Shown here: positions 1 to 64,000 of the stretch, in pieces
Numbering within the stretch: position 1 is the first letter of the stretch
Layout: each line of letters begins with the position of its first letter
Source of the DNA: Pseudoflavitalea sp. G-6-1-2
Lineage (GTDB): Bacteria; Bacteroidota; Bacteroidia; Chitinophagales; Chitinophagaceae
DNA length: 64,000 nt
NCBI RefSeq assembly: GCF_012927185.1
Contig: NZ_JABBGB010000001.1
Location: 992,001-1,056,000 of the forward strand
Reading direction: 5' to 3'
Made by a program: the position numbers and the translations under genes
Notes under the pieces: generated by a model
Told to the model about the DNA's origin: nothing
Databases searched by the model: none
What the model saw: the letters and a program-made list of their open reading frames with translations, nothing else

Positions 1-1
1 T

Positions 2-115
2 GCCATGAAGGCCGACCTCAACAAAGTGAAAGTTGGTCAGGTTCTCGGAAAAGCACTGCAGGATTATAATGCTGCCGGAACAGGTAAGATCAATGTGCTG
101 GTAAGCGTTAAGTAA
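2..115 (+). CDS. C-terminal end of an unidentified protein (partial)
   Basis: An open frame enters from the left edge and stops at TAA 113-115, giving 37 residues that end in KINVLVSVK. The start lies outside the window. The fragment is too short for a family call. It lies 19 bases before the next gene on the same strand, so the two are probably co-transcribed. Confidence 0.55.
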   Translation, partial: AMKADLNKVKVGQVLGKALQDYNAAGTGKINVLVSVK

Positions 116-134
116 TCACCTTAATGAAAGCAAA

Positions 135-635
135 ATGAGAAGCTCATATATTCTAGGATTTCTGCTGATTCTCTGCACTTCCATTACCAATATGGCAGTG
201 GCTCAGGAGACCATGGGCGATGCCATGAAACGCAGAACTTTTATGCAGGAAGTGAAAACTGCCATCGCAAAAAAACAGACTCCTGCTTTTGCAAGGCACA
301 ACAATTCGAAAGCCTCTTTTCGCAGAGGGGCCACGCAATCAAGTCAGCAAAAAGCCGCGATACTGCAACAGAGACTGGCTGAACAGAACAATAATTCCAC
401 ACGGGGTTCTCTTCCTTCAAACAGTACTGTTGCAAAACAAAACGGCTCTTTCAGATCTCCCGCTGCAATGCAGGTTCAACCAATGCAGACAAGAGCAATA
501 AAAACGGTTTCTTCCGAAGAAGAAAGAGACCGGCTTCAGCAAGTTGCTATTCAACGCGAAAATGCAAAACCTGATCGCAGCAAAAAACTGAAAGAACAAA
601 TGGAAGAAAGGTTCAGACAACAAAAACAGCAATGA
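135..635 (+). CDS. Small secreted hypothetical protein
   Basis: The 166-residue product starts with a clear signal peptide: a hydrophobic stretch at about residues 6-22 with a likely cut after AVAQ (residue 24). The mature part is hydrophilic, rich in Q, K, R, S and N, and probably disordered. The last 40 residues (EEERDRLQQ, then QMEERFRQQKQQ) suggest a short charged helix. I recognise no domain. It follows the truncated upstream gene by 19 bases and the two may share a transcript. A periplasmic or surface role is inferred from the signal peptide only. Confidence 0.6.
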   Translation: MRSSYILGFLLILCTSITNMAVAQETMGDAMKRRTFMQEVKTAIAKKQTPAFARHNNSKASFRRGATQSSQQKAAILQQRLAEQNNNSTRGSLPSNSTVAKQNGSFRSPAAMQVQPMQTRAIKTVSSEEERDRLQQVAIQRENAKPDRSKKLKEQMEERFRQQKQQ

Positions 636-654
636 ATCTGAGGGCATTGAAATT

Positions 655-688
655 TTTGCCCCAATTCCGCAAAACAGTGATACATTTG
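655..688 (+). promoter_or_regulatory. Bacteroidota-type promoter of the TPP-riboswitch operon
   Basis: TTTG at 655-658 and TACATTTG at 681-688 match the -33/-7 consensus (TTTG and TAnnTTTG), spaced by 22 bases. Transcription would start near 695, a few bases before the first riboswitch helix at 701, as expected for a leader RNA. The start site is inferred. Confidence 0.65.
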
Positions 689-700
689 GTTATATAATTA

Positions 701-780
701 TTGCATCGGGGTGCTAATTCACTTTAGCTGAGATGATACCCGGGAACCTGATCTGGTTAAAACCAGCGGAGGGAATGCAA
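701..780 (+). promoter_or_regulatory. TPP (THI-box) riboswitch
   Basis: The conserved THI-box parts occur in order: closing helix TTGCAT (701-706) with ATGCAA (775-780), CGGGGTGC (707-714), GCTGAGA (727-733), ACCC (738-741), GAACCTGATCTGG (744-756) and ACCAGCGGAGGGAA. This matches the thiamine-pyrophosphate aptamer almost base for base. It precedes the operon starting at 908 and is followed by a terminator hairpin at 814-850, so control is probably by transcription termination. The downstream genes are not standard thi genes, which makes the presence of the switch informative. Confidence 0.95.
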
Positions 781-813
781 GGTGATAACTGATATAACAT
801 TTGTATTCAGCAT

Positions 814-850
814 AAGCCACATTTCTTCGAACAGGAAATGTGGCTTTTTT
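814..850 (+). terminator. Terminator hairpin of the TPP riboswitch
   Basis: AAGCCACATTT (814-824) pairs perfectly with AAATGTGGCTT (836-846), followed by a run of T to 850. It lies between the aptamer and the first start codon at 908, the right place for an expression platform. Bases 773-780 could pair with 801-808 when the closing aptamer helix is open, but that alternative stem does not overlap this hairpin, so the switching mechanism is not fully explained. Confidence 0.85.
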
Positions 851-907
851 TATGCCCATTCCGGTTCGATCCCATCCATTCCCCGTGCAGTATAAAACCA
901 ATTGTAT

Positions 908-1606
908 ATGGAACTGCAACAACTTACCCAGGGGATCAGAACCTGGCAGCAACGCCCCGAATGGTTCTTCAACAGAGAACATACAGACAGCTACGAACAA
1001 TGGTACGAAGGCCGTTACAAAAGGGCCGAAGTATGGCAGAAAAAAACCATTGGCGGCCTTCTTAAAAAAGATACGCGCATCAAAACCCTGCTCGAATTCG
1101 GATGCGGCACTACCCGCTTCACGCGCTGGTGGCACCAGATCGGCATTCACGCAACCGGAGCAGACCTCTCGCCTTTCATGCTGGGACAAGGCAGGCATCT
1201 CTTCGACGGAAACCTCGCCCTCGCCGATGCGCACTACATGCCTTTCAAAGACAAAACTTTCGATGCTCTCGCATTCATCACCACCTTTGAATATTATCGC
1301 GATCCCATTCAGGTGATCCGCGAAGCAAGAAGAGTGGCTAAGCACGGCATCGTATTCGGAATGATGAACCGCAACTCCCCCAAATTTATCCGCAGGCGCG
1401 TACAACAGGCTTTCGGAAAAAATCCATTCTATGTTACGGCCAATTTCTATACGCCTTCGAGCCTCATCAGCATCATCAACAAAGCGCTCGAAGGAGAGAA
1501 TTATTCCATCGAATGGACCTGCACCGGACTTCCAAAATGGTTTCCTGTGCAGCAATGGGGCGCTCCTTATGGCGATTTCTTCGCACTGTTTGTTCAATTC
1601 AAATAA
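908..1606 (+). CDS. Class I SAM-dependent methyltransferase in a TPP-regulated operon
   Basis: The 232-residue protein has a Rossmann-type methyltransferase core. Motif I is LLEFGCGTTRF (about 61-71), an acidic loop GADLS follows (84-88), then ADAHYMPF (106-113) and the motif IV region FDALAFITTFEYY (118-130). I chose ATG 908; a TTG two codons earlier is less likely. The N-terminal 55 residues are rich in W, R and K and may shape the substrate site. It is the first gene after the TPP riboswitch, and a Trm112-like protein is encoded three genes on. In eukaryotes and archaea Trm112 activates methyltransferases of this fold, so the two may form a complex (inference). Substrate unknown. Confidence 0.85.
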   Translation: MELQQLTQGIRTWQQRPEWFFNREHTDSYEQWYEGRYKRAEVWQKKTIGGLLKKDTRIKTLLEFGCGTTRFTRWWHQIGIHATGADLSPFMLGQGRHLFDGNLALADAHYMPFKDKTFDALAFITTFEYYRDPIQVIREARRVAKHGIVFGMMNRNSPKFIRRRVQQAFGKNPFYVTANFYTPSSLISIINKALEGENYSIEWTCTGLPKWFPVQQWGAPYGDFFALFVQFK

Positions 1607-1612
1607 TGCTCT

Positions 1613-2677
1613 ATGTCGAATTTTGCAGATAGTGGAAAGCTGCACATGGATCTCTTCAATCAATTGATCTATCCATATGCAGGTGCAGACAACAAGCAGC
1701 TGCTGGCTGGTCCTGAATATGGGGTGGATGTATCGCTGATCTCACTTCCCGGAGGACTGTCGATGGCTCTCACCAGCGACCCTCTCTCCTGGATACCCTC
1801 ACTCGGATTGCAGGAGTCAGCATGGCTTTCGGTACATCTGATGGCAAACGATATGGCCACTACATCGCAGGCGCCGCAGTTTGTTCAGCTGGTGCTCAAT
1901 CTTCCGGAAACCTGCACTGCCGCTGATTTTGAGCAGTACTGGATGCATATCCACCGATATTGCAAAGCAATCGGCGTTGCCATTTCGGGTGGACATACCG
2001 GCAAAGCCGCCGGACTCAATTCCACTATCGCCGGAGGCGGCACTATGGTGTGTACCGGTCCTTCGGAAAATTTCCTGCTCAGCAAATACGCCGAACCCGG
2101 AGACCTGATAATCGTTACCAAAGAAGCGGCGCAGATCGCCGCATCGGTGCTTGCGCTCAGCTTTCCTGAAACCGTAAAAAAACACTGTGGGCAGGATGTT
2201 TGGCAGACCGCCTCGGAACTGTTCTGGCAAACCAGCTCCTTACGGGAAGGCTTATGCGCTGCATCGCTGAATAAACATTCACTGCCAGTCGTCACTGCCA
2301 TGCACGATGTTACCGAAGGGGGTATACTCGGAGCCATTTACGAAATGGCCAGCGCTGCCGGATGCGGAGCCTATATTCAACAGGCCGCACTGCCTGTTGG
2401 AGAAGCGCAAAAGCTCGTCTGCAGTTTCTTTGAAATCGATCCGCTATGCTGCGTCGGCGCCGGCTCCATGATCATGGCCGTTAAACCGCAGAGCGAAGCC
2501 CTTGTTCTCAGCGAACTGCAGCAGCTTGGCATCAAGGCCACTACCGTAGGGCGATTCACGGGCAGAGGCGAAAGCATCCTGCTCGAATCGGAAAATGAAT
2601 TGCAGCAACTCAATCGTCCCGGCCCCGACCCATACTGGAATGCATTCTTTCAATCATTTAAAAATGGATGGAAATGA
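1613..2677 (+). CDS. HypE/PurM-like (AIR synthase-related) ATP-binding protein
   Basis: The 354-residue protein fits the PurM/HypE/SelD/ThiL superfamily, whose members use ATP to phosphorylate or dehydrate a substrate. Visible motifs are TSDPLSW (54-60), MANDMATT (77-84), ISGGHTG (124-130) and MHDVTEGGILGA (230-241). The last two resemble HypE more than ThiL, which has DLSDGL at this place. The HypE C-terminal cysteine tail (PRIC) is absent: this protein ends in SFKNGWK, so it is not a hydrogenase carbamoyl dehydratase. It starts six bases after the methyltransferase and its stop overlaps the next start in ATGA. An alternative start is ATG 1646. Substrate unknown; a phosphoryl-transfer or dehydration step is inferred from the fold. 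Confidence 0.8.
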   Translation: MSNFADSGKLHMDLFNQLIYPYAGADNKQLLAGPEYGVDVSLISLPGGLSMALTSDPLSWIPSLGLQESAWLSVHLMANDMATTSQAPQFVQLVLNLPETCTAADFEQYWMHIHRYCKAIGVAISGGHTGKAAGLNSTIAGGGTMVCTGPSENFLLSKYAEPGDLIIVTKEAAQIAASVLALSFPETVKKHCGQDVWQTASELFWQTSSLREGLCAASLNKHSLPVVTAMHDVTEGGILGAIYEMASAAGCGAYIQQAALPVGEAQKLVCSFFEIDPLCCVGAGSMIMAVKPQSEALVLSELQQLGIKATTVGRFTGRGESILLESENELQQLNRPGPDPYWNAFFQSFKNGWK

Positions 2678-3330
2678 GTACCACCAAAAAAGAAATCAAG
2701 GGAGGCGTTTATCTCGTGGTAGATCCGTCAGCGCTCAACGCCGCTGCTTTGGATAAGATCCGTGCAGCGCTCGATAGCGGACTCGCCGCCATTCAGGTGT
2801 GGAATAACTGGAAGGAGATCACTGCAAAAGCAGAACTGATTCAGCAGATCACTCAACTCACTGCCGGCTACAACACACCAGTACTGGTGAATGAGAATTA
2901 CTCACTGCTTACCGAAACCGATGCCGATGGTGTTCACTTCGACCGGCCTACTGAGAACCTGGCACTGATCCGCGCAGCCATCGACAGAGACTTCATCAGC
3001 GGAGTAACCTGTGGCAATGATCTGAACACGGTTCAGTATGCCATCGATTATCAGATGGATTACATTTCTTTCTGCTCCGTTTTCCCATCATCATCCGCCA
3101 ACAGCTGCGAGTGGGTACAACCCGCTACCATCGCGGCTGCCCGCGCCATCACCAATATGCCGGTCTTCGCCGCAGGCGGCATCACCGCCAGCAATCTTCC
3201 CGACATATTGCATACGGGTCTCGATGGCATCGCCGTGATCAACAGCATCATGAAAGCCGACGACCCCGCAAAAGTAACCGCACAATTCAATCAGATACTT
3301 CAACAAAAAGAACATAAAAATGCACCCTGA
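2674..3330 (+). CDS. ThiE/TenI-like TIM-barrel protein, degenerate active site
   Basis: The 218-residue protein follows the thiamine-phosphate synthase fold: DSGLAAIQVW (34-43), VLVNENY (70-76), ADGVHFDR (84-91), FCSVFPSSSAN (133-143), VFAAGGITASN (164-174) and GIAVINSI (185-192). Genuine ThiE has QLRxK at the first site and a TxTK loop after F; here these basic residues, which contact pyrophosphate, are replaced (QVWNNW, PSSSAN). Normal thiazole-pyrimidine coupling is therefore doubtful. I chose ATG 2674, which overlaps the upstream stop as ATGA; ATG 2668 is also possible. The downstream gene starts inside this gene's last codons. It could be a TenI-like isomerase, a binding protein or an enzyme on a related substrate. 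Confidence 0.8.
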   Translation: MSTTKKEIKGGVYLVVDPSALNAAALDKIRAALDSGLAAIQVWNNWKEITAKAELIQQITQLTAGYNTPVLVNENYSLLTETDADGVHFDRPTENLALIRAAIDRDFISGVTCGNDLNTVQYAIDYQMDYISFCSVFPSSSANSCEWVQPATIAAARAITNMPVFAAGGITASNLPDILHTGLDGIAVINSIMKADDPAKVTAQFNQILQQKEHKNAP

Positions 3331-3604
3331 TTTTCTGCAGCAACTCTGTTGCCCATTCGATAAAAAAGACCTTAGTCTGAAAATATTCGCAACAGATACT
3401 AACCACCATATCGTAGAAGGATTGCTCACCTGCGAGCACTGCAAACGTTACTATCCCATCATTCACGGAGTACCCATTATGAGTCCTGATGAATACAGGG
3501 AATGGAGCCTCGAAGCTCCTGTTGTAAAAAAATGGGAAGCAAAACTCGAAGGAAAGAAACTCGATCTCTTCAGACTCGAAGATGCTCCGGCTCAGGCCAA
3601 CTGA
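3320..3604 (+). CDS. Trm112-like zinc-binding protein
   Basis: A 94-residue protein of the Trm112/YcaR type. It has CCPFD (10-14) where the family usually has CPxC, then CEHC (38-41) and the conserved YPIIHGVPIM (45-54). About 30 charged residues follow the domain. Trm112 in eukaryotes and archaea is an obligate partner of several class I methyltransferases; the free-standing bacterial form is poorly understood. The gene overlaps the ThiE-like gene by 11 bases and ends the operon. A role as activator of the methyltransferase encoded at 908 is an inference from this linkage. Confidence 0.8.
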   Translation: MHPDFLQQLCCPFDKKDLSLKIFATDTNHHIVEGLLTCEHCKRYYPIIHGVPIMSPDEYREWSLEAPVVKKWEAKLEGKKLDLFRLEDAPAQAN

Positions 3605-3605
3605 T

Positions 3606-4517
3606 TCAGATAACAGAAGCTTTTGCCGGCAGCAGAAACTGCAGCATTTCCGGCACTAATTCAATAGATGCCGTCACCGGTGGTTTCTGCAATTTTTCCA
3701 ATGCGGAATCCAGATGCCATTGCGCACCCGCCCATTCAAGATGTATTCGCCTGCAGGATACAGAATGAAAGGGCGGGTGTGCATCTTCTCTATTCAATCT
3801 GTGCTGCAGATATTCCAGCAATTTGTTTCGCTCATCTTCCCTGATCCACACTGCATCGAAATGCCCGTCTCCGGGATCTGCCTGCGGTGCAAGTACCAGA
3901 TTGGGGCCGATGGTGCGTGTGTTCATGATTTCGAGCAGGAGATAATCTCCCGAATGATCTTCACCATCGAGTTCGAGTTTGCAGTACCGGCTTTTGGCAG
4001 TAGTTACAATGCTGTGAAGTGTCTGCAAAGCTGTTTGTAACGATTCGTCTGCGGATTGTTGTTTATCATCCAGCTTTTTCATTTCGATCAGCAGTTTAGG
4101 AAATAGTCCGAAGCCGGCGCCTTCGAGAAATATCGAATCCTGCTCTTTGTGATGAAAGAGACCAACATCGAATTTTTTGATCAGGCCGGGTTGCCAGGCT
4201 GCTACAATTTCTTCCGGGTCTCCCGTAATGCCAAGTGCGGATGCGATATTATTGGCCGTTCCGGCAGGCAGCAATGCCAGTGGTATTTTCTGATGAAGTT
4301 TCTGATGGATCAATGCATCAATCACTTTACCCACGGTGCCGTCTCCTCCCACCACCACAATGAGGTCGGCATCGGCATCGAGCTTTTCCCATCCATCCTT
4401 TTTTGTTGAAAAATATCTACAGTCGTACCCTTGCGATTGCATCAACTGAAGCAGACCCTGCTTGCTGTGCTCCTGATCTCCTGCACCGGGATTATGAATT
4501 ATCAAAGCTGTTTGCAT
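3606..4517 (-). CDS. Diacylglycerol/lipid kinase family protein
   Basis: The 303-residue protein has the DAGK catalytic domain: NPGAG (9-13), the nucleotide loop VVGGDGTV (55-62) and PAGTANN (84-90), which is PxGTxN in the family. Members (DgkB, YegS, sphingosine kinase) phosphorylate lipid hydroxyls with ATP at the membrane. Chitinophagaceae make sphingolipids, so a long-chain base is as possible as diacylglycerol. The C-terminal half forms the usual beta-sandwich. The gene converges on the Trm112 gene with one base between them and is divergent from surE. Confidence 0.85.
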   Translation of the reverse strand: MQTALIIHNPGAGDQEHSKQGLLQLMQSQGYDCRYFSTKKDGWEKLDADADLIVVVGGDGTVGKVIDALIHQKLHQKIPLALLPAGTANNIASALGITGDPEEIVAAWQPGLIKKFDVGLFHHKEQDSIFLEGAGFGLFPKLLIEMKKLDDKQQSADESLQTALQTLHSIVTTAKSRYCKLELDGEDHSGDYLLLEIMNTRTIGPNLVLAPQADPGDGHFDAVWIREDERNKLLEYLQHRLNREDAHPPFHSVSCRRIHLEWAGAQWHLDSALEKLQKPPVTASIELVPEMLQFLLPAKASVI

Positions 4518-4541
4518 AGCATCATACCCTTAATAAAAGCG

Positions 4542-4586
4542 TACCAGCATCAGCTTGCTGGCACGATAATGATGTTGATGCTGGTA
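4542..4586 (+). promoter_or_regulatory. Inverted repeat covering the surE start codon
   Basis: TACCAGCATCA (4542-4552) and TGATGCTGGTA (4576-4586) are perfect 11-base inverted repeats. The last base of the right arm is the A of the surE ATG. In surE mRNA the hairpin would hide the ribosome-binding region. It also lies just upstream of the divergent lipid kinase start (4517) and could instead be a protein-binding site. Confidence 0.5.
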
Positions 4587-5338
4587 TGAGAATACTCGTA
4601 ACAAATGATGATGGCATTTACAGTCCGGGTATAGCTTCGCTGGCAAAGATCGCTTCGCGGTTTGGCGAAGTGCTGGTGGTGGCGCCGGATGTGGAACAGT
4701 CTTCGATGGGGCATGCCATCACTGCATCGCGACCGCTCTTCTACAAAAAATCACCCATCACTTTTGAAGGCATGGAAGCGTATCGCGTAAACGGAACACC
4801 CGCCGACTGCGTAGCGCTCGGAACGCATATGTGGACGGATATCGAAGTGGTGCTCTCGGGCATCAACATGGGCCTGAATCTCGGTAATTCCATGTGGCAT
4901 TCCGGCACCCTCGCTGCTGCCAAACAGGCCGCCCTGCTTGGATTGCGGGGCATTGCGCTGAGCACACCGGCCGGAAAAACCGAACCCGATTTCGAATCCC
5001 TCGAACCTTATGTAGAACGAACACTCAGCAAACTGCTCGAACTGAAAGACTCGCTATTGCTGAACGTAAACTTCCCCCGTCTTCCCCGCGGCATCAAATT
5101 CACGCGGCAGTCTGTACGTTTCTACGACGGCAAAATTGTTCCCGGCATAGACCCTATGGGCCGGAAGCATTACTGGTTCACCGTTATTCCACTGGAACCT
5201 GCAGAGGAAGGAACCGACAGATGGGCGGTGGAAAACGAATACGTTTCCATCACTCCGCTCCGGTTAGACCTCACCGATGAAGCTCAGTTGGAAATGCTGG
5301 CCGGCAGCAAAATGTTTGGAGAGAAAACAACCGGCTGA
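4586..5338 (+). CDS. surE: 5'/3'-nucleotidase SurE
   Basis: The 250-residue protein is of normal SurE length. Metal ligands are visible: DD at 8-9 in MRILVTNDDG, S39 in the EQSS stretch, and the asparagine of SGINMG (91-96). NGTPADC (69-75) and WHSGTLAAA (104-112) are family signatures. SurE removes phosphate from nucleoside 5'- and 3'-monophosphates and is linked to stationary-phase and stress survival. The ATG lies in the right arm of an 11-bp inverted repeat. A strong hairpin follows the gene. Confidence 0.95.
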   Translation: MRILVTNDDGIYSPGIASLAKIASRFGEVLVVAPDVEQSSMGHAITASRPLFYKKSPITFEGMEAYRVNGTPADCVALGTHMWTDIEVVLSGINMGLNLGNSMWHSGTLAAAKQAALLGLRGIALSTPAGKTEPDFESLEPYVERTLSKLLELKDSLLLNVNFPRLPRGIKFTRQSVRFYDGKIVPGIDPMGRKHYWFTVIPLEPAEEGTDRWAVENEYVSITPLRLDLTDEAQLEMLAGSKMFGEKTTG

Positions 5339-5366
5339 TAACATACCTGCATGGCAGCAAAATAAA

Positions 5367-5390
5367 AAGCCAGCGACGAAACGCTGGCTT
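5367..5390. terminator. Hairpin between surE and the convergent gene
   Basis: AAGCCAGCG (5367-5375) pairs with CGCTGGCTT (5382-5390). The plus strand has no long T-run, whereas the minus strand continues TTTTATT, so it best serves the minus-strand gene ending at 5416; it may act in both directions. Confidence 0.6.
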
Positions 5391-5415
5391 AGTAAAAGTT
5401 GTTTACAGGTGCCGG

Positions 5416-6999
5416 TTATTTTGCCGCGGCTTCTGCTCTTTCTTTGATCCTCCTCTTGCTTTCGAGATACTTCTTGTGAATGATGTCTCCCATCGGCACT
5501 TCGTACACTTTGCTTTCTACCCAGCTGATTACATCGAGATAAGCGAAGGCGCGTGTTTCGAAGCGGTTCTTTTCGAGGTGTTTGATCTTGTGCAGAAACT
5601 TTTCAAACTCTGGTTTGAGTTTGCGCGGCGAAATATCGAATGAGTTGCGCAGAAACCTGAACATCTCTTCTTCCACCACCGTAAGATTTTTCATTTTCGC
5701 CATAAAGCGGTACACCGATTTGCTCAGCGATTCCATGATCTCGAAATTACCGAGTTCATAGTGCGCCATCAGGTGCAGCAGGCGGGCATAGCATTGCAGA
5801 TCTATTCGCAGATCAGGAACCGTTACATTCATGATCTTCTGCAGATAATCGATAGAGGTACTGTAGTCGCCTGCACCGAAATACAGTGTAGCGAATTTAT
5901 AGTTGAACACCAGAATGCGGTGTGTGTCTACATAAAGTGAATACTTGTCGAGGTCGCGCTCCATCTCGGCTACCAGCTTCAGTCCTTCTTTGAATGTCCC
6001 CTGCATCAGATGCTGGTTCAATCTCGCTGCGCTGATATAAACGAAGGTGTGTACCCTGAAATTGTCGTGCGTGTTGGCGATATCGGTTTTCGCATACTCC
6101 TGGTATTTGCGGAGGGTGCGATCGAACTGATCGAAATTGCGCAGATCGAAATGTGCGTTGAGCAGGTTGTGCATGCCTTTCACATAGTGGCCGGGTTCAA
6201 CTCCGATCATGAGCGGCTGCTCTTCGAACAATGCAATCCATTTTTTGCTGTTGCGGTAGTACATCAGCCAATCCTGACGGATGAACGCATACCAGCAATA
6301 GCTTTGATAGAGATACAGTCTTTCGTACCAGTCGGTCACCGAATGTGCATTGGGAGGTAGGTTCTGCTTGAAGTAGGTCTTGATATCTTTCTCATCCTCT
6401 TCATTGCGCGCGTGCCCGTTGCGGATGAACCAGCGATACATCAGCAGTGCGAGATTGCTCAGCTTCACTACACTGTCTATATGCTGGCTGATCTCCAGCG
6501 CTTCCGCTGCAAGCAGTTCTGTTTTTTCTCCGGAGCTGCGGGTGATATGAAGTGTCTCGATCTTCTTCTCCAGCGAAATCACCTGCGCCAGATAATTGAA
6601 TTTGTGATTCGCCTTCGCGAACTCCTTGGCTTTCTCCAGAATCTTCAGTGCCTGTATCTTGAGGCCTTTGTTGTAGAGCACACGGGCATAGTCGAGCTGC
6701 TCACTCAACTGAAGATCGATATTTTCGGCAGTCTTCAGCAGGCGCAATCCTGCTAACAACTGTTTGTAAAGATGCGTTTTGAGATTGGCGAGCTGTGGTT
6801 TGGTGATGGGGCTCAATTTCTTCAGCAGTACCTTCTCATCGTACTCCGGAAGTTTATCCATAGCATCGAACAGCTGGATGATCTTCAGATCTTCCTTAGC
6901 AGAACTTCGGGTGATATAGAGTTTAAAATGCCTTTTTTCCGACTTCTCCAGGCTCTGAACTAACTGAAATAAAGCATCTGTAAATGGGTTGGCCCTCAT
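5416..6999 (-). CDS. Helical-repeat hypothetical protein
   Basis: The 527-residue protein has no signal peptide or membrane segment. It looks almost wholly alpha-helical, with repeated 30-40 residue helix pairs such as YNKGLKIQALKILEKAKEFA (about 110-129), suggesting TPR-like scaffolding. The N-terminus (MRANPFTDALFQLVQSLEKS) is a helix without a known DNA-binding motif. I recognise no enzyme signature. The protein is basic and aromatic-rich, and a cytoplasmic scaffold is a guess. It is transcribed alone, with a structured noncoding region upstream. Confidence 0.7.
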   Translation of the reverse strand: MRANPFTDALFQLVQSLEKSEKRHFKLYITRSSAKEDLKIIQLFDAMDKLPEYDEKVLLKKLSPITKPQLANLKTHLYKQLLAGLRLLKTAENIDLQLSEQLDYARVLYNKGLKIQALKILEKAKEFAKANHKFNYLAQVISLEKKIETLHITRSSGEKTELLAAEALEISQHIDSVVKLSNLALLMYRWFIRNGHARNEEDEKDIKTYFKQNLPPNAHSVTDWYERLYLYQSYCWYAFIRQDWLMYYRNSKKWIALFEEQPLMIGVEPGHYVKGMHNLLNAHFDLRNFDQFDRTLRKYQEYAKTDIANTHDNFRVHTFVYISAARLNQHLMQGTFKEGLKLVAEMERDLDKYSLYVDTHRILVFNYKFATLYFGAGDYSTSIDYLQKIMNVTVPDLRIDLQCYARLLHLMAHYELGNFEIMESLSKSVYRFMAKMKNLTVVEEEMFRFLRNSFDISPRKLKPEFEKFLHKIKHLEKNRFETRAFAYLDVISWVESKVYEVPMGDIIHKKYLESKRRIKERAEAAAK

Positions 7000-7091
7000 A
7001 TGGAAATTCTCCTGAAATGCACTACCAGCAAGGGTTTTGCATTTTTTTTACCAGTTTTGACATGATAAAATCTTCAATAAGTTGTTTTGCT

Positions 7092-7295
7092 CACAGAAAG
7101 TATGGGTCTTATTTTTACATCGGATTTGAAGCTCATATAAACAAGCAATCGTTGAGCAGGCAATAGCTAGAGGCAAATGGACAAGCAGTGTGTAGAGGCC
7201 GGAATTCAAATCCATACAAAATAGACTTTGAAGACTTTTCATATGGCAAGCAATCGTTAGAGGTCATCTGTTTCTACAGAAGACCCTTTTTTTTT
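7092..7295 (+). ncRNA. Candidate structured RNA or leader with intrinsic terminator
   Basis: A plus-strand RNA is suggested by strong pairings inside a 479-base gene-free gap. GGATTTGAA (7122-7130) pairs perfectly with TTCAAATCC (7205-7213), and GCTCA (7131-7135) with TGAGC (7153-7157). GGTCATCTG (7262-7270) pairs with CAGAAGACC (7277-7285) with one mismatch and is followed by nine T, a good terminator. GGGTCTT (7104-7110) can instead pair with AAGACCC (7280-7286), opening the terminator. A TTTG-N18-TAAGTTGT promoter lies at 7056-7085. Either a ~190-nt sRNA (6S-like in size and end pairing) or an attenuator for the gene at 7479. No family assigned. Confidence 0.45.
7142..7263 (+). repeat. Degenerate short repeats within the noncoding region
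   Basis: CAAGCAATCGTT occurs exactly at 7142-7153 and 7247-7258, and a weaker copy CAAGCAGTGTGT starts at 7182. Each is followed by GAGCAGG or TAGAGG (TAGAGG at 7168-7173, 7193-7198 and 7258-7263). The spacing is irregular, so it is not a CRISPR or coding repeat. The repeats coincide with the candidate structured RNA and may be loop sequences with a common partner. Confidence 0.4.
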
Positions 7296-7478
7296 ATAAG
7301 AACGCCTGCAATATAACACAAAAATTATCCTCCCTCAACCCGGCAGGTGAATTTCTCGAAGGATTTGTTAAAGTGTCTTCATTCCTTTCCTGATTTATGC
7401 CACAGGTATTCCTTTCCCCACACGGATTTCCGAAATTAGACGGTCAGCCCATCTTTATTTATCCAAAGCCTTCATGCT
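7296..7478. other. Upstream region of the GT117 gene
   Basis: AT-rich sequence between the candidate terminator at 7295 and the ATG at 7479. It holds no open frame with coding character and no clear TAnnTTTG promoter, although TATTTATC occurs near 7456. I see nothing else in it. Confidence 0.4.
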
Positions 7479-10400
7479 ATGAGCTTCAACAAACTGAACA
7501 ATCTGGCAGGGTGGATCGTGTGCCTGACCGCCTGTATTGTTTACTTTCTTACGCTTGAGCCAACAACCAGCTTCTGGGATTGTGGCGAATTCATTTCCAG
7601 CGCCAATAAATTACAGATCCCGCATCCGCCAGGCTCCCCGCTTTTTATTCTGATGGGCCGGTTCTTTGTGATCCTGTTCGGCGATAATCCGCATACGGCC
7701 GCCATTGCTGTGAACAGCATGAGCGCACTCGCCAGCGGCTTCACCATTCTGTTTCTGTTCTGGACCATCACCCATCTTGCCAAAAAGCTGATGCAGCCTG
7801 CATCGCAGCCATTAACTGGTCAGCAGGTGTTTGCTGTAATAAGTGCAGGTGTGATCGGGTCGCTTGCGTATGCATTCTCCGATTCGTTCTGGTTCAGTGC
7901 GGTGGAAGGTGAAGTGTATGCGTTAAGCTCTTTGCTGACTGCACTCGTTTTCTGGGCCATCTTCAAATGGGAGGCAAGAGCCGATCAGCCCGGTGCCGAT
8001 CGCTGGCTGGTGTTCATCTTTTTTATGATGGGCCTCTCGATTGGCGTGCACCTGCTGAACCTGCTCACTATCCCCGCCATTCTGATGATCTGGTATTTCA
8101 AAAGATACAAGCCATCCACCAAAGGAGCTGTGGTTGCATTGATCGCCGGATGTGCCATCACTGTCTTCATCATGAAATTCGTAGTGCAGAGCACCGTACG
8201 CGCCGCCGGTAAATTCGATGTGTTCTTCACCAATGAAATGGGACTGCCTTATTTTACCGGCTTTGCCTTTTTCTTTCTGTTGCTGGCGGCAGCGCTGATA
8301 ATAGGCATCCGGATCACATCCCGAAAGAATTGGTATCGGGCCAAACTTGCACTCTGGTGTGCAGTGTTTGTGCTGCTCGGATATTCTACTTACACTACCA
8401 CATTGGTCCGCTCCAATGCCAACCCAGCTGTGGATATGTTCAATGTAGATAACCCCATTAGTCTTGCTTCTTATCTGGGCCGCGAATCTTACAACGACTG
8501 GCCGCTGCTCTACGGCCCTGATTTCACAGAGCGGGCTCCCTACAAAGTAACAGGGCCGCTGATGGTGCGCAGCAACGGGAAATATGTTGAAGCAGGAACC
8601 AACATAACGCAAGACTGGGCCAATACACCCGGTGCGCATCTCTTCCCGCGCGTGTGGGACAATAACAATGAACGCGGACAAGCCGAATGCTATCGCAGAT
8701 TTACCGGACTCGAAGAAGGAGAGCAACCCACATTCAAAGACAATATCAATTACTTCACCCGCTACCAGGCGGGCTGGATGTACATGCGTTACTTCATGTG
8801 GAACTTCGCCGGAAAGCAAAACGATCTGCAAGGCCTCGGCAATCCACGCGACAGTAACTTCATCAGCGGATTTTCGTTCGTAGACAATACTCTTTACGGC
8901 AATCAGGAAAAAATGCCCGACTCCATCCGTGCTGAAAACAAAGCACATAACCAGCTCTTCATGTTGCCGCTGGCATTGGGCATTGCCGGATTGTTCTTTC
9001 ACTTCAAAAGAAACAAACAGCACTGGATCGCCAATATGCTGCTATTTCTCATAACAGGATTGGGAGTGGTTGTATTCCTCAATCAGAGCGGGTTTCAGCC
9101 GCGTGAGCGCGACTATGCATTTGTTGGTTCTTTCTACGCCTTCGCTATATGGATCGGCCTCGGAGTGCTTGCACTCATCGATCTCGCAAATCGTTACATC
9201 AGAAAACCGGCAGCAACCTGGGCCGCAGCAACGCTTTGCTTCTTCGCGGTTCCCGTTCTGATGGCACAGCAGGAATGGGACGATCACGATCGCAGCGGCA
9301 AAACACTCGCGCGTGATCTCGCCAGAAATTATCTCGAAAGCTGTCCACCCAACGCCATACTCATCACCGCCGAAGACAACGACACTTATCCTATCTGGTA
9401 TCTGCAGGAAGTAGAAGGTGTTCGGCGCGATGTGCGCGTAGTGATCTCCACCATGATCGGTTCCGACTGGTGCATCGATCAGCTCCGCTACAAACTGAAC
9501 AACAGCGCTCCCGTCGATGTGATCTTCACCAAAGAACAACTTCAGGGAAATATCAGAAACGTAGTGTACTTCAATAAAATGGCAGGATACGATCCTCAGA
9601 AATATTATGACCTCTATGATTCGTTCAAAAACATTGCAGCCAGTGATGATCCGAAATTCACAGCGCAATCTGAAGATGGAGAAACCCTGCACACACTGCC
9701 CATGCAGAAATTCAGTCTGTCGGTAGATGCGCAGAAAGCCATCGCCAGCGGCGCTGCACAGCCGGGAGAAAAACTGAGGACATCGTTGCTGCTCGATCTC
9801 TCCAATAAAAGCTATCTCTTAAAAAATGATCTCGCTCCGCTCGCACTGATCGCCGCCAACAAATGGGAACGTCCTGTCTGTTTCACTAATCAGCAAACGG
9901 CAGCAGAGCTCGGCATCGGCCAATACGTGCGCCTCACAGGACTTTGCTGGCAACTCACACCTGTAGAGAACAGCCAGACTGACAACAAAAATGCCTACGC
10001 CAACATGATGAAACATTTCGCATATGGCAATACCAATCGCAAAGGCATCTATCTCGATGAAGACAACAGAAGACGACTGAACATTGTAAAGAACGCACAC
10101 GTGCAGCTCGCGATGAGTCTCATCAACGAAGGTAATATTGCAGCGGCCCGCGAAGTGCTCCATCGTTTCGACAACAATGTAAGCGAGGCTAATTTCCCAT
10201 ATGGATTTACCAGCAGATCCAACCAGCACAACGTAGTCTCGCTGCAGTTTCTGCAAGCAGCCTATCTGGCCGGAGATGTGGCGCTCGCTGCAAAAATAAA
10301 TGCATCGCTGAAACGCGATCTTCGTCAACAGCTTGATTATTACCGAAGCCTCGGAGACGATCTGAAAAACGATGAAGAGCTCGCGAAAAATTCGTATCTT

Positions 10401-10544
10401 TTATTAGAAGGCAAACCGGGCGAACTCAGCAATCGCCAGATGAATTTTGCCGAAGATATTCTCACAAGTTTTCAATTGCTGCACCAGCTGAATCAATGGG
10501 AGCAGTCGCCACCGAAAACAGCAAATGTTAAAGGTGTATCATGA
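7479..10544 (+). CDS. GT117/DUF2723 membrane glycosyltransferase
   Basis: The 1021-residue protein has an N-terminal half of about ten membrane segments and a long soluble C-terminus. The DUF2723 signature is at the N-terminus: FWDCGEF (32-38), where acidic residues sit in the first periplasmic loop as in GT39-type mannosyltransferases, then HPPGSPLF (49-56). CAZy lists the family as GT117; in this phylum it is linked to protein O-glycosylation of exported proteins. A second membrane block spans about 480-590, and the last 400 residues are probably periplasmic. The gene is alone on its strand, ends with a strong terminator, and may be controlled by the structured leader upstream. Confidence 0.85.
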   Translation: MSFNKLNNLAGWIVCLTACIVYFLTLEPTTSFWDCGEFISSANKLQIPHPPGSPLFILMGRFFVILFGDNPHTAAIAVNSMSALASGFTILFLFWTITHLAKKLMQPASQPLTGQQVFAVISAGVIGSLAYAFSDSFWFSAVEGEVYALSSLLTALVFWAIFKWEARADQPGADRWLVFIFFMMGLSIGVHLLNLLTIPAILMIWYFKRYKPSTKGAVVALIAGCAITVFIMKFVVQSTVRAAGKFDVFFTNEMGLPYFTGFAFFFLLLAAALIIGIRITSRKNWYRAKLALWCAVFVLLGYSTYTTTLVRSNANPAVDMFNVDNPISLASYLGRESYNDWPLLYGPDFTERAPYKVTGPLMVRSNGKYVEAGTNITQDWANTPGAHLFPRVWDNNNERGQAECYRRFTGLEEGEQPTFKDNINYFTRYQAGWMYMRYFMWNFAGKQNDLQGLGNPRDSNFISGFSFVDNTLYGNQEKMPDSIRAENKAHNQLFMLPLALGIAGLFFHFKRNKQHWIANMLLFLITGLGVVVFLNQSGFQPRERDYAFVGSFYAFAIWIGLGVLALIDLANRYIRKPAATWAAATLCFFAVPVLMAQQEWDDHDRSGKTLARDLARNYLESCPPNAILITAEDNDTYPIWYLQEVEGVRRDVRVVISTMIGSDWCIDQLRYKLNNSAPVDVIFTKEQLQGNIRNVVYFNKMAGYDPQKYYDLYDSFKNIAASDDPKFTAQSEDGETLHTLPMQKFSLSVDAQKAIASGAAQPGEKLRTSLLLDLSNKSYLLKNDLAPLALIAANKWERPVCFTNQQTAAELGIGQYVRLTGLCWQLTPVENSQTDNKNAYANMMKHFAYGNTNRKGIYLDEDNRRRLNIVKNAHVQLAMSLINEGNIAAAREVLHRFDNNVSEANFPYGFTSRSNQHNVVSLQFLQAAYLAGDVALAAKINASLKRDLRQQLDYYRSLGDDLKNDEELAKNSYLLLEGKPGELSNRQMNFAEDILTSFQLLHQLNQWEQSPPKTANVKGVS

Positions 10545-10609
10545 GAAAACTACAACGGACAATGATCCGTTAATAAAACAGTCTCTCGTTATTTTTATAG
10601 GATAAGAGG

Positions 10610-10639
10610 GCCGCCGCCAGTTTCCTGGGGCGGCTTTTT
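10610..10639 (+). terminator. Terminator of the GT117 gene
   Basis: GCCGCC (10610-10615) pairs with GGCGGC (10629-10634), with further pairing possible inside, followed by TTTTT (10635-10639). Confidence 0.85.
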
Positions 10640-10703
10640 GTTTTGATCAACTTCACCAACAATTCATGTGAGTGGTTTAAATTTGTTGTCTCAACATTCA
10701 AGC

Positions 10704-11387
10704 ATGGAAAACCGCAGCCACGGAAAGATATCATTGGAAGGAAATTCATCTGACAAAAATCAATTCACTGCTAAAAAAGCCTCCTGGCGAAACCAGTTAC
10801 AAAAGATAACCGCAGGATTGAGCTTTCTTCTGTTGATTGCAATGGCGGGTTGTTCATCAGGTCCGAAAACAAAAAATCCCTGCGTGGAGATCAGCACAAG
10901 TAAAGGAGACATCATTGTAGAGTTGTATGCCGATAAAGCACCCAAAACAGTCGCAGCATTTTTATCTTACGTTGAAAAAGGACTGTATAAAGATGCCAGC
11001 TTCTATCGCGTACTCAATCAGGATAACCAACCCTCCGACGCAGCCAAAGCGCAGGTAATTCAGGGAGGGCTTTACCGGAGCGCCAAAAGACCCGAACTGC
11101 CCGGCATCCCTCACGAAACCACACAGGCAACCGGCATCCTTCATCTCGATGGAGTAATTTCTCTGGCACGCACCACACCGGGAACCGCCACCACAGAGTT
11201 CTTCATCTGCATCGGCAATCAGTCGGGATTCGATTACGGCGGAACCAACAATCCAGACGGACAAGGTTATGCGGCCTTCGGCCGTGTGATAAAAGGACTC
11301 GGCACCGTGCGCAAAATCTACAATATGCCTGAGACAGATCAGTACTTCGATCCGCCCGTTCCTATCTACAACATTGAAAAGTTGTAA
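10704..11387 (+). CDS. Cyclophilin-type peptidyl-prolyl isomerase, lipoprotein
   Basis: The chosen ATG gives 227 residues; an in-frame GTG at 10668 would add 12. A basic N-terminus leads to a hydrophobic stretch ending in LLLIAMAGC, so residue 50 should be a lipidated cysteine. The cyclophilin domain follows (about 60-225): ISTSKGDIIVELYADKAPKT, FYRVL, and TEFFICIGNQ near the active site. The canonical active-site arginine is probably that of FYRV. The unusually long pre-lipobox region (about 40 residues) suggests the start could be further downstream. Role: folding catalyst in the periplasm or outer membrane. Confidence 0.85.
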   Translation: MENRSHGKISLEGNSSDKNQFTAKKASWRNQLQKITAGLSFLLLIAMAGCSSGPKTKNPCVEISTSKGDIIVELYADKAPKTVAAFLSYVEKGLYKDASFYRVLNQDNQPSDAAKAQVIQGGLYRSAKRPELPGIPHETTQATGILHLDGVISLARTTPGTATTEFFICIGNQSGFDYGGTNNPDGQGYAAFGRVIKGLGTVRKIYNMPETDQYFDPPVPIYNIEKL

Positions 11388-11414
11388 GCACATTTGCCGC
11401 ATACCTTATCTTCG
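11382..11414 (+). promoter_or_regulatory. Probable promoter of the nucleoid-associated gene
   Basis: TTG (11382-11384) and TATCTTCG (11407-11414) resemble the -33/-7 consensus with 22 bases between. The predicted start is near 11421, 14 bases before the ATG at 11435. Confidence 0.4.
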
Positions 11415-11434
11415 CGGCCTCAAAACCGTAGTAC

Positions 11435-12481
11435 ATGACAGGTATCGACAGCGTACAGTTGGAGAAAGTGATGGTCCATAAGATCGGGAACCCTTCCCGC
11501 GGAGAAGAATTGAAGCTGAGCCAAAACCCGCTTACGCTGAACGATGAAATAGTCCGGGGGCTGCTCACCAAGTATTTCCTCGGCGCTTTCAACGAAAACG
11601 AACTCTTCCATTTTACGCATATCAGCGATATTCAGATGAATGAAGTGTATCGCTATGTGGCTGCCATCTTCGAAGACAGGGATACTTTTGTAGAACAATC
11701 TGCCTACCTCGCGCAGTTCCTCTACACCAAAAGCACGCACGTGAAAGTGAAGGAAGGTGAGCTCTATGTAGTGCATTTCGATAATGTGCCTTTCGAAGGA
11801 GAATACATACCGGCCATCGGTATTTTCAAATCTGAAACCAAAGAATCGTTTCTGAAAGTTTTCCCGCACGGGCAGAGCTATGAAGTGATCCACGAAGAAG
11901 GCCTCAACATCAACAAGATGGACAAAGGCTGTCTCGTGTTCAGAACCAATACGGTAGAGGGTTTCAAGGTTTGCGTAGTGGACAATACCAATAAGAACAA
12001 CGATGCGCAATACTGGGTGAGTGAATTTTTACAGGTAACGCCGTATTCAGACAGCTATCATAATACCGACAAAGTACTCAGTCTATGCAAGCAGTTCATC
12101 ACAAACGAATATGCTGAAAAATTCGATGTATCCAAAAGCGATCAGATAGACCTGCTCAACCGGAGCATGGATTATTTCAAAAGCAAGGAGCAGTTCAGTT
12201 TGCAGGAGTTTGCCGAAGAAGTGATCCATCACCAGGAAGTGGTAGATACATTTATGGACTACAAGAAGAACTACGAATCGTCGCGGAACTTCGAGATCAA
12301 TGATGAGTTTGCCATTCACGTATCAGCTGTGAAAGGCCAGCAGCGCGCATTTAAGACAGTACTGAAGCTCGATAAGAATTTCCATATCTACATCCACGGC
12401 CGGAGAGACCTCATCGAAAAAGGATTGGACGAAATGAGCGGAAAGAAATATTACAAGATCTACTTCGACGAAGAAACCTAG
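11435..12481 (+). CDS. Nucleoid-associated protein (NdpA/YejK family)
   Basis: The 348-residue protein matches the 37-kDa nucleoid-associated family along its length: an N-terminal region with LEKVMVHKIGN and the LTLNDEIV stretch, a middle FLKVFPHGQSYEVI, and a C-terminal YYKIYF. Gamma-proteobacterial YejK binds the nucleoid; the biochemical role is not well known. Cytoplasmic, no signal peptide. It is a single gene with its own probable promoter and a shared hairpin downstream. Confidence 0.85.
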   Translation: MTGIDSVQLEKVMVHKIGNPSRGEELKLSQNPLTLNDEIVRGLLTKYFLGAFNENELFHFTHISDIQMNEVYRYVAAIFEDRDTFVEQSAYLAQFLYTKSTHVKVKEGELYVVHFDNVPFEGEYIPAIGIFKSETKESFLKVFPHGQSYEVIHEEGLNINKMDKGCLVFRTNTVEGFKVCVVDNTNKNNDAQYWVSEFLQVTPYSDSYHNTDKVLSLCKQFITNEYAEKFDVSKSDQIDLLNRSMDYFKSKEQFSLQEFAEEVIHHQEVVDTFMDYKKNYESSRNFEINDEFAIHVSAVKGQQRAFKTVLKLDKNFHIYIHGRRDLIEKGLDEMSGKKYYKIYFDEET

Positions 12482-12507
12482 AGCGGTTTCAACAAAAAGC
12501 CAGGAAA

Positions 12508-12540
12508 AGCAGGGTCTTCGTTCGTAAAAAAGACCCTGCT
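12508..12540 (-). terminator. Terminator between convergent genes
   Basis: AGCAGGGTCTT (12508-12518) pairs with AAGACCCTGCT (12530-12540). Read on the minus strand it is followed by TTTTCC, so it mainly ends the EamA gene, but it probably also stops plus-strand transcription. Confidence 0.75.
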
Positions 12541-12552
12541 GCAAATGACTGA

Positions 12553-13560
12553 CTAGGCCATCTTTTCCTTAGCATTAGAAACAATGATTCGTTTATTGGG
12601 TATGGCTGCGGAGCCATTACCAGAATTGCCGTTACCGGAATTGCGGTACTTCGCGAGATTGATCAGCAATACACTTCCGAGGATCACTGCCAAACCAATC
12701 AGTTGCCATTTGCTCATATGCTCATCAGCGAAGAACACGCCGAGCAATACAGCTACCACCGGGTTTACATATGCGTAAGTGCTCACCTGTGTTGGATTTC
12801 TCACCTGCAACAACCATACGTATGCGCTGAATGCGAGAATAGATCCGAAGATAACGAGGTATCCGAGCGCTCCCCATGCACCGGGACTAACAGCGGCAAA
12901 GCTGAATGTTTTCCACTCACCGGCCACTAAACTTCCGGGAATGAAAACTGCGGCAGCAGCCAGCATCTGCCAGGTAGTGTTCACCAGTGCAGATCCGCTT
13001 GAATGGTATTTTGAATAGATGGAACCACCTGCCCAGCTGATACATCCTACCAGTACGATGATCAGTCCGATGAGAATGGAACTTCCCTGAGGATGATTCA
13101 TGATGGCTCCCAGCTGATCGCTCAGCAGCAGGATCACACCAATAAAACCAACCACCAAACCAATGATGGTAGAAGGATTGCTGAAGTTCTCTTTCCACTT
13201 CGGTTTTTCGAGCAGCACAAACCAGATGGGTGCAGAAGAGATCCACACCGCTACGAGAGAACTGGGTAAAGTTTTTTCGGCCCAGATTACACATCCGTTA
13301 CCGACAAACAGCAGCAGCACACCCGTTACCAGCGCGGCTTTGATCTGTTTCCAGTTCCAGAGGTTCTCTCCTTTTATTAAACACCAGATAAGCATGATGC
13401 CCCCTGCTGCCACAAAGCGGAGCGCTCCCATGATCAGCGGTGGAAAATCGTGCACGGCTTTTGAGATGAAGAAATAGGTTGATCCCCATACCAGGTATAC
13501 CGTGGCAAAGGCTAAGATCACCATGATTGTTGACGCGGATTTTTTCTCGACAGTAGACAT
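12553..13560 (-). CDS. EamA/DMT family exporter
   Basis: The 335-residue protein has about ten membrane segments in two EamA repeats. The first begins with YLVWGSTYFFISKAV (22-36) and the second near CISWAGGSIYSKY. It resembles YedA/RhaT-type drug-metabolite transporters, which export amino acids or other small metabolites. The gene lies 11 bases downstream of an Lrp-type regulator on the same strand, which suggests amino-acid export under Lrp control. The C-terminus is rich in G, N and S (about 307-320) and probably flexible. Confidence 0.85.
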   Translation of the reverse strand: MSTVEKKSASTIMVILAFATVYLVWGSTYFFISKAVHDFPPLIMGALRFVAAGGIMLIWCLIKGENLWNWKQIKAALVTGVLLLFVGNGCVIWAEKTLPSSLVAVWISSAPIWFVLLEKPKWKENFSNPSTIIGLVVGFIGVILLLSDQLGAIMNHPQGSSILIGLIIVLVGCISWAGGSIYSKYHSSGSALVNTTWQMLAAAAVFIPGSLVAGEWKTFSFAAVSPGAWGALGYLVIFGSILAFSAYVWLLQVRNPTQVSTYAYVNPVVAVLLGVFFADEHMSKWQLIGLAVILGSVLLINLAKYRNSGNGNSGNGSAAIPNKRIIVSNAKEKMA

Positions 13561-13571
13561 AGATTTTCTCT

Positions 13572-14042
13572 TTATTTTTTTGGAATCACCAGTTGCTGTT
13601 GCTCTTTTACGGTTTCCAAAACGATGGTTGTTTTGGTGGATGAAATCTTAGGGATCTTCTGGAGGGAGTTGCGCATGAGGTGCATCAGAGAAGCCGAATC
13701 GGCTGTGCGCACTTTAATGAGGTAGCAATCTTCACCTGCGATATGATGAACTTCCTGCACTTCAGGGATAGCCGCCAGTAACTGAGAAGTTTCGCCACAG
13801 CAGGTAAAACCTTCGGAGGAACGGATAAAAATAAATGCCAGGAGTTTCTGTTGAATGGCACCCGGATCGATCTGTGCAGTATATCCGCGGATCACGCCTT
13901 TCTGTTCGAGTTTCTTTACCCTTTCCAATACAGCGGAGGGCGCCATACTGAGTTCACGGGCAAGATCGGCATTGGAGATTCTTGCATTGGATTGCATCAG
14001 GCCGAGAATCTGAAGGTCGATATTGTCAAGAGCGATTTCCAT
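13572..14042 (-). CDS. Lrp/AsnC family transcriptional regulator
   Basis: A 156-residue protein with an N-terminal winged helix (LDNIDLQILGLMQ, then ISNADLARELSMAPSAVLER as recognition region, 20-42) and a C-terminal ligand-binding RAM domain. These regulators bind amino acids and often control neighbouring transporters and themselves. The next gene in the operon is an EamA exporter. Three TCAGAAT/ATTCGG-type sites lie upstream, between 14074 and 14190, and are likely autoregulatory sites. Confidence 0.9.
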   Translation of the reverse strand: MEIALDNIDLQILGLMQSNARISNADLARELSMAPSAVLERVKKLEQKGVIRGYTAQIDPGAIQQKLLAFIFIRSSEGFTCCGETSQLLAAIPEVQEVHHIAGEDCYLIKVRTADSASLMHLMRNSLQKIPKISSTKTTIVLETVKEQQQLVIPKK

Positions 14043-14073
14043 TCCGGATAATTTTCTGTAAAATTAACTTTAT

Positions 14074-14190
14074 TCAGAATAAAATTCGGCAGAAGGCGAA
14101 AATTTAGAATTTATTCATTGGACACCTGTCGATGGCCGAACAATAATCGGCGAACTGCGATTTTTGAGCCTTTTCTCAGAATTTTATTCG
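14074..14190. promoter_or_regulatory. Repeated Lrp operator candidates
   Basis: Two near-identical 16-mers, TCAGAATAAAATTCGG (14074-14089) and TCAGAATTTTATTCGG (from 14176), differ only in the central AAAA/TTTT. A shorter GAATTTATTC occurs at 14107-14116. The cores GAATAAAATTC and GAATTTTATTC are reverse complements. They lie between the divergent Lrp and DUF3127 genes; Lrp proteins often bind several such degenerate sites. Confidence 0.55.
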
Positions 14191-14228
14191 GTTTTAGGAG
14201 AATGAATGACTTCGGTTTCAAAATCCCA

Positions 14229-14258
14229 TTGCCAGAATTGCAGACAGAAGTATATTTA
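14229..14258 (+). promoter_or_regulatory. Promoter of the DUF3127 gene
   Basis: TTG (14229-14231) and TATATTTA (14251-14258), spaced by 19 bases, fit the -33/-7 consensus with one mismatch in the -7 box. The predicted start near 14265 supports the ATG at 14284 rather than an upstream start at 14206. Confidence 0.5.
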
Positions 14259-14283
14259 CCGCAAATCAGTAAATAACTCATAC

Positions 14284-14634
14284 ATGGATATTAGTGGAAA
14301 GATCCTCCAGTTCCTCCCTGTACAAACAGGTCAGGGTAAGAACGGTACCTGGAAAAAACAGGAGTTCATCCTCGAAACAGGAGACACATACCCAAAAAAA
14401 GTGTGCATCGCAGCATGGGGCGACAAAATTGATCTCGCCAGCATCAAACCCGGAGAACAGGTAACTGTTTCTTTTGATGTGGAGAGCCGCGAATTCAACG
14501 GTCGCTGGTACACAGACGTGAAAGCATGGAAAGTAGTACGCAGCGGAGCCGGTGGCGGCAGCAGCGACGGCGCAATCGCAGACGGCCCTCCCGGATTTCA
14601 ACCCGGCGCTTCAGACGACGACCTGCCATTCTAA
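14284..14634 (+). CDS. DUF3127 OB-fold protein with SSB-like C-terminal tip
   Basis: The 116-residue protein begins MDISGKILQFLPVQTG and contains a DUF3127 domain (about 1-80), a small beta-barrel resembling single-stranded-DNA-binding OB folds (KKQEFILET, VTVSFDVESREFNGRWYTDVKAWKV). A G/S-rich linker follows (82-106), and the protein ends in SDDDLPF. Bacterial SSB ends in DDDIPF, the tip that recruits repair and replication proteins. The linker-plus-tip layout copies SSB. I chose ATG 14284 because the domain begins there and a promoter lies just upstream. A ssDNA-related role is inferred. Confidence 0.8.
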   Translation: MDISGKILQFLPVQTGQGKNGTWKKQEFILETGDTYPKKVCIAAWGDKIDLASIKPGEQVTVSFDVESREFNGRWYTDVKAWKVVRSGAGGGSSDGAIADGPPGFQPGASDDDLPF

Positions 14635-14726
14635 TCCGAATAGCACCGCTCATCAGAAGCCGGTTTTCTTGATTCGTCCGCTCCGCAGAAACAATCGACC
14701 ATTGGTAGAAAGTATCGCATTATAGA

Positions 14727-14761
14727 AGATCAACTCAGTTAAATTGGGTTGATCTTTTTTT
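14727..14761 (+). terminator. Terminator ending the DUF3127 unit, abutting the next start codon
   Basis: AGATCAAC (14727-14734) pairs with GTTGATCT (14748-14755), followed by T to 14761. The next gene's ATG is at 14762, so the T-run occupies its ribosome-binding site. Confidence 0.75.
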
Positions 14762-17194
14762 ATGAGAAAACTGACTATTATACTGATTGCTGTTCTTTTG
14801 ATGCAGGATGCTTTTGCTCAGCCTGCCGTACCCGGTACCATCACCATCATCGTAAACAACGATAAGAAACTGCCATTGCAGCTTGCTTCTGTAAGTCTTC
14901 ACAGAGTAAAGGACTCTCTTCATCTCAATACACGCACAACCAATGCTGAAGGAAAAGTGATCTTCGAGAACCTTCCCGCAGGAAATTATTTCTGCAATAT
15001 CAGCATGGTGGATTATCTCCCCAAACAAACCAGTATCATACGCATTTCAGAAAACGCCATCGATTCGCCGATGGTGATTATGCTGCAACCCGGTTCAGGA
15101 CTGCTTCAGCAGGTAGTGGTCAGCGGCCGCAAATCGCTGATCAAAGTAATGCCCGATAAAACTATTGTGCAGGTGGATAATGGCATCACCAACACCGGTG
15201 CATCCGTACTCGATGTACTGGAGAAATCTCCCGGTGTTTCGATTGACCGTGATGGTAATGTTGCGCTTAAAGGAAAACCCAATGTGCTTATTCTGATCGA
15301 CGGCAAACCCACTTACGTTTCAGGTTCCGATCTTAGCAACCTGTTAGGCGGAATGAACGCATCAAACGTAGAAAGCATCGAGCTGATGGATAATCCTCCG
15401 GCCCGCTATGATGCCGCCGGGAATGGAGGTGTGATCAATATCAGAACCAAAAAAACAAAACAGCAGGGCTTCAATGGAACTGTAAGTACGGGCTGGAGTC
15501 AGGGAAAACGAAGACGGTCCATCCACAGCCTGAGCCTCAACTACCGGCAGGGTAAACTGAACTCGTTCCTCAGCTTCAATGCGAATGAAGGAGGTTATGT
15601 GATGGATCTCTACGCCCTCCGCAGAAATTTTTCCGATGCCAACCAAACTGTGAAGTCGGTACTCAGGCAACCAACCCGCTTCGACGGACAGGGGCAGAAT
15701 CATACGCTCAAGGCAGGTGTCGATTATGCCATCAGTTCGAAAACCACGCTGGGCATATCGTTCAACGGCTTCTACCAATACCGCAAAAGCAAGAACACTG
15801 CAACAGCGCAATGGCTCAACAAAAACAATGAACTCGATTCTGCAGTGCTCAGTACAGGTAATACTTCGCTTCGCCTGATGAACGGCGGCGTAAACCTCAA
15901 TCTGCATCATCAGTTCAATGCTGCACAGGAACTCAATATCGATCTCGATTACATCGGCTACGATATCCAGAACAATCAATACTTCGAAAACCATTTGCTG
16001 GCAACCGATGGTTATGTAGAAGCAGAGCGCGGCTTCATCCCCACCAATCTTAAAATTTTCTCCGGCAAAGCCGATTACACCTATAAGTTCAAAAACGATC
16101 TCAAACTCGATGCCGGCTGGAAATCGAGCCGCATCCATACAGACAATACCGCAGGGTATCGCATGTACGACAATGGCCAGTGGGTTGACAATCTCATCAA
16201 ATCGAATCACTTCATTTATACAGAGTCCATCCATGCAGCATACACCACACTTGAAAAACAATGGGAAAAATTCTCTGCCCAGGCTGGTCTCCGTTATGAG
16301 TTCACCGGCTACGAAGCCAACCAGCTGGGCAATGCAGTGAACAAAGATTCTGCGTTCACCCGCAATTACAACAGCCTCTTCCCAACTGTATTTTTTCAAT
16401 ACAAACTCGATTCGAATAACAGTTTTTCACTCAGCGGAGGCCGGAGAATCGACAGGCCTGCTTTTCAGAAACTGAATCCGTTTGTTTTCATCATCAACAA
16501 ATACACGTTCCAGAAAGGCAATCCCTTTCTGCTTCCTCAATACACCTGGAACCTGCAACTTGCCCATCAGTACAAAGACTGGCTGCTCACCAGCATCAGC
16601 TACAGCCGCACAAAGAATTTCTTTTCACAGATCTTTTTGCAGGACGATAAAGGACTGTTCTACTACACCGACGGAAACGTAGGGCACCGCGAAAACTTCG
16701 GATTATCGGTGAATGCACAAACATCACCCTGGCCCTGGTGGAGCATGAATATCCAGACAGACATCATCCACAAAAGATTCAAAGGTTTTGTGTGGAAGGA
16801 AGTAACACCAGATGTAACGCAGGTTTCGGCAAATATCAATAATCAGTTCAAGTTCAAAAAAGGATGGAATGCAGAACTGACCGCCACTTACATCACCCGT
16901 AATCAGGATGATCTGCAGGAAGTGATAGACCCTACCGGTCAGGTAGGCGTAGGTATTTCCAAACTGGTGTTGAAAAACAAAGCCACCATCAAATTGGCTG
17001 TGCGCGATATCTTCTACTCTCAGAAGTTCGCAGGCAATACAGACTTTCCACAGGCGCAGGAGTACTTCAGCATCAAACGCGACAGCCGGGTTGGAGTGCT
17101 CACCTTTACCTGGCGTTTTGGTAAGGCCATTAAAGCCGGTGTAAGAAGATCCGGCGGCGCCGAAGACGAAATGCAGCGCGCCGGCAGCAACTAA
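14762..17194 (+). CDS. TonB-dependent outer-membrane receptor without SusD partner
   Basis: The 810-residue protein has a signal peptide (MRKLTIILIAVLLMQDAFAQ, cut near 20), a carboxypeptidase-regulatory-like beta domain (about 25-100), a plug domain (about 118-225, with TNTGASVLDVLEKSPGVSI and a GGVINIRTKK end) and a beta-barrel of the OMP_b-brl_3 type. Members import siderophores, peptides or other ligands using TonB energy. No SusD or substrate enzyme is adjacent, so the ligand cannot be named. The start follows a terminator T-run with no Shine-Dalgarno sequence. Confidence 0.85.
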   Translation: MRKLTIILIAVLLMQDAFAQPAVPGTITIIVNNDKKLPLQLASVSLHRVKDSLHLNTRTTNAEGKVIFENLPAGNYFCNISMVDYLPKQTSIIRISENAIDSPMVIMLQPGSGLLQQVVVSGRKSLIKVMPDKTIVQVDNGITNTGASVLDVLEKSPGVSIDRDGNVALKGKPNVLILIDGKPTYVSGSDLSNLLGGMNASNVESIELMDNPPARYDAAGNGGVINIRTKKTKQQGFNGTVSTGWSQGKRRRSIHSLSLNYRQGKLNSFLSFNANEGGYVMDLYALRRNFSDANQTVKSVLRQPTRFDGQGQNHTLKAGVDYAISSKTTLGISFNGFYQYRKSKNTATAQWLNKNNELDSAVLSTGNTSLRLMNGGVNLNLHHQFNAAQELNIDLDYIGYDIQNNQYFENHLLATDGYVEAERGFIPTNLKIFSGKADYTYKFKNDLKLDAGWKSSRIHTDNTAGYRMYDNGQWVDNLIKSNHFIYTESIHAAYTTLEKQWEKFSAQAGLRYEFTGYEANQLGNAVNKDSAFTRNYNSLFPTVFFQYKLDSNNSFSLSGGRRIDRPAFQKLNPFVFIINKYTFQKGNPFLLPQYTWNLQLAHQYKDWLLTSISYSRTKNFFSQIFLQDDKGLFYYTDGNVGHRENFGLSVNAQTSPWPWWSMNIQTDIIHKRFKGFVWKEVTPDVTQVSANINNQFKFKKGWNAELTATYITRNQDDLQEVIDPTGQVGVGISKLVLKNKATIKLAVRDIFYSQKFAGNTDFPQAQEYFSIKRDSRVGVLTFTWRFGKAIKAGVRRSGGAEDEMQRAGSN

Positions 17195-17225
17195 TTTGCC
17201 GTTGCGGGCTAAACCGTTAGATTTG
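17195..17225 (+). promoter_or_regulatory. Consensus promoter of the ABC transporter gene
   Basis: TTTG (17195-17198) and TAGATTTG (17218-17225) match the Bacteroidota consensus exactly, with 19 bases between. The predicted start is near 17232, 26 bases before the ATG. Confidence 0.7.
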
Positions 17226-17257
17226 TATGCCCCACCCGGCCGCATACATTCAACGGC

Positions 17258-19015
17258 ATGAAAATCCTCTGGAAATATTTACAGCCTCAACGATGGCTGA
17301 TACTGATATCGCTGCTGCTCGCAGGAGCAGCGCAGGTATTGAGTCTCTTCGATCCGGTGATCTTCGGAAAGATCATCGACGATTATGCTTCGCAGACAAA
17401 TGTGAAACCACGAAACGAACTGATCAATGGTGTGCTCTGGTGGTTGTTCATCGCTATCGCCATTGCAACGCTTGCGCGTATCGCTAGAGCATTTCAGGAA
17501 TACTTCACCAGACTGGCCGTACAGAAATTCGGATTGCAGATCTTCAACGATGGCCTTCGTCAAACGCTCAGGCTAACATTCGGTGAATTTGAAGAACAGC
17601 GCAGCGGCGAAACCATGGCCATTTTGCAGAAGGTAAGAACCGATACGGAGCGCTTCATCAATTCTTTCATCAATATTCTTTTCTCTTCCATTGTAGGGAT
17701 GGGCTTTCTTATCTGGTATGCCATCACCAAACACTGGGCGCTGATTCCGGTTTTTGTGATTGGCGTGCTGGTATTGGGATCGCTAACCGGTCTGCTGAGC
17801 AAGAAGATCAAAACCCTGCAACGATCTATCAACAAAGAGACCAACCGCATGGCGGGCATCATTACCGAGTCGCTGCGAAACATAGAGCTGGTGCGGAGTC
17901 TGGGGCTTACGTTTCCTGAGATCCGCCGGTTGCGCGAATTCACCTGGCGTATTTTTGAACTGGAAATGCAGAAAACAAAACAGGTGCGCACGCTGAGTTT
18001 TTTGCAGGGAACAGTGCTGAATGTGTTGCGTCAATCGATCCTGTTCATATTGCTTTGGCTGATCTTCGGCAATGTGCTGAGTACGGGAGAGCTGATCAGC
18101 ATGCAGTTTATTTCCGCTTCGATCTTTGGACCCCTTCAGGATATTGGCAGCATCATATTGTCTTATCGCGAAGCGGAGGCCTCGCTTCAGACTTTCGATG
18201 TGCTGATGAACAAGCCGGTGGAACAGCGCCCACCAGAGCCGATAGAATTGAATCAGCTAGAGAGTATTGGTTTTGATGAAGTGGTGTTCCGCCATAAATC
18301 TGCCAGACAGAACGCCATGGATGGCATTTCATTTACATTGAACAAGGGCGATACCGTGGCGTTTGTTGGTCCGTCAGGATCAGGGAAGTCAACACTGGTG
18401 AAGCTGCTGGTGGGATTGTACAAACCTGTATCGGGTGAGATCTCGTTCAATGATATACCGGCTACGCTCATTCGCTATAATGAATTAAGAAGGCAGATCG
18501 GGTTTGTTACCCAGGATACGCAGCTCTTTGCAGGAACCATCCGGCAGAACCTGCTTTTTGTTCAGCCCAATGCAACCGACGAACAGATGCTGGATGCCAT
18601 CGAAAAAGCATCGGCCAGTCATTTGATCAAACGCAGCGATAAAGGGCTCGATACCATGCTGGGTGAAGGTGGACTGAAACTTTCCGGCGGGGAGAAGCAA
18701 CGCATCTCCATCGCGCGGGCACTGCTGCGCGAACCGCGATTGCTGATCTTCGACGAAGCCACGTCGGCGCTGGATAGTTTAACGGAAGAGGCCATCACAG
18801 AAACCATCCGTGATATTGTGGCGCAGCGGCAACAGATCACCATCCTGATTGCGCACAGGCTCAGCACCATTCTTTATGCCGATAAGATATTTGTGCTGGA
18901 AAAAGGAAAGATCACCGAACAGGGCACCCACGATGATCTGCTCGAACAAAAAGGATTGTACTACGCCATGTGGCGCCAGCAGATAGGGGAACGCAGGCCT
19001 GAAGGGGATTTCTAA
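17258..19015 (+). CDS. ABC exporter, fused membrane and ATPase domains
   Basis: The 585-residue protein is a half-transporter: a six-helix exporter membrane domain (1-310) and an ATPase domain with Walker A GPSGSGKST (371-379), Q-loop Q419, signature LSGGEKQR (475-482), Walker B LLIFDEATSALD (495-506) and H533 of the switch. All catalytic residues are present. It should act as a homodimer moving lipid or drug-like substrates out of the inner membrane. It has its own consensus promoter and ends one base before the convergent DeoR gene, so there is no room for a terminator between them. Confidence 0.9.
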   Translation: MKILWKYLQPQRWLILISLLLAGAAQVLSLFDPVIFGKIIDDYASQTNVKPRNELINGVLWWLFIAIAIATLARIARAFQEYFTRLAVQKFGLQIFNDGLRQTLRLTFGEFEEQRSGETMAILQKVRTDTERFINSFINILFSSIVGMGFLIWYAITKHWALIPVFVIGVLVLGSLTGLLSKKIKTLQRSINKETNRMAGIITESLRNIELVRSLGLTFPEIRRLREFTWRIFELEMQKTKQVRTLSFLQGTVLNVLRQSILFILLWLIFGNVLSTGELISMQFISASIFGPLQDIGSIILSYREAEASLQTFDVLMNKPVEQRPPEPIELNQLESIGFDEVVFRHKSARQNAMDGISFTLNKGDTVAFVGPSGSGKSTLVKLLVGLYKPVSGEISFNDIPATLIRYNELRRQIGFVTQDTQLFAGTIRQNLLFVQPNATDEQMLDAIEKASASHLIKRSDKGLDTMLGEGGLKLSGGEKQRISIARALLREPRLLIFDEATSALDSLTEEAITETIRDIVAQRQQITILIAHRLSTILYADKIFVLEKGKITEQGTHDDLLEQKGLYYAMWRQQIGERRPEGDF

Positions 19016-19016
19016 A

Positions 19017-19799
19017 CTACAACAACTCTACTTCTTTCGACTTGTAAGGCTGTAATGCCGGGTTGTCTGGTGGCAATTCTGTAATGAGATAATCGATATC
19101 CTGAATATCTGCGATCTTCATCTTCATGGTGGAGCTCAGCTTTTCTGAGATGGCGAGGATAGCCACTTTATCGGCAGCCTTGATCATTGCCTTCTTCACC
19201 TGAATAGTTTCCCAGTCGGAATCGGTAAGGCCGTTTGCTGCATCGAGTGCATTGGTACCGATGATGCAGAGGTCTGCTTTGATGTTGGAGAGGTATTCGA
19301 ATACTTCACCACTCACAGTCATTTGGCTGTAGGTAGAGATCTGCCCGCCGATCATGATGGTTTTGATCATCGGCTTATCGAGCAATTCCACTGCAGACAG
19401 CACATTCACTGTAATGAAAGTGGCGCGAAGTGTAGCGGGGATCTTTTTGATGAATTCACGGATGGTGGTGCCTCCGCCGATGAGAACGATCATATCGTCT
19501 TTCAGCAGCTGCAAGGCTTTTTCAGCAATCACTACTTTGTTGGTCTGGGAGTAGGTCTGCGATTCGTGACCATAGTGATAAGCGATAGACATGGCTCCGC
19601 CTTTGATCTTCACCACTTCGCCATCTTCGGCGAGTTCGTTCACGTCTCTGCGGATAGTGTCTTCCGATACATTGATCAGGTTCACAAGATCGCTGTACGT
19701 CAAACGGGTATGAATATTCACCTGTTTGATGATCAGTTTCTTCCTTGCCTGTTTGGTAAGGGAAACCGGAGGGATCTGATCTTGTGTGTTTGAATCCAT
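19017..19799 (-). CDS. DeoR/GlpR family transcriptional regulator
   Basis: The chosen ATG (19799) gives 260 residues; in-frame starts at 19805 and 19859 are possible. The N-terminal winged helix contains YSDLVNLINVSEDTIRRDVN, the DeoR recognition helix. The sugar-phosphate-sensing domain has IGGGTTIREF and CIIGTNALDAANG, the phosphate-binding loops. DeoR regulators sense phosphorylated sugars. The gene is divergent from the SusC/SusD/hexosaminidase genes and is the likely regulator of that locus; repeated ATTGTATGCAAT elements in between are candidate operators. Confidence 0.88.
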   Translation of the reverse strand: MDSNTQDQIPPVSLTKQARKKLIIKQVNIHTRLTYSDLVNLINVSEDTIRRDVNELAEDGEVVKIKGGAMSIAYHYGHESQTYSQTNKVVIAEKALQLLKDDMIVLIGGGTTIREFIKKIPATLRATFITVNVLSAVELLDKPMIKTIMIGGQISTYSQMTVSGEVFEYLSNIKADLCIIGTNALDAANGLTDSDWETIQVKKAMIKAADKVAILAISEKLSSTMKMKIADIQDIDYLITELPPDNPALQPYKSKEVELL

Positions 19800-19955
19800 A
19801 GTCATGTATTGGCTTGCTGAATCTTTTGAGGGAAGTCGTATCGCACCCCTCTGTTTCAAATATCCGGTAAAAATAGAATATAAGTTTAATTTTTTGCACT
19901 ATTTGGGTAGCAAATAATTTTTTTGCGAAATGTCATTAATTTTTTGATGCCAATG

Positions 19956-20063
19956 GATTGTATGCAATCAATTAATAAACAATCGATTGTAAAAATATTT
20001 TAATGGCTCTGCCGTTAACAAAATGTTATCAGAAATGCGGAATTTGCGAATCTTGTATGCAAT
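19956..20063. promoter_or_regulatory. Operator candidates in the DeoR-susC intergenic region
   Basis: TTGTATGCAAT occurs twice, at 19958-19968 and 20053-20063, 95 bases apart; each lies in an ATTG-TATG-CAAT type dyad (the first is GATTG-TATG-CAATC, 19956-19969). A perfect palindrome ACAATCGATTGT lies at 19979-19990. The elements lie between the regulator start and susC start, and the 95-base distance is close to nine helical turns, suitable for looping. No good TAnnTTTG box was found for susC. Confidence 0.5.
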
Positions 20064-20148
20064 TTTTTTGCAGAAAGGAGTTTTTTCTCCTAGTTTTAGG
20101 GCAGGAATTTGCATTATTTGAAAGAAAAGTACTAATCTAACTTTTGCA

Positions 20149-23100
20149 ATGAAAAAACTACAACTAACTGCCTGGGTCAGCCGATTGATGCTGGCATGCA
20201 GCCTCTTCTGCTGCTCTGCCGTTCTGGCCCAGACCAACGGAACTAACCCCTCCGAGATCTCCGGTACTGTAAGCAGCGCTTCATCCGGACAGAAAATTGC
20301 AGGGGCTACCGTAACCCTGGTAGGTGACAACAAAGTAGCTACCACCACCGACAACAACGGTGATTTCAAATTAAAGATCCCTTCTGTTTCCGGCGCTATC
20401 GAACTGCTGATCACTCACGTGAACTTCGAGAGAAAGCAGGTTAAGCTTGAGCCCGGCCAAAGCACTATCCTCATTCAGCTGAACGATCCCAAAGCACTGG
20501 ACGAAGTAGTGGTAACGGCCCTCGGCATCAAAAAGGAAAAGAAGGCGCTTGCCTATGCTGTAACTGAAGTAAAGGGCGACGAATTCACACAAGCCCGTGA
20601 AATCAACATCGCCAATGCCCTCACCGGTAAGATCGCAGGGGTGAATGCAAGCAGCATCGCCAGCGGCCCCGGTGGATCGAGCCGCGTTATCATCCGTGGT
20701 AACGGATCACTTAACGGAGACAACCAACCGCTTTACGTGGTGAACGGTATGCCTATCGACAACACTACCAACTCAACTATCGGCAGCAGCGGATCGAGCA
20801 CAGGTATCAACAACGACAAAGGTGATGGTATCGCAGGGATCAATCCAGACGATATTGAGTCAATGACTGTTCTGAAAGGTGGTACTGCCGCCGCTCTTTA
20901 CGGAAGCCGCGCCTCCAACGGTGTAATCATCATCACCACCAAAAAAGGAGTGAAACAAAAAGGCATCGGTGTTGAATACAATTCATCTCTCACTGCTGAG
21001 AGACCAGCTATCATTCCAGACTGGCAGTATGAGTATGGTTCCGGTCAGTTTGGCCTGAAACCTAAAACACAGAAAGAAGCCATCGACTACGGCCGCCTTT
21101 CATACGGCGAAAAAATGGATGGCTCTGATGTAATCCAGTTCGACGGTGTAAAAAGACCTTACTCTCCACAGAAAAACAATATCAAAAACTTCTACAGAAC
21201 CGGAACCACGTTCACCAACACGGTTTCGTTCTACGGAGGTTCCGATAACTTCACCTGGAGAGCTTCGGTGTCTGATATGAACAACAAAGGCCTGGTTCCA
21301 AATTCAAAGCTGAACAAAAAGATTGCCACCCTCTCTATCAATGCCAATCTCAGCAAGAAGCTCAGCATGGAAGGATATGCGCAATACAATATCGAGAAAT
21401 CTGAGAACCGCTCTACCGTTTCCGACGCCAATGCCAACCCTAACTGGGGTACGTATATGATTGCCAACACTGTTGATATCCGCAGTTTGAATCCCGGTTA
21501 TGATGCAGACGGAAACGAAGTGGCCTGGCAGGCCGTTGCCTTCGCTTCGAACCCTTACTACGTTGTGAACAAAGTAAAGAATAACGACCAACGCAACCGT
21601 TTCATCGGAAACTTCAGCGTGAAATACAATCTGCTGAACAACCTGTTTGTAAAAGGCCGCGTGAGCCACGATTACTCTAATCTCGACTTCACAGGTGTTG
21701 TTCCCACAGGTAACCTGTTTGCTCCATCTGGCTTCTATCAGAATCAGATCAATGCTACTACCGAAACCAACGCCGAGCTGACCATCAACTACAACACAAA
21801 AATCACCAGCGATCTTTCTGTGAATGTTCTGGCGGGCGGCAACCAACGCAGATTCACTGCCAACAACACTGCACTGAATGGTACTGGTTTTACGGTTCCC
21901 GGCTTTTTCGATATCAGCAGTGTTACAAGTCTTGCCCCATCCAAATCATTGGCAAGACTTCGTACCAATTCTATTTTCGGATCGGTTGACTTCTCCTTCA
22001 AAAATTATCTGTATCTGACTGCTTCCGGAAGGAACGACTGGTTCTCTACACTGTCTATCGATAACAACAATATTTTCTACCCGGCCATCGGCGCGAGCTT
22101 CATTGTTTCAGAAGCGCTGCAATTGCCATCATGGGTAAACTTTGCAAAAGTGCGCGCTTCAATTGCACAGGTGGGTGGTGCAACTCCTATCCCATATGCG
22201 CTGAACCGCACATACAGCCTGGTGCCAGGTACACATGAGAAACAAGCGCTGCAGGTGATCACCAACCAGAATGGTGTAACCGGCGGTAACCTGCTTGTTC
22301 CGAATAAGAACCTGAAACCGCTTACTTCAACCACTGCAGAGATCGGTATCGAAGGCCGTCTCCTCAATGGAAGAGTTAGTTTCGATGTAGCTGTTTATGA
22401 AAGAAAAACCACCAACGATATCGTAAGCGCTTCTATTTCTCCTTCTACAGGTTATACCAATGCCCTGTTCAACGTAGGTGAAATGACCAACAAGGGTATC
22501 GAGTTTCTCGTTACCGGTGTTCCTTTCAAATCGAAGAACTTCCAGTGGGAAGTGAGCTACAACTTCGCTTACAATAAGAACGAGGTTGTAAAGATCACTG
22601 ACGATCTCCATTCTATCGAGGCCGATTTCTCAGTGAACAGATACGCGTACATCCACCACCGTGAAGGAAGACCTTACAGCTCTGTAATGGCTTTCACAGA
22701 ACAGAGAGATTCCAAAGGCAATATCGTGTACGATAAAAACAACGGCAGAGAAGTAAGAAACCCCAACATGGTTGAAATGGGTACCGGCGTTGCTCCGTTC
22801 ACAACTGGTATCACCAATACTTTCAACTACAAACGTTTCTCTCTCAGCTTCCTCATCGATGGCAAATTCGGTGGTGTTATTTACTCCGGAACCAACCTGT
22901 ACGGATCGAGAATGGGTCTGCATAAGATCACATTGCCCGGTCGCGAAGGAGGTTTGGTAGTATCTGGGGTTGATGCCAGTGGCAATCCATTTACCAGAAC
23001 ACTGGGTAAAGATGAGATCCAGGGATACTACAACGCACGTGCTGCCATCTCCGACAAGTTTGTGTACAGTTCAGATTTTGTGAAATTAAGGCAGGTGATC

Positions 23101-23313
23101 ATCGGTTACAGCATTCCTGTTCAGAAGATCAGCTTCCTGAAACTGCAGGCGCTTACTGTTTCTCTGGTAGGAAGAAATCTATTCTTCATCCACAAAGATG
23201 CTCCGAACATCGATCCTGAGTCGACCTTCAGCAACTCCAATGCACAAGGCCTCGAAATGTTTGGTGTTCCACGTACCAGAAGTTATGGTATAAACCTCCA
23301 GGTTAAGTTTTAA
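20149..23313 (+). CDS. SusC/RagA family TonB-linked outer-membrane transporter
   Basis: The 1054-residue protein has a signal peptide (cut near AVLAQ, 28), a carboxypeptidase-regulatory-like domain (36-112), a TonB-box-like stretch DEVVVTALGIKKEKKALAYA (118-137), a plug domain (about 145-265, with the YGSRASNGVIIITTKKG end) and a beta-barrel. SusC proteins import oligosaccharides with SusD lids. It is followed by susD after 23 bases and by a GH20 hexosaminidase, so amino-sugar oligosaccharides are the likely cargo. Divergent DeoR gene and operator candidates lie upstream. Confidence 0.93.
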   Translation: MKKLQLTAWVSRLMLACSLFCCSAVLAQTNGTNPSEISGTVSSASSGQKIAGATVTLVGDNKVATTTDNNGDFKLKIPSVSGAIELLITHVNFERKQVKLEPGQSTILIQLNDPKALDEVVVTALGIKKEKKALAYAVTEVKGDEFTQAREINIANALTGKIAGVNASSIASGPGGSSRVIIRGNGSLNGDNQPLYVVNGMPIDNTTNSTIGSSGSSTGINNDKGDGIAGINPDDIESMTVLKGGTAAALYGSRASNGVIIITTKKGVKQKGIGVEYNSSLTAERPAIIPDWQYEYGSGQFGLKPKTQKEAIDYGRLSYGEKMDGSDVIQFDGVKRPYSPQKNNIKNFYRTGTTFTNTVSFYGGSDNFTWRASVSDMNNKGLVPNSKLNKKIATLSINANLSKKLSMEGYAQYNIEKSENRSTVSDANANPNWGTYMIANTVDIRSLNPGYDADGNEVAWQAVAFASNPYYVVNKVKNNDQRNRFIGNFSVKYNLLNNLFVKGRVSHDYSNLDFTGVVPTGNLFAPSGFYQNQINATTETNAELTINYNTKITSDLSVNVLAGGNQRRFTANNTALNGTGFTVPGFFDISSVTSLAPSKSLARLRTNSIFGSVDFSFKNYLYLTASGRNDWFSTLSIDNNNIFYPAIGASFIVSEALQLPSWVNFAKVRASIAQVGGATPIPYALNRTYSLVPGTHEKQALQVITNQNGVTGGNLLVPNKNLKPLTSTTAEIGIEGRLLNGRVSFDVAVYERKTTNDIVSASISPSTGYTNALFNVGEMTNKGIEFLVTGVPFKSKNFQWEVSYNFAYNKNEVVKITDDLHSIEADFSVNRYAYIHHREGRPYSSVMAFTEQRDSKGNIVYDKNNGREVRNPNMVEMGTGVAPFTTGITNTFNYKRFSLSFLIDGKFGGVIYSGTNLYGSRMGLHKITLPGREGGLVVSGVDASGNPFTRTLGKDEIQGYYNARAAISDKFVYSSDFVKLRQVIIGYSIPVQKISFLKLQALTVSLVGRNLFFIHKDAPNIDPESTFSNSNAQGLEMFGVPRTRSYGINLQVKF

Positions 23314-23336
23314 TTCACGATCCAAAAAGTAACAAC

Positions 23337-24893
23337 ATGCCACGTTTAAAAATATACCACGGTATCCTGGCTTTAGGACTTATGGGAGGATTAACATCCT
23401 GCGATAAGGACTTCGAAGAGATCAATACCAATCCCAACGCAAGTACCGAAGCAAATGCGAACCTTCTGTTTTCGCAATCTCTGCTGCGCGGACAGTATGT
23501 GCAGGATCGCACTTATTTCTACACATCTTATCTGCTGGCCGGTAACTATGTTCAGCACTACTCTACCACCAAGGATGCAACGCAATCGGGTGTGGGTAAC
23601 AAGTACGGTTATGATGATCGCTTTCATGGTGCCTACTTCAACACCATCTACACCAACGTACTGAACAACCTTACTGAGAGTATCAATGCTGCTAAGAAAG
23701 CAGGCCATGTAAATAAGGTATCCGCTGCACGCATCTATCGCGTGCTGCTGTTTCAGCGACTGACAGATATCTACGGAGATGTTCCTTACAAAGACGCGTT
23801 GAAAGGATTTCCGGAAAACAACTTCGTTCCAGCCTACGACCCTCAGTCTGAGATCTACGACAATCTGCTGAAGGAGCTCGACGAAGCCACTGCAGCTTTC
23901 AACCCTGCTGCAGGCAACCCAACTTTCGGAGATGCCGACTTCCTCTACAAAGGAAATGTTGATCAGTGGAAAAAACTCGGTTACTCCATCATGCTGCGCG
24001 TAGCTATGCGCCTTACCAAACGCGATGAGGCAAAGGCTAAAACCTGGGCACAGAAAGCCATTGCAGGTGGCGTAATTCAAAATGCAGTTGATAATGCCGT
24101 TATCAAATATCCGGGATCGGGTCAGGTATTCAACAACAACCCGGTTGCATATGAAATGATCGAGCAGGATTACAAATCCGGTTCTAATGGTAAGGACAAT
24201 ACAGAAGCAGGCAAGTACAGCAAAACTTTCATTGACTATCTGAAAAATGAAACCGACCCACGTCTGCCAGTGATGGCTGTAACTTACAGCGGATCTACAG
24301 CAGACAACAATCCTGCACTTGCAAAAGGATTGCCTAATGGAATAGGACCAGGTGCGGTTCCTGATCCACTCCCTACTTATTCAGAGCCTAACAAGGCTAC
24401 CTTTCTCAGATTCGATGCACCATTTCTGCTGATGACCAATTCTGAAATGGCCTTCCTGCTGGCAGAAGCCGCGCTCCGTAACTGGACCAACGGCGCTACA
24501 GCAGCCGACTACTTCAAAAAAGGTATCGAGAATAACATGCGCAACTGGGCGCTCTTCGGAACTGCCGGAACTATTTCTGAGACAAACATCAACAATTACA
24601 CAACTGCACATCCGCTCACAGGAACAACCGAAGAACAAATGGAAAAGATCCATACTCAGTTCTGGGTTGCGCTGCTGACCGATGAAATGGAATGTTATGC
24701 CAACTGGCGCAGAACTGGTTATCCAAAACTTACTCCAACCAATGCTCCGGGTAACGTTACCGGCGGTGTAATTCCACGCAGGTTTGTGTATCTCCAGTCT
24801 GAAGTAAGTAACAACAAAGCCAACTATCAGGCAGCTGTTGCTCGCCAGGGTGAAGATAATTTGTTAACCAGAATCTGGTGGGATAAACAATAA
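23337..24893 (+). CDS. SusD/RagB-like glycan-binding lipoprotein
   Basis: The 518-residue protein has a lipoprotein signal with C22 (LTSCDKDFEEINTNPN), typical of the SusD/RagB-like_2 type. The helical TPR-like core covers residues 50-330. It sits on the outer face of the outer membrane and forms the lid over SusC. The gene lies between susC (23 bases upstream) and the hexosaminidase (2 bases downstream), so all three are one operon. Confidence 0.92.
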   Translation: MPRLKIYHGILALGLMGGLTSCDKDFEEINTNPNASTEANANLLFSQSLLRGQYVQDRTYFYTSYLLAGNYVQHYSTTKDATQSGVGNKYGYDDRFHGAYFNTIYTNVLNNLTESINAAKKAGHVNKVSAARIYRVLLFQRLTDIYGDVPYKDALKGFPENNFVPAYDPQSEIYDNLLKELDEATAAFNPAAGNPTFGDADFLYKGNVDQWKKLGYSIMLRVAMRLTKRDEAKAKTWAQKAIAGGVIQNAVDNAVIKYPGSGQVFNNNPVAYEMIEQDYKSGSNGKDNTEAGKYSKTFIDYLKNETDPRLPVMAVTYSGSTADNNPALAKGLPNGIGPGAVPDPLPTYSEPNKATFLRFDAPFLLMTNSEMAFLLAEAALRNWTNGATAADYFKKGIENNMRNWALFGTAGTISETNINNYTTAHPLTGTTEEQMEKIHTQFWVALLTDEMECYANWRRTGYPKLTPTNAPGNVTGGVIPRRFVYLQSEVSNNKANYQAAVARQGEDNLLTRIWWDKQ

Positions 24894-24895
24894 CA

Positions 24896-27166
24896 ATGAA
24901 AAAGCTATTCGTACTTCCGTTACTGCTGTGCTTTACATTAAAGGCTGCCGCAAGGCAGGAGGCTCCGGTGAATCCGGCCCTGATTCCTGTACCTGTGAAG
25001 GCGATTTATGGTCAAGGCTCAGTTTACATATCAAATCAAACACCGGTTACAGCAGCAGCTGAACTGAAGTACGAATCAGCTTTATTAAAAGCTTTCATAC
25101 AGCAACAATCGGGCACTGATGCGCCTGGGTCTGATATCAAGGGTAAGCATATCAGATTGCTGACAGATACCCTTTTGGTGAAACATTCCGAAGAGTATCT
25201 GTTACATTCAACGCCACAAGGCATTACCATTACCGGTCACGATGGAGCCGGCATTCTGCACGGCATTCAAACACTGCGGCAGATCTGGATCAAAGAAGGA
25301 GGTAAACTGAAAGTGCCACTCGCAGAGATCCACGATCATCCCCGCTTCGGTTACAGAGGCATGCACCTCGATGTAAGCCGTCATTTCTTCAATGTAAGTT
25401 TCATAAAAAAATTCATCGACCTGCTGTCGATGTACAAGTACAACACTTTCCACTGGCATCTCACCGATGATCAGGGATGGCGTATCGAAATCAAAAAATA
25501 TCCGAAACTCCAATCCGTAGCTGCATGGCGCGACGAAACAATGATCGGCCATAAACGCGAACTGCCTCACCGATTCGACGGAAAAAAATACGGAGGCTAT
25601 TACACACAGGAACAGGTGAAAGAAGTGGTGAAGTATGCCACTGAGCGGCATATCACCGTTATTCCTGAAATTGAAATGCCGGGTCACGCACAAGCCGCAC
25701 TGGCAGCGTATCCCAACCTGGGTTGCACCGGCGGTCCATATAAGACTGCCACCTTCGGTGGTGTATTTGACGATGTGTTCTGTGCAGGGAAAGACTCCAC
25801 ATTCACGTTCCTGCAGGATGTGCTCGACGAAGTGATACCCCTATTCCCTTCTCCATACATTCATATCGGCGGCGATGAATGTCCCAAGGTAAAATGGAAA
25901 GCATGCCCCAACTGTCAGCGAAGAATCAAAGAAGAAAAACTCGCCGACGAACACGAACTGCAAAGTTATTTCATCAAAAGAGCAGCCAGATACCTGCAAG
26001 GCAAAGGAAAGAAAGTGATGGGTTGGGATGAGATCCTTGAAGGTGGACTGGCAAAAGATGTAACCGTAATGAGCTGGCGCAGCACTGCAGGTGCAGTAGA
26101 AGCAGCCCGCCTCGGAAGCGACGCCATCATGACCTCCGAAGATGAATATTATTTCGATCACTATCAATCGCTTTATCCTTCCGAACCTGTAGCAGCAGGC
26201 GGATACACTCCACTCAAAGAAGTATATACGTATCAACCGCTGCCCGATTCGATCGATGCCAGCCTTCTTCCAAAGATCAAAGGCATACAGGGACAATTAT
26301 GGAGCGAATATCTCTATACAGAAAAGCAAGCGGCGTACATGCTGCTGCCGCGCGCCATCGCACTGGCCGAAGTTGCCTGGAGCCCTGCCGGCAATCTGCA
26401 GTACGATCAGTTTCTCACGAGACTGCGCAAACACCCATCACAGCTGAAACGCATCGGATGGGAAATGACAAACAACTTCGACGAACTTACTTATTCGATA
26501 CACGAATTACAACGGGGTAGTCTTTCTTTTCATCTTCATTCCAGTATCCGGGAAGCCGACATTCGTTACACGTCTGATGGCAGTTTACCTGCAAGGAGCA
26601 GCCGGGCTTATCGAGGCCAGGCAATAGCAGGTGGCAAATTTGGTGTAGTGAAGGCACGGCTTTTCCGGAACGGAATGGTTTTCGGAAGAACACTGGAAAT
26701 ACCCTTTCATATTCATAAGGCAACCGGTGCGGATATCACCGTTACCAATCTTCCTTCGGGAAAATATGGTGGCCCCGCTACCAAACTCGTGAACAGCATC
26801 TACGGTGTAAACCGCTACAACGACAATCAGTGGATAGGTTTCACCAAAGACTTCGAAGCCGTGATCGATCTCGGATCTGTGATGGAGATAAAAAAAGTAG
26901 GGGCCAATGTGCTCAACTACACCTGGCAGAGAATGAGGCCTCCGGTTACCCTCGATTACTATGTGTCTGATAACGGACAGGAATATACGAAAATTACCTC
27001 ACTCACAGAATTCCCGGTAAATGGTATCAACCAGGCAAGGGCCACTGTGAATGTTACAGCAAGATATATCAAAGTCAAAGGCCAACATCCCGGTATCGTT
27101 CCTAAAGGCGGATACGGAGAAGGATCAACAGCAGTGATGATGATAGACGAACTGATTGTGGAATAA
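24896..27166 (+). CDS. GH20 beta-N-acetylhexosaminidase
   Basis: The 756-residue protein starts with a signal peptide, followed by a GH20b domain (about 25-147) and the catalytic barrel (150-490). The catalytic pair is D327-E328 in HIGGDECP; FHWHLTDDQGWR (185-196) and VMGWDEI (374-380) are further signatures. About 520-610 look like a chitobiase C-terminal domain (DIRYTSDGSLPARSSRAY), and 620-756 like a discoidin (F5/8 C) sugar-binding domain. It removes terminal GlcNAc or GalNAc from glycans by substrate-assisted catalysis in the periplasm or on the surface. It is the only glycosidase of this locus. Confidence 0.93.
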   Translation: MKKLFVLPLLLCFTLKAAARQEAPVNPALIPVPVKAIYGQGSVYISNQTPVTAAAELKYESALLKAFIQQQSGTDAPGSDIKGKHIRLLTDTLLVKHSEEYLLHSTPQGITITGHDGAGILHGIQTLRQIWIKEGGKLKVPLAEIHDHPRFGYRGMHLDVSRHFFNVSFIKKFIDLLSMYKYNTFHWHLTDDQGWRIEIKKYPKLQSVAAWRDETMIGHKRELPHRFDGKKYGGYYTQEQVKEVVKYATERHITVIPEIEMPGHAQAALAAYPNLGCTGGPYKTATFGGVFDDVFCAGKDSTFTFLQDVLDEVIPLFPSPYIHIGGDECPKVKWKACPNCQRRIKEEKLADEHELQSYFIKRAARYLQGKGKKVMGWDEILEGGLAKDVTVMSWRSTAGAVEAARLGSDAIMTSEDEYYFDHYQSLYPSEPVAAGGYTPLKEVYTYQPLPDSIDASLLPKIKGIQGQLWSEYLYTEKQAAYMLLPRAIALAEVAWSPAGNLQYDQFLTRLRKHPSQLKRIGWEMTNNFDELTYSIHELQRGSLSFHLHSSIREADIRYTSDGSLPARSSRAYRGQAIAGGKFGVVKARLFRNGMVFGRTLEIPFHIHKATGADITVTNLPSGKYGGPATKLVNSIYGVNRYNDNQWIGFTKDFEAVIDLGSVMEIKKVGANVLNYTWQRMRPPVTLDYYVSDNGQEYTKITSLTEFPVNGINQARATVNVTARYIKVKGQHPGIVPKGGYGEGSTAVMMIDELIVE

Positions 27167-27205
27167 CTAACATATAGCGTACAAGTTTTTAAAATCAAAT
27201 CGAGT

Positions 27206-27670
27206 ATGAACACTGCAGAAGAAAGATTTAAGCAATTGGGATTAGAATTGCCTCCTGCTCCTGAACCACTGGGCGTTTACAAGCCATTTGTAATTGATGG
27301 AAAATACCTTTATCTCAGCGGACATGGTCCGGTACAGAACGATGGTTCACTCATTATCGGCCGTATCGGAAAAGACATGGATGCCGATCAGGGCAAACTG
27401 TCTGCAAGGCAGGTAGGCCTTACCATGCTGAGCACCATCCAAACCCGTGTAGGTGGATTGAACAAAGTAAAACGCGTGATCAAGATCCTCGGAATGGTGA
27501 ATGCCACTTTCGATTTCGAAAGGCATCCGCATGTGATCAACGGCTGCAGTGAACTTTTCGCGGCGGTATGGGGAGAAGAAAATGGTATCGGCGTTCGCAG
27601 CGCCATCGGCTTCGGATCGTTACCCGATAACATCCCCGTAGAAATAGAAGCGCTCTTTGAATTGTATTGA
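27206..27670 (+). CDS. RidA-family protein
   Basis: The 154-residue protein belongs to the YjgF/YER057c/UK114 family. The C-terminal RSAIGFGSLPDNIPVEIEALF retains the arginine needed to bind the carboxylate of imine intermediates, and YLSGHGPVQNDG is the N-terminal strand. RidA proteins hydrolyse reactive enamines and imines made by PLP enzymes. The gene follows the hexosaminidase by 39 bases and precedes a sugar kinase, so it may handle amino-sugar or amino-acid breakdown intermediates here. Confidence 0.85.
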   Translation: MNTAEERFKQLGLELPPAPEPLGVYKPFVIDGKYLYLSGHGPVQNDGSLIIGRIGKDMDADQGKLSARQVGLTMLSTIQTRVGGLNKVKRVIKILGMVNATFDFERHPHVINGCSELFAAVWGEENGIGVRSAIGFGSLPDNIPVEIEALFELY

Positions 27671-27707
27671 TGAATGTTGTTATTTGATTGTTTTGTGCAG
27701 ATGAGCT

Positions 27708-27738
27708 TTTGTGAAGAAGTGAAGAATACTTAGTTTTC
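27708..27738 (+). promoter_or_regulatory. Candidate internal promoter before the sugar kinase
   Basis: TTTG (27708-27711) and TAGTTTTC (27731-27738), spaced by 19 bases, fit the -33/-7 consensus with one mismatch. Transcription would start near 27745, leaving a very short leader before ATG 27754, so the call is tentative. Confidence 0.35.
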
Positions 27739-27753
27739 CGGAAAATCTTGCAT

Positions 27754-28788
27754 ATGGAGAAGCCTGCCGGGAGTACTGTTCAGTTAGCAGCATTTGGAGA
27801 ATTTCTGCTGCGTCTGCATAGTCACCAGGGAAAACGCTTTCAGCAAACGGATGGATACACGGCATACTATGCAGGAGCGGAAGCCAATGTATGTGTGCTG
27901 CTGTCGAGGCTCGGACTGAATGTAAACTATATCAGCCGCGTTCCCGACAACGACCTCGCTGCTGCCGGAATGCAGCAGCTGAGAAGTCATGGTGTAGGAA
28001 CAAAGCATATGGTGTACGGAGGCGAGCGGCTGGGATTGTATTTCACCGAATCCGGCAACCATATCCGCAGCAGCCGCGTGATCTACGACCGAACAGGCAC
28101 TTCGTTCACCGAACTGCAGCCCGGCACGATCGACTGGAAAACGGTGTTGCAGGATACAGCATGCTTTCACTGGTCTGGTGTTGCAGCAGCACTGTCGGCA
28201 AGCGCCGCAGATGTTTGCAAAGAAGCCCTGGAAGCCGCAGTGAGCATGGGTTTGACTATCTCCGGCGATTTCAACTACCGGAGCAAACTCTGGCAGTACG
28301 GAAAACAACCGAAAGAAGTGATGCCGGCATTGTTGCAACATAGCAAAGTGGCTGTAGCCGATCTCGATGCTGTGAACATTTACTACGGCATCGATACCGA
28401 TAAGTCGCTTCCGCTCGAAGAAAGATTCAGGCAGACTGTTCCACAATTGCAAAAACATATGCCGCATCTGGAAACACTGGGCATGAGCTTCCGCAAAACC
28501 ATTCAGCAGCAGACAGTATATTTTGCAGCGCTGGCTCACAAAGGAGAATACTATTTCTCCGAAGGCTACATGATCCCGCACGTAACCGATCAGATTGGAA
28601 CGGGAGATGCCTTCACTGCCGGACTGCTTTATGCACTGACGCAGCAACTGCCGCCACAACAAATCATCAACTTCGCCACAGCCTGCGGCGCACTCAAACA
28701 GAGCATCGCCGGAGACTGGGCCATCATTAGCAAATCTGATATAGACGAATTTATTCAGACGGGCGTATCGGGAAGAATCATCCGGTAA
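27754..28788 (+). CDS. PfkB-family sugar kinase (2-keto-3-deoxygluconate kinase-like)
   Basis: The 344-residue protein has the PfkB fold: GAEANV (41-46), a DFNYRSKLW (172-180) as in KDG kinases, and GTGDAFTAG (282-290) with D285 as catalytic base. It phosphorylates a sugar acid or related keto-sugar with ATP. ATG 27754 is preferred over an in-frame TTG two codons earlier. Placement after hexosaminidase and RidA suggests a role in the amino-sugar or sugar-acid branch of the locus; the exact substrate cannot be read from sequence. Confidence 0.85.
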   Translation: MEKPAGSTVQLAAFGEFLLRLHSHQGKRFQQTDGYTAYYAGAEANVCVLLSRLGLNVNYISRVPDNDLAAAGMQQLRSHGVGTKHMVYGGERLGLYFTESGNHIRSSRVIYDRTGTSFTELQPGTIDWKTVLQDTACFHWSGVAAALSASAADVCKEALEAAVSMGLTISGDFNYRSKLWQYGKQPKEVMPALLQHSKVAVADLDAVNIYYGIDTDKSLPLEERFRQTVPQLQKHMPHLETLGMSFRKTIQQQTVYFAALAHKGEYYFSEGYMIPHVTDQIGTGDAFTAGLLYALTQQLPPQQIINFATACGALKQSIAGDWAIISKSDIDEFIQTGVSGRIIR

Positions 28789-28816
28789 CTCGCTGAATAA
28801 TCTTCAAAATAATTTC

Positions 28817-28853
28817 AACCTGCACCGATGGCAATATGCATCGTGTGCAGGTT
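28817..28853. repeat. Strong intergenic hairpin between kinase and dipeptidase
   Basis: AACCTGCAC (28817-28825) pairs with GTGCAGGTT (28845-28853), and inside it CGATG (28826-28830) pairs with CATCG (28839-28843). There is no T-run, so it is not a standard terminator; it may stop RNA decay or modulate the operon. Confidence 0.5.
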
Positions 28854-28890
28854 GTTGCAATTGCTCCCTAAGCATTAAAAAAACAAGTTC

Positions 28891-29964
28891 ATGTTCATCA
28901 TAGACGGCCACCTCGACCTCAGCTGGAACGCCATGGAATGGAACCGCGATCTTACGCAGGACGTGTTCGCGATCCGTGAAAGAGAAAAACATCTCACCGA
29001 TAAACCCGATCGCGGCAGAGGCACTGTTTCGTTGCCCGAATTGCGCAAAGGAAATATCGGATTGGTAGTGGCTACGCAGATCGCCAGATACGTTGCGCCC
29101 GATAATCCGCTCCCCGGCTGGCATTCACCGCATCAGGCATGGGCGCAGAGCCAGGGACAGCTGGCATGGTACAAAGCCATGGAAGCTGCCGGTGAAATGG
29201 TGATGATCCATAACAAAGCATCACTCGAACAACATATCAGGCTCTGGAATGATGGAGAAGACAACCACAAAAAACCTGTTGGATACATCCTGTCACTCGA
29301 AGGTGCAGACAGTCTCGTAACCATCGACAACCTGCATCAGGCATGGAATTACGGACTTCGTGCTATCGGCCCTGCACACTACGGCCCCGGCCGTTATGCC
29401 AACGGAACCGATGCAACCGGCCACCTCACTGAAAATGGCCGCGCCCTCATCAAAGAAATCGAAAAGCTCGGACTGGTACTCGATGCTACGCATCTCTGTG
29501 ATGATGCATTCTGGGATGCCATGGAAATTTTCAACGGAAATGTGTGGGCCAGCCATAACCTCGTGCGTGCGCTCGTTGATCATAACCGCCAGTTCAGTGA
29601 TGAGATGATCAAAGCGCTCATTCAAAAAGGTGCTGTGATCGGCGCTGCACTCGATGCCTGGATGATGGTTCCCAACTGGGTTCGCGGGCAATCCACTCCC
29701 CAAAGCATGAACTGCAATCTCGATGTAATGATCGATCATATCGACCATATCTGTCAGATCGCAGGCAATACTAATCACGTGATGATCGGCACCGATCTCG
29801 ATGGCGGATTCGGAACAGAGCAATGCCCTTATGATCTCGAAACCATCGCCGATCTGCAAAAGCTTCCTGCCATGTTTGCTAAACGTGGATATACAGAAGA
29901 CGACATCAAAAATATCATGCACGGCAATTTCCTCCGGTTTATGAGGAATGCGCTGCCGCAATAA
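28891..29964 (+). CDS. Membrane dipeptidase-like protein (peptidase M19)
   Basis: The 357-residue protein has the M19 metal-binding start DGHLDLSWNAMEW (H7, D9), LSLEGADSL, ATHLCDDAFWD, SHNLVRAL and IGTDLDGGFG, all matching the renal dipeptidase fold. Members cleave dipeptides, often with a D-residue at the C-terminal side. There is no signal peptide, so it is cytoplasmic. Following hexosaminidase and kinase genes, it may cleave peptides from imported peptidoglycan fragments or glycopeptides (inference). The enzyme class could instead be deacylase-like. Confidence 0.85.
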   Translation: MFIIDGHLDLSWNAMEWNRDLTQDVFAIREREKHLTDKPDRGRGTVSLPELRKGNIGLVVATQIARYVAPDNPLPGWHSPHQAWAQSQGQLAWYKAMEAAGEMVMIHNKASLEQHIRLWNDGEDNHKKPVGYILSLEGADSLVTIDNLHQAWNYGLRAIGPAHYGPGRYANGTDATGHLTENGRALIKEIEKLGLVLDATHLCDDAFWDAMEIFNGNVWASHNLVRALVDHNRQFSDEMIKALIQKGAVIGAALDAWMMVPNWVRGQSTPQSMNCNLDVMIDHIDHICQIAGNTNHVMIGTDLDGGFGTEQCPYDLETIADLQKLPAMFAKRGYTEDDIKNIMHGNFLRFMRNALPQ

Positions 29965-30011
29965 GTTTTCGCTTTTCAACTAAAACCTCTGCAAGGTGCC
30001 AGTGACAGCCG

Positions 30012-31646
30012 CTAGATGTGAGCATGATGATGTCCGCCTTCGCGCAGTAATTTTTCCTGCTCGATATCGAGCTGCCCTTCAATTTTTCTGATGGCTTCAT
30101 CTTCGAAAATATTCTGCATCCGGAGTTGAAAGAGTTTGTCGCGTTGTGTATTGAGGAGATCGAGGTAAATACTGTTGTACATGAGCATGGCATGTCTTTC
30201 TTTCTCGTTGCATTTGTCGCCTTCGAGAAAGTTCACGGTCAGTTGAAGATCGTTGGAGATCTGGTGATAGAGCGATTGCACCATTGGTTGTTCTTTCACC
30301 AGCTTGGCATACTGATCGTCCATATGCTGAACCGCCGCAGTAAGCAGATGCTGATGGATCTTCGCTTCTTCTTCCTGCTCCGTTCCTTCCTCTGCCATCT
30401 TATCAACGCCGAGCAAACGGATCACCCATGGAAGGGTAAGTCCCTGCACTACCAGCGTTATCAGAATTACAATGAAAGTGATGAAGAGAATGAGGTTGCG
30501 GAAAGGAAAAGGTTCGCCATTCTTCAGCAACAACGGAATCGATAAGGCAGAAGCCAGCGACACCACACCGCGCATGCCTGCCCATCCGATCACGAGCGGA
30601 CCACGCCAGCCGGGATTGGAATCGTTGGTGCGGATATACCTGCTGATAAAAGTAGTGAATGCCGAAGTGCCCAGTGCCACCAGTATGCGTGTAACGATGA
30701 TCACTAGCGAAATCACGATTCCATAGAAAATAGCTTCACCTTTTGAGTAGTCTCCGAGGCCGCGCATGATCTCCGGCATTTCGAGGCCGATCATCATAAA
30801 TACCAGTCCATTCAAAATAAATGTAATGGTATTCCACATGGCATATCCTTGTAACCGGCTCTGGTGTGTGAATATCGCATGGCTGCGATAAGAGAGAAAC
30901 AGTCCGCCACTCACCACGGCCATCACTCCGGAGAAATGTAAAGATTCTGCTGCGAGATACATCAGATACGGAGCGGCAAATGACAACGCGATATCGATAC
31001 TGGTTGTAGTGGGCAACCATCGGTGCATGGCGTAGATGATCATGGCAATCGCCACACCAATCACCACTCCCATGATGGTTACGAGTACAAAATCAACGGC
31101 AGCCTGCTGAAAAACAAAACTGCCTGTGAGAATCGCAGCGAGTGCAAATCTGAAAACGATCAGCGAAGACGCATCGTTCACCAGGCTTTCGCCTTCGAGT
31201 ATCTGTGTGTATGGTTTGGGAATCCGAACATCTTTCAGAACCGAGGTAGCGGCCACTGCATCGGGCGGAGAAATGATAGCGCCCAACAGAAAGCCCAGTG
31301 CCAGCGTAAATCCGGGGATCAGCGCCGACGATACAAATGCCACGATGGTACTTGTTAGCAACACCAGTCCGAATGCAAAAGTGGTGATCACCCTTCGCCA
31401 TTTCCAGAAGGCTTTCCAGCTGGTGAACCAGGCTGCTTCATATAATAAAGGAGGAAGAAAAATAAGGAAGATCAGTTCCGGATCGATGGTCACAGAAGGC
31501 AATCCGGGAATGAAACTGATGGCCAGTCCACCCAGCACCAGAAAGATGGGATACGAGATGCGGAGCTTCTGACCGAGCATCACCAGCAGACTCACAACAA
31601 GCACAAGCGCTATACAAAGCAAAATGGAATAATGCATGCGGGGCAA
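30012..31646 (-). CDS. CPA1-family Na+/H+ antiporter
   Basis: The 544-residue protein has about 12 membrane segments (1-420) and a soluble C-terminal tail. SPPDAVAATSVLKD near residue 125 holds the ion-binding aspartate, and GWAGMRGVVSLASALSIPLLL is the second signature of the NhaP/NHE group. It exchanges cytoplasmic Na+ (or K+) for protons. The ATG is preceded by a 15-bp perfect inverted repeat at 31650-31690, a possible control element. DoxX lies upstream on the same strand. Confidence 0.9.
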   Translation of the reverse strand: MPRMHYSILLCIALVLVVSLLVMLGQKLRISYPIFLVLGGLAISFIPGLPSVTIDPELIFLIFLPPLLYEAAWFTSWKAFWKWRRVITTFAFGLVLLTSTIVAFVSSALIPGFTLALGFLLGAIISPPDAVAATSVLKDVRIPKPYTQILEGESLVNDASSLIVFRFALAAILTGSFVFQQAAVDFVLVTIMGVVIGVAIAMIIYAMHRWLPTTTSIDIALSFAAPYLMYLAAESLHFSGVMAVVSGGLFLSYRSHAIFTHQSRLQGYAMWNTITFILNGLVFMMIGLEMPEIMRGLGDYSKGEAIFYGIVISLVIIVTRILVALGTSAFTTFISRYIRTNDSNPGWRGPLVIGWAGMRGVVSLASALSIPLLLKNGEPFPFRNLILFITFIVILITLVVQGLTLPWVIRLLGVDKMAEEGTEQEEEAKIHQHLLTAAVQHMDDQYAKLVKEQPMVQSLYHQISNDLQLTVNFLEGDKCNEKERHAMLMYNSIYLDLLNTQRDKLFQLRMQNIFEDEAIRKIEGQLDIEQEKLLREGGHHHAHI

Positions 31647-31649
31647 TAG

Positions 31650-31690
31650 TTTTCAGGAAGGAAATTAGGCATTGTTTTCCTTCCTGAAAA
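31650..31690 (-). promoter_or_regulatory. Perfect 15-bp inverted repeat next to the antiporter start
   Basis: TTTTCAGGAAGGAAA (31650-31664) and TTTCCTTCCTGAAAA (31676-31690) are perfect inverted repeats, ending four bases before the antiporter start codon. They could form a hairpin in the leader, a terminator-like element for DoxX, or an operator. No T-run follows. Confidence 0.5.
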
Positions 31691-31765
31691 ATTGCGCATG
31701 CCGAAACCCTGTATGGGGCTCAATTCCGGAAGTCAAATATTGAAAGAGCGATAGTGTGAAAACAG

Positions 31766-32152
31766 TTAGATAGCCAGTACCGCAACGCGGGCCGGCTCAT
31801 ATTTTTTCCAGACCATGTAGCAGGCGATCATGAGGGCGAGCATCACCAGCGGAATGATCACAAAAGCAATAGGTCCGCCAACAATAGCCCATGAAGCGGC
31901 CGCGCCGATAAAGCTGAAAGTGAATCCGGCGTAAGCCCATTCCCTGATCAGTTTGAATTTATTCTGAAGAACGGCCACTCCTCCCAATACTTTGAAAACT
32001 CCCAGTATGGCTTGCAGATAGAGGGGATAACCCAGCTGACGCATAGCGGCATTTCCGGCTTCGGTCATGGCCAGGCCAGACAGGCCGTCGGCGAGCATCA
32101 GTACAGAAAAGAAAATGGTGAGGGTCCAATACAAGGCTTTTGACGGTTTCAT
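31766..32152 (-). CDS. DoxX-like membrane protein
   Basis: A 128-residue protein with four membrane segments (about 8-28, 45-65, 72-92, 98-115), matching DoxX-like family size and layout (GYPLYLQAILGVFKVLGGVAVL). Members are small inner-membrane proteins; some are oxidoreductase-associated, but function is not established. It lies between the GlxA-like regulator (divergent) and the antiporter (same strand, 119 bases downstream). Confidence 0.75.
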   Translation of the reverse strand: MKPSKALYWTLTIFFSVLMLADGLSGLAMTEAGNAAMRQLGYPLYLQAILGVFKVLGGVAVLQNKFKLIREWAYAGFTFSFIGAAASWAIVGGPIAFVIIPLVMLALMIACYMVWKKYEPARVAVLAI

Positions 32153-32280
32153 GCGGTTATATTTTACAGAGTGAAAGAATTGTTTACAGCAAAGTTGCTC
32201 CGGATTCTGGAAATTTCCGGGGTGTGTTCACGTCATTTTCCGGGGTTGATTGCGACAGTGGCACATCCTACTTTTATTGC

Positions 32281-33285
32281 ATGAAAAACACTACGATACT
32301 TATCCCGAAAGGCGAAGTAAGCCTGTCACAGATCGAATCGATCACACAGATGTTCACTGCAGTGAACGAAGCGCTGAGCGAATCCGGCGCTGAGCCTGCA
32401 TTTCAGCTGGAAATGGTGGCTTTCAAGCATGTGAATCATCTTTCCAATGGCATAACCCTCAATGTTGAAAAGCATATTTACGACCTCGAACAAACCGATC
32501 TCATCATCATTCCCGAAATGAAAGGTGATATCGAAACCATCCTCACAGAAAATAAAGAAGTGTTGGGATGGCTGATTGTTCAGCAATCGAAAGGGGTGGA
32601 AATTGCGGCATTGTCGAAAGGTACCATCATGCTCATCGGAGCGGGGTTACTGAAAAACAAACAATGCACCACCCACTGGATGATCGGCGAAGAACTGAAA
32701 AGGAAATTCCCCGAAACAAAACTCCAGCTTTTCAAAGTGCTCACCGATGAAGACGGACTCTACACCAGTGCCGGTGGATTCTCCTACCTCAACCTGCTGC
32801 TGTATCTGGTAGAGAAAAATACCAGCCGCGAAATGTCGCTCCTGATGTCGAAGATCTTTGAAGTGGATATCGACCGTAACAGTCAAAGCCCCTTCATTAT
32901 TTTCAGAGGACTGAAACACCACGGTGATGAGCCCGTGAAACGTGCGCAGGAATACATCGAAGAGAATTACAGAGACAAACTCTCGGTAGATCAGCTGGCA
33001 GAAAAATTCCTCATCGGCAGAAGAAGTCTCGAAAGAAGATTCAAGAAAGCCACCGAAAATACCGTGATCGAATACATTCAGCGGGTAAAGATGGAAGAAG
33101 CGAGAAAAAGCCTCGAAGCCTCGCAGGATACCGTACATGAGATCATGGCAGAAGTTGGTTATTCAGATCCCAAAGCATTCCGCGAAGTGTTCAGAAAGAT
33201 GGTGGGCATCAGTCCGGTTGAATACCGCGCCATGCTCAACCGCCAAATGACCGGCCTGCATACCGCACCTGCCGAAGAACAATAG
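32281..33285 (+). CDS. GlxA-type AraC regulator (DJ-1/PfpI plus AraC)
   Basis: The 334-residue protein has an N-terminal DJ-1/PfpI-like domain (about 1-185) and an AraC helix-turn-helix pair (about 225-325; FLIGRRSLERRFKKA, then VHEIMAEVGYSDPKAFREVF). The nucleophile elbow reads ALSKGT, so the cysteine of active DJ-1 enzymes is absent and the domain should be a ligand-sensing fold only. I chose ATG 32281, where the domain begins, over an upstream start at 32140. It is divergent from DoxX, a likely target. Confidence 0.85.
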   Translation: MKNTTILIPKGEVSLSQIESITQMFTAVNEALSESGAEPAFQLEMVAFKHVNHLSNGITLNVEKHIYDLEQTDLIIIPEMKGDIETILTENKEVLGWLIVQQSKGVEIAALSKGTIMLIGAGLLKNKQCTTHWMIGEELKRKFPETKLQLFKVLTDEDGLYTSAGGFSYLNLLLYLVEKNTSREMSLLMSKIFEVDIDRNSQSPFIIFRGLKHHGDEPVKRAQEYIEENYRDKLSVDQLAEKFLIGRRSLERRFKKATENTVIEYIQRVKMEEARKSLEASQDTVHEIMAEVGYSDPKAFREVFRKMVGISPVEYRAMLNRQMTGLHTAPAEEQ

Positions 33286-33325
33286 CTGGCTGGTATAACT
33301 CATATCCCATCTGCGTTTCAGGCTA

Positions 33326-33358
33326 TTGCTACCGAATCCGTGGAAAGCTGTAAATTTG
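33326..33358 (+). promoter_or_regulatory. Promoter of xseAB
   Basis: TTG (33326-33328) and TAAATTTG (33351-33358) are spaced by 22 bases and match the -33/-7 consensus. The predicted start is near 33365, 31 bases before the xseA ATG. Confidence 0.6.
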
Positions 33359-33395
33359 GTTAAGGCTGATTTTCCAAAGCATTAACCCCCTTGCA

Positions 33396-34718
33396 ATGCC
33401 TGAAACGATTACAGACAGAACTGTATTTTCCCTGCTGGAAGTGCAGCGAAGCATACAGAAAACGCTTACCGACCGGTACAGCAGTTCATTTTGGGTAAAA
33501 GCCGAGATGAACAAGCTGAACTATTACAAACAGTCGGGTCACTGCTATCCAGAGCTCGTGGAAAAGCAACAGGGAAAAGTGATCGCGCAGATGAAATCCG
33601 TTCTATGGCGCGAAGACTTCGTGCTCATCAACAAGAATTTTCTATCCTACCTCAACGAACCGTTGAAAGACGGCATCAAAATTCTCTTCCAGGCAAAACT
33701 GATGTACGATCCTGTACATGGAATGAGTATCCGCATACTCGATATCGACCCCAGTTACACGCTCGGAGATCTGGAAAAAGAGAAGATGGAATCCATCAGC
33801 CGCCTGATCAATGAAGGTATTTTCGATCAGAATAAATTGCTGCCCATTCCGCTGCTCCCACAACGTATCGCCGTAATTTCTGTGGAAAGCAGCAAGGGGT
33901 ATGTAGATTTTACTGAAGTGCTCGATAACAATCCATGGCGCTATAAATTCTTTCATTACCTGTTCCCTTCGTTATTGCAGGGAGAGAAGGCCATCGATAC
34001 CATCCGGTTTCAGCTGGCCCGGATCAAAAAAGTGATCGATCATTTCGATGTAGTGGCTATTGTACGTGGTGGTGGTGGCGATGTAGGACTCAGTGTGTAC
34101 AATAATTATGAGCTGTCGCGCGCCATTGCATTATTTCCAATCCCTGTGATCACAGGCATCGGCCATGCCACCAACGAAACCGTTACAGAGATGGTGGCAC
34201 ATGCGAATGCTATCACTCCCACCAAGATTGCGGAGTTTCTGATTCAGCGTTTCCATAATTTTTCTGTTCCTGTAATGCAGGCTACGGAAAAGGTCACCGA
34301 TCGCGCAAAACGCATGGTGCTCGACGAAAGAAATAAACTGAGATCCGAAGTGAAGCTCTTCAGATCGGTAACAGCAACCGTAACATTGGAGCACCGCAAT
34401 CACCTCAACAATGCCGGTGGCCTGCTGAAGCAGCAGGCAAAGTATTTGCTGAAAGTATATCGTGATGAACTTGCACAGGTGCAGCTTCCCGAAGCAACAA
34501 CTGCCTTTCTGAAAGATCAAAACAACACACTGCTTCAGCTGGAGAAAAATGTGGAGAACATGAGTCCCGAAAAAGTGTTGCAGCGTGGTTTCAGCATCAC
34601 AATGAAAAATGGCGAAGTGATCAAAGATGCCGCACAGGTGCAGGAAGGCGATGTGCTGGAAACCAGACTTGCCAACGGCGTAATCCGCAGTACAACCTTA
34701 TCCGATAATAAAAAATGA
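33396..34718 (+). CDS. xseA: Exodeoxyribonuclease VII large subunit
   Basis: The 440-residue protein has an N-terminal OB domain (about 1-115) and the catalytic core, with GVAIVRGGGGDVGLSVYNN-like loop (near 220-235; sequence VAIVRGGGGDVG) and GIGHATNETVTEMVAHANA. It degrades single-stranded DNA in both directions together with XseB. The C-terminus (RGFSITMKNGEVIKDAAQVQ) is typical. It overlaps xseB by four bases (ATGA) and has a consensus promoter. Confidence 0.95.
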   Translation: MPETITDRTVFSLLEVQRSIQKTLTDRYSSSFWVKAEMNKLNYYKQSGHCYPELVEKQQGKVIAQMKSVLWREDFVLINKNFLSYLNEPLKDGIKILFQAKLMYDPVHGMSIRILDIDPSYTLGDLEKEKMESISRLINEGIFDQNKLLPIPLLPQRIAVISVESSKGYVDFTEVLDNNPWRYKFFHYLFPSLLQGEKAIDTIRFQLARIKKVIDHFDVVAIVRGGGGDVGLSVYNNYELSRAIALFPIPVITGIGHATNETVTEMVAHANAITPTKIAEFLIQRFHNFSVPVMQATEKVTDRAKRMVLDERNKLRSEVKLFRSVTATVTLEHRNHLNNAGGLLKQQAKYLLKVYRDELAQVQLPEATTAFLKDQNNTLLQLEKNVENMSPEKVLQRGFSITMKNGEVIKDAAQVQEGDVLETRLANGVIRSTTLSDNKK

Positions 34719-34948
34719 TGAATATGGAATCGACATTGGACTATACACAGGCATTTGAAGAATTGCAGCAAATTGTGAGCGACATAGAACAGGGAGAGAT
34801 AACAGTGGATGAACTCAGCGATAAAGTTAAACGCGCAGCAGAATTGATCCGTATCTGCCGAAACCGGCTAACCACTACCGAAGAAGATGTGAACAAGATC
34901 ATCAAAGAACTCGATGCTGCCGGCCGCGATCCTTTTCACGAAGATTAA
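34715..34948 (+). CDS. xseB: Exodeoxyribonuclease VII small subunit
   Basis: The 77-residue acidic protein forms two helices (YTQAFEELQQIVSDIEQGEI, then VKRAAELIRICRNRL) as in XseB. It binds the large subunit in several copies. The ATG overlaps the xseA stop, so translation is coupled. Terminator at 34970. Confidence 0.92.
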   Translation: MMNMESTLDYTQAFEELQQIVSDIEQGEITVDELSDKVKRAAELIRICRNRLTTTEEDVNKIIKELDAAGRDPFHED

Positions 34949-34969
34949 CCGAACATCTTTAAACATATT

Positions 34970-34998
34970 GCCCGTAACGAAACCGTTGCGGGCTTTTT
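34970..34998 (+). terminator. Terminator after xseAB
   Basis: GCCCGTAACG (34970-34979) pairs with CGTTGCGGGC (34984-34993) with one mismatch, followed by TTTTT (34994-34998). It may also serve the convergent response-regulator gene, which ends at 35002. Confidence 0.85.
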
Positions 34999-35001
34999 GT
35001 T

Positions 35002-35658
35002 TCAAGGCTTCACCATGCCACTTCTTACTGCATAGAGCACCAAACCCACGCGGGTACTTACTTTCAGCTTCCTGAAAACAGATTCGCGATAACCGTCCAC
35101 CGTTCTTTCGCTCACGCCCAGTTCATCTGCGATCTGCTGATAACTTTTTTCGCTGCATGCCTGCCGGATGAAAACCATTTCGCGTTCGGTGAGTTTTTCG
35201 ATGGCGGGTTGTTTGCTGTTATCGATCAGTTCTCCCACAGCCTGCCTCACCAAACCCGAAACAGCCTCATTGAAATAGAAGCCGCGTTTGGTTACTTCTC
35301 CGAAAGCAAGTTTCAGTTCGGCAGGGTCTGCATCTTTGAGGATGTATCCCCGCGCACCATGGCGGATCATTCTGATGATGGCGTGTTCACTGTCCATAGT
35401 GCTCAGCGCAAGTATGCTAACATACGGATGATGCATGCGAAGCCAGTCGGCCGTTGCATAACCATCCATCACCGGCATGGAAATATCCAGCAGCACAATA
35501 TTGGGAAGTTTGGGAGGTTGAAGCTGATGGATGAAATCCTGCCCATTGGCGGCATCGAGCATTACCCGGTATCCGGGGAACATATTGATGAGTGCGGATA
35601 ATCCTTTGCGGAACATCGTATGATCGTCCACGATGGCTATATGACAGATATCAGGCAT
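35002..35658 (-). CDS. NarL/FixJ-type response regulator
   Basis: The 218-residue protein has a receiver domain with D11, D12 and phosphate acceptor D58 (LLDISMPVMDG), then a LuxR-type HTH (KLTEREMVFIRQACSEKS, then QIADELGVSERTVDGYRESV). Its start overlaps the kinase gene by 8 bases, and it is the last gene of a three-gene sensor operon. Target genes unknown. Confidence 0.93.
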   Translation of the reverse strand: MPDICHIAIVDDHTMFRKGLSALINMFPGYRVMLDAANGQDFIHQLQPPKLPNIVLLDISMPVMDGYATADWLRMHHPYVSILALSTMDSEHAIIRMIRHGARGYILKDADPAELKLAFGEVTKRGFYFNEAVSGLVRQAVGELIDNSKQPAIEKLTEREMVFIRQACSEKSYQQIADELGVSERTVDGYRESVFRKLKVSTRVGLVLYAVRSGMVKP

Positions 35659-36436
35659 GATGAATTTTTATTACGAGGCGTGTACCCTCTCCAACTTTGC
35701 TTAGAATAGTTGCTTCGCCGCCAATCAGACTAACCCGGTTGAGAATGTTTTTGAGACCGAGGCCGGAATGCCCTTGCAGCGCGGCTTCTGTGTCGAACCC
35801 TGTTCCGTTGTCGAGAATCTGGATACGCGTTTCGTCCGCTTCATTCTCTATGTTCACCTGCAAAGAACTGGCAGCAGAGTGTTTGAGAATATTCTGCAAT
35901 CCCTCCTGCACCACACGAAACACCATCAGTTTATGCTGATCTTTCAGATGGCTTTCTTCTCCTGCAATGATCAGCTCGGCTGCGATGGCGCCGCTCTTGT
36001 TGATGCGGTGTATCTCTTCGCGAACGCTTTCGATCCAGTTGAAATGCAGCGCACGATCCTGATTAAGGCTCTTGGCGATCTCCCGCAATTCGGTCAGCGC
36101 CTTGCCCACATTCTCTTTGATGGATGCCACCATTTCAGGATGCTGCAATTGCTGCTGCTGCAGAATGTTCAGCTCAATTTTAGCGAGACTGAGAATCTGG
36201 CCAACATTGTCGTGGATCTCCTGACTGATGAAATGGAAAGTCTGTTGCTGAATTTCCAGCTTGGTTTGAAGCAGTTGTTTTTCATACTGCTCCTGGATGC
36301 GTAGCTTTTCTTTCGCCATCTGTTTTCGACGGTTGGTATGATGCATTACCATCACCAGGAAAAGGATTGCCAGAAAAAGAAGCACTACAACCACGGCAAT
36401 GATCACAATGGTAATCTGGTCAACGGGACGCGGCAT
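35651..36436 (-). CDS. HisKA_3-type sensor histidine kinase
   Basis: The 261-residue protein has one membrane helix (about 10-31) and no sensor domain. Phosphorylated H75 lies in SQEIHDNVGQ of a HisKA_3 dimerisation domain. The ATPase domain has VFRVVQEGLQNILKHS, LDNGTGFD and HSGLGLKNI. Lacking its own sensing region, it probably uses the seven-helix membrane protein encoded immediately upstream, whose gene overlaps by 34 bases, and it signals to the response regulator downstream. Confidence 0.92.
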   Translation of the reverse strand: MPRPVDQITIVIIAVVVVLLFLAILFLVMVMHHTNRRKQMAKEKLRIQEQYEKQLLQTKLEIQQQTFHFISQEIHDNVGQILSLAKIELNILQQQQLQHPEMVASIKENVGKALTELREIAKSLNQDRALHFNWIESVREEIHRINKSGAIAAELIIAGEESHLKDQHKLMVFRVVQEGLQNILKHSAASSLQVNIENEADETRIQILDNGTGFDTEAALQGHSGLGLKNILNRVSLIGGEATILSKVGEGTRLVIKIHHA

Positions 36437-37065
36437 AAGTAAAATCCATAACAGTAACTGGTATATAAAATGATGTTAGCCGTTGGAATAATGGCACAAT
36501 ACAAACTCTTCTGATGGATCTCCAGATCGAAGTACCGGATATACGGCTGCAACCCAAGCAACACAAGCGTTACAAGAGAGAACAGCAGATTGCCGGCATT
36601 GATCCAGAAATAAGGATGTTTGAATAAAGAGCCGGTTACATTATCCGATGCAGAAAGCCTGAACAATATGAGACAACTGAAAACTATAGTGAGTAACATC
36701 AACAGCAATAGACTCCAGCTGTTGAACCTCCGGAACCCTTCGCCCCAAATGAAATTGATAAGAATAAAGGTCATGCACAGCACACCAATAGCTCTGAAAA
36801 TGAGGAGAGCGGTTCCGGAGAGGTCCAACATCCGCTGAAACAGATACAGCCACAAAGGCGGCGACAACAGCAGATAGAAATTATACACGAAATAATTGTT
36901 GGGCCAGTTGAAGACCTTGTAGTTTGTTCCAATAATTTCAATCACCACAATGAGTACGATCAACGGCAGAAATGCCGCGATATACCATTGCTTCAGTCCT
37001 TTGAAATAACAGATCGCAAAAACAAGACTGATCAGTTGCGCATATTGGAACAGTTTCAGGTACAT
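36403..37065 (-). CDS. Seven-transmembrane protein, likely sensor of the two-component operon
   Basis: The 220-residue protein is almost wholly hydrophobic with about seven membrane helices (5-25, 28-47, 57-76, 86-107, 113-133, 149-171, 185-207). It has no enzyme motif. Its gene overlaps the start of the histidine kinase by 34 bases, so the two are translationally coupled. The kinase has no sensing domain, so this protein is the probable signal receiver; the signal is unknown. Confidence 0.7.
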   Translation of the reverse strand: MYLKLFQYAQLISLVFAICYFKGLKQWYIAAFLPLIVLIVVIEIIGTNYKVFNWPNNYFVYNFYLLLSPPLWLYLFQRMLDLSGTALLIFRAIGVLCMTFILINFIWGEGFRRFNSWSLLLLMLLTIVFSCLILFRLSASDNVTGSLFKHPYFWINAGNLLFSLVTLVLLGLQPYIRYFDLEIHQKSLYCAIIPTANIILYTSYCYGFYLCRVPLTRLPL

Positions 37066-37074
37066 GCAATAATC

Positions 37075-37677
37075 TTATGGTTCAACACCTCCCAACTCAT
37101 ACACAGTAGGCTTGGTCTGCATATCAGCCGGACCGGCTTTATGATTTCTCATCGCCAGATTCAGTGGGCTGGGTTGATTTTTTACAGAAGGCACCACAAA
37201 AATGCTGATGCGGTTTTCTCTGAATGGCCAGTTGGCGGGATCTTCTCCCACTCTTTTCAGAAAAGCCTGATCTACATAACCGGGATATACGCGAAAACCA
37301 ATATTGCTGGCGGGTTCACCGGGAAATGCTTTGAGCATGCGTTGCATCCACTCTATCATTCTTTCGCCATCGAAAGTAACGTTGGTAGTTATTTTGCGTT
37401 GCATTACTTCGAGCGTTACTTTTCCTTTGGGATCCAGCACAAATCCGTGCTCGGCCATTATCTGATTGTACAGTTCAATGCAGGGGCGGGCATCGTCGAG
37501 CGGCACTTCACGACCGGTGAATTGTGGTCCGTTATCAGCAGCGGCGCCTGTGAGTACAGAAGATTTTTTGTTGTTGAGACTGCGGGAAGCATCCGCAGCA
37601 AGCTGTTTTGTTTTGCAGGAGATAAATAGAAAAAAGGTAAGAGCTGCGAAGATGCAGCGCAGGTGGCTTTGATTCAT
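37075..37677 (-). CDS. Putative lipoprotein, unknown function
   Basis: The 200-residue protein has a lipoprotein signal with C21 (FFLFISCKTK). The mature region shows a globular domain (DDARPCIELYNQIMAEHGFV, DPANWPFRENRISIFVV) without a family I recognise. It lies 10 bases upstream of the 7-TM gene on the same strand and so heads that operon; a role as periplasmic or outer-membrane accessory sensor is possible. Confidence 0.6.
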   Translation of the reverse strand: MNQSHLRCIFAALTFFLFISCKTKQLAADASRSLNNKKSSVLTGAAADNGPQFTGREVPLDDARPCIELYNQIMAEHGFVLDPKGKVTLEVMQRKITTNVTFDGERMIEWMQRMLKAFPGEPASNIGFRVYPGYVDQAFLKRVGEDPANWPFRENRISIFVVPSVKNQPSPLNLAMRNHKAGPADMQTKPTVYELGGVEP

Positions 37678-37861
37678 GGCATTATGATTTTTCGTTATGA
37701 AAGATAGCAGAATAAGATGGTCTGATCATCATACTCCACTGATTTCCTTGTGAATAAACATGATAGATTCCCAAATATGCATTAGTTTATTCACCTGAAA
37801 TGGCAACTGGTTAAAATACCCCTGCAAAAAGGGGAGAATCACGGGGAGGTGATACGGGAAA

Positions 37862-37887
37862 AACACCCAAGCATAAATCCGGGTGTT
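37862..37887 (-). terminator. Terminator of the bpX operon
   Basis: AACACCC (37862-37868) and GGGTGTT (37881-37887) pair; on the minus strand the hairpin is followed by TTTTTCCC. It ends the operon whose last gene stops at 37915. The rest of 37678-37914 shows no gene. Confidence 0.7.
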
Positions 37888-37914
37888 GTGATAACAGATT
37901 AAAGGATGATGATG

Positions 37915-40617
37915 TTAGTCTTCGGGAGAATAATCAATCAGCTTCACATATCCTTTGCTGAAGAAAAGAGCTGCCTGATTGAGATTGGTGGTTGGTAAAA
38001 CTTTGATCAGGAACTCTGCTACCGGAACTCTTTTGATTTGGCTGATAGAATATTCCTTATCGAAGGAATAGAACCTGATCACTTTGTGAGAGTAGAGCGC
38101 AAAAGTATCGGTAGAGAGAAATGTTGCCTGCGTGAATTCCCCGCTCGGTATTTGAGCTCTGTAGGTAAGCCCCTTAGGTCCCGTGGTATAGAGTATGGCA
38201 TTATCATCACATACTGCTATTGCATGTTTGTTGTTATCTAAAATGCCGGATAAGACGAGGGAAAGCACTGTGTCGGAAAGCTCTTCGTCGATACAGGTAT
38301 AGTCCGGTAAAATAGTGGTTATGCCTTCGCCGTATGCGTAGAAATTTTTTCCGTCCGAGATAAGGTCTGATTCAATCAGTAAAGTCGTATTTATTTTTGC
38401 GAGATCGGCTTTCAGGGAAATTGTATTCAATAGTTGAAACTGGTTGTTGTAGGTATGCAACACAGGTGCTACATCATCCTGCACACAACAAATTTGCCCT
38501 TCGCCGTTCAAGCAAAACTTTGCAAAGACGCCGAGGTTTCTTGTAAAAGCTACAGAAAAATCGAGGTTAAAAATATTGTCGGGAATGAAACCAACTCCAC
38601 TTAATTCTTCTCCTCCCTGACTATGAAGTAAAATGCGTTGATTGGGAGATGGGTCCTGAATAAATCTGTAGGGATTCCAGGGCGCCTTTTTGAGCGGCCA
38701 GGTATAATATTCAATATCTCCCTCCCAGTTTCCGCGTGCGAATTTCAGCGTAGCATTTCGTACTCCTACGGCAACAAATTGCTGACGAAACCACAACACA
38801 TCCTGCCATTCAACATCGGTAGTTAGTTTAAATGAATCTACGATTTTGGCAGGTACTGGTTTGGCATGTTGGGTAACATACCTGACCGAATCGCTGCTCA
38901 GCAGTTTGTCTTCCGGCAAAAACTCTTTCAATCTGTAAAGGCCGTGAAGATCGTTGCGCTCCGCTTTGCTGTGAATTACCTCGCAGGCAACATCGAATAT
39001 GCCTTCCCGGCAACCGGCAGTTTTTTCCTGTTTGTTCAGTTTTGACAGCACATTCAGAAATGCAGACTCGTTATGGATTTGAAGATAGTTGCGTTGCACA
39101 AACTGAACATCTCTCAGCAGCTGATCAGGATGCTCTTTTAGTCCAATCTGAAAATATACATGGAGGCATTCTTCTTCTTTTGCTTTTCTGTCCCATCCTT
39201 TCAAAAGCATATCGCGCGCTTCATCGGGTCTTTTCATTTTGTCGTACATCACTCTGGAAGCCTCTATGTAATTGTTGCTGCTCAATTGATCGTTGACGAA
39301 TCTGCAATAAGCACTGTTAGCTTTTTCCGGCTGATTGATCTTTGCATAGAGATCACCTGCTGCTTCATATTTTCCGGTTTCTTCGTAGAGTTCAATGGCA
39401 TCGAAATAGAGTCCTCCTTCTGCAAAACAGCTTGCTGCCGCAGACAGGTTTTTCAGATGGTCTTTATACAATGCGGCGGCTTCCCGATACATCCCTCCTT
39501 GTTTGAGTACATTAGCAGCAGCATTGAAATCTCCGAGCAGATGTGCATAGATGTAAGCCGCTTTTTTGAAATCTTTAGTAGCAATTGCGTTGTTTGCAGC
39601 CTGCAGGTATTTATCTCTCAGCGAATGAAAATTGTTGCTGATATCCCATACGTTGGAGGTTTGTCCTCCCATAAGTGAACCCAGATTGAAACTGGTAGAT
39701 CTTCTGGTAAGTGTATTGGATTGAGCATGCGTTCCTCTGTTCTGGTAAAACGCATTGAGCGGAAGTGCATATTGAAGCGCTTCTTCCTGGTTTTTATCGA
39801 ACAGCTTCATCAATCGTTCAATTTCCTTTTCTCTCTTACCGTTCATTACCTTCAGACTTTTTCCCAGGTTTTCGAGTAACTTATCTAACCAGTGAGGAGG
39901 AGCTTGGGGATCGGGTAATCTTCCGGGCTGACCCGCGGCGACAGCATATTGTGCCAGAGAGTTTCTGAATGCCATCAACAGTTTGAACAACGCTTTTACA
40001 AACTGATACTTGAGAAAATCAATTGCTTTCTTAAAGATATTTCGATTGTTCTCTTCCTTTTTGATTTCAGAAAGCGGCTTCTGACCAATTTCGTCCTGGA
40101 TCTGTTGAAAAAGCTCCTGTACGTTTGGCTGATAAACATGAATATGGGTAAATGGAACCGGTTCTGCATTGCCCGGATGTGCAAAGCTCCAGTCTGCTTC
40201 TGTAAGTATGTCGAAAGAAAATAATGAAGAAAGTTCTATCTGATCTTTGAGTTCAAAGCCGGTGAATCCGAATGTAGGATGAAGTACCTGTCTGTGCCAG
40301 ATCAACATTGTTCGAAGTTCTTGTTCACTTACAACAGGGTAGAGTTCAGTATTTGCCGGAATGAATAGTTTTTGATGGATTGCAATGCAGGGCTCCAGCA
40401 ATGGAAGTTCTTTTGCCCTGTGCGGATGGAGGAAAATCACCAGCATCGCTGTTGGCCGATTGGTTCCGGCTTCAGCAATGAGATAACATTCAAGCGAAGC
40501 AGGATCGAGTTCCCATGAACTGATTTCTTTCAGCCACGCAACCATGTCTGAACCTCTCAGCAATGCTCCGGCAATATCGTTGCTGGTTTTGTTACTGCTT
40601 CTTAGTTGTAGTTTCAT
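37915..40617 (-). CDS. Large TPR plus probable beta-propeller protein of a bpX system
   Basis: The 900-residue protein starts at ATG 40617 (in-frame starts to 40761 lie inside the upstream gene). It has an unrecognised N-terminal domain (1-250), a basic helical linker, TPR-like helix pairs (about 320-560; AAYIYAHLLGDFNAAANVLKQ, then AADLYAKINQPEKANSAYCR) and repeated beta-strand blades (about 600-900; ISLKADLAKINTTLLI, GILDNNKHAIAVCDDNAILY) suggesting a propeller. It overlaps the upstream vWA gene by 26 bases. In MoxR-vWA-beta-propeller ternary systems such proteins accompany the ATPase; the specific bpX subtype is not certain. Cytoplasmic. Confidence 0.7.
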   Translation of the reverse strand: MKLQLRSSNKTSNDIAGALLRGSDMVAWLKEISSWELDPASLECYLIAEAGTNRPTAMLVIFLHPHRAKELPLLEPCIAIHQKLFIPANTELYPVVSEQELRTMLIWHRQVLHPTFGFTGFELKDQIELSSLFSFDILTEADWSFAHPGNAEPVPFTHIHVYQPNVQELFQQIQDEIGQKPLSEIKKEENNRNIFKKAIDFLKYQFVKALFKLLMAFRNSLAQYAVAAGQPGRLPDPQAPPHWLDKLLENLGKSLKVMNGKREKEIERLMKLFDKNQEEALQYALPLNAFYQNRGTHAQSNTLTRRSTSFNLGSLMGGQTSNVWDISNNFHSLRDKYLQAANNAIATKDFKKAAYIYAHLLGDFNAAANVLKQGGMYREAAALYKDHLKNLSAAASCFAEGGLYFDAIELYEETGKYEAAGDLYAKINQPEKANSAYCRFVNDQLSSNNYIEASRVMYDKMKRPDEARDMLLKGWDRKAKEEECLHVYFQIGLKEHPDQLLRDVQFVQRNYLQIHNESAFLNVLSKLNKQEKTAGCREGIFDVACEVIHSKAERNDLHGLYRLKEFLPEDKLLSSDSVRYVTQHAKPVPAKIVDSFKLTTDVEWQDVLWFRQQFVAVGVRNATLKFARGNWEGDIEYYTWPLKKAPWNPYRFIQDPSPNQRILLHSQGGEELSGVGFIPDNIFNLDFSVAFTRNLGVFAKFCLNGEGQICCVQDDVAPVLHTYNNQFQLLNTISLKADLAKINTTLLIESDLISDGKNFYAYGEGITTILPDYTCIDEELSDTVLSLVLSGILDNNKHAIAVCDDNAILYTTGPKGLTYRAQIPSGEFTQATFLSTDTFALYSHKVIRFYSFDKEYSISQIKRVPVAEFLIKVLPTTNLNQAALFFSKGYVKLIDYSPED

Positions 40618-42997
40618 GGTGCTCCAGTATATGTTGAATAAAGGGGTCGATGTAATTTTTGTAGAACCAAACCGGATCAACGGTTTCTGTGCCCTCCGCA
40701 AAAAAATACGCATTACCTGAAAATCTGCCGTCCGACGACCAGCAGGCAGTATTGAAACCACTTACATAGGTGATAGTTACTTCGGCAAGTTGCGGGTTAC
40801 TGCTGATGAGATGTATAAACCCTTTCGGATCGATCACTACCTTGCTGCCATCTTTCCAGTAGCGGACGCTGCCAATGCTTTTCTTGTTGTTGCCAAACCG
40901 CGGTTGCGTGCCTGATTCAACTGCCAGTAGCGCCGATGGCGTAACCTCCGTTTGATTCTGCCAGAAGCGTATCCGGGGGACACTTTCAGATGCCTGCAAA
41001 GTATTGTTTCCAAATACAAGTCTCAGTACAGGATCTATAAAAATGTTCTTTGTTTTGAACATCACGGAATAAGCTGCAGTAGTAAGTTTCAGAATTTCTG
41101 CAGGTTGCGAATTGAACCTCAGTGTGTTCTTATCATAATACCGCGCTTCTGCTATTCCTCGGGGCTTTACTCCTTCCTGACTAACTTCCATGTTTTGAGG
41201 ATTGAGCCAGAATACTGTATGAGCCGTTCGGATATAGAACTGGTATTTGTTTGCAAGCACCGCGTGTGCATCAGGCATTTCATCGCTTAGGTTTTTTTCT
41301 ATAAGCTGATAATCTAACAGGTGCACAGAATATAGTTTCAAAAACCGGTCTTTCTTTTTGCATACCAGCACATGCACTGTATTCCCTTCGTGAACGATAG
41401 CACATTCTCCTGCATGCACCTGCGATATCAGTTCAACGCAGCCACTTGATTCTTTCCTGATCAGCAACACATGGCCGAATGAATTAACAGCAATTAGCCC
41501 AACGTCCGGAACAAACAACTGTCTCAGCGTTTTCCCTTTCAGGTTTTTCGGAAAGAGCAATGGTTTGGGGCGTTGGCTGTAAAACAATGGAAGGCCGCCA
41601 GCAGTATTTTCTGACTTCAGACTTTTTGCTTTTTCAGGACTTTTCAGAATATCAGCCAGGTCTAACTTTGCCCCTCCCAGTTTTTTTGTTTTACCGAGAA
41701 TGCTTTCCCTGAATTCGATTTCTCCGGAACGGCTAACTGTAATGATGTAATTGAGCGATTCTTTCACCTTGCTGAAATGCAGCATGAATGCCGCATTAGT
41801 CCAGGATTGCTGATCGGTTATGAAAACTATTTCAGTTTCTCCTTTCCTTGTGATGCTTTCAATAATCTGTTGCAAGGATGCTCCGCAATGCAGTGCATGA
41901 TGCAGTTTGGACATTGCTGAAGCAACACCACTCATTGTATGAAGATTCGCTTCAGCGCTGCTTTCGCCTTCCAGCATATAAGCCGAGACAATATCAGGCC
42001 CTTTGCAATGATGTGCAAATGCAAGCGCAGATGCTATTGCATACAATCTCGGAATGCCCCACATTTTGAGGGTAACATCGATCAGTATGATGCGGTTGTG
42101 GGTAGGCTTATCTGGTGGTTCTTCTCTTCTGAAATACAATGCCTCTCCATTTACAAGCCTTGCCATGAGCGTAACATCATCGTGTGCCAGTTCGGAAAGC
42201 AATAGCTTGTCGTAACTTCCTTTGTTGGTGATATCCGAAATGCCACCCAGCGGAAGCTGTCCCGATCCATGTACATGCATAGGCACATTGATCACGGGGA
42301 TCAGTCTTTCTGCAAGTCTTGAAAGTGCGGACAGTTCAGGGTTCTCTGCCAGTTGCTGCAACAGTGGCAACGCGGAAATTTCGGGAAGGCTGATATCCGC
42401 AGCTGCAGGCTGTTCCGCCAATCCTGTTCGCAGCAGTTGCTCCAGCATTGGAGTAGTGGGCGTTCTACGCAGGGCCTCATGAAAATAGTTGAAATGCCAT
42501 CTTGTATCGAGGAAAGAAACCGGAGCTCCTGAGTTTACAATCACCTTCTGCCATCTTCCGCTGCGAAGCATATCCTTCGCCATAGCAAATGAAACAGGAA
42601 CTTTACTGCTTAATGTGGCTTTCTTGAAAATATGATGGAGTAACAGCTTTCTGCCATTGCCTGTATGAAGGTCTTTGGGAAGATTGCTGATCAGATCATA
42701 AAATCTGGTCAGTACCTGAGGCATGTCGTTGGCCTGTCCTCCAAAATTTTTTGCGATGGATTCGATTACGCCGAATTCATTTGCACCCAGACTGCCTTTG
42801 CAGGCGTCGATTGTCAGCAGTATCGCACTTAAAGGAGGAGCTTCATTGCCAGAGAATTCATCGAGCAATTGCTCAAGCTCCATTTTATAGCAAATGGTTT
42901 TGCCGGTGGTCCATTCGATCACATCCCCATCCCATTGCCAGAAATAGTTTTGGAGCGATTGAAAATACTGTATGCAGTTTTGAACGTCTGTATTCAT
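40592..42997 (-). CDS. vWA-like protein with degenerate MIDAS and beta-propeller (bpX system)
   Basis: The 801-residue protein has a helical N-terminus (1-235), a conserved linker (GGISDITNKG, 251-260, then LLLSELAHDD), a vWA-like domain (300-460) and a probable beta-propeller (480-780). The vWA metal site DxSxS reads DVTLK (307-311), so the MIDAS is degenerate; VFITDQQSW is the later vWA strand. In predicted MoxR-vWA-beta-propeller ternary systems this protein is the adaptor for the AAA+ ATPase. Its start overlaps the end of the next upstream gene by four bases. Confidence 0.75.
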   Translation of the reverse strand: MNTDVQNCIQYFQSLQNYFWQWDGDVIEWTTGKTICYKMELEQLLDEFSGNEAPPLSAILLTIDACKGSLGANEFGVIESIAKNFGGQANDMPQVLTRFYDLISNLPKDLHTGNGRKLLLHHIFKKATLSSKVPVSFAMAKDMLRSGRWQKVIVNSGAPVSFLDTRWHFNYFHEALRRTPTTPMLEQLLRTGLAEQPAAADISLPEISALPLLQQLAENPELSALSRLAERLIPVINVPMHVHGSGQLPLGGISDITNKGSYDKLLLSELAHDDVTLMARLVNGEALYFRREEPPDKPTHNRIILIDVTLKMWGIPRLYAIASALAFAHHCKGPDIVSAYMLEGESSAEANLHTMSGVASAMSKLHHALHCGASLQQIIESITRKGETEIVFITDQQSWTNAAFMLHFSKVKESLNYIITVSRSGEIEFRESILGKTKKLGGAKLDLADILKSPEKAKSLKSENTAGGLPLFYSQRPKPLLFPKNLKGKTLRQLFVPDVGLIAVNSFGHVLLIRKESSGCVELISQVHAGECAIVHEGNTVHVLVCKKKDRFLKLYSVHLLDYQLIEKNLSDEMPDAHAVLANKYQFYIRTAHTVFWLNPQNMEVSQEGVKPRGIAEARYYDKNTLRFNSQPAEILKLTTAAYSVMFKTKNIFIDPVLRLVFGNNTLQASESVPRIRFWQNQTEVTPSALLAVESGTQPRFGNNKKSIGSVRYWKDGSKVVIDPKGFIHLISSNPQLAEVTITYVSGFNTACWSSDGRFSGNAYFFAEGTETVDPVWFYKNYIDPFIQHILEHHETTTKKQ

Positions 42998-43707
42998 GGT
43001 TGGGTTATTGAAGAAAGCCTGATAGCGCTTCTTCTTGCCGGTACGAAACTGGATTTTGAAATGCTTTGCCAGCGCTGGTTTTCATCAGCCAGCAAATACG
43101 AATTGTTGCTGCTGTTATGCATTGCTGTCAAAAAACCAACAGCCATCATAATCTCAGGTTCATATCCATTTGGTATCAGCAAAGAGTCGATGGCCCAGAA
43201 TTCTTTGCCGGGCAATGAAGGCAGCGGCGATCCCATAATCAAAACCTGCTGTTGATCAGAAACGGCAAATACCAAATTGTTCAATCTGATCTGCGAGGCC
43301 GTTTCGCCGTATTGTTTCCAGACCTCGAGCGACGTAAGCAATGCAACACTTTCTCTGATGCGCGGCGAAGGAATGAGTTTGATGGTGGTAACCGTATCCA
43401 ATGTTCCAGGGAGCAAAGAAACAGGCAATTCAACAGCAAGGAATTTGTTGAGGCGTATCCAGTTTAGCTCCGGCACTTTGCCAATTGGAGTAATCTGCCC
43501 TTTTCTGAACAGATAACCCTGAGCATCGGCATAAAATGAATGAAGAACCGGAAGCTGCTGCAGAGCGGTATCCTGATAGTCGGAATCTGTTATTCCTCTG
43601 ATCCATATGGAATGATCGTCTTCAGCCGCCATCAGCTTATCGATGCAGCGCACCAGGGCCAATACGGTTTTGTCTTTGCCGGCTATTTGCAGAATAATTT
43701 CCTTCAT
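42994..43707 (-). CDS. Hypothetical component of the bpX ternary system
   Basis: The chosen ATG (43707) gives 237 residues; a longer frame runs into the MoxR gene. No known enzyme motif. The sequence is mixed alpha/beta with LNWIRLNKFLAVELPVSLL and MVAVGFLTAMHNSSNNSYLL-like hydrophobic strands. Such short proteins are standard members of these gene clusters (named bpX0-bpX6 in Pfam), but I cannot assign the number. It lies between MoxR (9 bases upstream) and the vWA gene (4-base overlap). Confidence 0.6.
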   Translation of the reverse strand: MKEIILQIAGKDKTVLALVRCIDKLMAAEDDHSIWIRGITDSDYQDTALQQLPVLHSFYADAQGYLFRKGQITPIGKVPELNWIRLNKFLAVELPVSLLPGTLDTVTTIKLIPSPRIRESVALLTSLEVWKQYGETASQIRLNNLVFAVSDQQQVLIMGSPLPSLPGKEFWAIDSLLIPNGYEPEIMMAVGFLTAMHNSSNNSYLLADENQRWQSISKSSFVPARRSAIRLSSITQP

Positions 43708-43715
43708 ACAATTGC

Positions 43716-44870
43716 TTACCCAAATTGAATGATCTTTTTCCAGAGGGCATCGATCGGATCCTGCACGTAGGAACGCTGGGTATGATTGCTGATCCATTCG
43801 CAGCGCCCGTTCAGAAAACGCAGCCTGTCTTTTATGATGGTTCTTTCAGTGAGAGGGATGCTGGCATCCTCCCATTTCTCTGCCATCAGCATTACTTCTT
43901 TGTAAATATCATCTGCGTTTGGCACTGCGTGTACAGATGCACGCGGATGCTGATCGGGATGGTTATTGTCTTTTTGCACTACCGTATTTACGATGCCTGC
44001 AATCAGCTCCTGCTGTTCTTCCGTATCCCAGATGTACTGCATCACCCACATATCCGATGGAATGGCTACAGTTCTTTTACAGATCAATGCACTTGCGGCA
44101 ATCAGTCTTTGCAACTTCACTGCTCTCCGGTCACTGATGGGAATTCCGGCATTGCGCAACATTTCGATCAGATTGATGTAAGATTCCCGGATAGGCATCA
44201 GATCTATCTGGCCGATCATGGTTTGAATCTGAAGTATAGCGTCGATGGAAATTTCCGGCTTGTTGAGCAATGCTTTCTGTTCGAGCTTCCATCCGGCATC
44301 GAGTACATCGTTGAGTAATGCGGGATCAACATAGTCGCAGCGAACTCTGATGAGAAAACGGTCGAACAACGCCTGGAGCGCTTCGTCCTCGGGCAGATGG
44401 TTGCTGGCGCCGACAGTCATCACTACAGGCAGTGCACGGTTTTCGCGGCCGCGGCGGAATATTCTCTCGTTGAGCACCATCAGCAAACTGTTGAGGATGG
44501 CGCTGTTGGCATTCAGCAATTCATCCAGAAAAATCAGGTGGGCTTCGGGCAGCATGCCTTCTGTGTTGGTGACGAGATCGCCATCACGGAGTTTGCGGAT
44601 ATCGAAGGGACCAAAGATTTCGTTTGGCTCGGTGAAACGGGTAAGGAGGTATTCGAAACTTTTTCCATTGATTAAAGTGCTCAGCTCACGTACCATGGCG
44701 CTTTTGGCTGTTCCGGGAGGGCCAAGCAAAAAAAGATTTTCCCTTCCTGCAAGGCAAATGCCCATGAGGTCGATGATTTCGTCTTTGCCAACAAATTTTT
44801 CTTTGAGGTGCTGAAGTATCTGTTTCAGCTGATCGATCTGCTGCCAGTTGTTCTGGGGTTCGGAGGACAT
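43716..44870 (-). CDS. MoxR-type AAA+ ATPase of the bpX system
   Basis: The 384-residue protein has all catalytic motifs: Walker A GPPGTAKS (50-57), MoxR signature TRFTEPNEIFGPFD (78-90), Walker B LIFLDEL (112-118), sensor 1 GASNHLP (154-160) and arginine finger in RFLIR (171-175). The C-terminal lid (200-290) and a 90-residue tail follow. MoxR ATPases act as chaperones with vWA partners to insert metals or remodel complexes. The vWA partner here is two genes downstream. The stop overlaps no gene; its ATG shares a base with the upstream gene's stop. Confidence 0.92.
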   Translation of the reverse strand: MSSEPQNNWQQIDQLKQILQHLKEKFVGKDEIIDLMGICLAGRENLFLLGPPGTAKSAMVRELSTLINGKSFEYLLTRFTEPNEIFGPFDIRKLRDGDLVTNTEGMLPEAHLIFLDELLNANSAILNSLLMVLNERIFRRGRENRALPVVMTVGASNHLPEDEALQALFDRFLIRVRCDYVDPALLNDVLDAGWKLEQKALLNKPEISIDAILQIQTMIGQIDLMPIRESYINLIEMLRNAGIPISDRRAVKLQRLIAASALICKRTVAIPSDMWVMQYIWDTEEQQELIAGIVNTVVQKDNNHPDQHPRASVHAVPNADDIYKEVMLMAEKWEDASIPLTERTIIKDRLRFLNGRCEWISNHTQRSYVQDPIDALWKKIIQFG

Positions 44871-45493
44871 TATACTGTTTTTAAATCTTCAAATTCCGGC
44901 CAGAAAATATGGGTGTATTCTCCGGTGGTTTCTGTTATGTATTGTTTGATGTGGGGTGAGCTGGCCCGCCATTTGTCTTTTTGTGCTATGATTCTGTCGA
45001 TATACAATTGTTGCAATGCCGGATGTGAAAACAGCATAGTGTCGTCCGGAACAGTTTCCAGTTCGATACCAACCGAAGAGAGCGGCCATTGCACAGCCAT
45101 TTGTTTCAGTTGCGTTACCAGTATGTCCGCAGGAGCCAGACCAAAAGCCAGATCCAGCAATGCAGGGAGATGATTGAAAACAAGATCTGCTGAAAAATGA
45201 TCTTCCGGCGAAGCAGGAGAAAAAGCCTGCAGGTACTCCAGCAACGCCTCATTTTTTACATCCCTCAAAATAACCAACTGAACTGCCGAATAAAAATAAG
45301 CGGCTGCCTTTACTGCAACATCAGGCATAAATGCCGGAACCGTACCCGGACAGTCCAGTGCAATTTGCCTGTAATAATTTTCCAGCAGAGCAACTGTATC
45401 GCGTTTGTCTTCTTCCTCAAAAGAAATAAGACTACCGGCAACGGATACCCTCCCTGTATTGATCAATTCGTTCGTAAAACCCGACAGAAACAT
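44870..45493 (-). CDS. Small helical component of the bpX system
   Basis: The 207-residue protein is helical with no signal peptide and begins MFLSGFTNELINTGRVSVAG. A domain with conserved WPLSSVGIELE and HIKQYITETTG is visible. I recognise it only by position: such a protein heads many MoxR-vWA-beta-propeller operons (possibly bpX4). It overlaps moxR by one base and is the first gene of the operon, next to the divergent YwqG gene. Confidence 0.6.
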   Translation of the reverse strand: MFLSGFTNELINTGRVSVAGSLISFEEEDKRDTVALLENYYRQIALDCPGTVPAFMPDVAVKAAAYFYSAVQLVILRDVKNEALLEYLQAFSPASPEDHFSADLVFNHLPALLDLAFGLAPADILVTQLKQMAVQWPLSSVGIELETVPDDTMLFSHPALQQLYIDRIIAQKDKWRASSPHIKQYITETTGEYTHIFWPEFEDLKTV

Positions 45494-45603
45494 TATGTAA
45501 TTATAAATAAAATCCCGACATTTTCGGTCAAGGGTTTTTTTACCGAACTTAGTATTACTAAACCCTTAAAAAAACACACCAATCTTATCTCCAACATTTC
45601 TCT

Positions 45604-46566
45604 ATGGGCATTTTTGATTTTTTTTCAAGAAAGAAGAAGCAGGAAACCGGGCAGCCAGCATCACTGACAAAATCACCCAGGGATGATTATGACGAAGATG
45701 ATGACTGGGACGACGAAGAAGACAAAAATGAACTCCCCTACGATCCTGACTACCTCATGGAAAAAGTGGAAGTAATCCCCGGACTCGCCATGCCCCGCGC
45801 CTTTGCCGATCACTGGCCCGCATTATCCCAAACCAGAAAAGAAACCATCTCCATAACGGCCACCCCTTCAGAAAACCTGCGTATCGAAGAAAGCACATTC
45901 GGCCACTATCCCAGAATTCCTGTTGGATTCGATTATCCGAAAGACTCCGATGGACAGTTCATGTATCCACTTGCTCAGCTCAATATGAGAGAGCTGCCGC
46001 CGATGCACGGATACCCAAGAACAGGATACCTCCAATTTTACATAGCCGCCAACGATACTTACGGCCTCAATTTCGGCGAGAAGCCCGACGATTTCAAAGT
46101 AGTGTTTTTTGAAGAACAGGAAGTTGAAGAATTTGTTACCGATTTTACTTTCCTCCACCAAACGATGATCAACAATGAAAGCCCGGTTAATAAACCACTT
46201 TCATTGCGTTTTGCTCTGGAAGAAGAATACATAGGCATGGGAACTGTTGAAACAAAAGCCATTTGCGGCATTTCAATGGAATCGATCGCCGCTGAGTACG
46301 ACAACGACCTGGAGTCTGATCTCATGCAATTTGCCTTCGATAATTTCTGCTGTGAAGGACATAAGATCGGCGGTTTCGCCTATTTTACTCAAACAGATCC
46401 CCGCGAGTACAGAGAAGCGTTCCGGGATTACGTGTTGCTGCTTCAGATAGATTCCGATAAAAATATTATGTGGGGAGATGTTGGTGTTGGCAACTTCTTC
46501 ATACATCCCGATGATCTCGCTAAAAAAGATTTCTCCAAAGTAATGTACAACTGGGACTGCAGCTAG
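45604..46566 (+). CDS. YwqG/DUF1963 family protein
   Basis: The 320-residue protein has a charged N-terminus (acidic D/E run at about 27-41) and a DUF1963 core (about 75-315), with KIGGFAYFTQTDPR as the conserved C-terminal strand and an MWGDVGVGNFFI end. YwqG proteins occur near toxin loci in Bacillus and near bpX-type genes, but function is unknown. It is the only plus-strand gene between the two minus-strand operons of this region, and converges on the kinase gene with 23 bases between. Confidence 0.75.
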   Translation: MGIFDFFSRKKKQETGQPASLTKSPRDDYDEDDDWDDEEDKNELPYDPDYLMEKVEVIPGLAMPRAFADHWPALSQTRKETISITATPSENLRIEESTFGHYPRIPVGFDYPKDSDGQFMYPLAQLNMRELPPMHGYPRTGYLQFYIAANDTYGLNFGEKPDDFKVVFFEEQEVEEFVTDFTFLHQTMINNESPVNKPLSLRFALEEEYIGMGTVETKAICGISMESIAAEYDNDLESDLMQFAFDNFCCEGHKIGGFAYFTQTDPREYREAFRDYVLLLQIDSDKNIMWGDVGVGNFFIHPDDLAKKDFSKVMYNWDCS

Positions 46567-46589
46567 GCAGGTCTGTCTGCAAAGTTCTT

Positions 46590-48530
46590 TTATTTTACAA
46601 GTTCTTTAAATGCGTGCAAATCAACCTGCGCCTGCATTATCTGTTTCTTGATTTCGGTAACCTGCTTTTGCAGTTGTGCCCGCTTGTTGAGAATATGTTG
46701 TTTCTGTTGCATCAGGTTTCCGTAGGAAGCTCTGATCTCCTGCTCTACCTGCAATTTCAATTTATCTGCCTCTTCGATAATATTCAGAAAAGAACGATTG
46801 AGCAGATTGTTGTCGGGATGATACACAAACTGCGATGCCATCTGCCGCTGCCAGGAAAACAATGCCTGTTCATACTTCGGTCCGATACCCTGCACTTTGA
46901 TGCCCGATAGTTTTGAGATATCGGAAGCATTGTAGATCCCTGCATTTTGCAAAGTTTGCCTGCGGGCTGCGCCAACGCCGGCAATGGCGTGATCTTTCAG
47001 CAGAAACTGTTGCAGAAACCCATGCAGTTGCTGGTTGTAATGTCTTTCTTCTTCCGTTCTTTTCTTCAGCTGAATATCTTTCGGGATTGTTGTGTACTTG
47101 CTCACCAACTGCGCTATTCTCTTTCCCTGCTGTGCATAATTTTCAGCGTCCTGCGGGCTGCGATACAATGCCACTGCCTGTTGCAGTTGCTGATTGAGCT
47201 GCTGATATCGGTCTTTTCTTTTCTTCAGTTCTTTGTCGATGGCGTGTTTCCAGGGCATCACCAGAAAAAGGATGGCAGACACAACAATGCCGGTTACCCC
47301 GGCTGCAACACTGAAACAGAATAACAGGGCGCTGATAACAAGCAGCACCACCGTGGCAATATGCTGGTACTTTCTGAACTGTTTGTATTGTCCGCTTAGC
47401 GGAGAAGGTTTGAACGATTGTTGCGGAGGGGATGATAAATCCAGTTCCGGAATAAACAACGGATCAATTCTGAATCCCTGCACAAACCTGTCAAAGTCTT
47501 TGCTGATGCTGGCTTCAGCCGCTGAGCCATCGTCGAGGAAATAAAGAATATTGCGCTGGCTTTTGAACTGACACCACGGGCAGGAGGCGAGCTGTTTCGG
47601 ATAGCTGTGCAACTTGCTTCTGTTGCAGGTGGTCATCTGCTGCAGCAGTTGTCTGGTTTCTTTGATCCACTCTGCAGGAAGCGGCCGTTTGTCGGTTGTC
47701 TCGAAGCTGAGATGGAATAATTGAATCAACCCATCGGGGAGGCTGCGGATTTCAAAACTGTCTTTCGGCGGAGTAAGCAGTTTCTGGTTGCTGCGGATCG
47801 AGTAGGCAAACAGTTTTCTTTGAATGGCTGCTTCTTCGCTGATATCTTCATTGGTATGATTGATGCCTGCAAAAGGATGGCGTCCGAGAAAGAGTAACTG
47901 AAAAATCAGGATAGACATCGAAAAAGAATCCGTGGACGTGGTTCTTTCCACATTCTCAAAAGAGTGTAATTGCAACAGTTCCGGAGGGGTGTATCGGGGA
48001 ACACCAACCTCGCAATAGTAGGTGGTGTTTGCGTCGGAGAGTTGAAATGAATCGCAATCGATGAATGCCACCATACCCTGATTGTTCACCAGCAGGTTCC
48101 CTTCGTTCACATCTCCCACTACCAGGCCGGCCGCATGAAGAGAATGAAAAGCCGATGCGATATTTCCTGCCACATGCACCAGAAAATTATAGCCTTTGTC
48201 CGGAAAAATTTTCTTGCGATCCATCGGACTGAAGAGCATGTGTAGCGGCACATAGCTATCGAGCTTTTTCATTACAAAGCCGCAGGGTTTTCCACGTTTA
48301 TCCGTTACCAGATCGATGGGCCAGGCGGCGTAAGTCTGCAATGCATCTGAAGATCGTTGCACCATCAGCTCCAGCTTGCGTGCTTTGGTTGCAGTGAGTG
48401 GTTCGGAATAAATCTTCAACACTTGTCCGGGATGATCTTTCAGCTCATACACTTCTCCTTCGCCTCCTTTGCCGAGGAGGCGGGACGTGATGTATTGATC
48501 TTTCCTTCCGGAAAACTGCTGATGGATCAT
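46590..48530 (-). CDS. TerY-P protein kinase with membrane pair and helix-hairpin-helix
   Basis: The 646-residue protein has a Ser/Thr-type kinase domain (1-300): GKGGEGEVY (20-28), K39, a modified catalytic loop VVGDVNEGNLLV (137-148; HRD replaced by VGD with the D kept) and IDCDSF (157-162) in place of DFG. Then come a CPWC element (near 320), two membrane segments (about 378-415), a coiled coil, and a helix-hairpin-helix (about 510-560; IAGVGAARRQTLQNAG). The layout matches YegI-like kinases of the TerY-P triad. It lies one base after the PP2C gene. Confidence 0.85.
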   Translation of the reverse strand: MIHQQFSGRKDQYITSRLLGKGGEGEVYELKDHPGQVLKIYSEPLTATKARKLELMVQRSSDALQTYAAWPIDLVTDKRGKPCGFVMKKLDSYVPLHMLFSPMDRKKIFPDKGYNFLVHVAGNIASAFHSLHAAGLVVGDVNEGNLLVNNQGMVAFIDCDSFQLSDANTTYYCEVGVPRYTPPELLQLHSFENVERTTSTDSFSMSILIFQLLFLGRHPFAGINHTNEDISEEAAIQRKLFAYSIRSNQKLLTPPKDSFEIRSLPDGLIQLFHLSFETTDKRPLPAEWIKETRQLLQQMTTCNRSKLHSYPKQLASCPWCQFKSQRNILYFLDDGSAAEASISKDFDRFVQGFRIDPLFIPELDLSSPPQQSFKPSPLSGQYKQFRKYQHIATVVLLVISALLFCFSVAAGVTGIVVSAILFLVMPWKHAIDKELKKRKDRYQQLNQQLQQAVALYRSPQDAENYAQQGKRIAQLVSKYTTIPKDIQLKKRTEEERHYNQQLHGFLQQFLLKDHAIAGVGAARRQTLQNAGIYNASDISKLSGIKVQGIGPKYEQALFSWQRQMASQFVYHPDNNLLNRSFLNIIEEADKLKLQVEQEIRASYGNLMQQKQHILNKRAQLQKQVTEIKKQIMQAQVDLHAFKELVK

Positions 48531-48531
48531 A

Positions 48532-49293
48532 TCAGATACGGGTTGCGAGGAATAAGGTTTTATCGTCGTCGGTTCTGCTGTTGATGAGATCGCTGTTCAG
48601 ATACTCGCCGAGCTTTCGGTTGAGCACAGCAAGATGCTCTGCTTCCGTTGCTTTGCGCAACCACTTGAACAGATCGGCAAAGAAGGGTTGATGCACGCTC
48701 ATGCTTTCGTTGTTGAGCGTGAGCAGTTGCAGCCCGTCTGTAAGAATGGCAATTTCTCTGATGCTTTCCTGCAGGGTGGTGATTCTGAGGTGGCTCATAT
48801 TCGCATCATCCACCAGAAATGAGGTAGAGTTGGAGTACTCGCCATTCTGCGGCCACCATATGGGTGCATATCCATCATTATTGTCTTCTCTGATGAGTGC
48901 GCCGTCTCCTACCTGAAAGAAGATGGCTTTTTGTGAAGTGATCACAGCGCCGAGCAATGTGCAGGAATACTCATTGATATTTTCTTCGGCTGCTTCGGCC
49001 AGTTGCAACAACTGGTCGTACACAGATTCCAGAATGGTGAGCAGTTGCGCTTCGTCAACTTCAATGCCCGATTGCATCAGGCTGCCTAACTCAGCACAGG
49101 TCTGCGTTGTAGCCAGCTTCGAGGCCGCTGCTGCATGTTTTGCGCTTCCTGCCCCGTCGCTTACGCAACAGATCAATGCCGGTTCTCCGGATGGGAGCGT
49201 GAGTTGTGCATATGCGTGCGCATCTTCACAATCACGTGCCGATTGAAGATGTGATGTGCCGGTAACTGATTGTGCAATTATTTTCCAGCTCAT
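48532..49293 (-). CDS. PP2C-family protein phosphatase (TerY-P triad)
   Basis: The 253-residue protein has PP2C metal motifs: CEDA (22-25), VSDGAG (44-49), [10 protein letters not shown] (near 130), AILTDGL and a terminal [11 protein letters not shown]. It should remove phosphate from serine or threonine, opposing the kinase encoded next. Its start overlaps the vWA gene by four bases. Confidence 0.9.
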
Positions 49294-49964
49294 ACTTCTG
49301 CCCAGCCGGTGGGAGGTAATAAGTTCACTTTATTGCCGGGGTTCTTGCTGCTCACAGATTTGAGTGATCCGGAGAGCCAGATGAAGAACTCCCGGAACAT
49401 CAGTCCTTTCAGTTTCAGGGGCTGACGAACGGAGATCTCGCGGAGAATATCCATGTTCGCATCTTCCACACCAATGGCGAAGAATGCGAAGGAGCTCATC
49501 GCTTCTCCTTCTCTCACCATCATTGCTGCTTTTGAATGGCTGTCTGTTGGAGCGCCATCGGTGATGAGGATGATCCAGGGTTTGTAGTACCCGATGCCAT
49601 GCGCTTTGTATTCGCTTTTGCGGCGGGTTACCATATCGATGCCAAGCTGAATGGCGGCGCCCATCGGCGTATCGTTCTCGGCCATCAGTGGTCTTGGGAA
49701 AAAATTATTGACGGTGATGAAATCAGATTCAACCGTAACCGGACCAAAAGTAACGGTAGCGATCTCCACTCTTTTCGACGCCAGCGGATCGTTGAGCAAT
49801 TCTTTCTTCAGTGTCTGAATGCCTTCATTGAGTTCTGCAATCGGCTTTCCGCTCATGGAGCCGGAAGTATCGAGCAGCAACACACAGGGACAACGCGGTT
49901 CCGGGTTGTCTGCAAAACTCTCGCTGCCGAAAGGGATCTGTTCAAAAGAAATATACTCGTCCAT
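49290..49964 (-). CDS. TerY-like von Willebrand A protein
   Basis: The 224-residue protein is a single vWA domain with an intact [14 protein letters not shown] (32-40), a threonine in the GAAIQLG region and [10 protein letters not shown]. It resembles TerY, a partner of tellurite-resistance and phosphorylation systems. It heads the triad operon; kinase and phosphatase genes follow with overlapping or adjacent ends. It could bring metal-dependent contacts that the degenerate bpX vWA lacks. Confidence 0.9.
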
Positions 49965-50112
49965 GGTTTGTACAGGGTATTATTGGAAATAAAAGTAGCA
50001 AATAGAATTAATATCAACATGCTTTCTGTAGCTCCTCATATGCTGTCTGGAGTGATTTTATTTCAGTTTAGGGAATTTTGTAATTCATGAACCTCAGTGA
50101 TGAAAAAGGAAA

Positions 50113-50631
50113 TCAGAGTTTCATTTTCATGCCAAATTCACGGATAATGCTGAGCATGGCTTCTGCATTTCCAATGGCATCATCAACAGGATGGTGTGTA
50201 TGTGAAGTTCTTCTCAGGTACTTGAAACTTTTGCTATAGTCTCTCACAATCCCTTTGAAGAGGCTGCCAAGGTTTTGAGAACTGAATCCGAAAGGGTTCT
50301 TCCCTGTGAAATGATGAAAGTACCAGCAGATGAACATCCAGTCGAAACCATTGTTGTCGCTGATGAAAATCGGAGTACCCTTGGTAACTTCTTTGATCCA
50401 GCTGGCGAATTGCTGCATTACTTCCGCCGGATCATCAAATAGCAAGGTCTCTTCTCTTGTATGTCCTGATACAGCGAGAGCCTCAGGAATGAATTTCTCA
50501 GAAATGGGTTTTAGTTTTCCATAAAACGTTTTGTCCAATTGATGATCTACGAGAACGGCTCCGAAAGAGATCATGGAATAATCTCCGGGAATTGGTCCAT
50601 CGCTTTCGATGTCTACCATAATAAAAGGCAT
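50113..50631 (-). CDS. DEDDh 3'-5' exonuclease family protein
   Basis: The chosen ATG (50631) gives 172 residues; a frame to 50754 adds 41 residues without exonuclease character. Motifs: D7 and E9 in VDIESDG, NNGFDWMF and HHPVDDAIGNAEAM, the DEDDh set of RNase T/DnaQ-like nucleases. The size suits a small RNase T-like 3'-5' exonuclease; DNA versus RNA cannot be told. It is divergent from an AraC regulator. Confidence 0.85.
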   Translation of the reverse strand: MPFIMVDIESDGPIPGDYSMISFGAVLVDHQLDKTFYGKLKPISEKFIPEALAVSGHTREETLLFDDPAEVMQQFASWIKEVTKGTPIFISDNNGFDWMFICWYFHHFTGKNPFGFSSQNLGSLFKGIVRDYSKSFKYLRRTSHTHHPVDDAIGNAEAMLSIIREFGMKMKL

Positions 50632-50777
50632 GTTTGATTTGATTTTAAATGATTGATAAATAAAGTGGATTGAATAACAGGCCGAAGCCTCGGCTTTATT
50701 TTGTAAATTTATTTCCCGGAACACCGGGGTGCAGAAGAAGCACAAAGTTCGCATAAATAAAATTACCTGAGCAATTC

Positions 50778-51638
50778 ATGCAGGCAGATATTCATACGCT
50801 GTTTGAGTCAGACTTTTACCGTATCCTGGATTTCAAATGCCGGTGCACGGAATGTACTACGTCCAAACCGGAGTACAGCAATGTCTTTTGCATCAGCTTC
50901 GTAAGAAAAGGCAACTTCCTTTTCAATGTATTCCGGCATTCGCTCGATAGCTACAGCGGATGCGTACTGATCACCAAACCCGGATCTGAACGTACTGTTA
51001 CGCACGCGCATGCAATACCCGATGAGTGCACCATCATCGAATTCAAAGATGATTTCTATCCCGTGCTGAGCGAACAATACAAAGGAGCAGGATTCCTTCA
51101 CGATAACGATTGGCAGTCAACACTGGTACGAACCAATGCTTCAACGGAGTTTCTACATTACATGATCTGGCAACTGCTTCAATCCCGAACGGGCAGCAAA
51201 CTGCATATCGACCATCTTGTACTGGAAGTACTGAGAAAAGTGATGAGCGAGATCACCGACTATTCTCCCGATCCGCAGATCAATGCCCGGATGAAGAAAA
51301 ATCATCTGCTCACTATCGAAAGAGCCAAAGATTATATTTCAAATCATTTCACTGAGAATATATCCCTGTTGGAAATTGCGGAGCACTGTTATGTAAGTCC
51401 ATTTCACTTCAGCAGAATATTCAGGTCTTTTGTGAAAATGCCGCCACATCAGTATCTGGCGGACATACGGCTCGAAAATGCTGCACTGCTGCTGAGAACC
51501 AATTCCACGCCAGTGGCTGACGTGGCCTTCAGCAGCGGCTTCAACAGCATCGAATACTTCAATGCGGCGTTCAGAAAAAAATTCTCCTCCACTCCATCTG
51601 CATACAGAAAAACATTTGCAGGCCTGCTTCATAAATAG
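50778..51638 (+). CDS. AraC-family transcriptional regulator
   Basis: The 286-residue protein has an N-terminal cupin-like sensor (1-160), with an unusual CRCTECTTS cysteine set near 20-28, and an AraC helix-turn-helix pair in the C-terminus (NISLLEIAEHCYVSPFHFSR, then VADVAFSSGFNSIEYFNAAF). The regulated genes are unknown. The next gene, DinB family, follows on the same strand. Confidence 0.88.
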   Translation: MQADIHTLFESDFYRILDFKCRCTECTTSKPEYSNVFCISFVRKGNFLFNVFRHSLDSYSGCVLITKPGSERTVTHAHAIPDECTIIEFKDDFYPVLSEQYKGAGFLHDNDWQSTLVRTNASTEFLHYMIWQLLQSRTGSKLHIDHLVLEVLRKVMSEITDYSPDPQINARMKKNHLLTIERAKDYISNHFTENISLLEIAEHCYVSPFHFSRIFRSFVKMPPHQYLADIRLENAALLLRTNSTPVADVAFSSGFNSIEYFNAAFRKKFSSTPSAYRKTFAGLLHK

Positions 51639-51701
51639 CAAGATTTCTTAACTGCTCCTCTGTTGGTGATTTTAGCTTTGCGCTATAAAATGAGATCAGA
51701 C

Positions 51702-52109
51702 ATGAAAGAACAGTTGCTGAACCTTACAGATACATCCAGAAAATACACACTGGATGTAGCCGCGGCAATGCCCGAAGGCAAATACAATTTCAAACCTGTT
51801 GATGAGGTTTGGAACTTCAGGGAATTGCTTCATCACATAGCCTATGGCATCGAATGGTGGGAAGCCAATTATGTACTCGGACTGGAAACAGACTGGGCGC
51901 CGCCTGCCACAGGAAAAAACAAAGAAGAAGTGATGGCGTATCTGGAAAAAGCTTACGACAGCTTGCAGGTAGTTATCAAAACACAACCGATGACTGAAAG
52001 TGCAGTGAAAGGTGTTCATTCCGCACTGGATCATATTACACATCATCGCGGACAAGCCGTGTTGCATTTGCGATTGAACGGTATAGAACCTCCGGCATAC
52101 ACGTATTGA
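51702..52109 (+). CDS. DinB-family protein
   Basis: The chosen ATG gives 135 residues; ATG 51690 or a TTG further up are possible. It has a four-helix DinB fold: HHIAYGIEWWEANY near the N-terminal third and DHITHHRGQAVLHLRL near the C-terminus, giving three histidines for metal binding. DinB proteins are thiol-transferase or metal-dependent enzymes; substrate unknown. It lies 63 bases after the AraC gene and may be its target. Confidence 0.85.
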   Translation: MKEQLLNLTDTSRKYTLDVAAAMPEGKYNFKPVDEVWNFRELLHHIAYGIEWWEANYVLGLETDWAPPATGKNKEEVMAYLEKAYDSLQVVIKTQPMTESAVKGVHSALDHITHHRGQAVLHLRLNGIEPPAYTY

Positions 52110-52179
52110 GGTTCTGGTTTTTGTTGATTTGTACAATTCAGGGAACTCCGGTGAGCGGGGTTCTCTGGTTGTTTGTGGC

Positions 52180-53688
52180 CTACTCCGCTTTGAATCCGAT
52201 TAACCTGTACACATAAAAATACCTTGCTGTTTTCCCTCCTCTTATTTGTGGGATCAATTCAGCTTCCGATATTTTTTCAAATTTCTTTTTCAGTTCCTCC
52301 GGAACAGGGTCATTGAAATTTGAAATGCTGATGAAGTAAGCGTCTTCACCGTTTTTCAATTCGGGTAATTTTTTATTGAGCCATGCGAAGTGATGGATGT
52401 CGTGAAGATTTCCAACTGCTTTCAGCTGCAGTCCCAGCGGCCTTGCTGCGTAGTAGTCGAGATGTGCAGCAGGGAACCAGTAATTATTGAAGATGAACCG
52501 CGGATGCATCGTTGCAGAATCTTTGTGATACAAAGCAGCAAAGTCTTTTCCGAAAGCCCGCCATCCACTCATATCGAGTGTTACATCGTGTTTGCCGAAT
52601 TCATGTTGTTCTTTACTTCCTAATGTGCCGGGCCAGTAATTGATGAGGCAGATGCTTGCTGCAAGCGCAACCGCCGTAATACCCATGCTCAATCTCGTAA
52701 TGCCCGTAGAAAACGACAATGATTTTTCTGAAAGATGTAATGCTGTAACCAGTATCAGCGTGGTATATCCGGGGCCGCTCCAATGTGGGAGCGTATCATT
52801 GAATAAAGAAAGGAATAGCACTGTGATGATCAACGGAACACCCAGCCAGAGCAAGATTGCTACAGACTGCCATTTTTTTCTGAAGGCGATCAATGCACCG
52901 ATCAGCAAACTCACGTTCACCGGACCGTTGTAAAAAAATGAGCCAACTATTTCTCTGATGAAACTATCCAGCTGAAGATGACGGATGGTTACTCTTTCGC
53001 TATGATAATCGTATGTACCCATCTGATTGCTGAAGCTCCACAAAAATGAAGGCGTGATAATGGCAATGGTGAGCAAGGCGCCGAGATAGAGAAAAGGGTT
53101 CTTCAACAGCTCTCTTCTGCAAAACAGCACATAACCGCCAAATCCAAACCAGCAGAACAGGCCATGCACTTTGCTGAGAATGCAGAACCCTGCTGCAAGA
53201 CCAAGGAAGATGAGCCGGAGATTTACCTGCTTTCTGTTTTTGTGCTGAACAATTGTTACGGAGAGATACACAAACAGCATCCAGAAAGTCAACTGTGGGG
53301 AATCAGGAAGTATCAGCAATCCGGCAATCACACTGCTGTAAAAAGAAGCGGTGAAGAGACAGGCGGCGATCCAGCCGGTGCGATTGTCTTTCAGTTTTTT
53401 TCCGGTTAGAAAGATCAGCCATGTAGAGATGGCTGCACCCAATACAGAACCCATCCTTACAAAGAACTCGTTGTTCAACTCAAGTGATGCAGTGAAGAAT
53501 TTGATCCACACGGCCACCATCGGTGGGTGATCGAAATAATTCCACTGAAGGTACTTCGCGTAGGTAACGTAATAGACTTCGTCGTTATTCAGTTCTACGA
53601 TACTGCTGAGCGCTAATCTTATCAGGGTAGTGATTGCAATAAGCCACAGGGTGTATTTTCTATAACCCGATCGCGGCTGATTGTTCAT
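52180..53688 (-). CDS. GT39/PMT-like membrane glycosyltransferase
   Basis: The chosen ATG gives 502 residues (an ATG at 53748 is possible but lies deeper in the upstream gene). It has about ten membrane segments and the family signature DEVYYVTYAKYLQWNYFDHPP near the N-terminus, with the D-E pair and DHPP of ArnT/PMT proteins. It transfers sugar from a lipid carrier to a protein or lipid A on the outer face of the inner membrane. Its gene overlaps the PAP2 gene by 29 bases, so the two are coupled; PAP2 may recycle the carrier lipid. Confidence 0.8.
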   Translation of the reverse strand: MNNQPRSGYRKYTLWLIAITTLIRLALSSIVELNNDEVYYVTYAKYLQWNYFDHPPMVAVWIKFFTASLELNNEFFVRMGSVLGAAISTWLIFLTGKKLKDNRTGWIAACLFTASFYSSVIAGLLILPDSPQLTFWMLFVYLSVTIVQHKNRKQVNLRLIFLGLAAGFCILSKVHGLFCWFGFGGYVLFCRRELLKNPFLYLGALLTIAIITPSFLWSFSNQMGTYDYHSERVTIRHLQLDSFIREIVGSFFYNGPVNVSLLIGALIAFRKKWQSVAILLWLGVPLIITVLFLSLFNDTLPHWSGPGYTTLILVTALHLSEKSLSFSTGITRLSMGITAVALAASICLINYWPGTLGSKEQHEFGKHDVTLDMSGWRAFGKDFAALYHKDSATMHPRFIFNNYWFPAAHLDYYAARPLGLQLKAVGNLHDIHHFAWLNKKLPELKNGEDAYFISISNFNDPVPEELKKKFEKISEAELIPQIRGGKTARYFYVYRLIGFKAE

Positions 53689-54343
53689 ATGTAATGGACG
53701 AAGCGCGTTTGTTTGTCTTGTACTTTGTAATGAAGGATTGATAGCCATACTCGATAATCATTGCTGTTGCGATGCCTGTGATAATTCCTGCGAGCACATC
53801 TTCCAGAAAATGTTGTCCCAGGTACATGCGGGAATATCCTACCAGTACTGCCATCCAGAAAACAAGTACGGCCACTATCTGCTTGCGGGAGTTGCAGGCC
53901 AGTATCGCGGCAGCTGCAAATGCTGTGGTAGTATGTCCTGAAGGAAAGCTGGCATATCCGCCATGGGTAACACCTTCAATAAAATGGCTGTAAAGATTTT
54001 CTGCAAAGAATGTTCTTGGTCTTGGTGCATGGAACATCTCTTTCAATAGCTGAACTACGAGTCCTGAGATGAGATAGGACAATAATAATTTTATGGCGAT
54101 GCTGCGCTTGCGCATTACCCAGCAGGCGATGATCAGGGCTGCTACAACTATGCCATCTCCGAGATAGGTATACCAGGTGAACATGGTATCGAGCCATTGG
54201 CAGTGATAGAAATTAGCTGCAACAAATGAAGTGGATTTAGTGTAAATGCACACTACAATCAGCAACGGGCAGATCAATGCCAGCGTAAACTGAAGGAATA
54301 ATTTCCAGTTGGGGTTATTGGGCATACAGTTGAGTTGCTGCAA
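53660..54343 (-). CDS. PAP2-family membrane phosphatase
   Basis: The 227-residue protein has six membrane segments and the PAP2 motifs KEMFHAPRPR, SFPSGHTTTAFA and YSRMYLGQHFLEDVLAG (K/R-P, PSGH, R-H-D), all complete. It dephosphorylates membrane lipids such as undecaprenyl pyrophosphate or phosphatidate. It is upstream of and overlaps the GT39-like gene, a plausible pairing for recycling the carrier lipid. Confidence 0.88.
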   Translation of the reverse strand: MQQLNCMPNNPNWKLFLQFTLALICPLLIVVCIYTKSTSFVAANFYHCQWLDTMFTWYTYLGDGIVVAALIIACWVMRKRSIAIKLLLSYLISGLVVQLLKEMFHAPRPRTFFAENLYSHFIEGVTHGGYASFPSGHTTTAFAAAAILACNSRKQIVAVLVFWMAVLVGYSRMYLGQHFLEDVLAGIITGIATAMIIEYGYQSFITKYKTNKRASSITYEQSAAIGL

Positions 54344-54481
54344 AGCTATCCTTCGTATGCTAACTTAATTTTATGCGATAATTAAACAAATATTAGGAAT
54401 GGATTACCGCAGTGTTAAACCTTTCGGCTTCATGATTTCTTAACTGAAATAATGATGAAGCAATCATTTCGTTCAATGGCA

Positions 54482-54508
54482 GAAAAAAAGGCTGCCGGTT
54501 GGCAGCCT
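54482..54508 (-). terminator. Terminator of the reductase gene
   Basis: AGGCTGCC (54489-54496) pairs with GGCAGCCT (54501-54508) with a GGTT loop; on the minus strand it is followed by TTTTTTT. Confidence 0.85.
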
Positions 54509-54517
54509 CGATTAACC

Positions 54518-55375
54518 TTAGTTGTTTCTTAGAACTTTTATCAGCGATGAGATGCGGTTTTGTCCCAGCCCTGCTTTTCTCCCTTTGTCGAAGAACTCCA
54601 GCAGAAAGGTTGGCATGCTGGCATCGCTATTGGCTTCTCTGGCCTGGCGCACCATCAGCTCAAAACTTTGCGCGCAAATATCGATGGAGCTTTGCGGGTC
54701 TTCGAACCTGCCTGCATCGATATCGTTGCCGGTATCCTGAATCATCTGAGCGAGTACGGGCGCGATGTTTACGATCATGTTTCCGAGGTCGGAGGGTTTC
54801 AGTCCTTCAGCTTCCATCATTCTCGCTCCGTGGAGAAAGCCAGTCATCATGCCAAACATATTGGTGAGAACAGCAAGGTCCCATGCAGATGCTGCGCCTG
54901 CTGAATCGCCCATGTAGAGCAGCCCTCCTCCCAAAACTTTCAAAATGTCTTCACTTTTACTGAATGCTTCAGCATTTCCGGAAAGGAAGATCGGGGTATC
55001 CGGGCGACCCATTTGCGATGGGGTAGCCAGAATAGCTCCGTCGATATAAGATGCTCCACGGTCAATAAATGCAGCACTCATGGTTTTCGCATCTTTCGGC
55101 GTTCCTGTGCTCAACTGGATGATGGTTTTGCCTTCGAGCGAAACGCCATTCAGCAATTCATAGGTTGCCTCATAATCTTTTACGCAGATGATCACGATGG
55201 ATGCTTCGCGAAGGGCTTCATTAATATTGGTGGTTGCTTTTGCTCCTTCAAGTCCGGGTTGATTGAGTTTGCCAGGTGTTCTGTTCCAGACAGAGACGTT
55301 CAGTTTATTTTGGATCAGCAGTTTGGCAAGCACTACGCCCATCGCTCCCAATCCTATTACAGCTACTTGTTTCAT
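54518..55375 (-). CDS. NAD(P)-dependent imine reductase/beta-hydroxyacid dehydrogenase-like
   Basis: The chosen ATG (55375) gives 285 residues. It has a Rossmann domain with GLGAMG near residue 8, then LSTGTPKDA in the active-site loop. The C-terminal all-helical domain shares the family fold of 3-hydroxyisobutyrate dehydrogenase and imine reductases (GDSAGAASAWDLAVL). The catalytic lysine position is taken by W/D in imine reductases, and here AAASAWDL fits that subgroup. It is divergent from an HxlR regulator, its probable controller. Confidence 0.82.
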   Translation of the reverse strand: MKQVAVIGLGAMGVVLAKLLIQNKLNVSVWNRTPGKLNQPGLEGAKATTNINEALREASIVIICVKDYEATYELLNGVSLEGKTIIQLSTGTPKDAKTMSAAFIDRGASYIDGAILATPSQMGRPDTPIFLSGNAEAFSKSEDILKVLGGGLLYMGDSAGAASAWDLAVLTNMFGMMTGFLHGARMMEAEGLKPSDLGNMIVNIAPVLAQMIQDTGNDIDAGRFEDPQSSIDICAQSFELMVRQAREANSDASMPTFLLEFFDKGRKAGLGQNRISSLIKVLRNN

Positions 55376-55395
55376 CGAATGATTTTTTATGAATA

Positions 55396-55426
55396 CAAAA
55401 TGAAAGCATTTGCAGGGGCTGGCCAA
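55396..55426 (-). promoter_or_regulatory. Promoter of the reductase gene
   Basis: On the minus strand TTG (55426-55424) and TCATTTTG (55403-55396) are spaced by 20 bases, one mismatch from the -33/-7 consensus. The predicted start is near 55389. Confidence 0.4.
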
Positions 55427-55451
55427 TATGGGAGTTAGTTTTCGGGTATGG

Positions 55452-55479
55452 ATAATTTTTTCCCTATGGGATAAATTAT
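55452..55479. promoter_or_regulatory. Long dyad, probable HxlR operator
   Basis: ATAATTT (55452-55458) pairs with AAATTAT (55473-55479), and between them TCCC (55461-55464) with GGGA (55468-55471), giving a near-symmetric 28-bp element around TAT. It lies between the reductase and HxlR promoters, and overlaps the -33 region of the latter. HxlR proteins often bind such dyads and respond to reactive carbonyls. Confidence 0.6.
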
Positions 55480-55489
55480 TCCTCTATCG

Positions 55490-55497
55490 TACATTTG
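55490..55497 (+). promoter_or_regulatory. -7 box of the HxlR gene
   Basis: TACATTTG matches TAnnTTTG exactly. The -33 region has no TTTG and is covered by the dyad. The predicted start is near 55504, before the ATG at 55518. Confidence 0.5.
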
Positions 55498-55517
55498 GGA
55501 AGCAAAAGAGGATGCAT

Positions 55518-55904
55518 ATGTACGAGAGAAAAATACCTAAGGACTTCAGCTGCGGAATGGCTGTTTTGATGGAGATCATCGGAGGCAAGTGGAAGCCATA
55601 CCTGATCTTTCTCATCAATGGCGGAACCCGCCGTCCGAGCGATATACAGCGCGCCATACCATTGGCCACCCTGCGAGTGATCAATATGCAGTTGCGCGAA
55701 CTGGAGTTTCATGGAGTGATCAGAAGAGTGATCTATCCTGAAGTGCCGCCGAAAGTAGAATACTATTTTACCGAATTCGGAGAATCCTTGCTGCCGATTG
55801 TGAAAGAGATGGAAAACTGGGGCATCGGACATCTGGAAAATTTCAGACAACTGATGGAAGAAAAACAGGAAGGAAGTACCATTTCGAATTCATCTGCTGC
55901 CTGA
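55518..55904 (+). CDS. HxlR-family winged-helix regulator
   Basis: The chosen ATG gives 128 residues (55512 is possible). The HxlR motif is present: CGMAVLMEIIGGKWKPYLIF, then RRPSDIQRAIPLATLRVI and the wing YPEVPPKVEYYFTEFGESL. The N-terminal cysteine in DFSCGM is the redox or electrophile sensor in many members. It is divergent from the reductase and shares a long dyad with it. Confidence 0.9.
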   Translation: MYERKIPKDFSCGMAVLMEIIGGKWKPYLIFLINGGTRRPSDIQRAIPLATLRVINMQLRELEFHGVIRRVIYPEVPPKVEYYFTEFGESLLPIVKEMENWGIGHLENFRQLMEEKQEGSTISNSSAA

Positions 55905-55936
55905 TGTAGGAAGCTTCAGATAAAAGACTTCATAAG

Positions 55937-55971
55937 AAATCGCTGCCGGTGCATAACCGGCAGCGATTTTT
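55937..55971. terminator. Strong bidirectional terminator
   Basis: AAATCGCTGCCGGT (55937-55950) pairs perfectly with ACCGGCAGCGATTT (55956-55969), with T tail to 55971. It serves the convergent HxlR and thioesterase genes. Confidence 0.85.
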
Positions 55972-55983
55972 GTATGAGATGGA

Positions 55984-56364
55984 TTAATCGATGGCTACAG
56001 GTTTTTTCTGCTCGTCGATGGCTACGAATGTGAATTCGCCACTGATGGCTTTATCTCTTTCCTGCGAATACATCTGCTCGATAAATACTTCCACTCTTAC
56101 TTTCAGGCTGGTAGTACCTACTAATGAGACTTTGCCCACCAGTTCGATGATAGTTCCTGCGGGAATGGGTTTGGTGAAATCGATCCTGTCGCTGCTCACG
56201 GTTACCACTCTTTGACGAGTGTATCTGGTAGCAGTGATAAAGGCTACTTCATCCATCAGCGCCATGGCTGTTCCTCCGAACAATGTGTCGTAGTGATTGG
56301 TGCTTTCGGGAAATACTGCTTTGAATATCCGTGTAACTGATTGTTCGGCTTTTTCTTTATTCAT
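55984..56364 (-). CDS. Acyl-CoA thioesterase (hotdog fold)
   Basis: The 126-residue protein has the YciA/acyl-CoA hydrolase motif NHYDTLFGGTAMALMDEVA (23-41), with the catalytic N and D, followed by VSSDRIDFTKPIPAG. It hydrolyses acyl-CoA thioesters in the cytoplasm. The gene is separated from metE by 54 bases on the same strand and may be transcribed with it. Confidence 0.9.
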   Translation of the reverse strand: MNKEKAEQSVTRIFKAVFPESTNHYDTLFGGTAMALMDEVAFITATRYTRQRVVTVSSDRIDFTKPIPAGTIIELVGKVSLVGTTSLKVRVEVFIEQMYSQERDKAISGEFTFVAIDEQKKPVAID

Positions 56365-56418
56365 CTTATTGTGGTTAGAAGCCTGGCGGACCGGAAGGTC
56401 AATCCGCCATGCTGTTGT

Positions 56419-58740
56419 TTATGCGTTGGCTGAAACGGTTGCTCTGAGCGATTTTGCTGCCTCAACCATTTCTTCTAATGCAGCTTTGGTTTCAGGCCAG
56501 CCGCGGGTTTTCAGTCCGCAGTCGGGGTTCACCCAAAGTTGTGAAGAAGGGATTACGGCTTTTGCTTTTTCCATCAGCTGCACCATTTCGTGTTGCGAAG
56601 GTACCCGTGGTGAATGGATATCGTACACTCCCGGACCGATATCATTGGGATAGCTGAACGCAGCGAATGCATCGAGCAGTTCCATTTGGGAGCGGCTGCA
56701 TTCGATGGTGATCACATCTGCATCCATATTGGCGATATGTTCGATGATATCGTTGAATTCCGAATAACACATATGGGTGTGGATCTGCGTTTGGTCTTTC
56801 ACACCGCTGGCAGATATTCTGAATGCCTGCACGGCCCATTGGAGATAATCGTTCCAGTTGCTGCGTCGCAATGGAAGTCCTTCACGGATGGCGGGTTCAT
56901 CGATCTGAATAATGGCGATGCCCGATTTTTCGAGGTCCACTACTTCGTCCCTGATGGCAAGTGCTATCTGGGTGCAGGTGTCTCTGCGGGGTTGATCGTC
57001 GCGAACAAAACTCCATTGAAGAATGGTTACGGGCCCGGTGAGCATGCCTTTTACGGGTTTGCTGGTGAGCGATTGTGCGTAGGATGTCCAGCGGACGGTC
57101 ATTGCAGCCGGCCGGCTTACATCGCCAACGATCACCGGAGGTTTTACGCAGCGTGTGCCATAACTCTGCACCCATCCGTTTTGCGTGAAAACAAAACCTG
57201 CAAGTTGTTCGCCGAAATATTCCACCATATCGTTTCTTTCAAACTCGCCATGAACGAGTACGTCGATACCGGTTTCTTCCTGCCAGTGAATGGCCTGCGC
57301 GGTTTCTTCGGCGATGAATTCGTCGTATTGTTCCTGTGTGAGCTGTCCTTTTTTGAGTTGCTGTCTCCAGTTTCTCACTTCAGCAGTCTGAGGGAAAGAT
57401 CCGATGGTGGTGGTAGGAAACAGGGGCAGATTCAGCGATCGCTGCTGTTTTGTTTTTCTTTCAGCAAAAACATTGTTTCGATTGGCATCGTTGGACGTGA
57501 TGGCATTTACTCTTTGCTTCACGGCCGGATCATGAATCAGCGCAGATGTTTTTCTGTTTTGATGTGCAGCAATGTTTTCCTGCAGTTTTATTTGTGCCGA
57601 AGCATTGATTTCGCCGGAGGCGAGTTGTTTTAAATTAACCAGTTCGTCGATCTTTTGTTTTGCGAAAGCCATCCATTGTTTTATCTCAGGAGTGAGAATG
57701 GTATTGTTGGTTTCGAGATCGAGATCGCAGGGAACGTGCAGCAGTGAACAGGAGGGGGCAATCCAAACCCGTTCTGCTCCCAGCTTTGCAGCAGCTTTGC
57801 CAATGAGGTGGAGCGATGTTTCGAAGTTGTTCTTCCAGATATTTCTTCCATCGACAACACCGAGGGAGAGTATCTTTCTCGATGAAGGAAGATCGGTACT
57901 GAGAATGTCGTCGAGCTGCGATGGGCAACGCACGAGATCCAGATGCAGCACATCTACAGGAAGAGCGAGTGCAGTGGAAAGGTTGTTTCCATAACATTCG
58001 AAATAATTGGCAAGAATGATGCGCAATTGTGTTTTGTTTCTCAGCTCCTGATAGGCTTTTGCAAATACCTGTTGTTCTGCTTCTGTGAGATCGAGTGCGA
58101 GACATGGCTCATCGAGCTGAACATAATACGCGCCTGCATCTTCCAGTTTTTTCAAAACTTCGATGTACACGGGAAGCAGTTTTCGGATCAGCTCAAGGCG
58201 ATGAAAGCCCGGCTCTTTTTCTTTGCCTAGCAACAAAAATGAAACCGGACCGATCAGCACCGGTTTAGCTGCAATACCCTGCTCTTTTGCTTCGATAAAT
58301 TCGTTGAGCACTTTGTTGCTGAACAACGTGAATTGCTGATTGGCGCTGAATTCCGGCACAATGTAGTGGTAGTTGGTGTCGAACCACTTGGTCATTTCCA
58401 TGGCGGTGATATCGTATCCTTCTTTCTGATATCCTCTGGCCATTGCGAAAAGGAGATCGATGTGAGGCAGTTGCCTGTTGTGCATGAGATCATGATAGCG
58501 CTGAGGAATAGCGCCGGTCATGAGACAGGTGTCGAGCACCTGATCGTACAGGGAAAAATCGTTGCATGGAATGAGGTCGATGCCAGCTTCTTTCTGCAGC
58601 TGCCAGTTCTGTGAACGGATGCTGCTTCCGGTCTGCATCAATTGTTGCGCGCTCAACTTGCCGGCCCAGTATTGCTCGGCTGCCTTTTTGAGTTCCCGTT
58701 GGCTGCCAATCCGCGGGTAGCCCAGGTTCTGTGTTTGCAT
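56419..58740 (-). CDS. metE: Cobalamin-independent methionine synthase
   Basis: The chosen ATG (58740) gives the usual MetE start MQTQNLGYPRIGSQRELKKA and 773 residues, the normal family length; a longer frame to 58869 runs into the riboswitch region. The N-terminal (1-350) and C-terminal (430-773) barrels are both complete. Zinc ligands appear in HMCYSEFND, ECSRS and NPDCGLKTRG. MetE makes methionine from homocysteine and methyl-tetrahydrofolate without B12. A cobalamin riboswitch lies upstream, so the gene is shut off when B12 is present. Confidence 0.97.
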   Translation of the reverse strand: MQTQNLGYPRIGSQRELKKAAEQYWAGKLSAQQLMQTGSSIRSQNWQLQKEAGIDLIPCNDFSLYDQVLDTCLMTGAIPQRYHDLMHNRQLPHIDLLFAMARGYQKEGYDITAMEMTKWFDTNYHYIVPEFSANQQFTLFSNKVLNEFIEAKEQGIAAKPVLIGPVSFLLLGKEKEPGFHRLELIRKLLPVYIEVLKKLEDAGAYYVQLDEPCLALDLTEAEQQVFAKAYQELRNKTQLRIILANYFECYGNNLSTALALPVDVLHLDLVRCPSQLDDILSTDLPSSRKILSLGVVDGRNIWKNNFETSLHLIGKAAAKLGAERVWIAPSCSLLHVPCDLDLETNNTILTPEIKQWMAFAKQKIDELVNLKQLASGEINASAQIKLQENIAAHQNRKTSALIHDPAVKQRVNAITSNDANRNNVFAERKTKQQRSLNLPLFPTTTIGSFPQTAEVRNWRQQLKKGQLTQEQYDEFIAEETAQAIHWQEETGIDVLVHGEFERNDMVEYFGEQLAGFVFTQNGWVQSYGTRCVKPPVIVGDVSRPAAMTVRWTSYAQSLTSKPVKGMLTGPVTILQWSFVRDDQPRRDTCTQIALAIRDEVVDLEKSGIAIIQIDEPAIREGLPLRRSNWNDYLQWAVQAFRISASGVKDQTQIHTHMCYSEFNDIIEHIANMDADVITIECSRSQMELLDAFAAFSYPNDIGPGVYDIHSPRVPSQHEMVQLMEKAKAVIPSSQLWVNPDCGLKTRGWPETKAALEEMVEAAKSLRATVSANA

Positions 58741-58911
58741 GGTGATTGCTTTTAAAATGATTGAATCAATTAAAAGCCCTTTGCTAAACCAGCAATGCCA
58801 GTAAAAAGAGGAGGATGAAATGTGCGCACGGAATTGCTCCCTGCCTGAGGAGTGGCCGGAGATGTGCATATCAGATCAACAACTGCTTCTTTCCACGAAA
58901 GCATTGTCAAA

Positions 58912-59088
58912 TACAGTAAAGGCAGGTCTCCTGGCTTGTAACATTCTTACCGTCCTTCCCATCCCCACAAGTTTTGTGAGGGACAGTGGACAACAAGGGT
59001 AAGAATTGAGGTGGTTACTTACAGTTGCGGGACAGCTTGTGATTTGCACACAATTCCCTATTAATCCCGGTGCTACCGGGAACCTATG
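58912..59088 (-). promoter_or_regulatory. Cobalamin riboswitch upstream of metE
   Basis: Read on the minus strand, the region contains GGTTCCCGGTAGCACCGGGA (59084-59065), the AAGCTGTCCCGCAACTGTAAG core (about 59040-59019) and the B12 box GCCAGGAGACCTGCC (58935-58921). These match the cobalamin aptamer. Expression platform not resolved; no terminator T-run was found before metE, so translational control is possible. The metE start lies about 175 bases downstream. Confidence 0.93.
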
Positions 59089-59133
59089 CTGTTTGATAGA
59101 TATAGAAAAGAACTTGAGTGCAAGTTAGGGGAA

Positions 59134-59646
59134 TTATTGCTCCTTTGTGAATATCAGGTAATCGATGAGTTTCCAGGATATGCCGTCTTTGCTTGTTTCG
59201 AAGGTCATTTTAAAAGAAGTATCACTGGATTTTTCATACTTGAAATGCTGGAAAACAGGGCCTGTTGAACTATTGCCGATGTGCGTGAGAATTAGTTTAT
59301 CATCCACCCATCCGTTGCTTACGAATTTCCGGTTGCCTTTGTCGAATATGAATGCAACAAATTGTCCGGTTTGGTTATCGATGCCCCACAACGAAAGCGC
59401 TTTGTATGTGTTGGGGAGTTTGTCTGTATGTTGGTATTGGATCCATGAGCTGTCGGAAGTGAGTTTGAAAGACAGGTTAGCGGAGATTTTTCTGCCGCTG
59501 GCAAACTCGCCGTCGCCGGTCCAGTCACCGAGGAAGAAGTGGAGGAAATCGTTTGGCAGCTTATTTACAACAGTGGATTGTTGCGCTTTGAGTGAAGTGA
59601 GAAGAAGTAAGGGTAAGATAAGAGCAAGCAGGATAGGCTTTCGCAT
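59134..59646 (-). CDS. Secreted DUF1579-like protein
   Basis: The 170-residue protein has a signal peptide (MRKPILLALILPLLLLTSLK, cut near 21). The mature domain is a lipocalin-like beta-barrel with LGDWTGDGEFASGRKISANL, YKALSLWGIDNQTGQF and KLTSDSSWIQYQH, resembling DUF1579 proteins. Function unknown. It lies upstream of metE's riboswitch on the same strand and has no operon partner. Confidence 0.7.
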   Translation of the reverse strand: MRKPILLALILPLLLLTSLKAQQSTVVNKLPNDFLHFFLGDWTGDGEFASGRKISANLSFKLTSDSSWIQYQHTDKLPNTYKALSLWGIDNQTGQFVAFIFDKGNRKFVSNGWVDDKLILTHIGNSSTGPVFQHFKYEKSSDTSFKMTFETSKDGISWKLIDYLIFTKEQ

Positions 59647-59741
59647 TTTTTATTTCAAATGTCAGATTTATTAGTGCATAATCATGTACCGCATATCATA
59701 TCTGTTGCACCTGTAATGGATGAATGGAAGTTGGAATGTAA

Positions 59742-59787
59742 TCAAAACAAAAAAGGCGGATGCATCATCTTGTGATGTAACCGCCTT
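59742..59787 (-). terminator. Terminator of the DUF1508 gene
   Basis: AAGGCGG (59753-59759) pairs with CCGCCTT (59781-59787), with TGCATCA/TGATGTA pairing inside. On the minus strand the hairpin is followed by a T-rich run. Confidence 0.85.
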
Positions 59788-59839
59788 GTCTATTGAGCAA
59801 TGTTGAAGCCATCTGGATTCTGTATGCTCAACAGGCTCG

Positions 59840-60166
59840 CTAATCTTCAACTACAGCAGCATCCGGGGCATTCTTCTTAACAGACTCAATGCCGTTTTCC
59901 ATACCTGCTGCAGACTCATACATTTCGCTGCGTCCGATTACCTGACCGTTACCGGCCTTGAGGTTGAAGTAATGTTTGCCGTTGGTGGAAGTTAAGCGAT
60001 CGAATTTAGAATCATCTTTGGCATTTGTTTTTACGGAATCAATGCCGTTCTGCCTTGCAGCGGTAGTGGTATAACCTTCACTGGAAAGGATGACCTGTCC
60101 GTTATCAGCTTTGAGGTTAAAATAAAACTGACCATCTTTTCCGGTTTTTGTTGCAAATTTTCCCAT
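59840..60166 (-). CDS. YegP/DUF1508 repeat protein
   Basis: The 108-residue protein contains two DUF1508 repeats: residues 4-50 (DGQFYFNLKADNGQVILSSEG) and 58-103 (NGKHYFNLKAGNGQVIGRSE), each ending with a conserved NGIDSVKTNA or NGIESVKKNA. YegP-type proteins are small stress-associated cytoplasmic proteins of unclear activity. The gene stands alone with its own terminator. Confidence 0.9.
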   Translation of the reverse strand: MGKFATKTGKDGQFYFNLKADNGQVILSSEGYTTTAARQNGIDSVKTNAKDDSKFDRLTSTNGKHYFNLKAGNGQVIGRSEMYESAAGMENGIESVKKNAPDAAVVED

Positions 60167-60305
60167 AGATGATGTTTTTAGTTCATATAAAAATAAGGGA
60201 TTGGAAAGAAATCACAAATAAGGGAAATACTACAGCAAGCTATGAGTTGCTGGTTGGGAAGAACTCTGTTCCAAATTCGTATATTGATAGAAATTGTGAT
60301 ATCAT

Positions 60306-61811
60306 ATGAAGGAGAATAGCACGAGGTTTTGCTTCATTGCCGGATTGATCGGCTGCCTTATTCTCTCCGCAGGATGCAGTACGATGCCTGCAGATAAACC
60401 TGAGAAGAAAGCCACTGCTTCTGATAGTAGTTTATTATCCGTCTCCGATATGCAATCCGATTTCTCTGCTCTTTGGTCTGCTATTAAGGAAGTACATCCG
60501 GGATATGGGATATATGTTTCCGCAGACAGTCTTTCAAAGAAGTATGACGAAGTGATGGCTTCACTTGCTACTCCAATGTCGGAGGACGATTACATTGTTC
60601 GTATGTATCCTTTCTTATGTGCGTTGGGATGCGGGCATACGCAGATAAAGCATGCCGAAAATTATCATCCCGCTCAGAAAGAAAATAATTTTCCATTGCC
60701 GTTCAATGTTTTGGTTCGCGGAGAAAGAGCATGGGTAACAAAGTCTGGTACTGAAAAATTATCAACAGGCGATGAGATCATCAGTGTGAATGATGTACCT
60801 GTTTCTGCCATCATTCAAAATGGGAGTTCGCTTTATTGCGGAGATGGATTTGTGAAGTCGTTCAAAGAATTGTTTTTGTCTGAATATGATGGATTCGCGG
60901 ATGCCTGCATTAAATATTATCATTGGAATGCCCCCTATCATGTTTCAATTCGTACCATCTCCGGCGAACTGCAAAACATTACAATAAATAATTTTGATAC
61001 TGCTCACATTCCTGCTGTGCAAACTATAGATAAATATGCATTATGGACTAAAGCCGAAGGAACAGAAACGTTGGGCTTATACTTTCATAAGAATGCGAAT
61101 ACAGCTTTGCTCAAAGTGCCACAGCTTGTTTATTCGGACACAACTGCCTACGGAAAATGTTTCAGTGAAATTTCGAACAAAGGAGTGCATAATCTTATTC
61201 TCGACATGCGCCACAATGGTGGCGGAGACCTGAGAATTACAATCAGATTGATGTCTTATCTCATGAATGCTGATTTCAAAATTATCAGGGATCTGTATTC
61301 CAGATTACCTGACCCATCGATAAATAAGTTTTCAGTGCTTTTCGATTCATCACTTACTGAAAATTTCAGAGCCAGTTGTAAGCCGGGAAAGAAAGTGGAT
61401 ACCCATTATCACATGGATGTTCGTCCTGAATTTGGAGAAGTGTATGGGCCAGTTCATCCGGCAGCAACAAACAGATTCAACGGGAAATTAATTGTGTTGA
61501 TCGACGGAGCTACGTTTTCGTCGGCTTCACTTTTTGTGTCGGCACTTAAAGCTCAGCGAAGCAATATTGTATTTGTTGGCAGAGAAACTGCCGGCACAGA
61601 AGAAGGATGCAATGGTTTTTCGATGCAGTTGCTTACCCTTCCCGCAACACAGGCTCGTGTGCAGTTTCCGTGGTTGCGTGTTGTTTCGATGGCGAAGGCT
61701 TCAGTGCACGGAAGAGGACTGATGCCGGACTATCCGGTGGAGTATACACCTGAGGATATTGTAAAGGGACGCGATCCGGATCTCGAAAAGGCCATGAATC
61801 TGGTTCGCTAA
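60306..61811 (+). CDS. S41-family peptidase, lipoprotein
   Basis: The 501-residue protein has a lipoprotein signal with C24 (LILSAGCSTM), an N-terminal helical region, a degenerate PDZ-like segment (about 140-160, TGDEIISVNDVPVSA) and the C-terminal tail-specific protease domain (about 260-470). The catalytic serine is probably in GATFSSASLFVSAL, and GRETAGT is the following strand. Such proteins degrade misfolded or C-terminally marked proteins in the periplasm. The catalytic lysine partner is not obvious. The gene is alone. Confidence 0.82.
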   Translation: MKENSTRFCFIAGLIGCLILSAGCSTMPADKPEKKATASDSSLLSVSDMQSDFSALWSAIKEVHPGYGIYVSADSLSKKYDEVMASLATPMSEDDYIVRMYPFLCALGCGHTQIKHAENYHPAQKENNFPLPFNVLVRGERAWVTKSGTEKLSTGDEIISVNDVPVSAIIQNGSSLYCGDGFVKSFKELFLSEYDGFADACIKYYHWNAPYHVSIRTISGELQNITINNFDTAHIPAVQTIDKYALWTKAEGTETLGLYFHKNANTALLKVPQLVYSDTTAYGKCFSEISNKGVHNLILDMRHNGGGDLRITIRLMSYLMNADFKIIRDLYSRLPDPSINKFSVLFDSSLTENFRASCKPGKKVDTHYHMDVRPEFGEVYGPVHPAATNRFNGKLIVLIDGATFSSASLFVSALKAQRSNIVFVGRETAGTEEGCNGFSMQLLTLPATQARVQFPWLRVVSMAKASVHGRGLMPDYPVEYTPEDIVKGRDPDLEKAMNLVR

Positions 61812-61883
61812 ATATCCTTTTCCCACTTTGTTATATCCCACCTATCTCCAATGGACAAATGTTCATGGGTGCCTCCTGCCTGA

Positions 61884-62224
61884 AAAGGCATCTTCAAACG
61901 GTATAAAAAATATCATCAGAACTTTCATCCTTATTCCGACCATTATTTTAAAGTTAACAACGTTCTGAAGTATAAGAAAGCGTCGTTTCCGGAGACGCAG
62001 CGGTTTATTAAATAAACCAGGCATTTCAGGATAGGGCAGAGCATACTAACGGTGTATGAAACACGCTAACTGAAACTAAGGTGAGTGGGTATATCGACGA
62101 AATTCTTAATCGCAATATGCCTGAGTGGATTTTAAACGAAATACCTCCTAAAGCCCAAGGGTACAAGCATTTATATAATCAGGATAAGTATGTAAAAGCC
62201 ATTCCGAATCATAAGGAAGAATAA
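61884..62224 (+). pseudogene. Possible gene remnant in two frames
   Basis: In 597 bases without a normal gene, two protein-like frames occur. One (61884-62015) reads KRYKKYHQNFHPYSDHYFKV with a stop; the other (62060-62224) reads GYIDEILNRNMPEWILNEIP and ends in PNHKEE. Both lack a good start and lie in different frames, suggesting a broken gene. I recognise no family. The rest of 61812-62408 shows nothing but a weak AT-rich upstream region. Confidence 0.3.
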
Positions 62225-62408
62225 ATTGAACTGAAACTTCGGTGATGGATAACATTTAGTCATCATCATGATGATTAAAACCATATCCGCCGGTTCGACT
62301 TGTTACATAATAAATGTATTTTCGCCCCGTTTTACCAATAACCAATCTTTAAAATTTAATTCTTATTTACCCTCTATCCGATACCATTCTTGTAAACTTT
62401 ATTTAATT

Positions 62409-63875
62409 ATGAAAAAAACAACTGCATTGCTGTTGATAGCAGCACCGTTCGTATTCAGTGCATGTAAAAAATCTAAAGACGCTGAACCAGAACCCAATCC
62501 ACCCATTTATGAATTGCCCTACAATAAAGAAGGTGTAACCGCGAATAAAGCCTTTATGGAGAATGAAGGGCGTGATTTCGTGAAAAAAGTTAATGACTTG
62601 AGTTCCAATACAGCTATAGATGCTTTGGAAACCTTCAATTCACTGGGAGCTCCTGACGTAGATGTTACTGTAAATGCCCTCTCAAATATGGGAGTTGGAT
62701 CACAGGAAATAGCAGGCATTAAAAGTGTACTAAACACAATAACAGCGCCTGTTTCAGAAAAGAAAGCATACAGACTGAGCAAGGCGTTTGGAATTTATAA
62801 ATACAATCAGTCAACAAAACTGTGGGATCTTACTCCTTCCAGCGACAAGATTGAATTTCAGTTTCCAGCTACAAAGAATGGAAATACGAACAATACGATC
62901 CTGACTGTTACGTATAAGAATTCCGGAAAATCTTATGTCTTCAATAGCAAGTACTATAGATATAAATATGATCCTAATACAGGAAATGTTGATGTTACTG
63001 AAGTAAACCTGGAAGAAACCTACGAATTGCCTTCTGAGGTATTGGCCAAAATGACAATTGGTGGTTCGGAAGTATTGAACCTGACTTCAACCTATGCTTA
63101 TCACGATGATAAGCTCCCCAAATCAGTTAATGCAAGCCTTTCACTCGGGTCATATGTTGCGAAGTTCGAAGTGAACAACGACAATAAGTTGGTGGCAACT
63201 AAATTTAGTTTTGCCAAAGGTGCTGAAACCTTAATTGCATTGAACGCCAACACCAACTTCAGCGCGCTTTCGTATGACAAAGTATTCAATTCGAAGGATG
63301 ATGAAATATTCGATCTGTTCACTTCTGCCAACACAACGTTTGCAGTAGGTAACTTAACACTGGGTGGACAAATTGATTATAAAGCGATGCACAGTGAGCT
63401 GAAAGCAGCCCGCGCTAAAGCGCCTGTTAGTCCAAACTGGGAGACTTATTTCGGAAGCATAAAGTATCCTAATCGGAATGATTACAGTACTGTGGAAGCA
63501 TATGAGAATGCAATCAGAGAGTATAGCGTGAAATGGGAAGCTGCAAGTAAACTTTACAATGCTGCTTATGATAAGTATCGTAGCGATAATGAAAAGTATG
63601 AAAAAGACTACTATACATTGTTGGCAAACCTGTTGAACAAAAACGGTGCGGCAGTAGCAGTAAATACAAAAACAAAGACGAAAATAGCATCAATAACCTT
63701 TCAGCTGAAGGATGATGTATATCAATGGGGTAATACTACAGTTCATGAATACAATATTGAACCATTACTCGTATTTGGTGATGGCTCAAAAGTTAGCTTT
63801 GAAGTATTTGGAGATACAGGTTTTGAAAAACTGATCGACGATATCGAAGCTCTGCTGGAGAAATTTGAGATCTAA
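62409..63875 (+). CDS. Large lipoprotein, unknown function
   Basis: The chosen ATG (62409) gives 488 residues with a lipoprotein signal (FVFSACKKSK, C19). The mature protein has an early helical stretch (NEGRDFVKKVNDLSSNTAID), then mostly beta-strand content (IEFQFPATKNG, VTYKNSGKSYVF), and a helical patch near 365-420 (EAYENAIREYSVKWEAASKL). I recognise no family. A longer frame begins at 62268 but lacks signal-peptide character. Surface or periplasmic location is inferred from the lipobox. Confidence 0.8.
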   Translation: MKKTTALLLIAAPFVFSACKKSKDAEPEPNPPIYELPYNKEGVTANKAFMENEGRDFVKKVNDLSSNTAIDALETFNSLGAPDVDVTVNALSNMGVGSQEIAGIKSVLNTITAPVSEKKAYRLSKAFGIYKYNQSTKLWDLTPSSDKIEFQFPATKNGNTNNTILTVTYKNSGKSYVFNSKYYRYKYDPNTGNVDVTEVNLEETYELPSEVLAKMTIGGSEVLNLTSTYAYHDDKLPKSVNASLSLGSYVAKFEVNNDNKLVATKFSFAKGAETLIALNANTNFSALSYDKVFNSKDDEIFDLFTSANTTFAVGNLTLGGQIDYKAMHSELKAARAKAPVSPNWETYFGSIKYPNRNDYSTVEAYENAIREYSVKWEAASKLYNAAYDKYRSDNEKYEKDYYTLLANLLNKNGAAVAVNTKTKTKIASITFQLKDDVYQWGNTTVHEYNIEPLLVFGDGSKVSFEVFGDTGFEKLIDDIEALLEKFEI

Positions 63876-63899
63876 GCGCGAGGCGCTTCGTTAAATAAT

Positions 63900-63934
63900 A
63901 AAAAAGCCATCACGTTTTGCGTGATGGCTTTTTT
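63900..63934. terminator. Strong bidirectional terminator
   Basis: AAAAAAGCCATCACG (63900-63914) pairs with CGTGATGGCTTTTTT (63920-63934). It serves the lipoprotein gene and the convergent gene at the right edge. A smaller hairpin AAGCGC/GCGCTT lies at 63874-63888. Confidence 0.9.
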
Positions 63935-64000
63935 ATTTAATGGTAAGTTTGTCAACCGATGCATTGGCACCATACCAGATACCTGCAGCATTACCTTCAA
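63933..64000 (-). CDS. C-terminal end of an unidentified protein (partial)
   Basis: On the minus strand an open frame enters from the right edge and ends with the stop at 63933-63935. The last residues read IWYGANASVDKLTIK. The fragment is too short for a family call; a bidirectional terminator overlaps its end. Confidence 0.5.
   Translation of the reverse strand, partial: EGNAAGIWYGANASVDKLTIK

Follow-up and report, generated by a model that had tools for sequence, protein, structure and literature searches.

TPP-riboswitch-controlled thiamine operons of Bacteroides include thiSEGCHF-tenI, OMthi and pnuT-tnr3, as given in the available part of the report describing them (PMC5613172). Trm112 belongs to a different literature: in the accessible sections of a 2017 review (PMC5372719), its known partners work on components of translation, Trm112-methyltransferase fusions are already reported for some bacteria, and the function of bacterial Trm112 is termed unknown. 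Herein we analyze a window of 64,000 nucleotides from Pseudoflavitalea sp. G-6-1-2 (the whole stretch of DNA examined, contig NZ_JABBGB010000001.1), in which these two subjects meet in a single operon. The operon resembles the Bacteroides systems in its TPP riboswitch control and in encoding a ThiE/TenI-fold protein, whereas it differs from them in having no ThiS, ThiG, ThiC, ThiH, ThiF or transporter, and in carrying a methyltransferase, a HypE/SelD-like ATPase and a Trm112-like protein. This gene set is not described in the literature that we searched (open-licence PMC articles, mainly the beginnings of abstracts). An earlier note on this DNA had pointed to a TPP-controlled operon of new composition outside any known thiamine pathway, and that part stood, within the literature searched; its suggestion that the products make, salvage or modify a thiamine-related compound, or use a methylated intermediate, keeps the standing of a proposal.

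A TPP riboswitch precedes four tightly packed genes

The operon and its leader consist of the following features, where TAnnTTTG together with an upstream TTTG is the Bacteroidota-type promoter consensus.

655..688, + strand: Bacteroidota-type promoter, with TTTG at 655-658 and the -7 box TACATTTG at 681-688 (-7 consensus TAnnTTTG)
697..791, + strand: TPP riboswitch aptamer (THI element; RF00059, 70.1 bits, cut-off 54.3, E 9.8e-12)
814..851, + strand: intrinsic terminator, hairpin 814-846 and U-run 845-851 (fold -18.5 kcal/mol plus T-run)
908..1606, + strand: class I SAM methyltransferase, probable partner of the Trm112-like protein (Methyltransf_11, 1.9e-16)
1613..2677, + strand: ATPase of the PurM/HypE/SelD/ThiL superfamily (AIRS/AIRS_C; AIRS_C, 1.4e-20)
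2668..3330 (alternative start 2674), + strand: ThiE/TenI-fold TIM barrel with an altered active site (TMP-TENI, 7.4e-33)
3320..3604, + strand: Trm112-like zinc-ribbon protein (Trm112p, 6e-9)

The sequence itself, Rfam, fold prediction and Pfam confirmed the promoter, riboswitch, terminator and four tightly packed genes of the families that the earlier note had named, and the operon is real as described. The ATGA (2674-2677) and the 11-base overlap between genes 3 and 4 are present as claimed, with 2668 as a further possible start for gene 3, and none of the four gene products is ThiC, ThiG or a thiamine transporter. The covariance model places the riboswitch above its gathering cut-off (70.1 vs 54.3 bits), and the predicted fold of the leader (695-855) reaches -48.8 kcal/mol (z -4.0), a stability equalled by none of 200 shuffled sequences. 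The terminator hairpin is also part of the minimum free energy structure of the whole leader, and in the predicted fold it coexists with an anti-P1 hairpin. Among 77 leaders (the window plus 76 loci), 42 hold TAnnTTTG 20-75 bases before CTGAGA, compared with 41 of 1580 random 55-mers, and 20 did not pass a loose terminator filter. Control by TPP is most likely exerted via transcription attenuation, and we infer that the cassette would be on when TPP is scarce and off in its presence.

Distribution, conservation and transfer of the cassette

Relatives were gathered by scanning genome contigs with two peptide patterns, and the best 80 of 81 loci were used. The same four genes stand in the same order at 79 of these best 80 loci, which belong to many environmental bacteria; the 80th is a Nostoc contig (L094) cut at its end, on which the start of the ATPase lies with no methyltransferase upstream, and a copy in Niabella (L091) is frameshifted. 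A THI box was found at all 79 complete loci (62 by Rfam and 17 by pattern), and when hits and cassettes were paired by contig and position, all of 51 genomes had an RF00059 match over the cut-off ahead of the cassette, as had 12 of 12 further loci. The co-occurrence of the four families with THI boxes, which the earlier note proposed as a check, was seen in 79 of the 79 complete relatives found, the opposite of the outcome that the note had named as a refutation, namely that most relatives would have the genes but lack the switch. Among 295 genomes of the class, close matches were restricted to the Pseudoflavitalea genome itself and one Runella (single-sequence search, E <= 1e-10), and two further matches were distant (27-38%). 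The distribution of the cassette is patchy, since it is rare among these class genomes yet was present at 80 loci (the best 80 of 81) in the contig scan.

Protein alignments, conservation counts and the tree were built from 78 loci plus the window (79 rows, with L091 and L094 left out), and alignments A2-A4 from 35 of the 78 loci plus the window. The distance matrices of the genes correlate with r of 0.73-0.83, against at most 0.15 after shuffling, and the operon tree crosses families: Pedobacter chinensis joins Ferruginibacter paludis, and the window joins Paraflavitalea, then Runella. Because the matrices agree and the tree crosses families, the four genes move horizontally as one unit. In a single scan of viral contigs with two peptide patterns, tblastn revealed no relative that would indicate phage carriage. 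Outside the cassette the most frequent neighbour family occurred at only 7 of 78 loci, and flanking genes were dropped as a source of functional clues for that reason.

The four gene products compared with their relatives

The AF2 model of the barrel (pLDDT 93.7) has its best fold match in the ThiE structure 2tps (TM about 0.85), with a weaker match to TenI (1yad). The barrel has its fold and the GGI phosphate loop in common with ThiE (2tps, 3o16), and Gly-Gly of this loop is kept in 79 of 79 rows. It differs at R59, K61, D93, D112 and K159 of ThiE, the residues for pyrophosphate and Mg, all of which are replaced. In columns set by alignment to ThiE (that of K159 anchored by 3o16, which is named K159A), the place of R59 is taken by W in 77 of 79 rows and by R in none, those of K61 and K159 never hold K (0/79), and Asp occurs in a single row at the D93 place and in 0/79 at D112. 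Conserved instead are Cys136 and Cys147, both invariant, and Asp92 (78/79 rows). The barrel scores 115.6 bits against TIGR00693 (ThiE), below the curated cut-off of 145.1, a result that is weak evidence on its own because several hosts have a second ThiE-family protein that likewise scores below it. The residues, together with a pathway context in which most hosts examined show no full-length ThiD and no HMP-PP is expected there, make it unlikely that the barrel is a thiamine-phosphate synthase.

For the ATPase, a family profile retrieved HypE (2i6r, 1.1e-16) as the best solved match. The protein shares the AIRS and AIRS_C domains and the GGHTG and HDVTEGG motifs with ThiL, HypE and SelD of the PurM superfamily, whereas it stays under the cut-offs for both ThiL (TIGR01379, 66.8 vs 184.15 bits) and HypE (TIGR02124, 64.8 vs 251.6 bits), and its hosts hold a separate true ThiL. 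Since the latter was found in all 51 genomes searched, the role of ThMP kinase in the cell probably does not fall to the cassette ATPase. A haloarchaeal 'AIR synthase family protein' matches the ATPase over nearly its full length (2e-43; 27.6-29.5% identity over 97% for the three best matches), whereas the other three genes are absent at the four plasmid loci examined, for which the gene tables are incomplete. A thiamine neighbourhood of this archaeal relative was seen on two syntenic Haloarcula plasmids only and not on the Halobacterium or Haloferax plasmid examined, so that a thiamine link by this path is weak.

The methyltransferase is 69-79% identical among unbroken relatives and is more conserved than the ATPase, and its SAM-binding motif I is intact (EFGCGT, invariant in 36/36 rows of alignment A4). 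Its model, of modest quality (pLDDT 77), resembles the archaeal Hvo_0019 of the Trm112 complex 6f5z. The closest solved chains to the Trm112-like protein are 6zxw_H and 6f5z_C, the latter from a Haloferax Trm112 complex by title. Its signature in the window, C11-P-F-D14-X23-C38-X2-C41, agrees with that of the short archaeal Trm112 subfamily, [C/D]PX[C/D]X19-36CX2C, as quoted in the available part of the review (PMC5372719); the metal-ligand positions C11, D14, C38 and C41 are kept in 79 of 79 rows and the whole signature in 74, the other five having S or L for Pro12. With a distance-matrix r of 0.80 between them, the two proteins look like a holoenzyme pair, and this co-inheritance and the fold similarity to Hvo_0019 suggest that they may form a complex. 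The pair shares a metal-ligand pattern and an Hvo_0019-like methyltransferase fold with archaeal Trm112 and its bound methyltransferases (6f5z, 6zxw), but differs in being bacterial and in lying inside a TPP-controlled metabolic operon.

Thiamine genes in the host genomes

TPK, ThiD, ThiE and ThiL were sought in the genomes of 50 of the 80 loci plus that of Pseudoflavitalea, 51 in total; in the ThiD search L094 replaced L095, giving 50 cassette genomes. The Pseudoflavitalea genome has a true ThiL (C1:879371, 311.6 bits) and gave no match to ThiC or TPK, none to another ThiE-family protein, and only a 20.8-bit tail match to ThiD. Absence of ThiD or TPK here means no match to one profile each, which divergent or unrelated kinases could escape; on this basis full-length ThiD was not found in 45 of 50 cassette genomes, Pseudoflavitalea among them, and TPK matched in 12 of 51 and not in 39, again including Pseudoflavitalea. 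Four of the 50 hold a full-length ThiD, in each case under the curated cut-off, and one holds a piece. HMP-PP is therefore not expected in most hosts examined. In 13 of the 51 genomes, and not in the other 38, a further ThiE-family protein scored at least 100 bits. In a control across the class, ThiL exceeded its cut-off in 188 of 198 genomes and ThiE matched (E <= 1e-10) in 80 of 198. Retention of ThiL is consequently no clue, and we rejected the argument that ThiL without ThiE implies a supply of ThMP by the cassette.

Part of the TPP matches elsewhere in the hosts were followed, in 40 stretches, 39 of them chosen around such matches and the last (L108) centred on a further ThiE-family gene. 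In Pseudoflavitalea they lie before a TonB receptor (68.7 bits) and before a PnuT-type transporter (46.7 bits, below the Rfam cut-off). A 208-aa protein beside a TonB receptor (L107) resembled TPK by eye, was considered as a divergent TPK and was rejected, with only a chance-level photolyase-related match in Pfam (E up to 0.5) and none in NCBIfam.

What the operon may do

That the operon handles a thiamine-related compound agrees with its control by TPP, with the ThiE fold and with the lack of an HMP-PP supply, and the recurrence of a TPP-switched cassette that fits no known vitamin B1 pathway points to a probably undescribed salvage or repair step. Our preferred reading, tentative and held at somewhat less than even chances, is a mobile, TPP-repressed cassette that raises the supply of thiamine or thiamine phosphate by salvage or repair of a thiamine-type compound. 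The methyltransferase and the Trm112-like protein would act as one SAM-dependent enzyme, and the HypE/SelD/ThiL-like ATPase would use ATP to activate or phosphorylate a substrate. The barrel would retain the thiazole-phosphate end of the ThiE pocket, the pyrophosphate/Mg site having given way to a conserved Trp/Asp/Cys constellation; because that site is replaced, instead of joining HMP-PP to thiazole phosphate it may act on a thiamine-phosphate-like molecule that is altered or already joined. The outcome would be more thiamine or thiamine phosphate from a compound out of reach of the usual enzymes. Substrate, product, chemistry and the order of steps are all what we infer, no single cassette gene proves thiamine chemistry, and the Trm112 link fits methylation of a macromolecule equally well.

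Ordinary thiamine-phosphate synthesis by a ThiE and a ThMP kinase with passenger genes, as the TMP-TENI and AIRS families and the TPP switch would allow, is very improbable given the loss of the pyrophosphate/Mg residues over 79 rows, the score below the curated cut-off, the 45 of 50 hosts with no full-length ThiD and the separate ThiL. It is unlikely that the ATPase is instead a thiamine kinase that converts thiamine to ThMP for that ThiL, replacing a missing thiamine pyrophosphokinase with the other three genes as accessories. The 39 genomes with no TPK match, ThiL in all 51, the TPP-switched TonB and PnuT uptake loci and membership of the ThiL superfamily favour such a kinase; however, 12 cassette genomes have TPK as well, ThiL is near-universal in a class where the cassette is rare, and the idea accounts neither for the barrel nor for a methyltransferase whose conservation exceeds that of the ATPase. 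PurM-type ATPases close heterocycles and SAM could give a methyl group, which, with TPP feedback and the ThiE/TenI fold, would suit a new route to a thiamine moiety, or a thiamine analogue or antivitamin. We consider this quite unlikely, as the known route could not use a separate moiety in most hosts examined, where full-length ThiD (45 of 50) and a second ThiE-family protein (none of at least 100 bits in 38 of 51) were not found, and no resistance or export gene recurs near the cassette, no neighbour family of any kind exceeding 7 of 78 loci.

Two further alternatives were weighed. MetE under cobalamin riboswitches is an analogous case of a bypass, and the OFF-switch logic, with most hosts examined lacking canonical synthesis genes, would accommodate a TPP-independent substitute for a TPP-dependent enzyme that makes no thiamine. 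Such a bypass is improbable, in that the products gave no family match to known substitutes for transketolase, pyruvate/oxoglutarate dehydrogenase, AHAS or DXS, the ThiE fold suggests a thiamine-like ligand, and the four hosts with full-length ThiD carry the cassette too. The partners established for Trm112 work on components of translation, according to the available review text (PMC5372719), and the similarity of the methyltransferase model to Hvo_0019 would likewise suit a pair that modifies tRNA, rRNA or protein according to thiamine status, with the other two genes preparing a cofactor or modification. We give this slim chances, considering that the pair is strictly inherited together with a ThiE-fold protein and a TPP switch and that the Pfam matches include no RNA-binding domain.

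Implications for vitamin B1 metabolism

Since none of its products is a known thiamine enzyme, this conserved, TPP-controlled operon implies that vitamin B1 metabolism probably has an uncharted part, here in bacteria most of which show no known pathway to the vitamin in complete form, and bacterial Trm112 gains a strictly co-inherited methyltransferase partner. An extension of the salvage reading, which we regard as doubtful, is that the cassette, TPP-switched uptake proteins and a TPP-switched flavoprotein monooxygenase beside PnuT form one oxygen-, SAM- and ATP-dependent route from an environmental thiamine derivative to thiamine phosphate in bacteria without ThiC, ThiD and ThiE. If true, that route would hold a metabolic Trm112-methyltransferase holoenzyme and a ThiE barrel turned into a cysteine-based enzyme, each the first of its kind to our knowledge. 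A salvage route, if that is what the cassette provides, would also explain how some auxotrophs live on compounds that are not counted as vitamin B1.

A TPP riboswitch precedes a conserved four-gene cassette

The window (C1:992001-1056000) belongs to a genome of 6.1 Mb (99.95% complete) and carries, near its start, the following features:

655-658 (TTTG) and 681-688 (TACATTTG): Bacteroidota-type promoter, 5' of the aptamer
697-791: TPP riboswitch aptamer (Rfam match of 70.1 bits, cut-off 54.3)
814-851: terminator, 3' of the aptamer, from its fold
after the terminator: four close-packed genes, encoding a class I methyltransferase, an AIRS/AIRS_C ATPase, a TMP-TENI barrel and a Trm112-like protein
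3606-4517, minus strand: gene for a diacylglycerol-kinase-like protein, next to the cassette and convergent with it

The promoter elements were identified from what we take to be the Bacteroidota consensus. The window also holds a cobalamin riboswitch (112 bits) at 58904-59102 on the minus strand.

Relatives were collected by an ATPase-based scan of named genomes using two peptide patterns, and the best 80 of 81 loci were taken. All four genes occur in identical order in 79 of the 80, one of them (from Niabella) frameshifted, while in the 80th the contig, from Nostoc, stops within the ATPase and has another gene upstream. The start of the close ATPase homologue on this contig (L094:5328-6328) lies 10 bases past an ORF that by eye resembles choloylglycine hydrolase, and the methyltransferase was not found upstream of it. 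Identity to the window across the unbroken loci was highest for the methyltransferase (69-79%), followed by 47-58% for the ATPase, 42-64% for the Trm112-like protein and 33-49% for the barrel.

An upstream THI box was recognized by pattern at 77 of the 80 loci, and Rfam placed one at the cassette in all 51 genomes searched (hits assigned to cassette positions by hand) and at 12 of 12 further loci, including both complete loci that the pattern had missed. Rfam thus confirms the box at 62 of the 79 complete loci, and pattern matching supplies the remaining 17. A loose hairpin-plus-T-run filter was passed by 57 of 77 leaders, with many strong hairpins and some weak ones, and failed by 20. Beyond the cassette, the commonest neighbouring family recurred at 7 of 78 loci. 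The distance matrices of the four proteins correlate with each other (r 0.73-0.83; shuffling leaves no more than 0.15). In an operon tree built from three joined proteins by a quick method, with SH-aLRT as its only support measure, the window groups with Paraflavitalea (97) and next with Runella (99), and Pedobacter chinensis groups with Ferruginibacter paludis (97); the groupings cross family boundaries. Close copies among 295 genomes of the host's class were confined to the window's own genome and one Runella. On these findings, the unit is a patchy, self-contained cassette that can be transferred.

The barrel has lost ThiE residues

The barrel model (pLDDT 93.7) adopts the ThiE fold (TM about 0.85 to 2tps). 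Its sequence was aligned to Bacillus subtilis ThiE, with the K159A mutant structure 3o16 anchoring one column, and was compared at the positions that we take to serve pyrophosphate and Mg in ThiE. Across 79 rows (78 loci plus the window), the R59 place holds Trp in 77, the K61 and K159 places are never Lys, the D112 place is never Asp and the D93 place is Asp in a single row. Every row retains His90, the Gly-Gly phosphate loop and a Gln at the position of Q57; Cys136 and Cys147 are invariant, and Asp92 is present in 78. The barrel shares with ThiE its fold and phosphate loop, whereas the pyrophosphate/Mg residues are replaced.

Within its own genome, the window barrel is the sole ThiE-family match, and a second such protein of at least 100 bits was counted by hand in 13 of the 51 cassette genomes. 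ThiD was full-length in four of 50 cassette genomes (139-168 bits, below the curated cut-off of 204.95) and present as a piece in one, while the remaining 45 gave nothing better than a tail match below 58 bits; the same search gave a match in 14 of 14 control genomes, 12 of them above the cut-off. Most carriers are thus without an evident HMP-PP supply via the known route. Given the replaced residues and the mostly missing ThiD, the barrel is unlikely to be a thiamine phosphate synthase. In Pedobacter namyangjuensis (G325:C12:712227-712832) a ThiD piece lies beside a ThiE fragment interrupted by an in-frame stop; the two may belong to a thi operon in decay.

ATPase, methyltransferase and Trm112-like protein

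HypE was the best match of the ATPase profile among solved structures, and in a plasmid collection haloarchaeal "AIR synthase family" proteins outranked HypE as relatives. Since the ATPase scores below both the ThiL and HypE cut-offs, and a true ThiL is encoded elsewhere in all 51 cassette genomes, it is unlikely to be the cell's ThMP kinase. In a control of 198 class genomes, ThiL exceeded its cut-off in 188 and ThiE gave a match in only 80; with ThiL near-general despite this, the idea that the cassette must feed ThiL was dropped.

The solved chains nearest to the Trm112-like protein are 6zxw_H, which we take to be archaeal Trm112, and 6f5z_C. All four ligand positions are kept in 79 of 79 rows, and 74 fit the published short-form Trm112 motif (PMC5372719). 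Foldseek neighbours of the methyltransferase model (pLDDT 77) include Hvo_0019, solved with Trm112 (6f5z), at ranks 6-7, along with numerous further class I enzymes. The N-terminal region, modelled with low confidence and highly conserved, may form a partner interface.

Other TPP switches in the cassette genomes

TPP-switch stretches elsewhere in these genomes carry TonB receptors. Stretches from 32 genomes were examined, and in 19 of these genomes PnuT is directly followed by an HsaA-like flavoprotein, often with a TPP match below the Rfam cut-off. In the window's own genome this second unit is:

L097:3998-5706 (contig C3): PnuT and an HsaA/HpaB-like flavoprotein of acyl-CoA-dehydrogenase fold

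The same unit occurs in stretches L100, L101, L104, L118-L125, L127, L129, L130 and L133-L136. Full thi operons were recognized by eye in Ferruginibacter and Mangrovivirga stretches. At L107:1665-3455 and L137:2770-4427, DUF6687 and a protein of ~200 residues starting MSSHH, for which no convincing Pfam family was found, come after a TPP-switched TonB receptor; a DUF6687 relative likewise follows the receptor in the Marivirga stretch L103. There, at 18249-19369 near a TPP switch, PnuT precedes a NadR-like kinase, possibly a thiamine kinase. The window's own genome has a further TPP-like match (L003, C2:1712625-1712727; 53.1 bits, slightly below cut-off) upstream of an ORF resembling, by eye, DUF892/YciE.

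A tentative role for the cassette

The riboswitch, the set of genes and its conservation, the transfer and the loss of ThiE residues are observed; for what lies beyond them, we propose a mechanism in which we place somewhat less than even confidence. Low TPP would allow read-through of the operon, and the methyltransferase-Trm112 pair together with the ATPase would act on a compound of thiamine type, modifying or activating it. The barrel, whose pocket would resemble one for thiazole phosphate and whose Trp/Asp/Cys site would be new, would then turn this compound into thiamine or its phosphate, the latter being converted to TPP by ThiL; at high TPP, the aptamer would turn the operon off via the terminator.

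Among the alternatives, a thiamine kinase role for the ATPase is kept alive by the possible gap left by TPK, for which no match was found in 39 of the 51 cassette genomes, and we regard it as unlikely. It is rather improbable that the cassette is a new route to a thiamine moiety, and we give still less credence to a TPP-independent bypass or, equally doubtful, to the methyltransferase being a macromolecule methylase.

The TPP operons reported in Bacteroides are thiSEGCHF-tenI, OMthi and pnuT-tnr3 (PMC5613172). A description of the four-gene set was not found in searches of the open-access literature, which does not in itself establish its absence from print. The cassette probably sits within known TPP-controlled thiamine metabolism, with a chemistry that is probably new.
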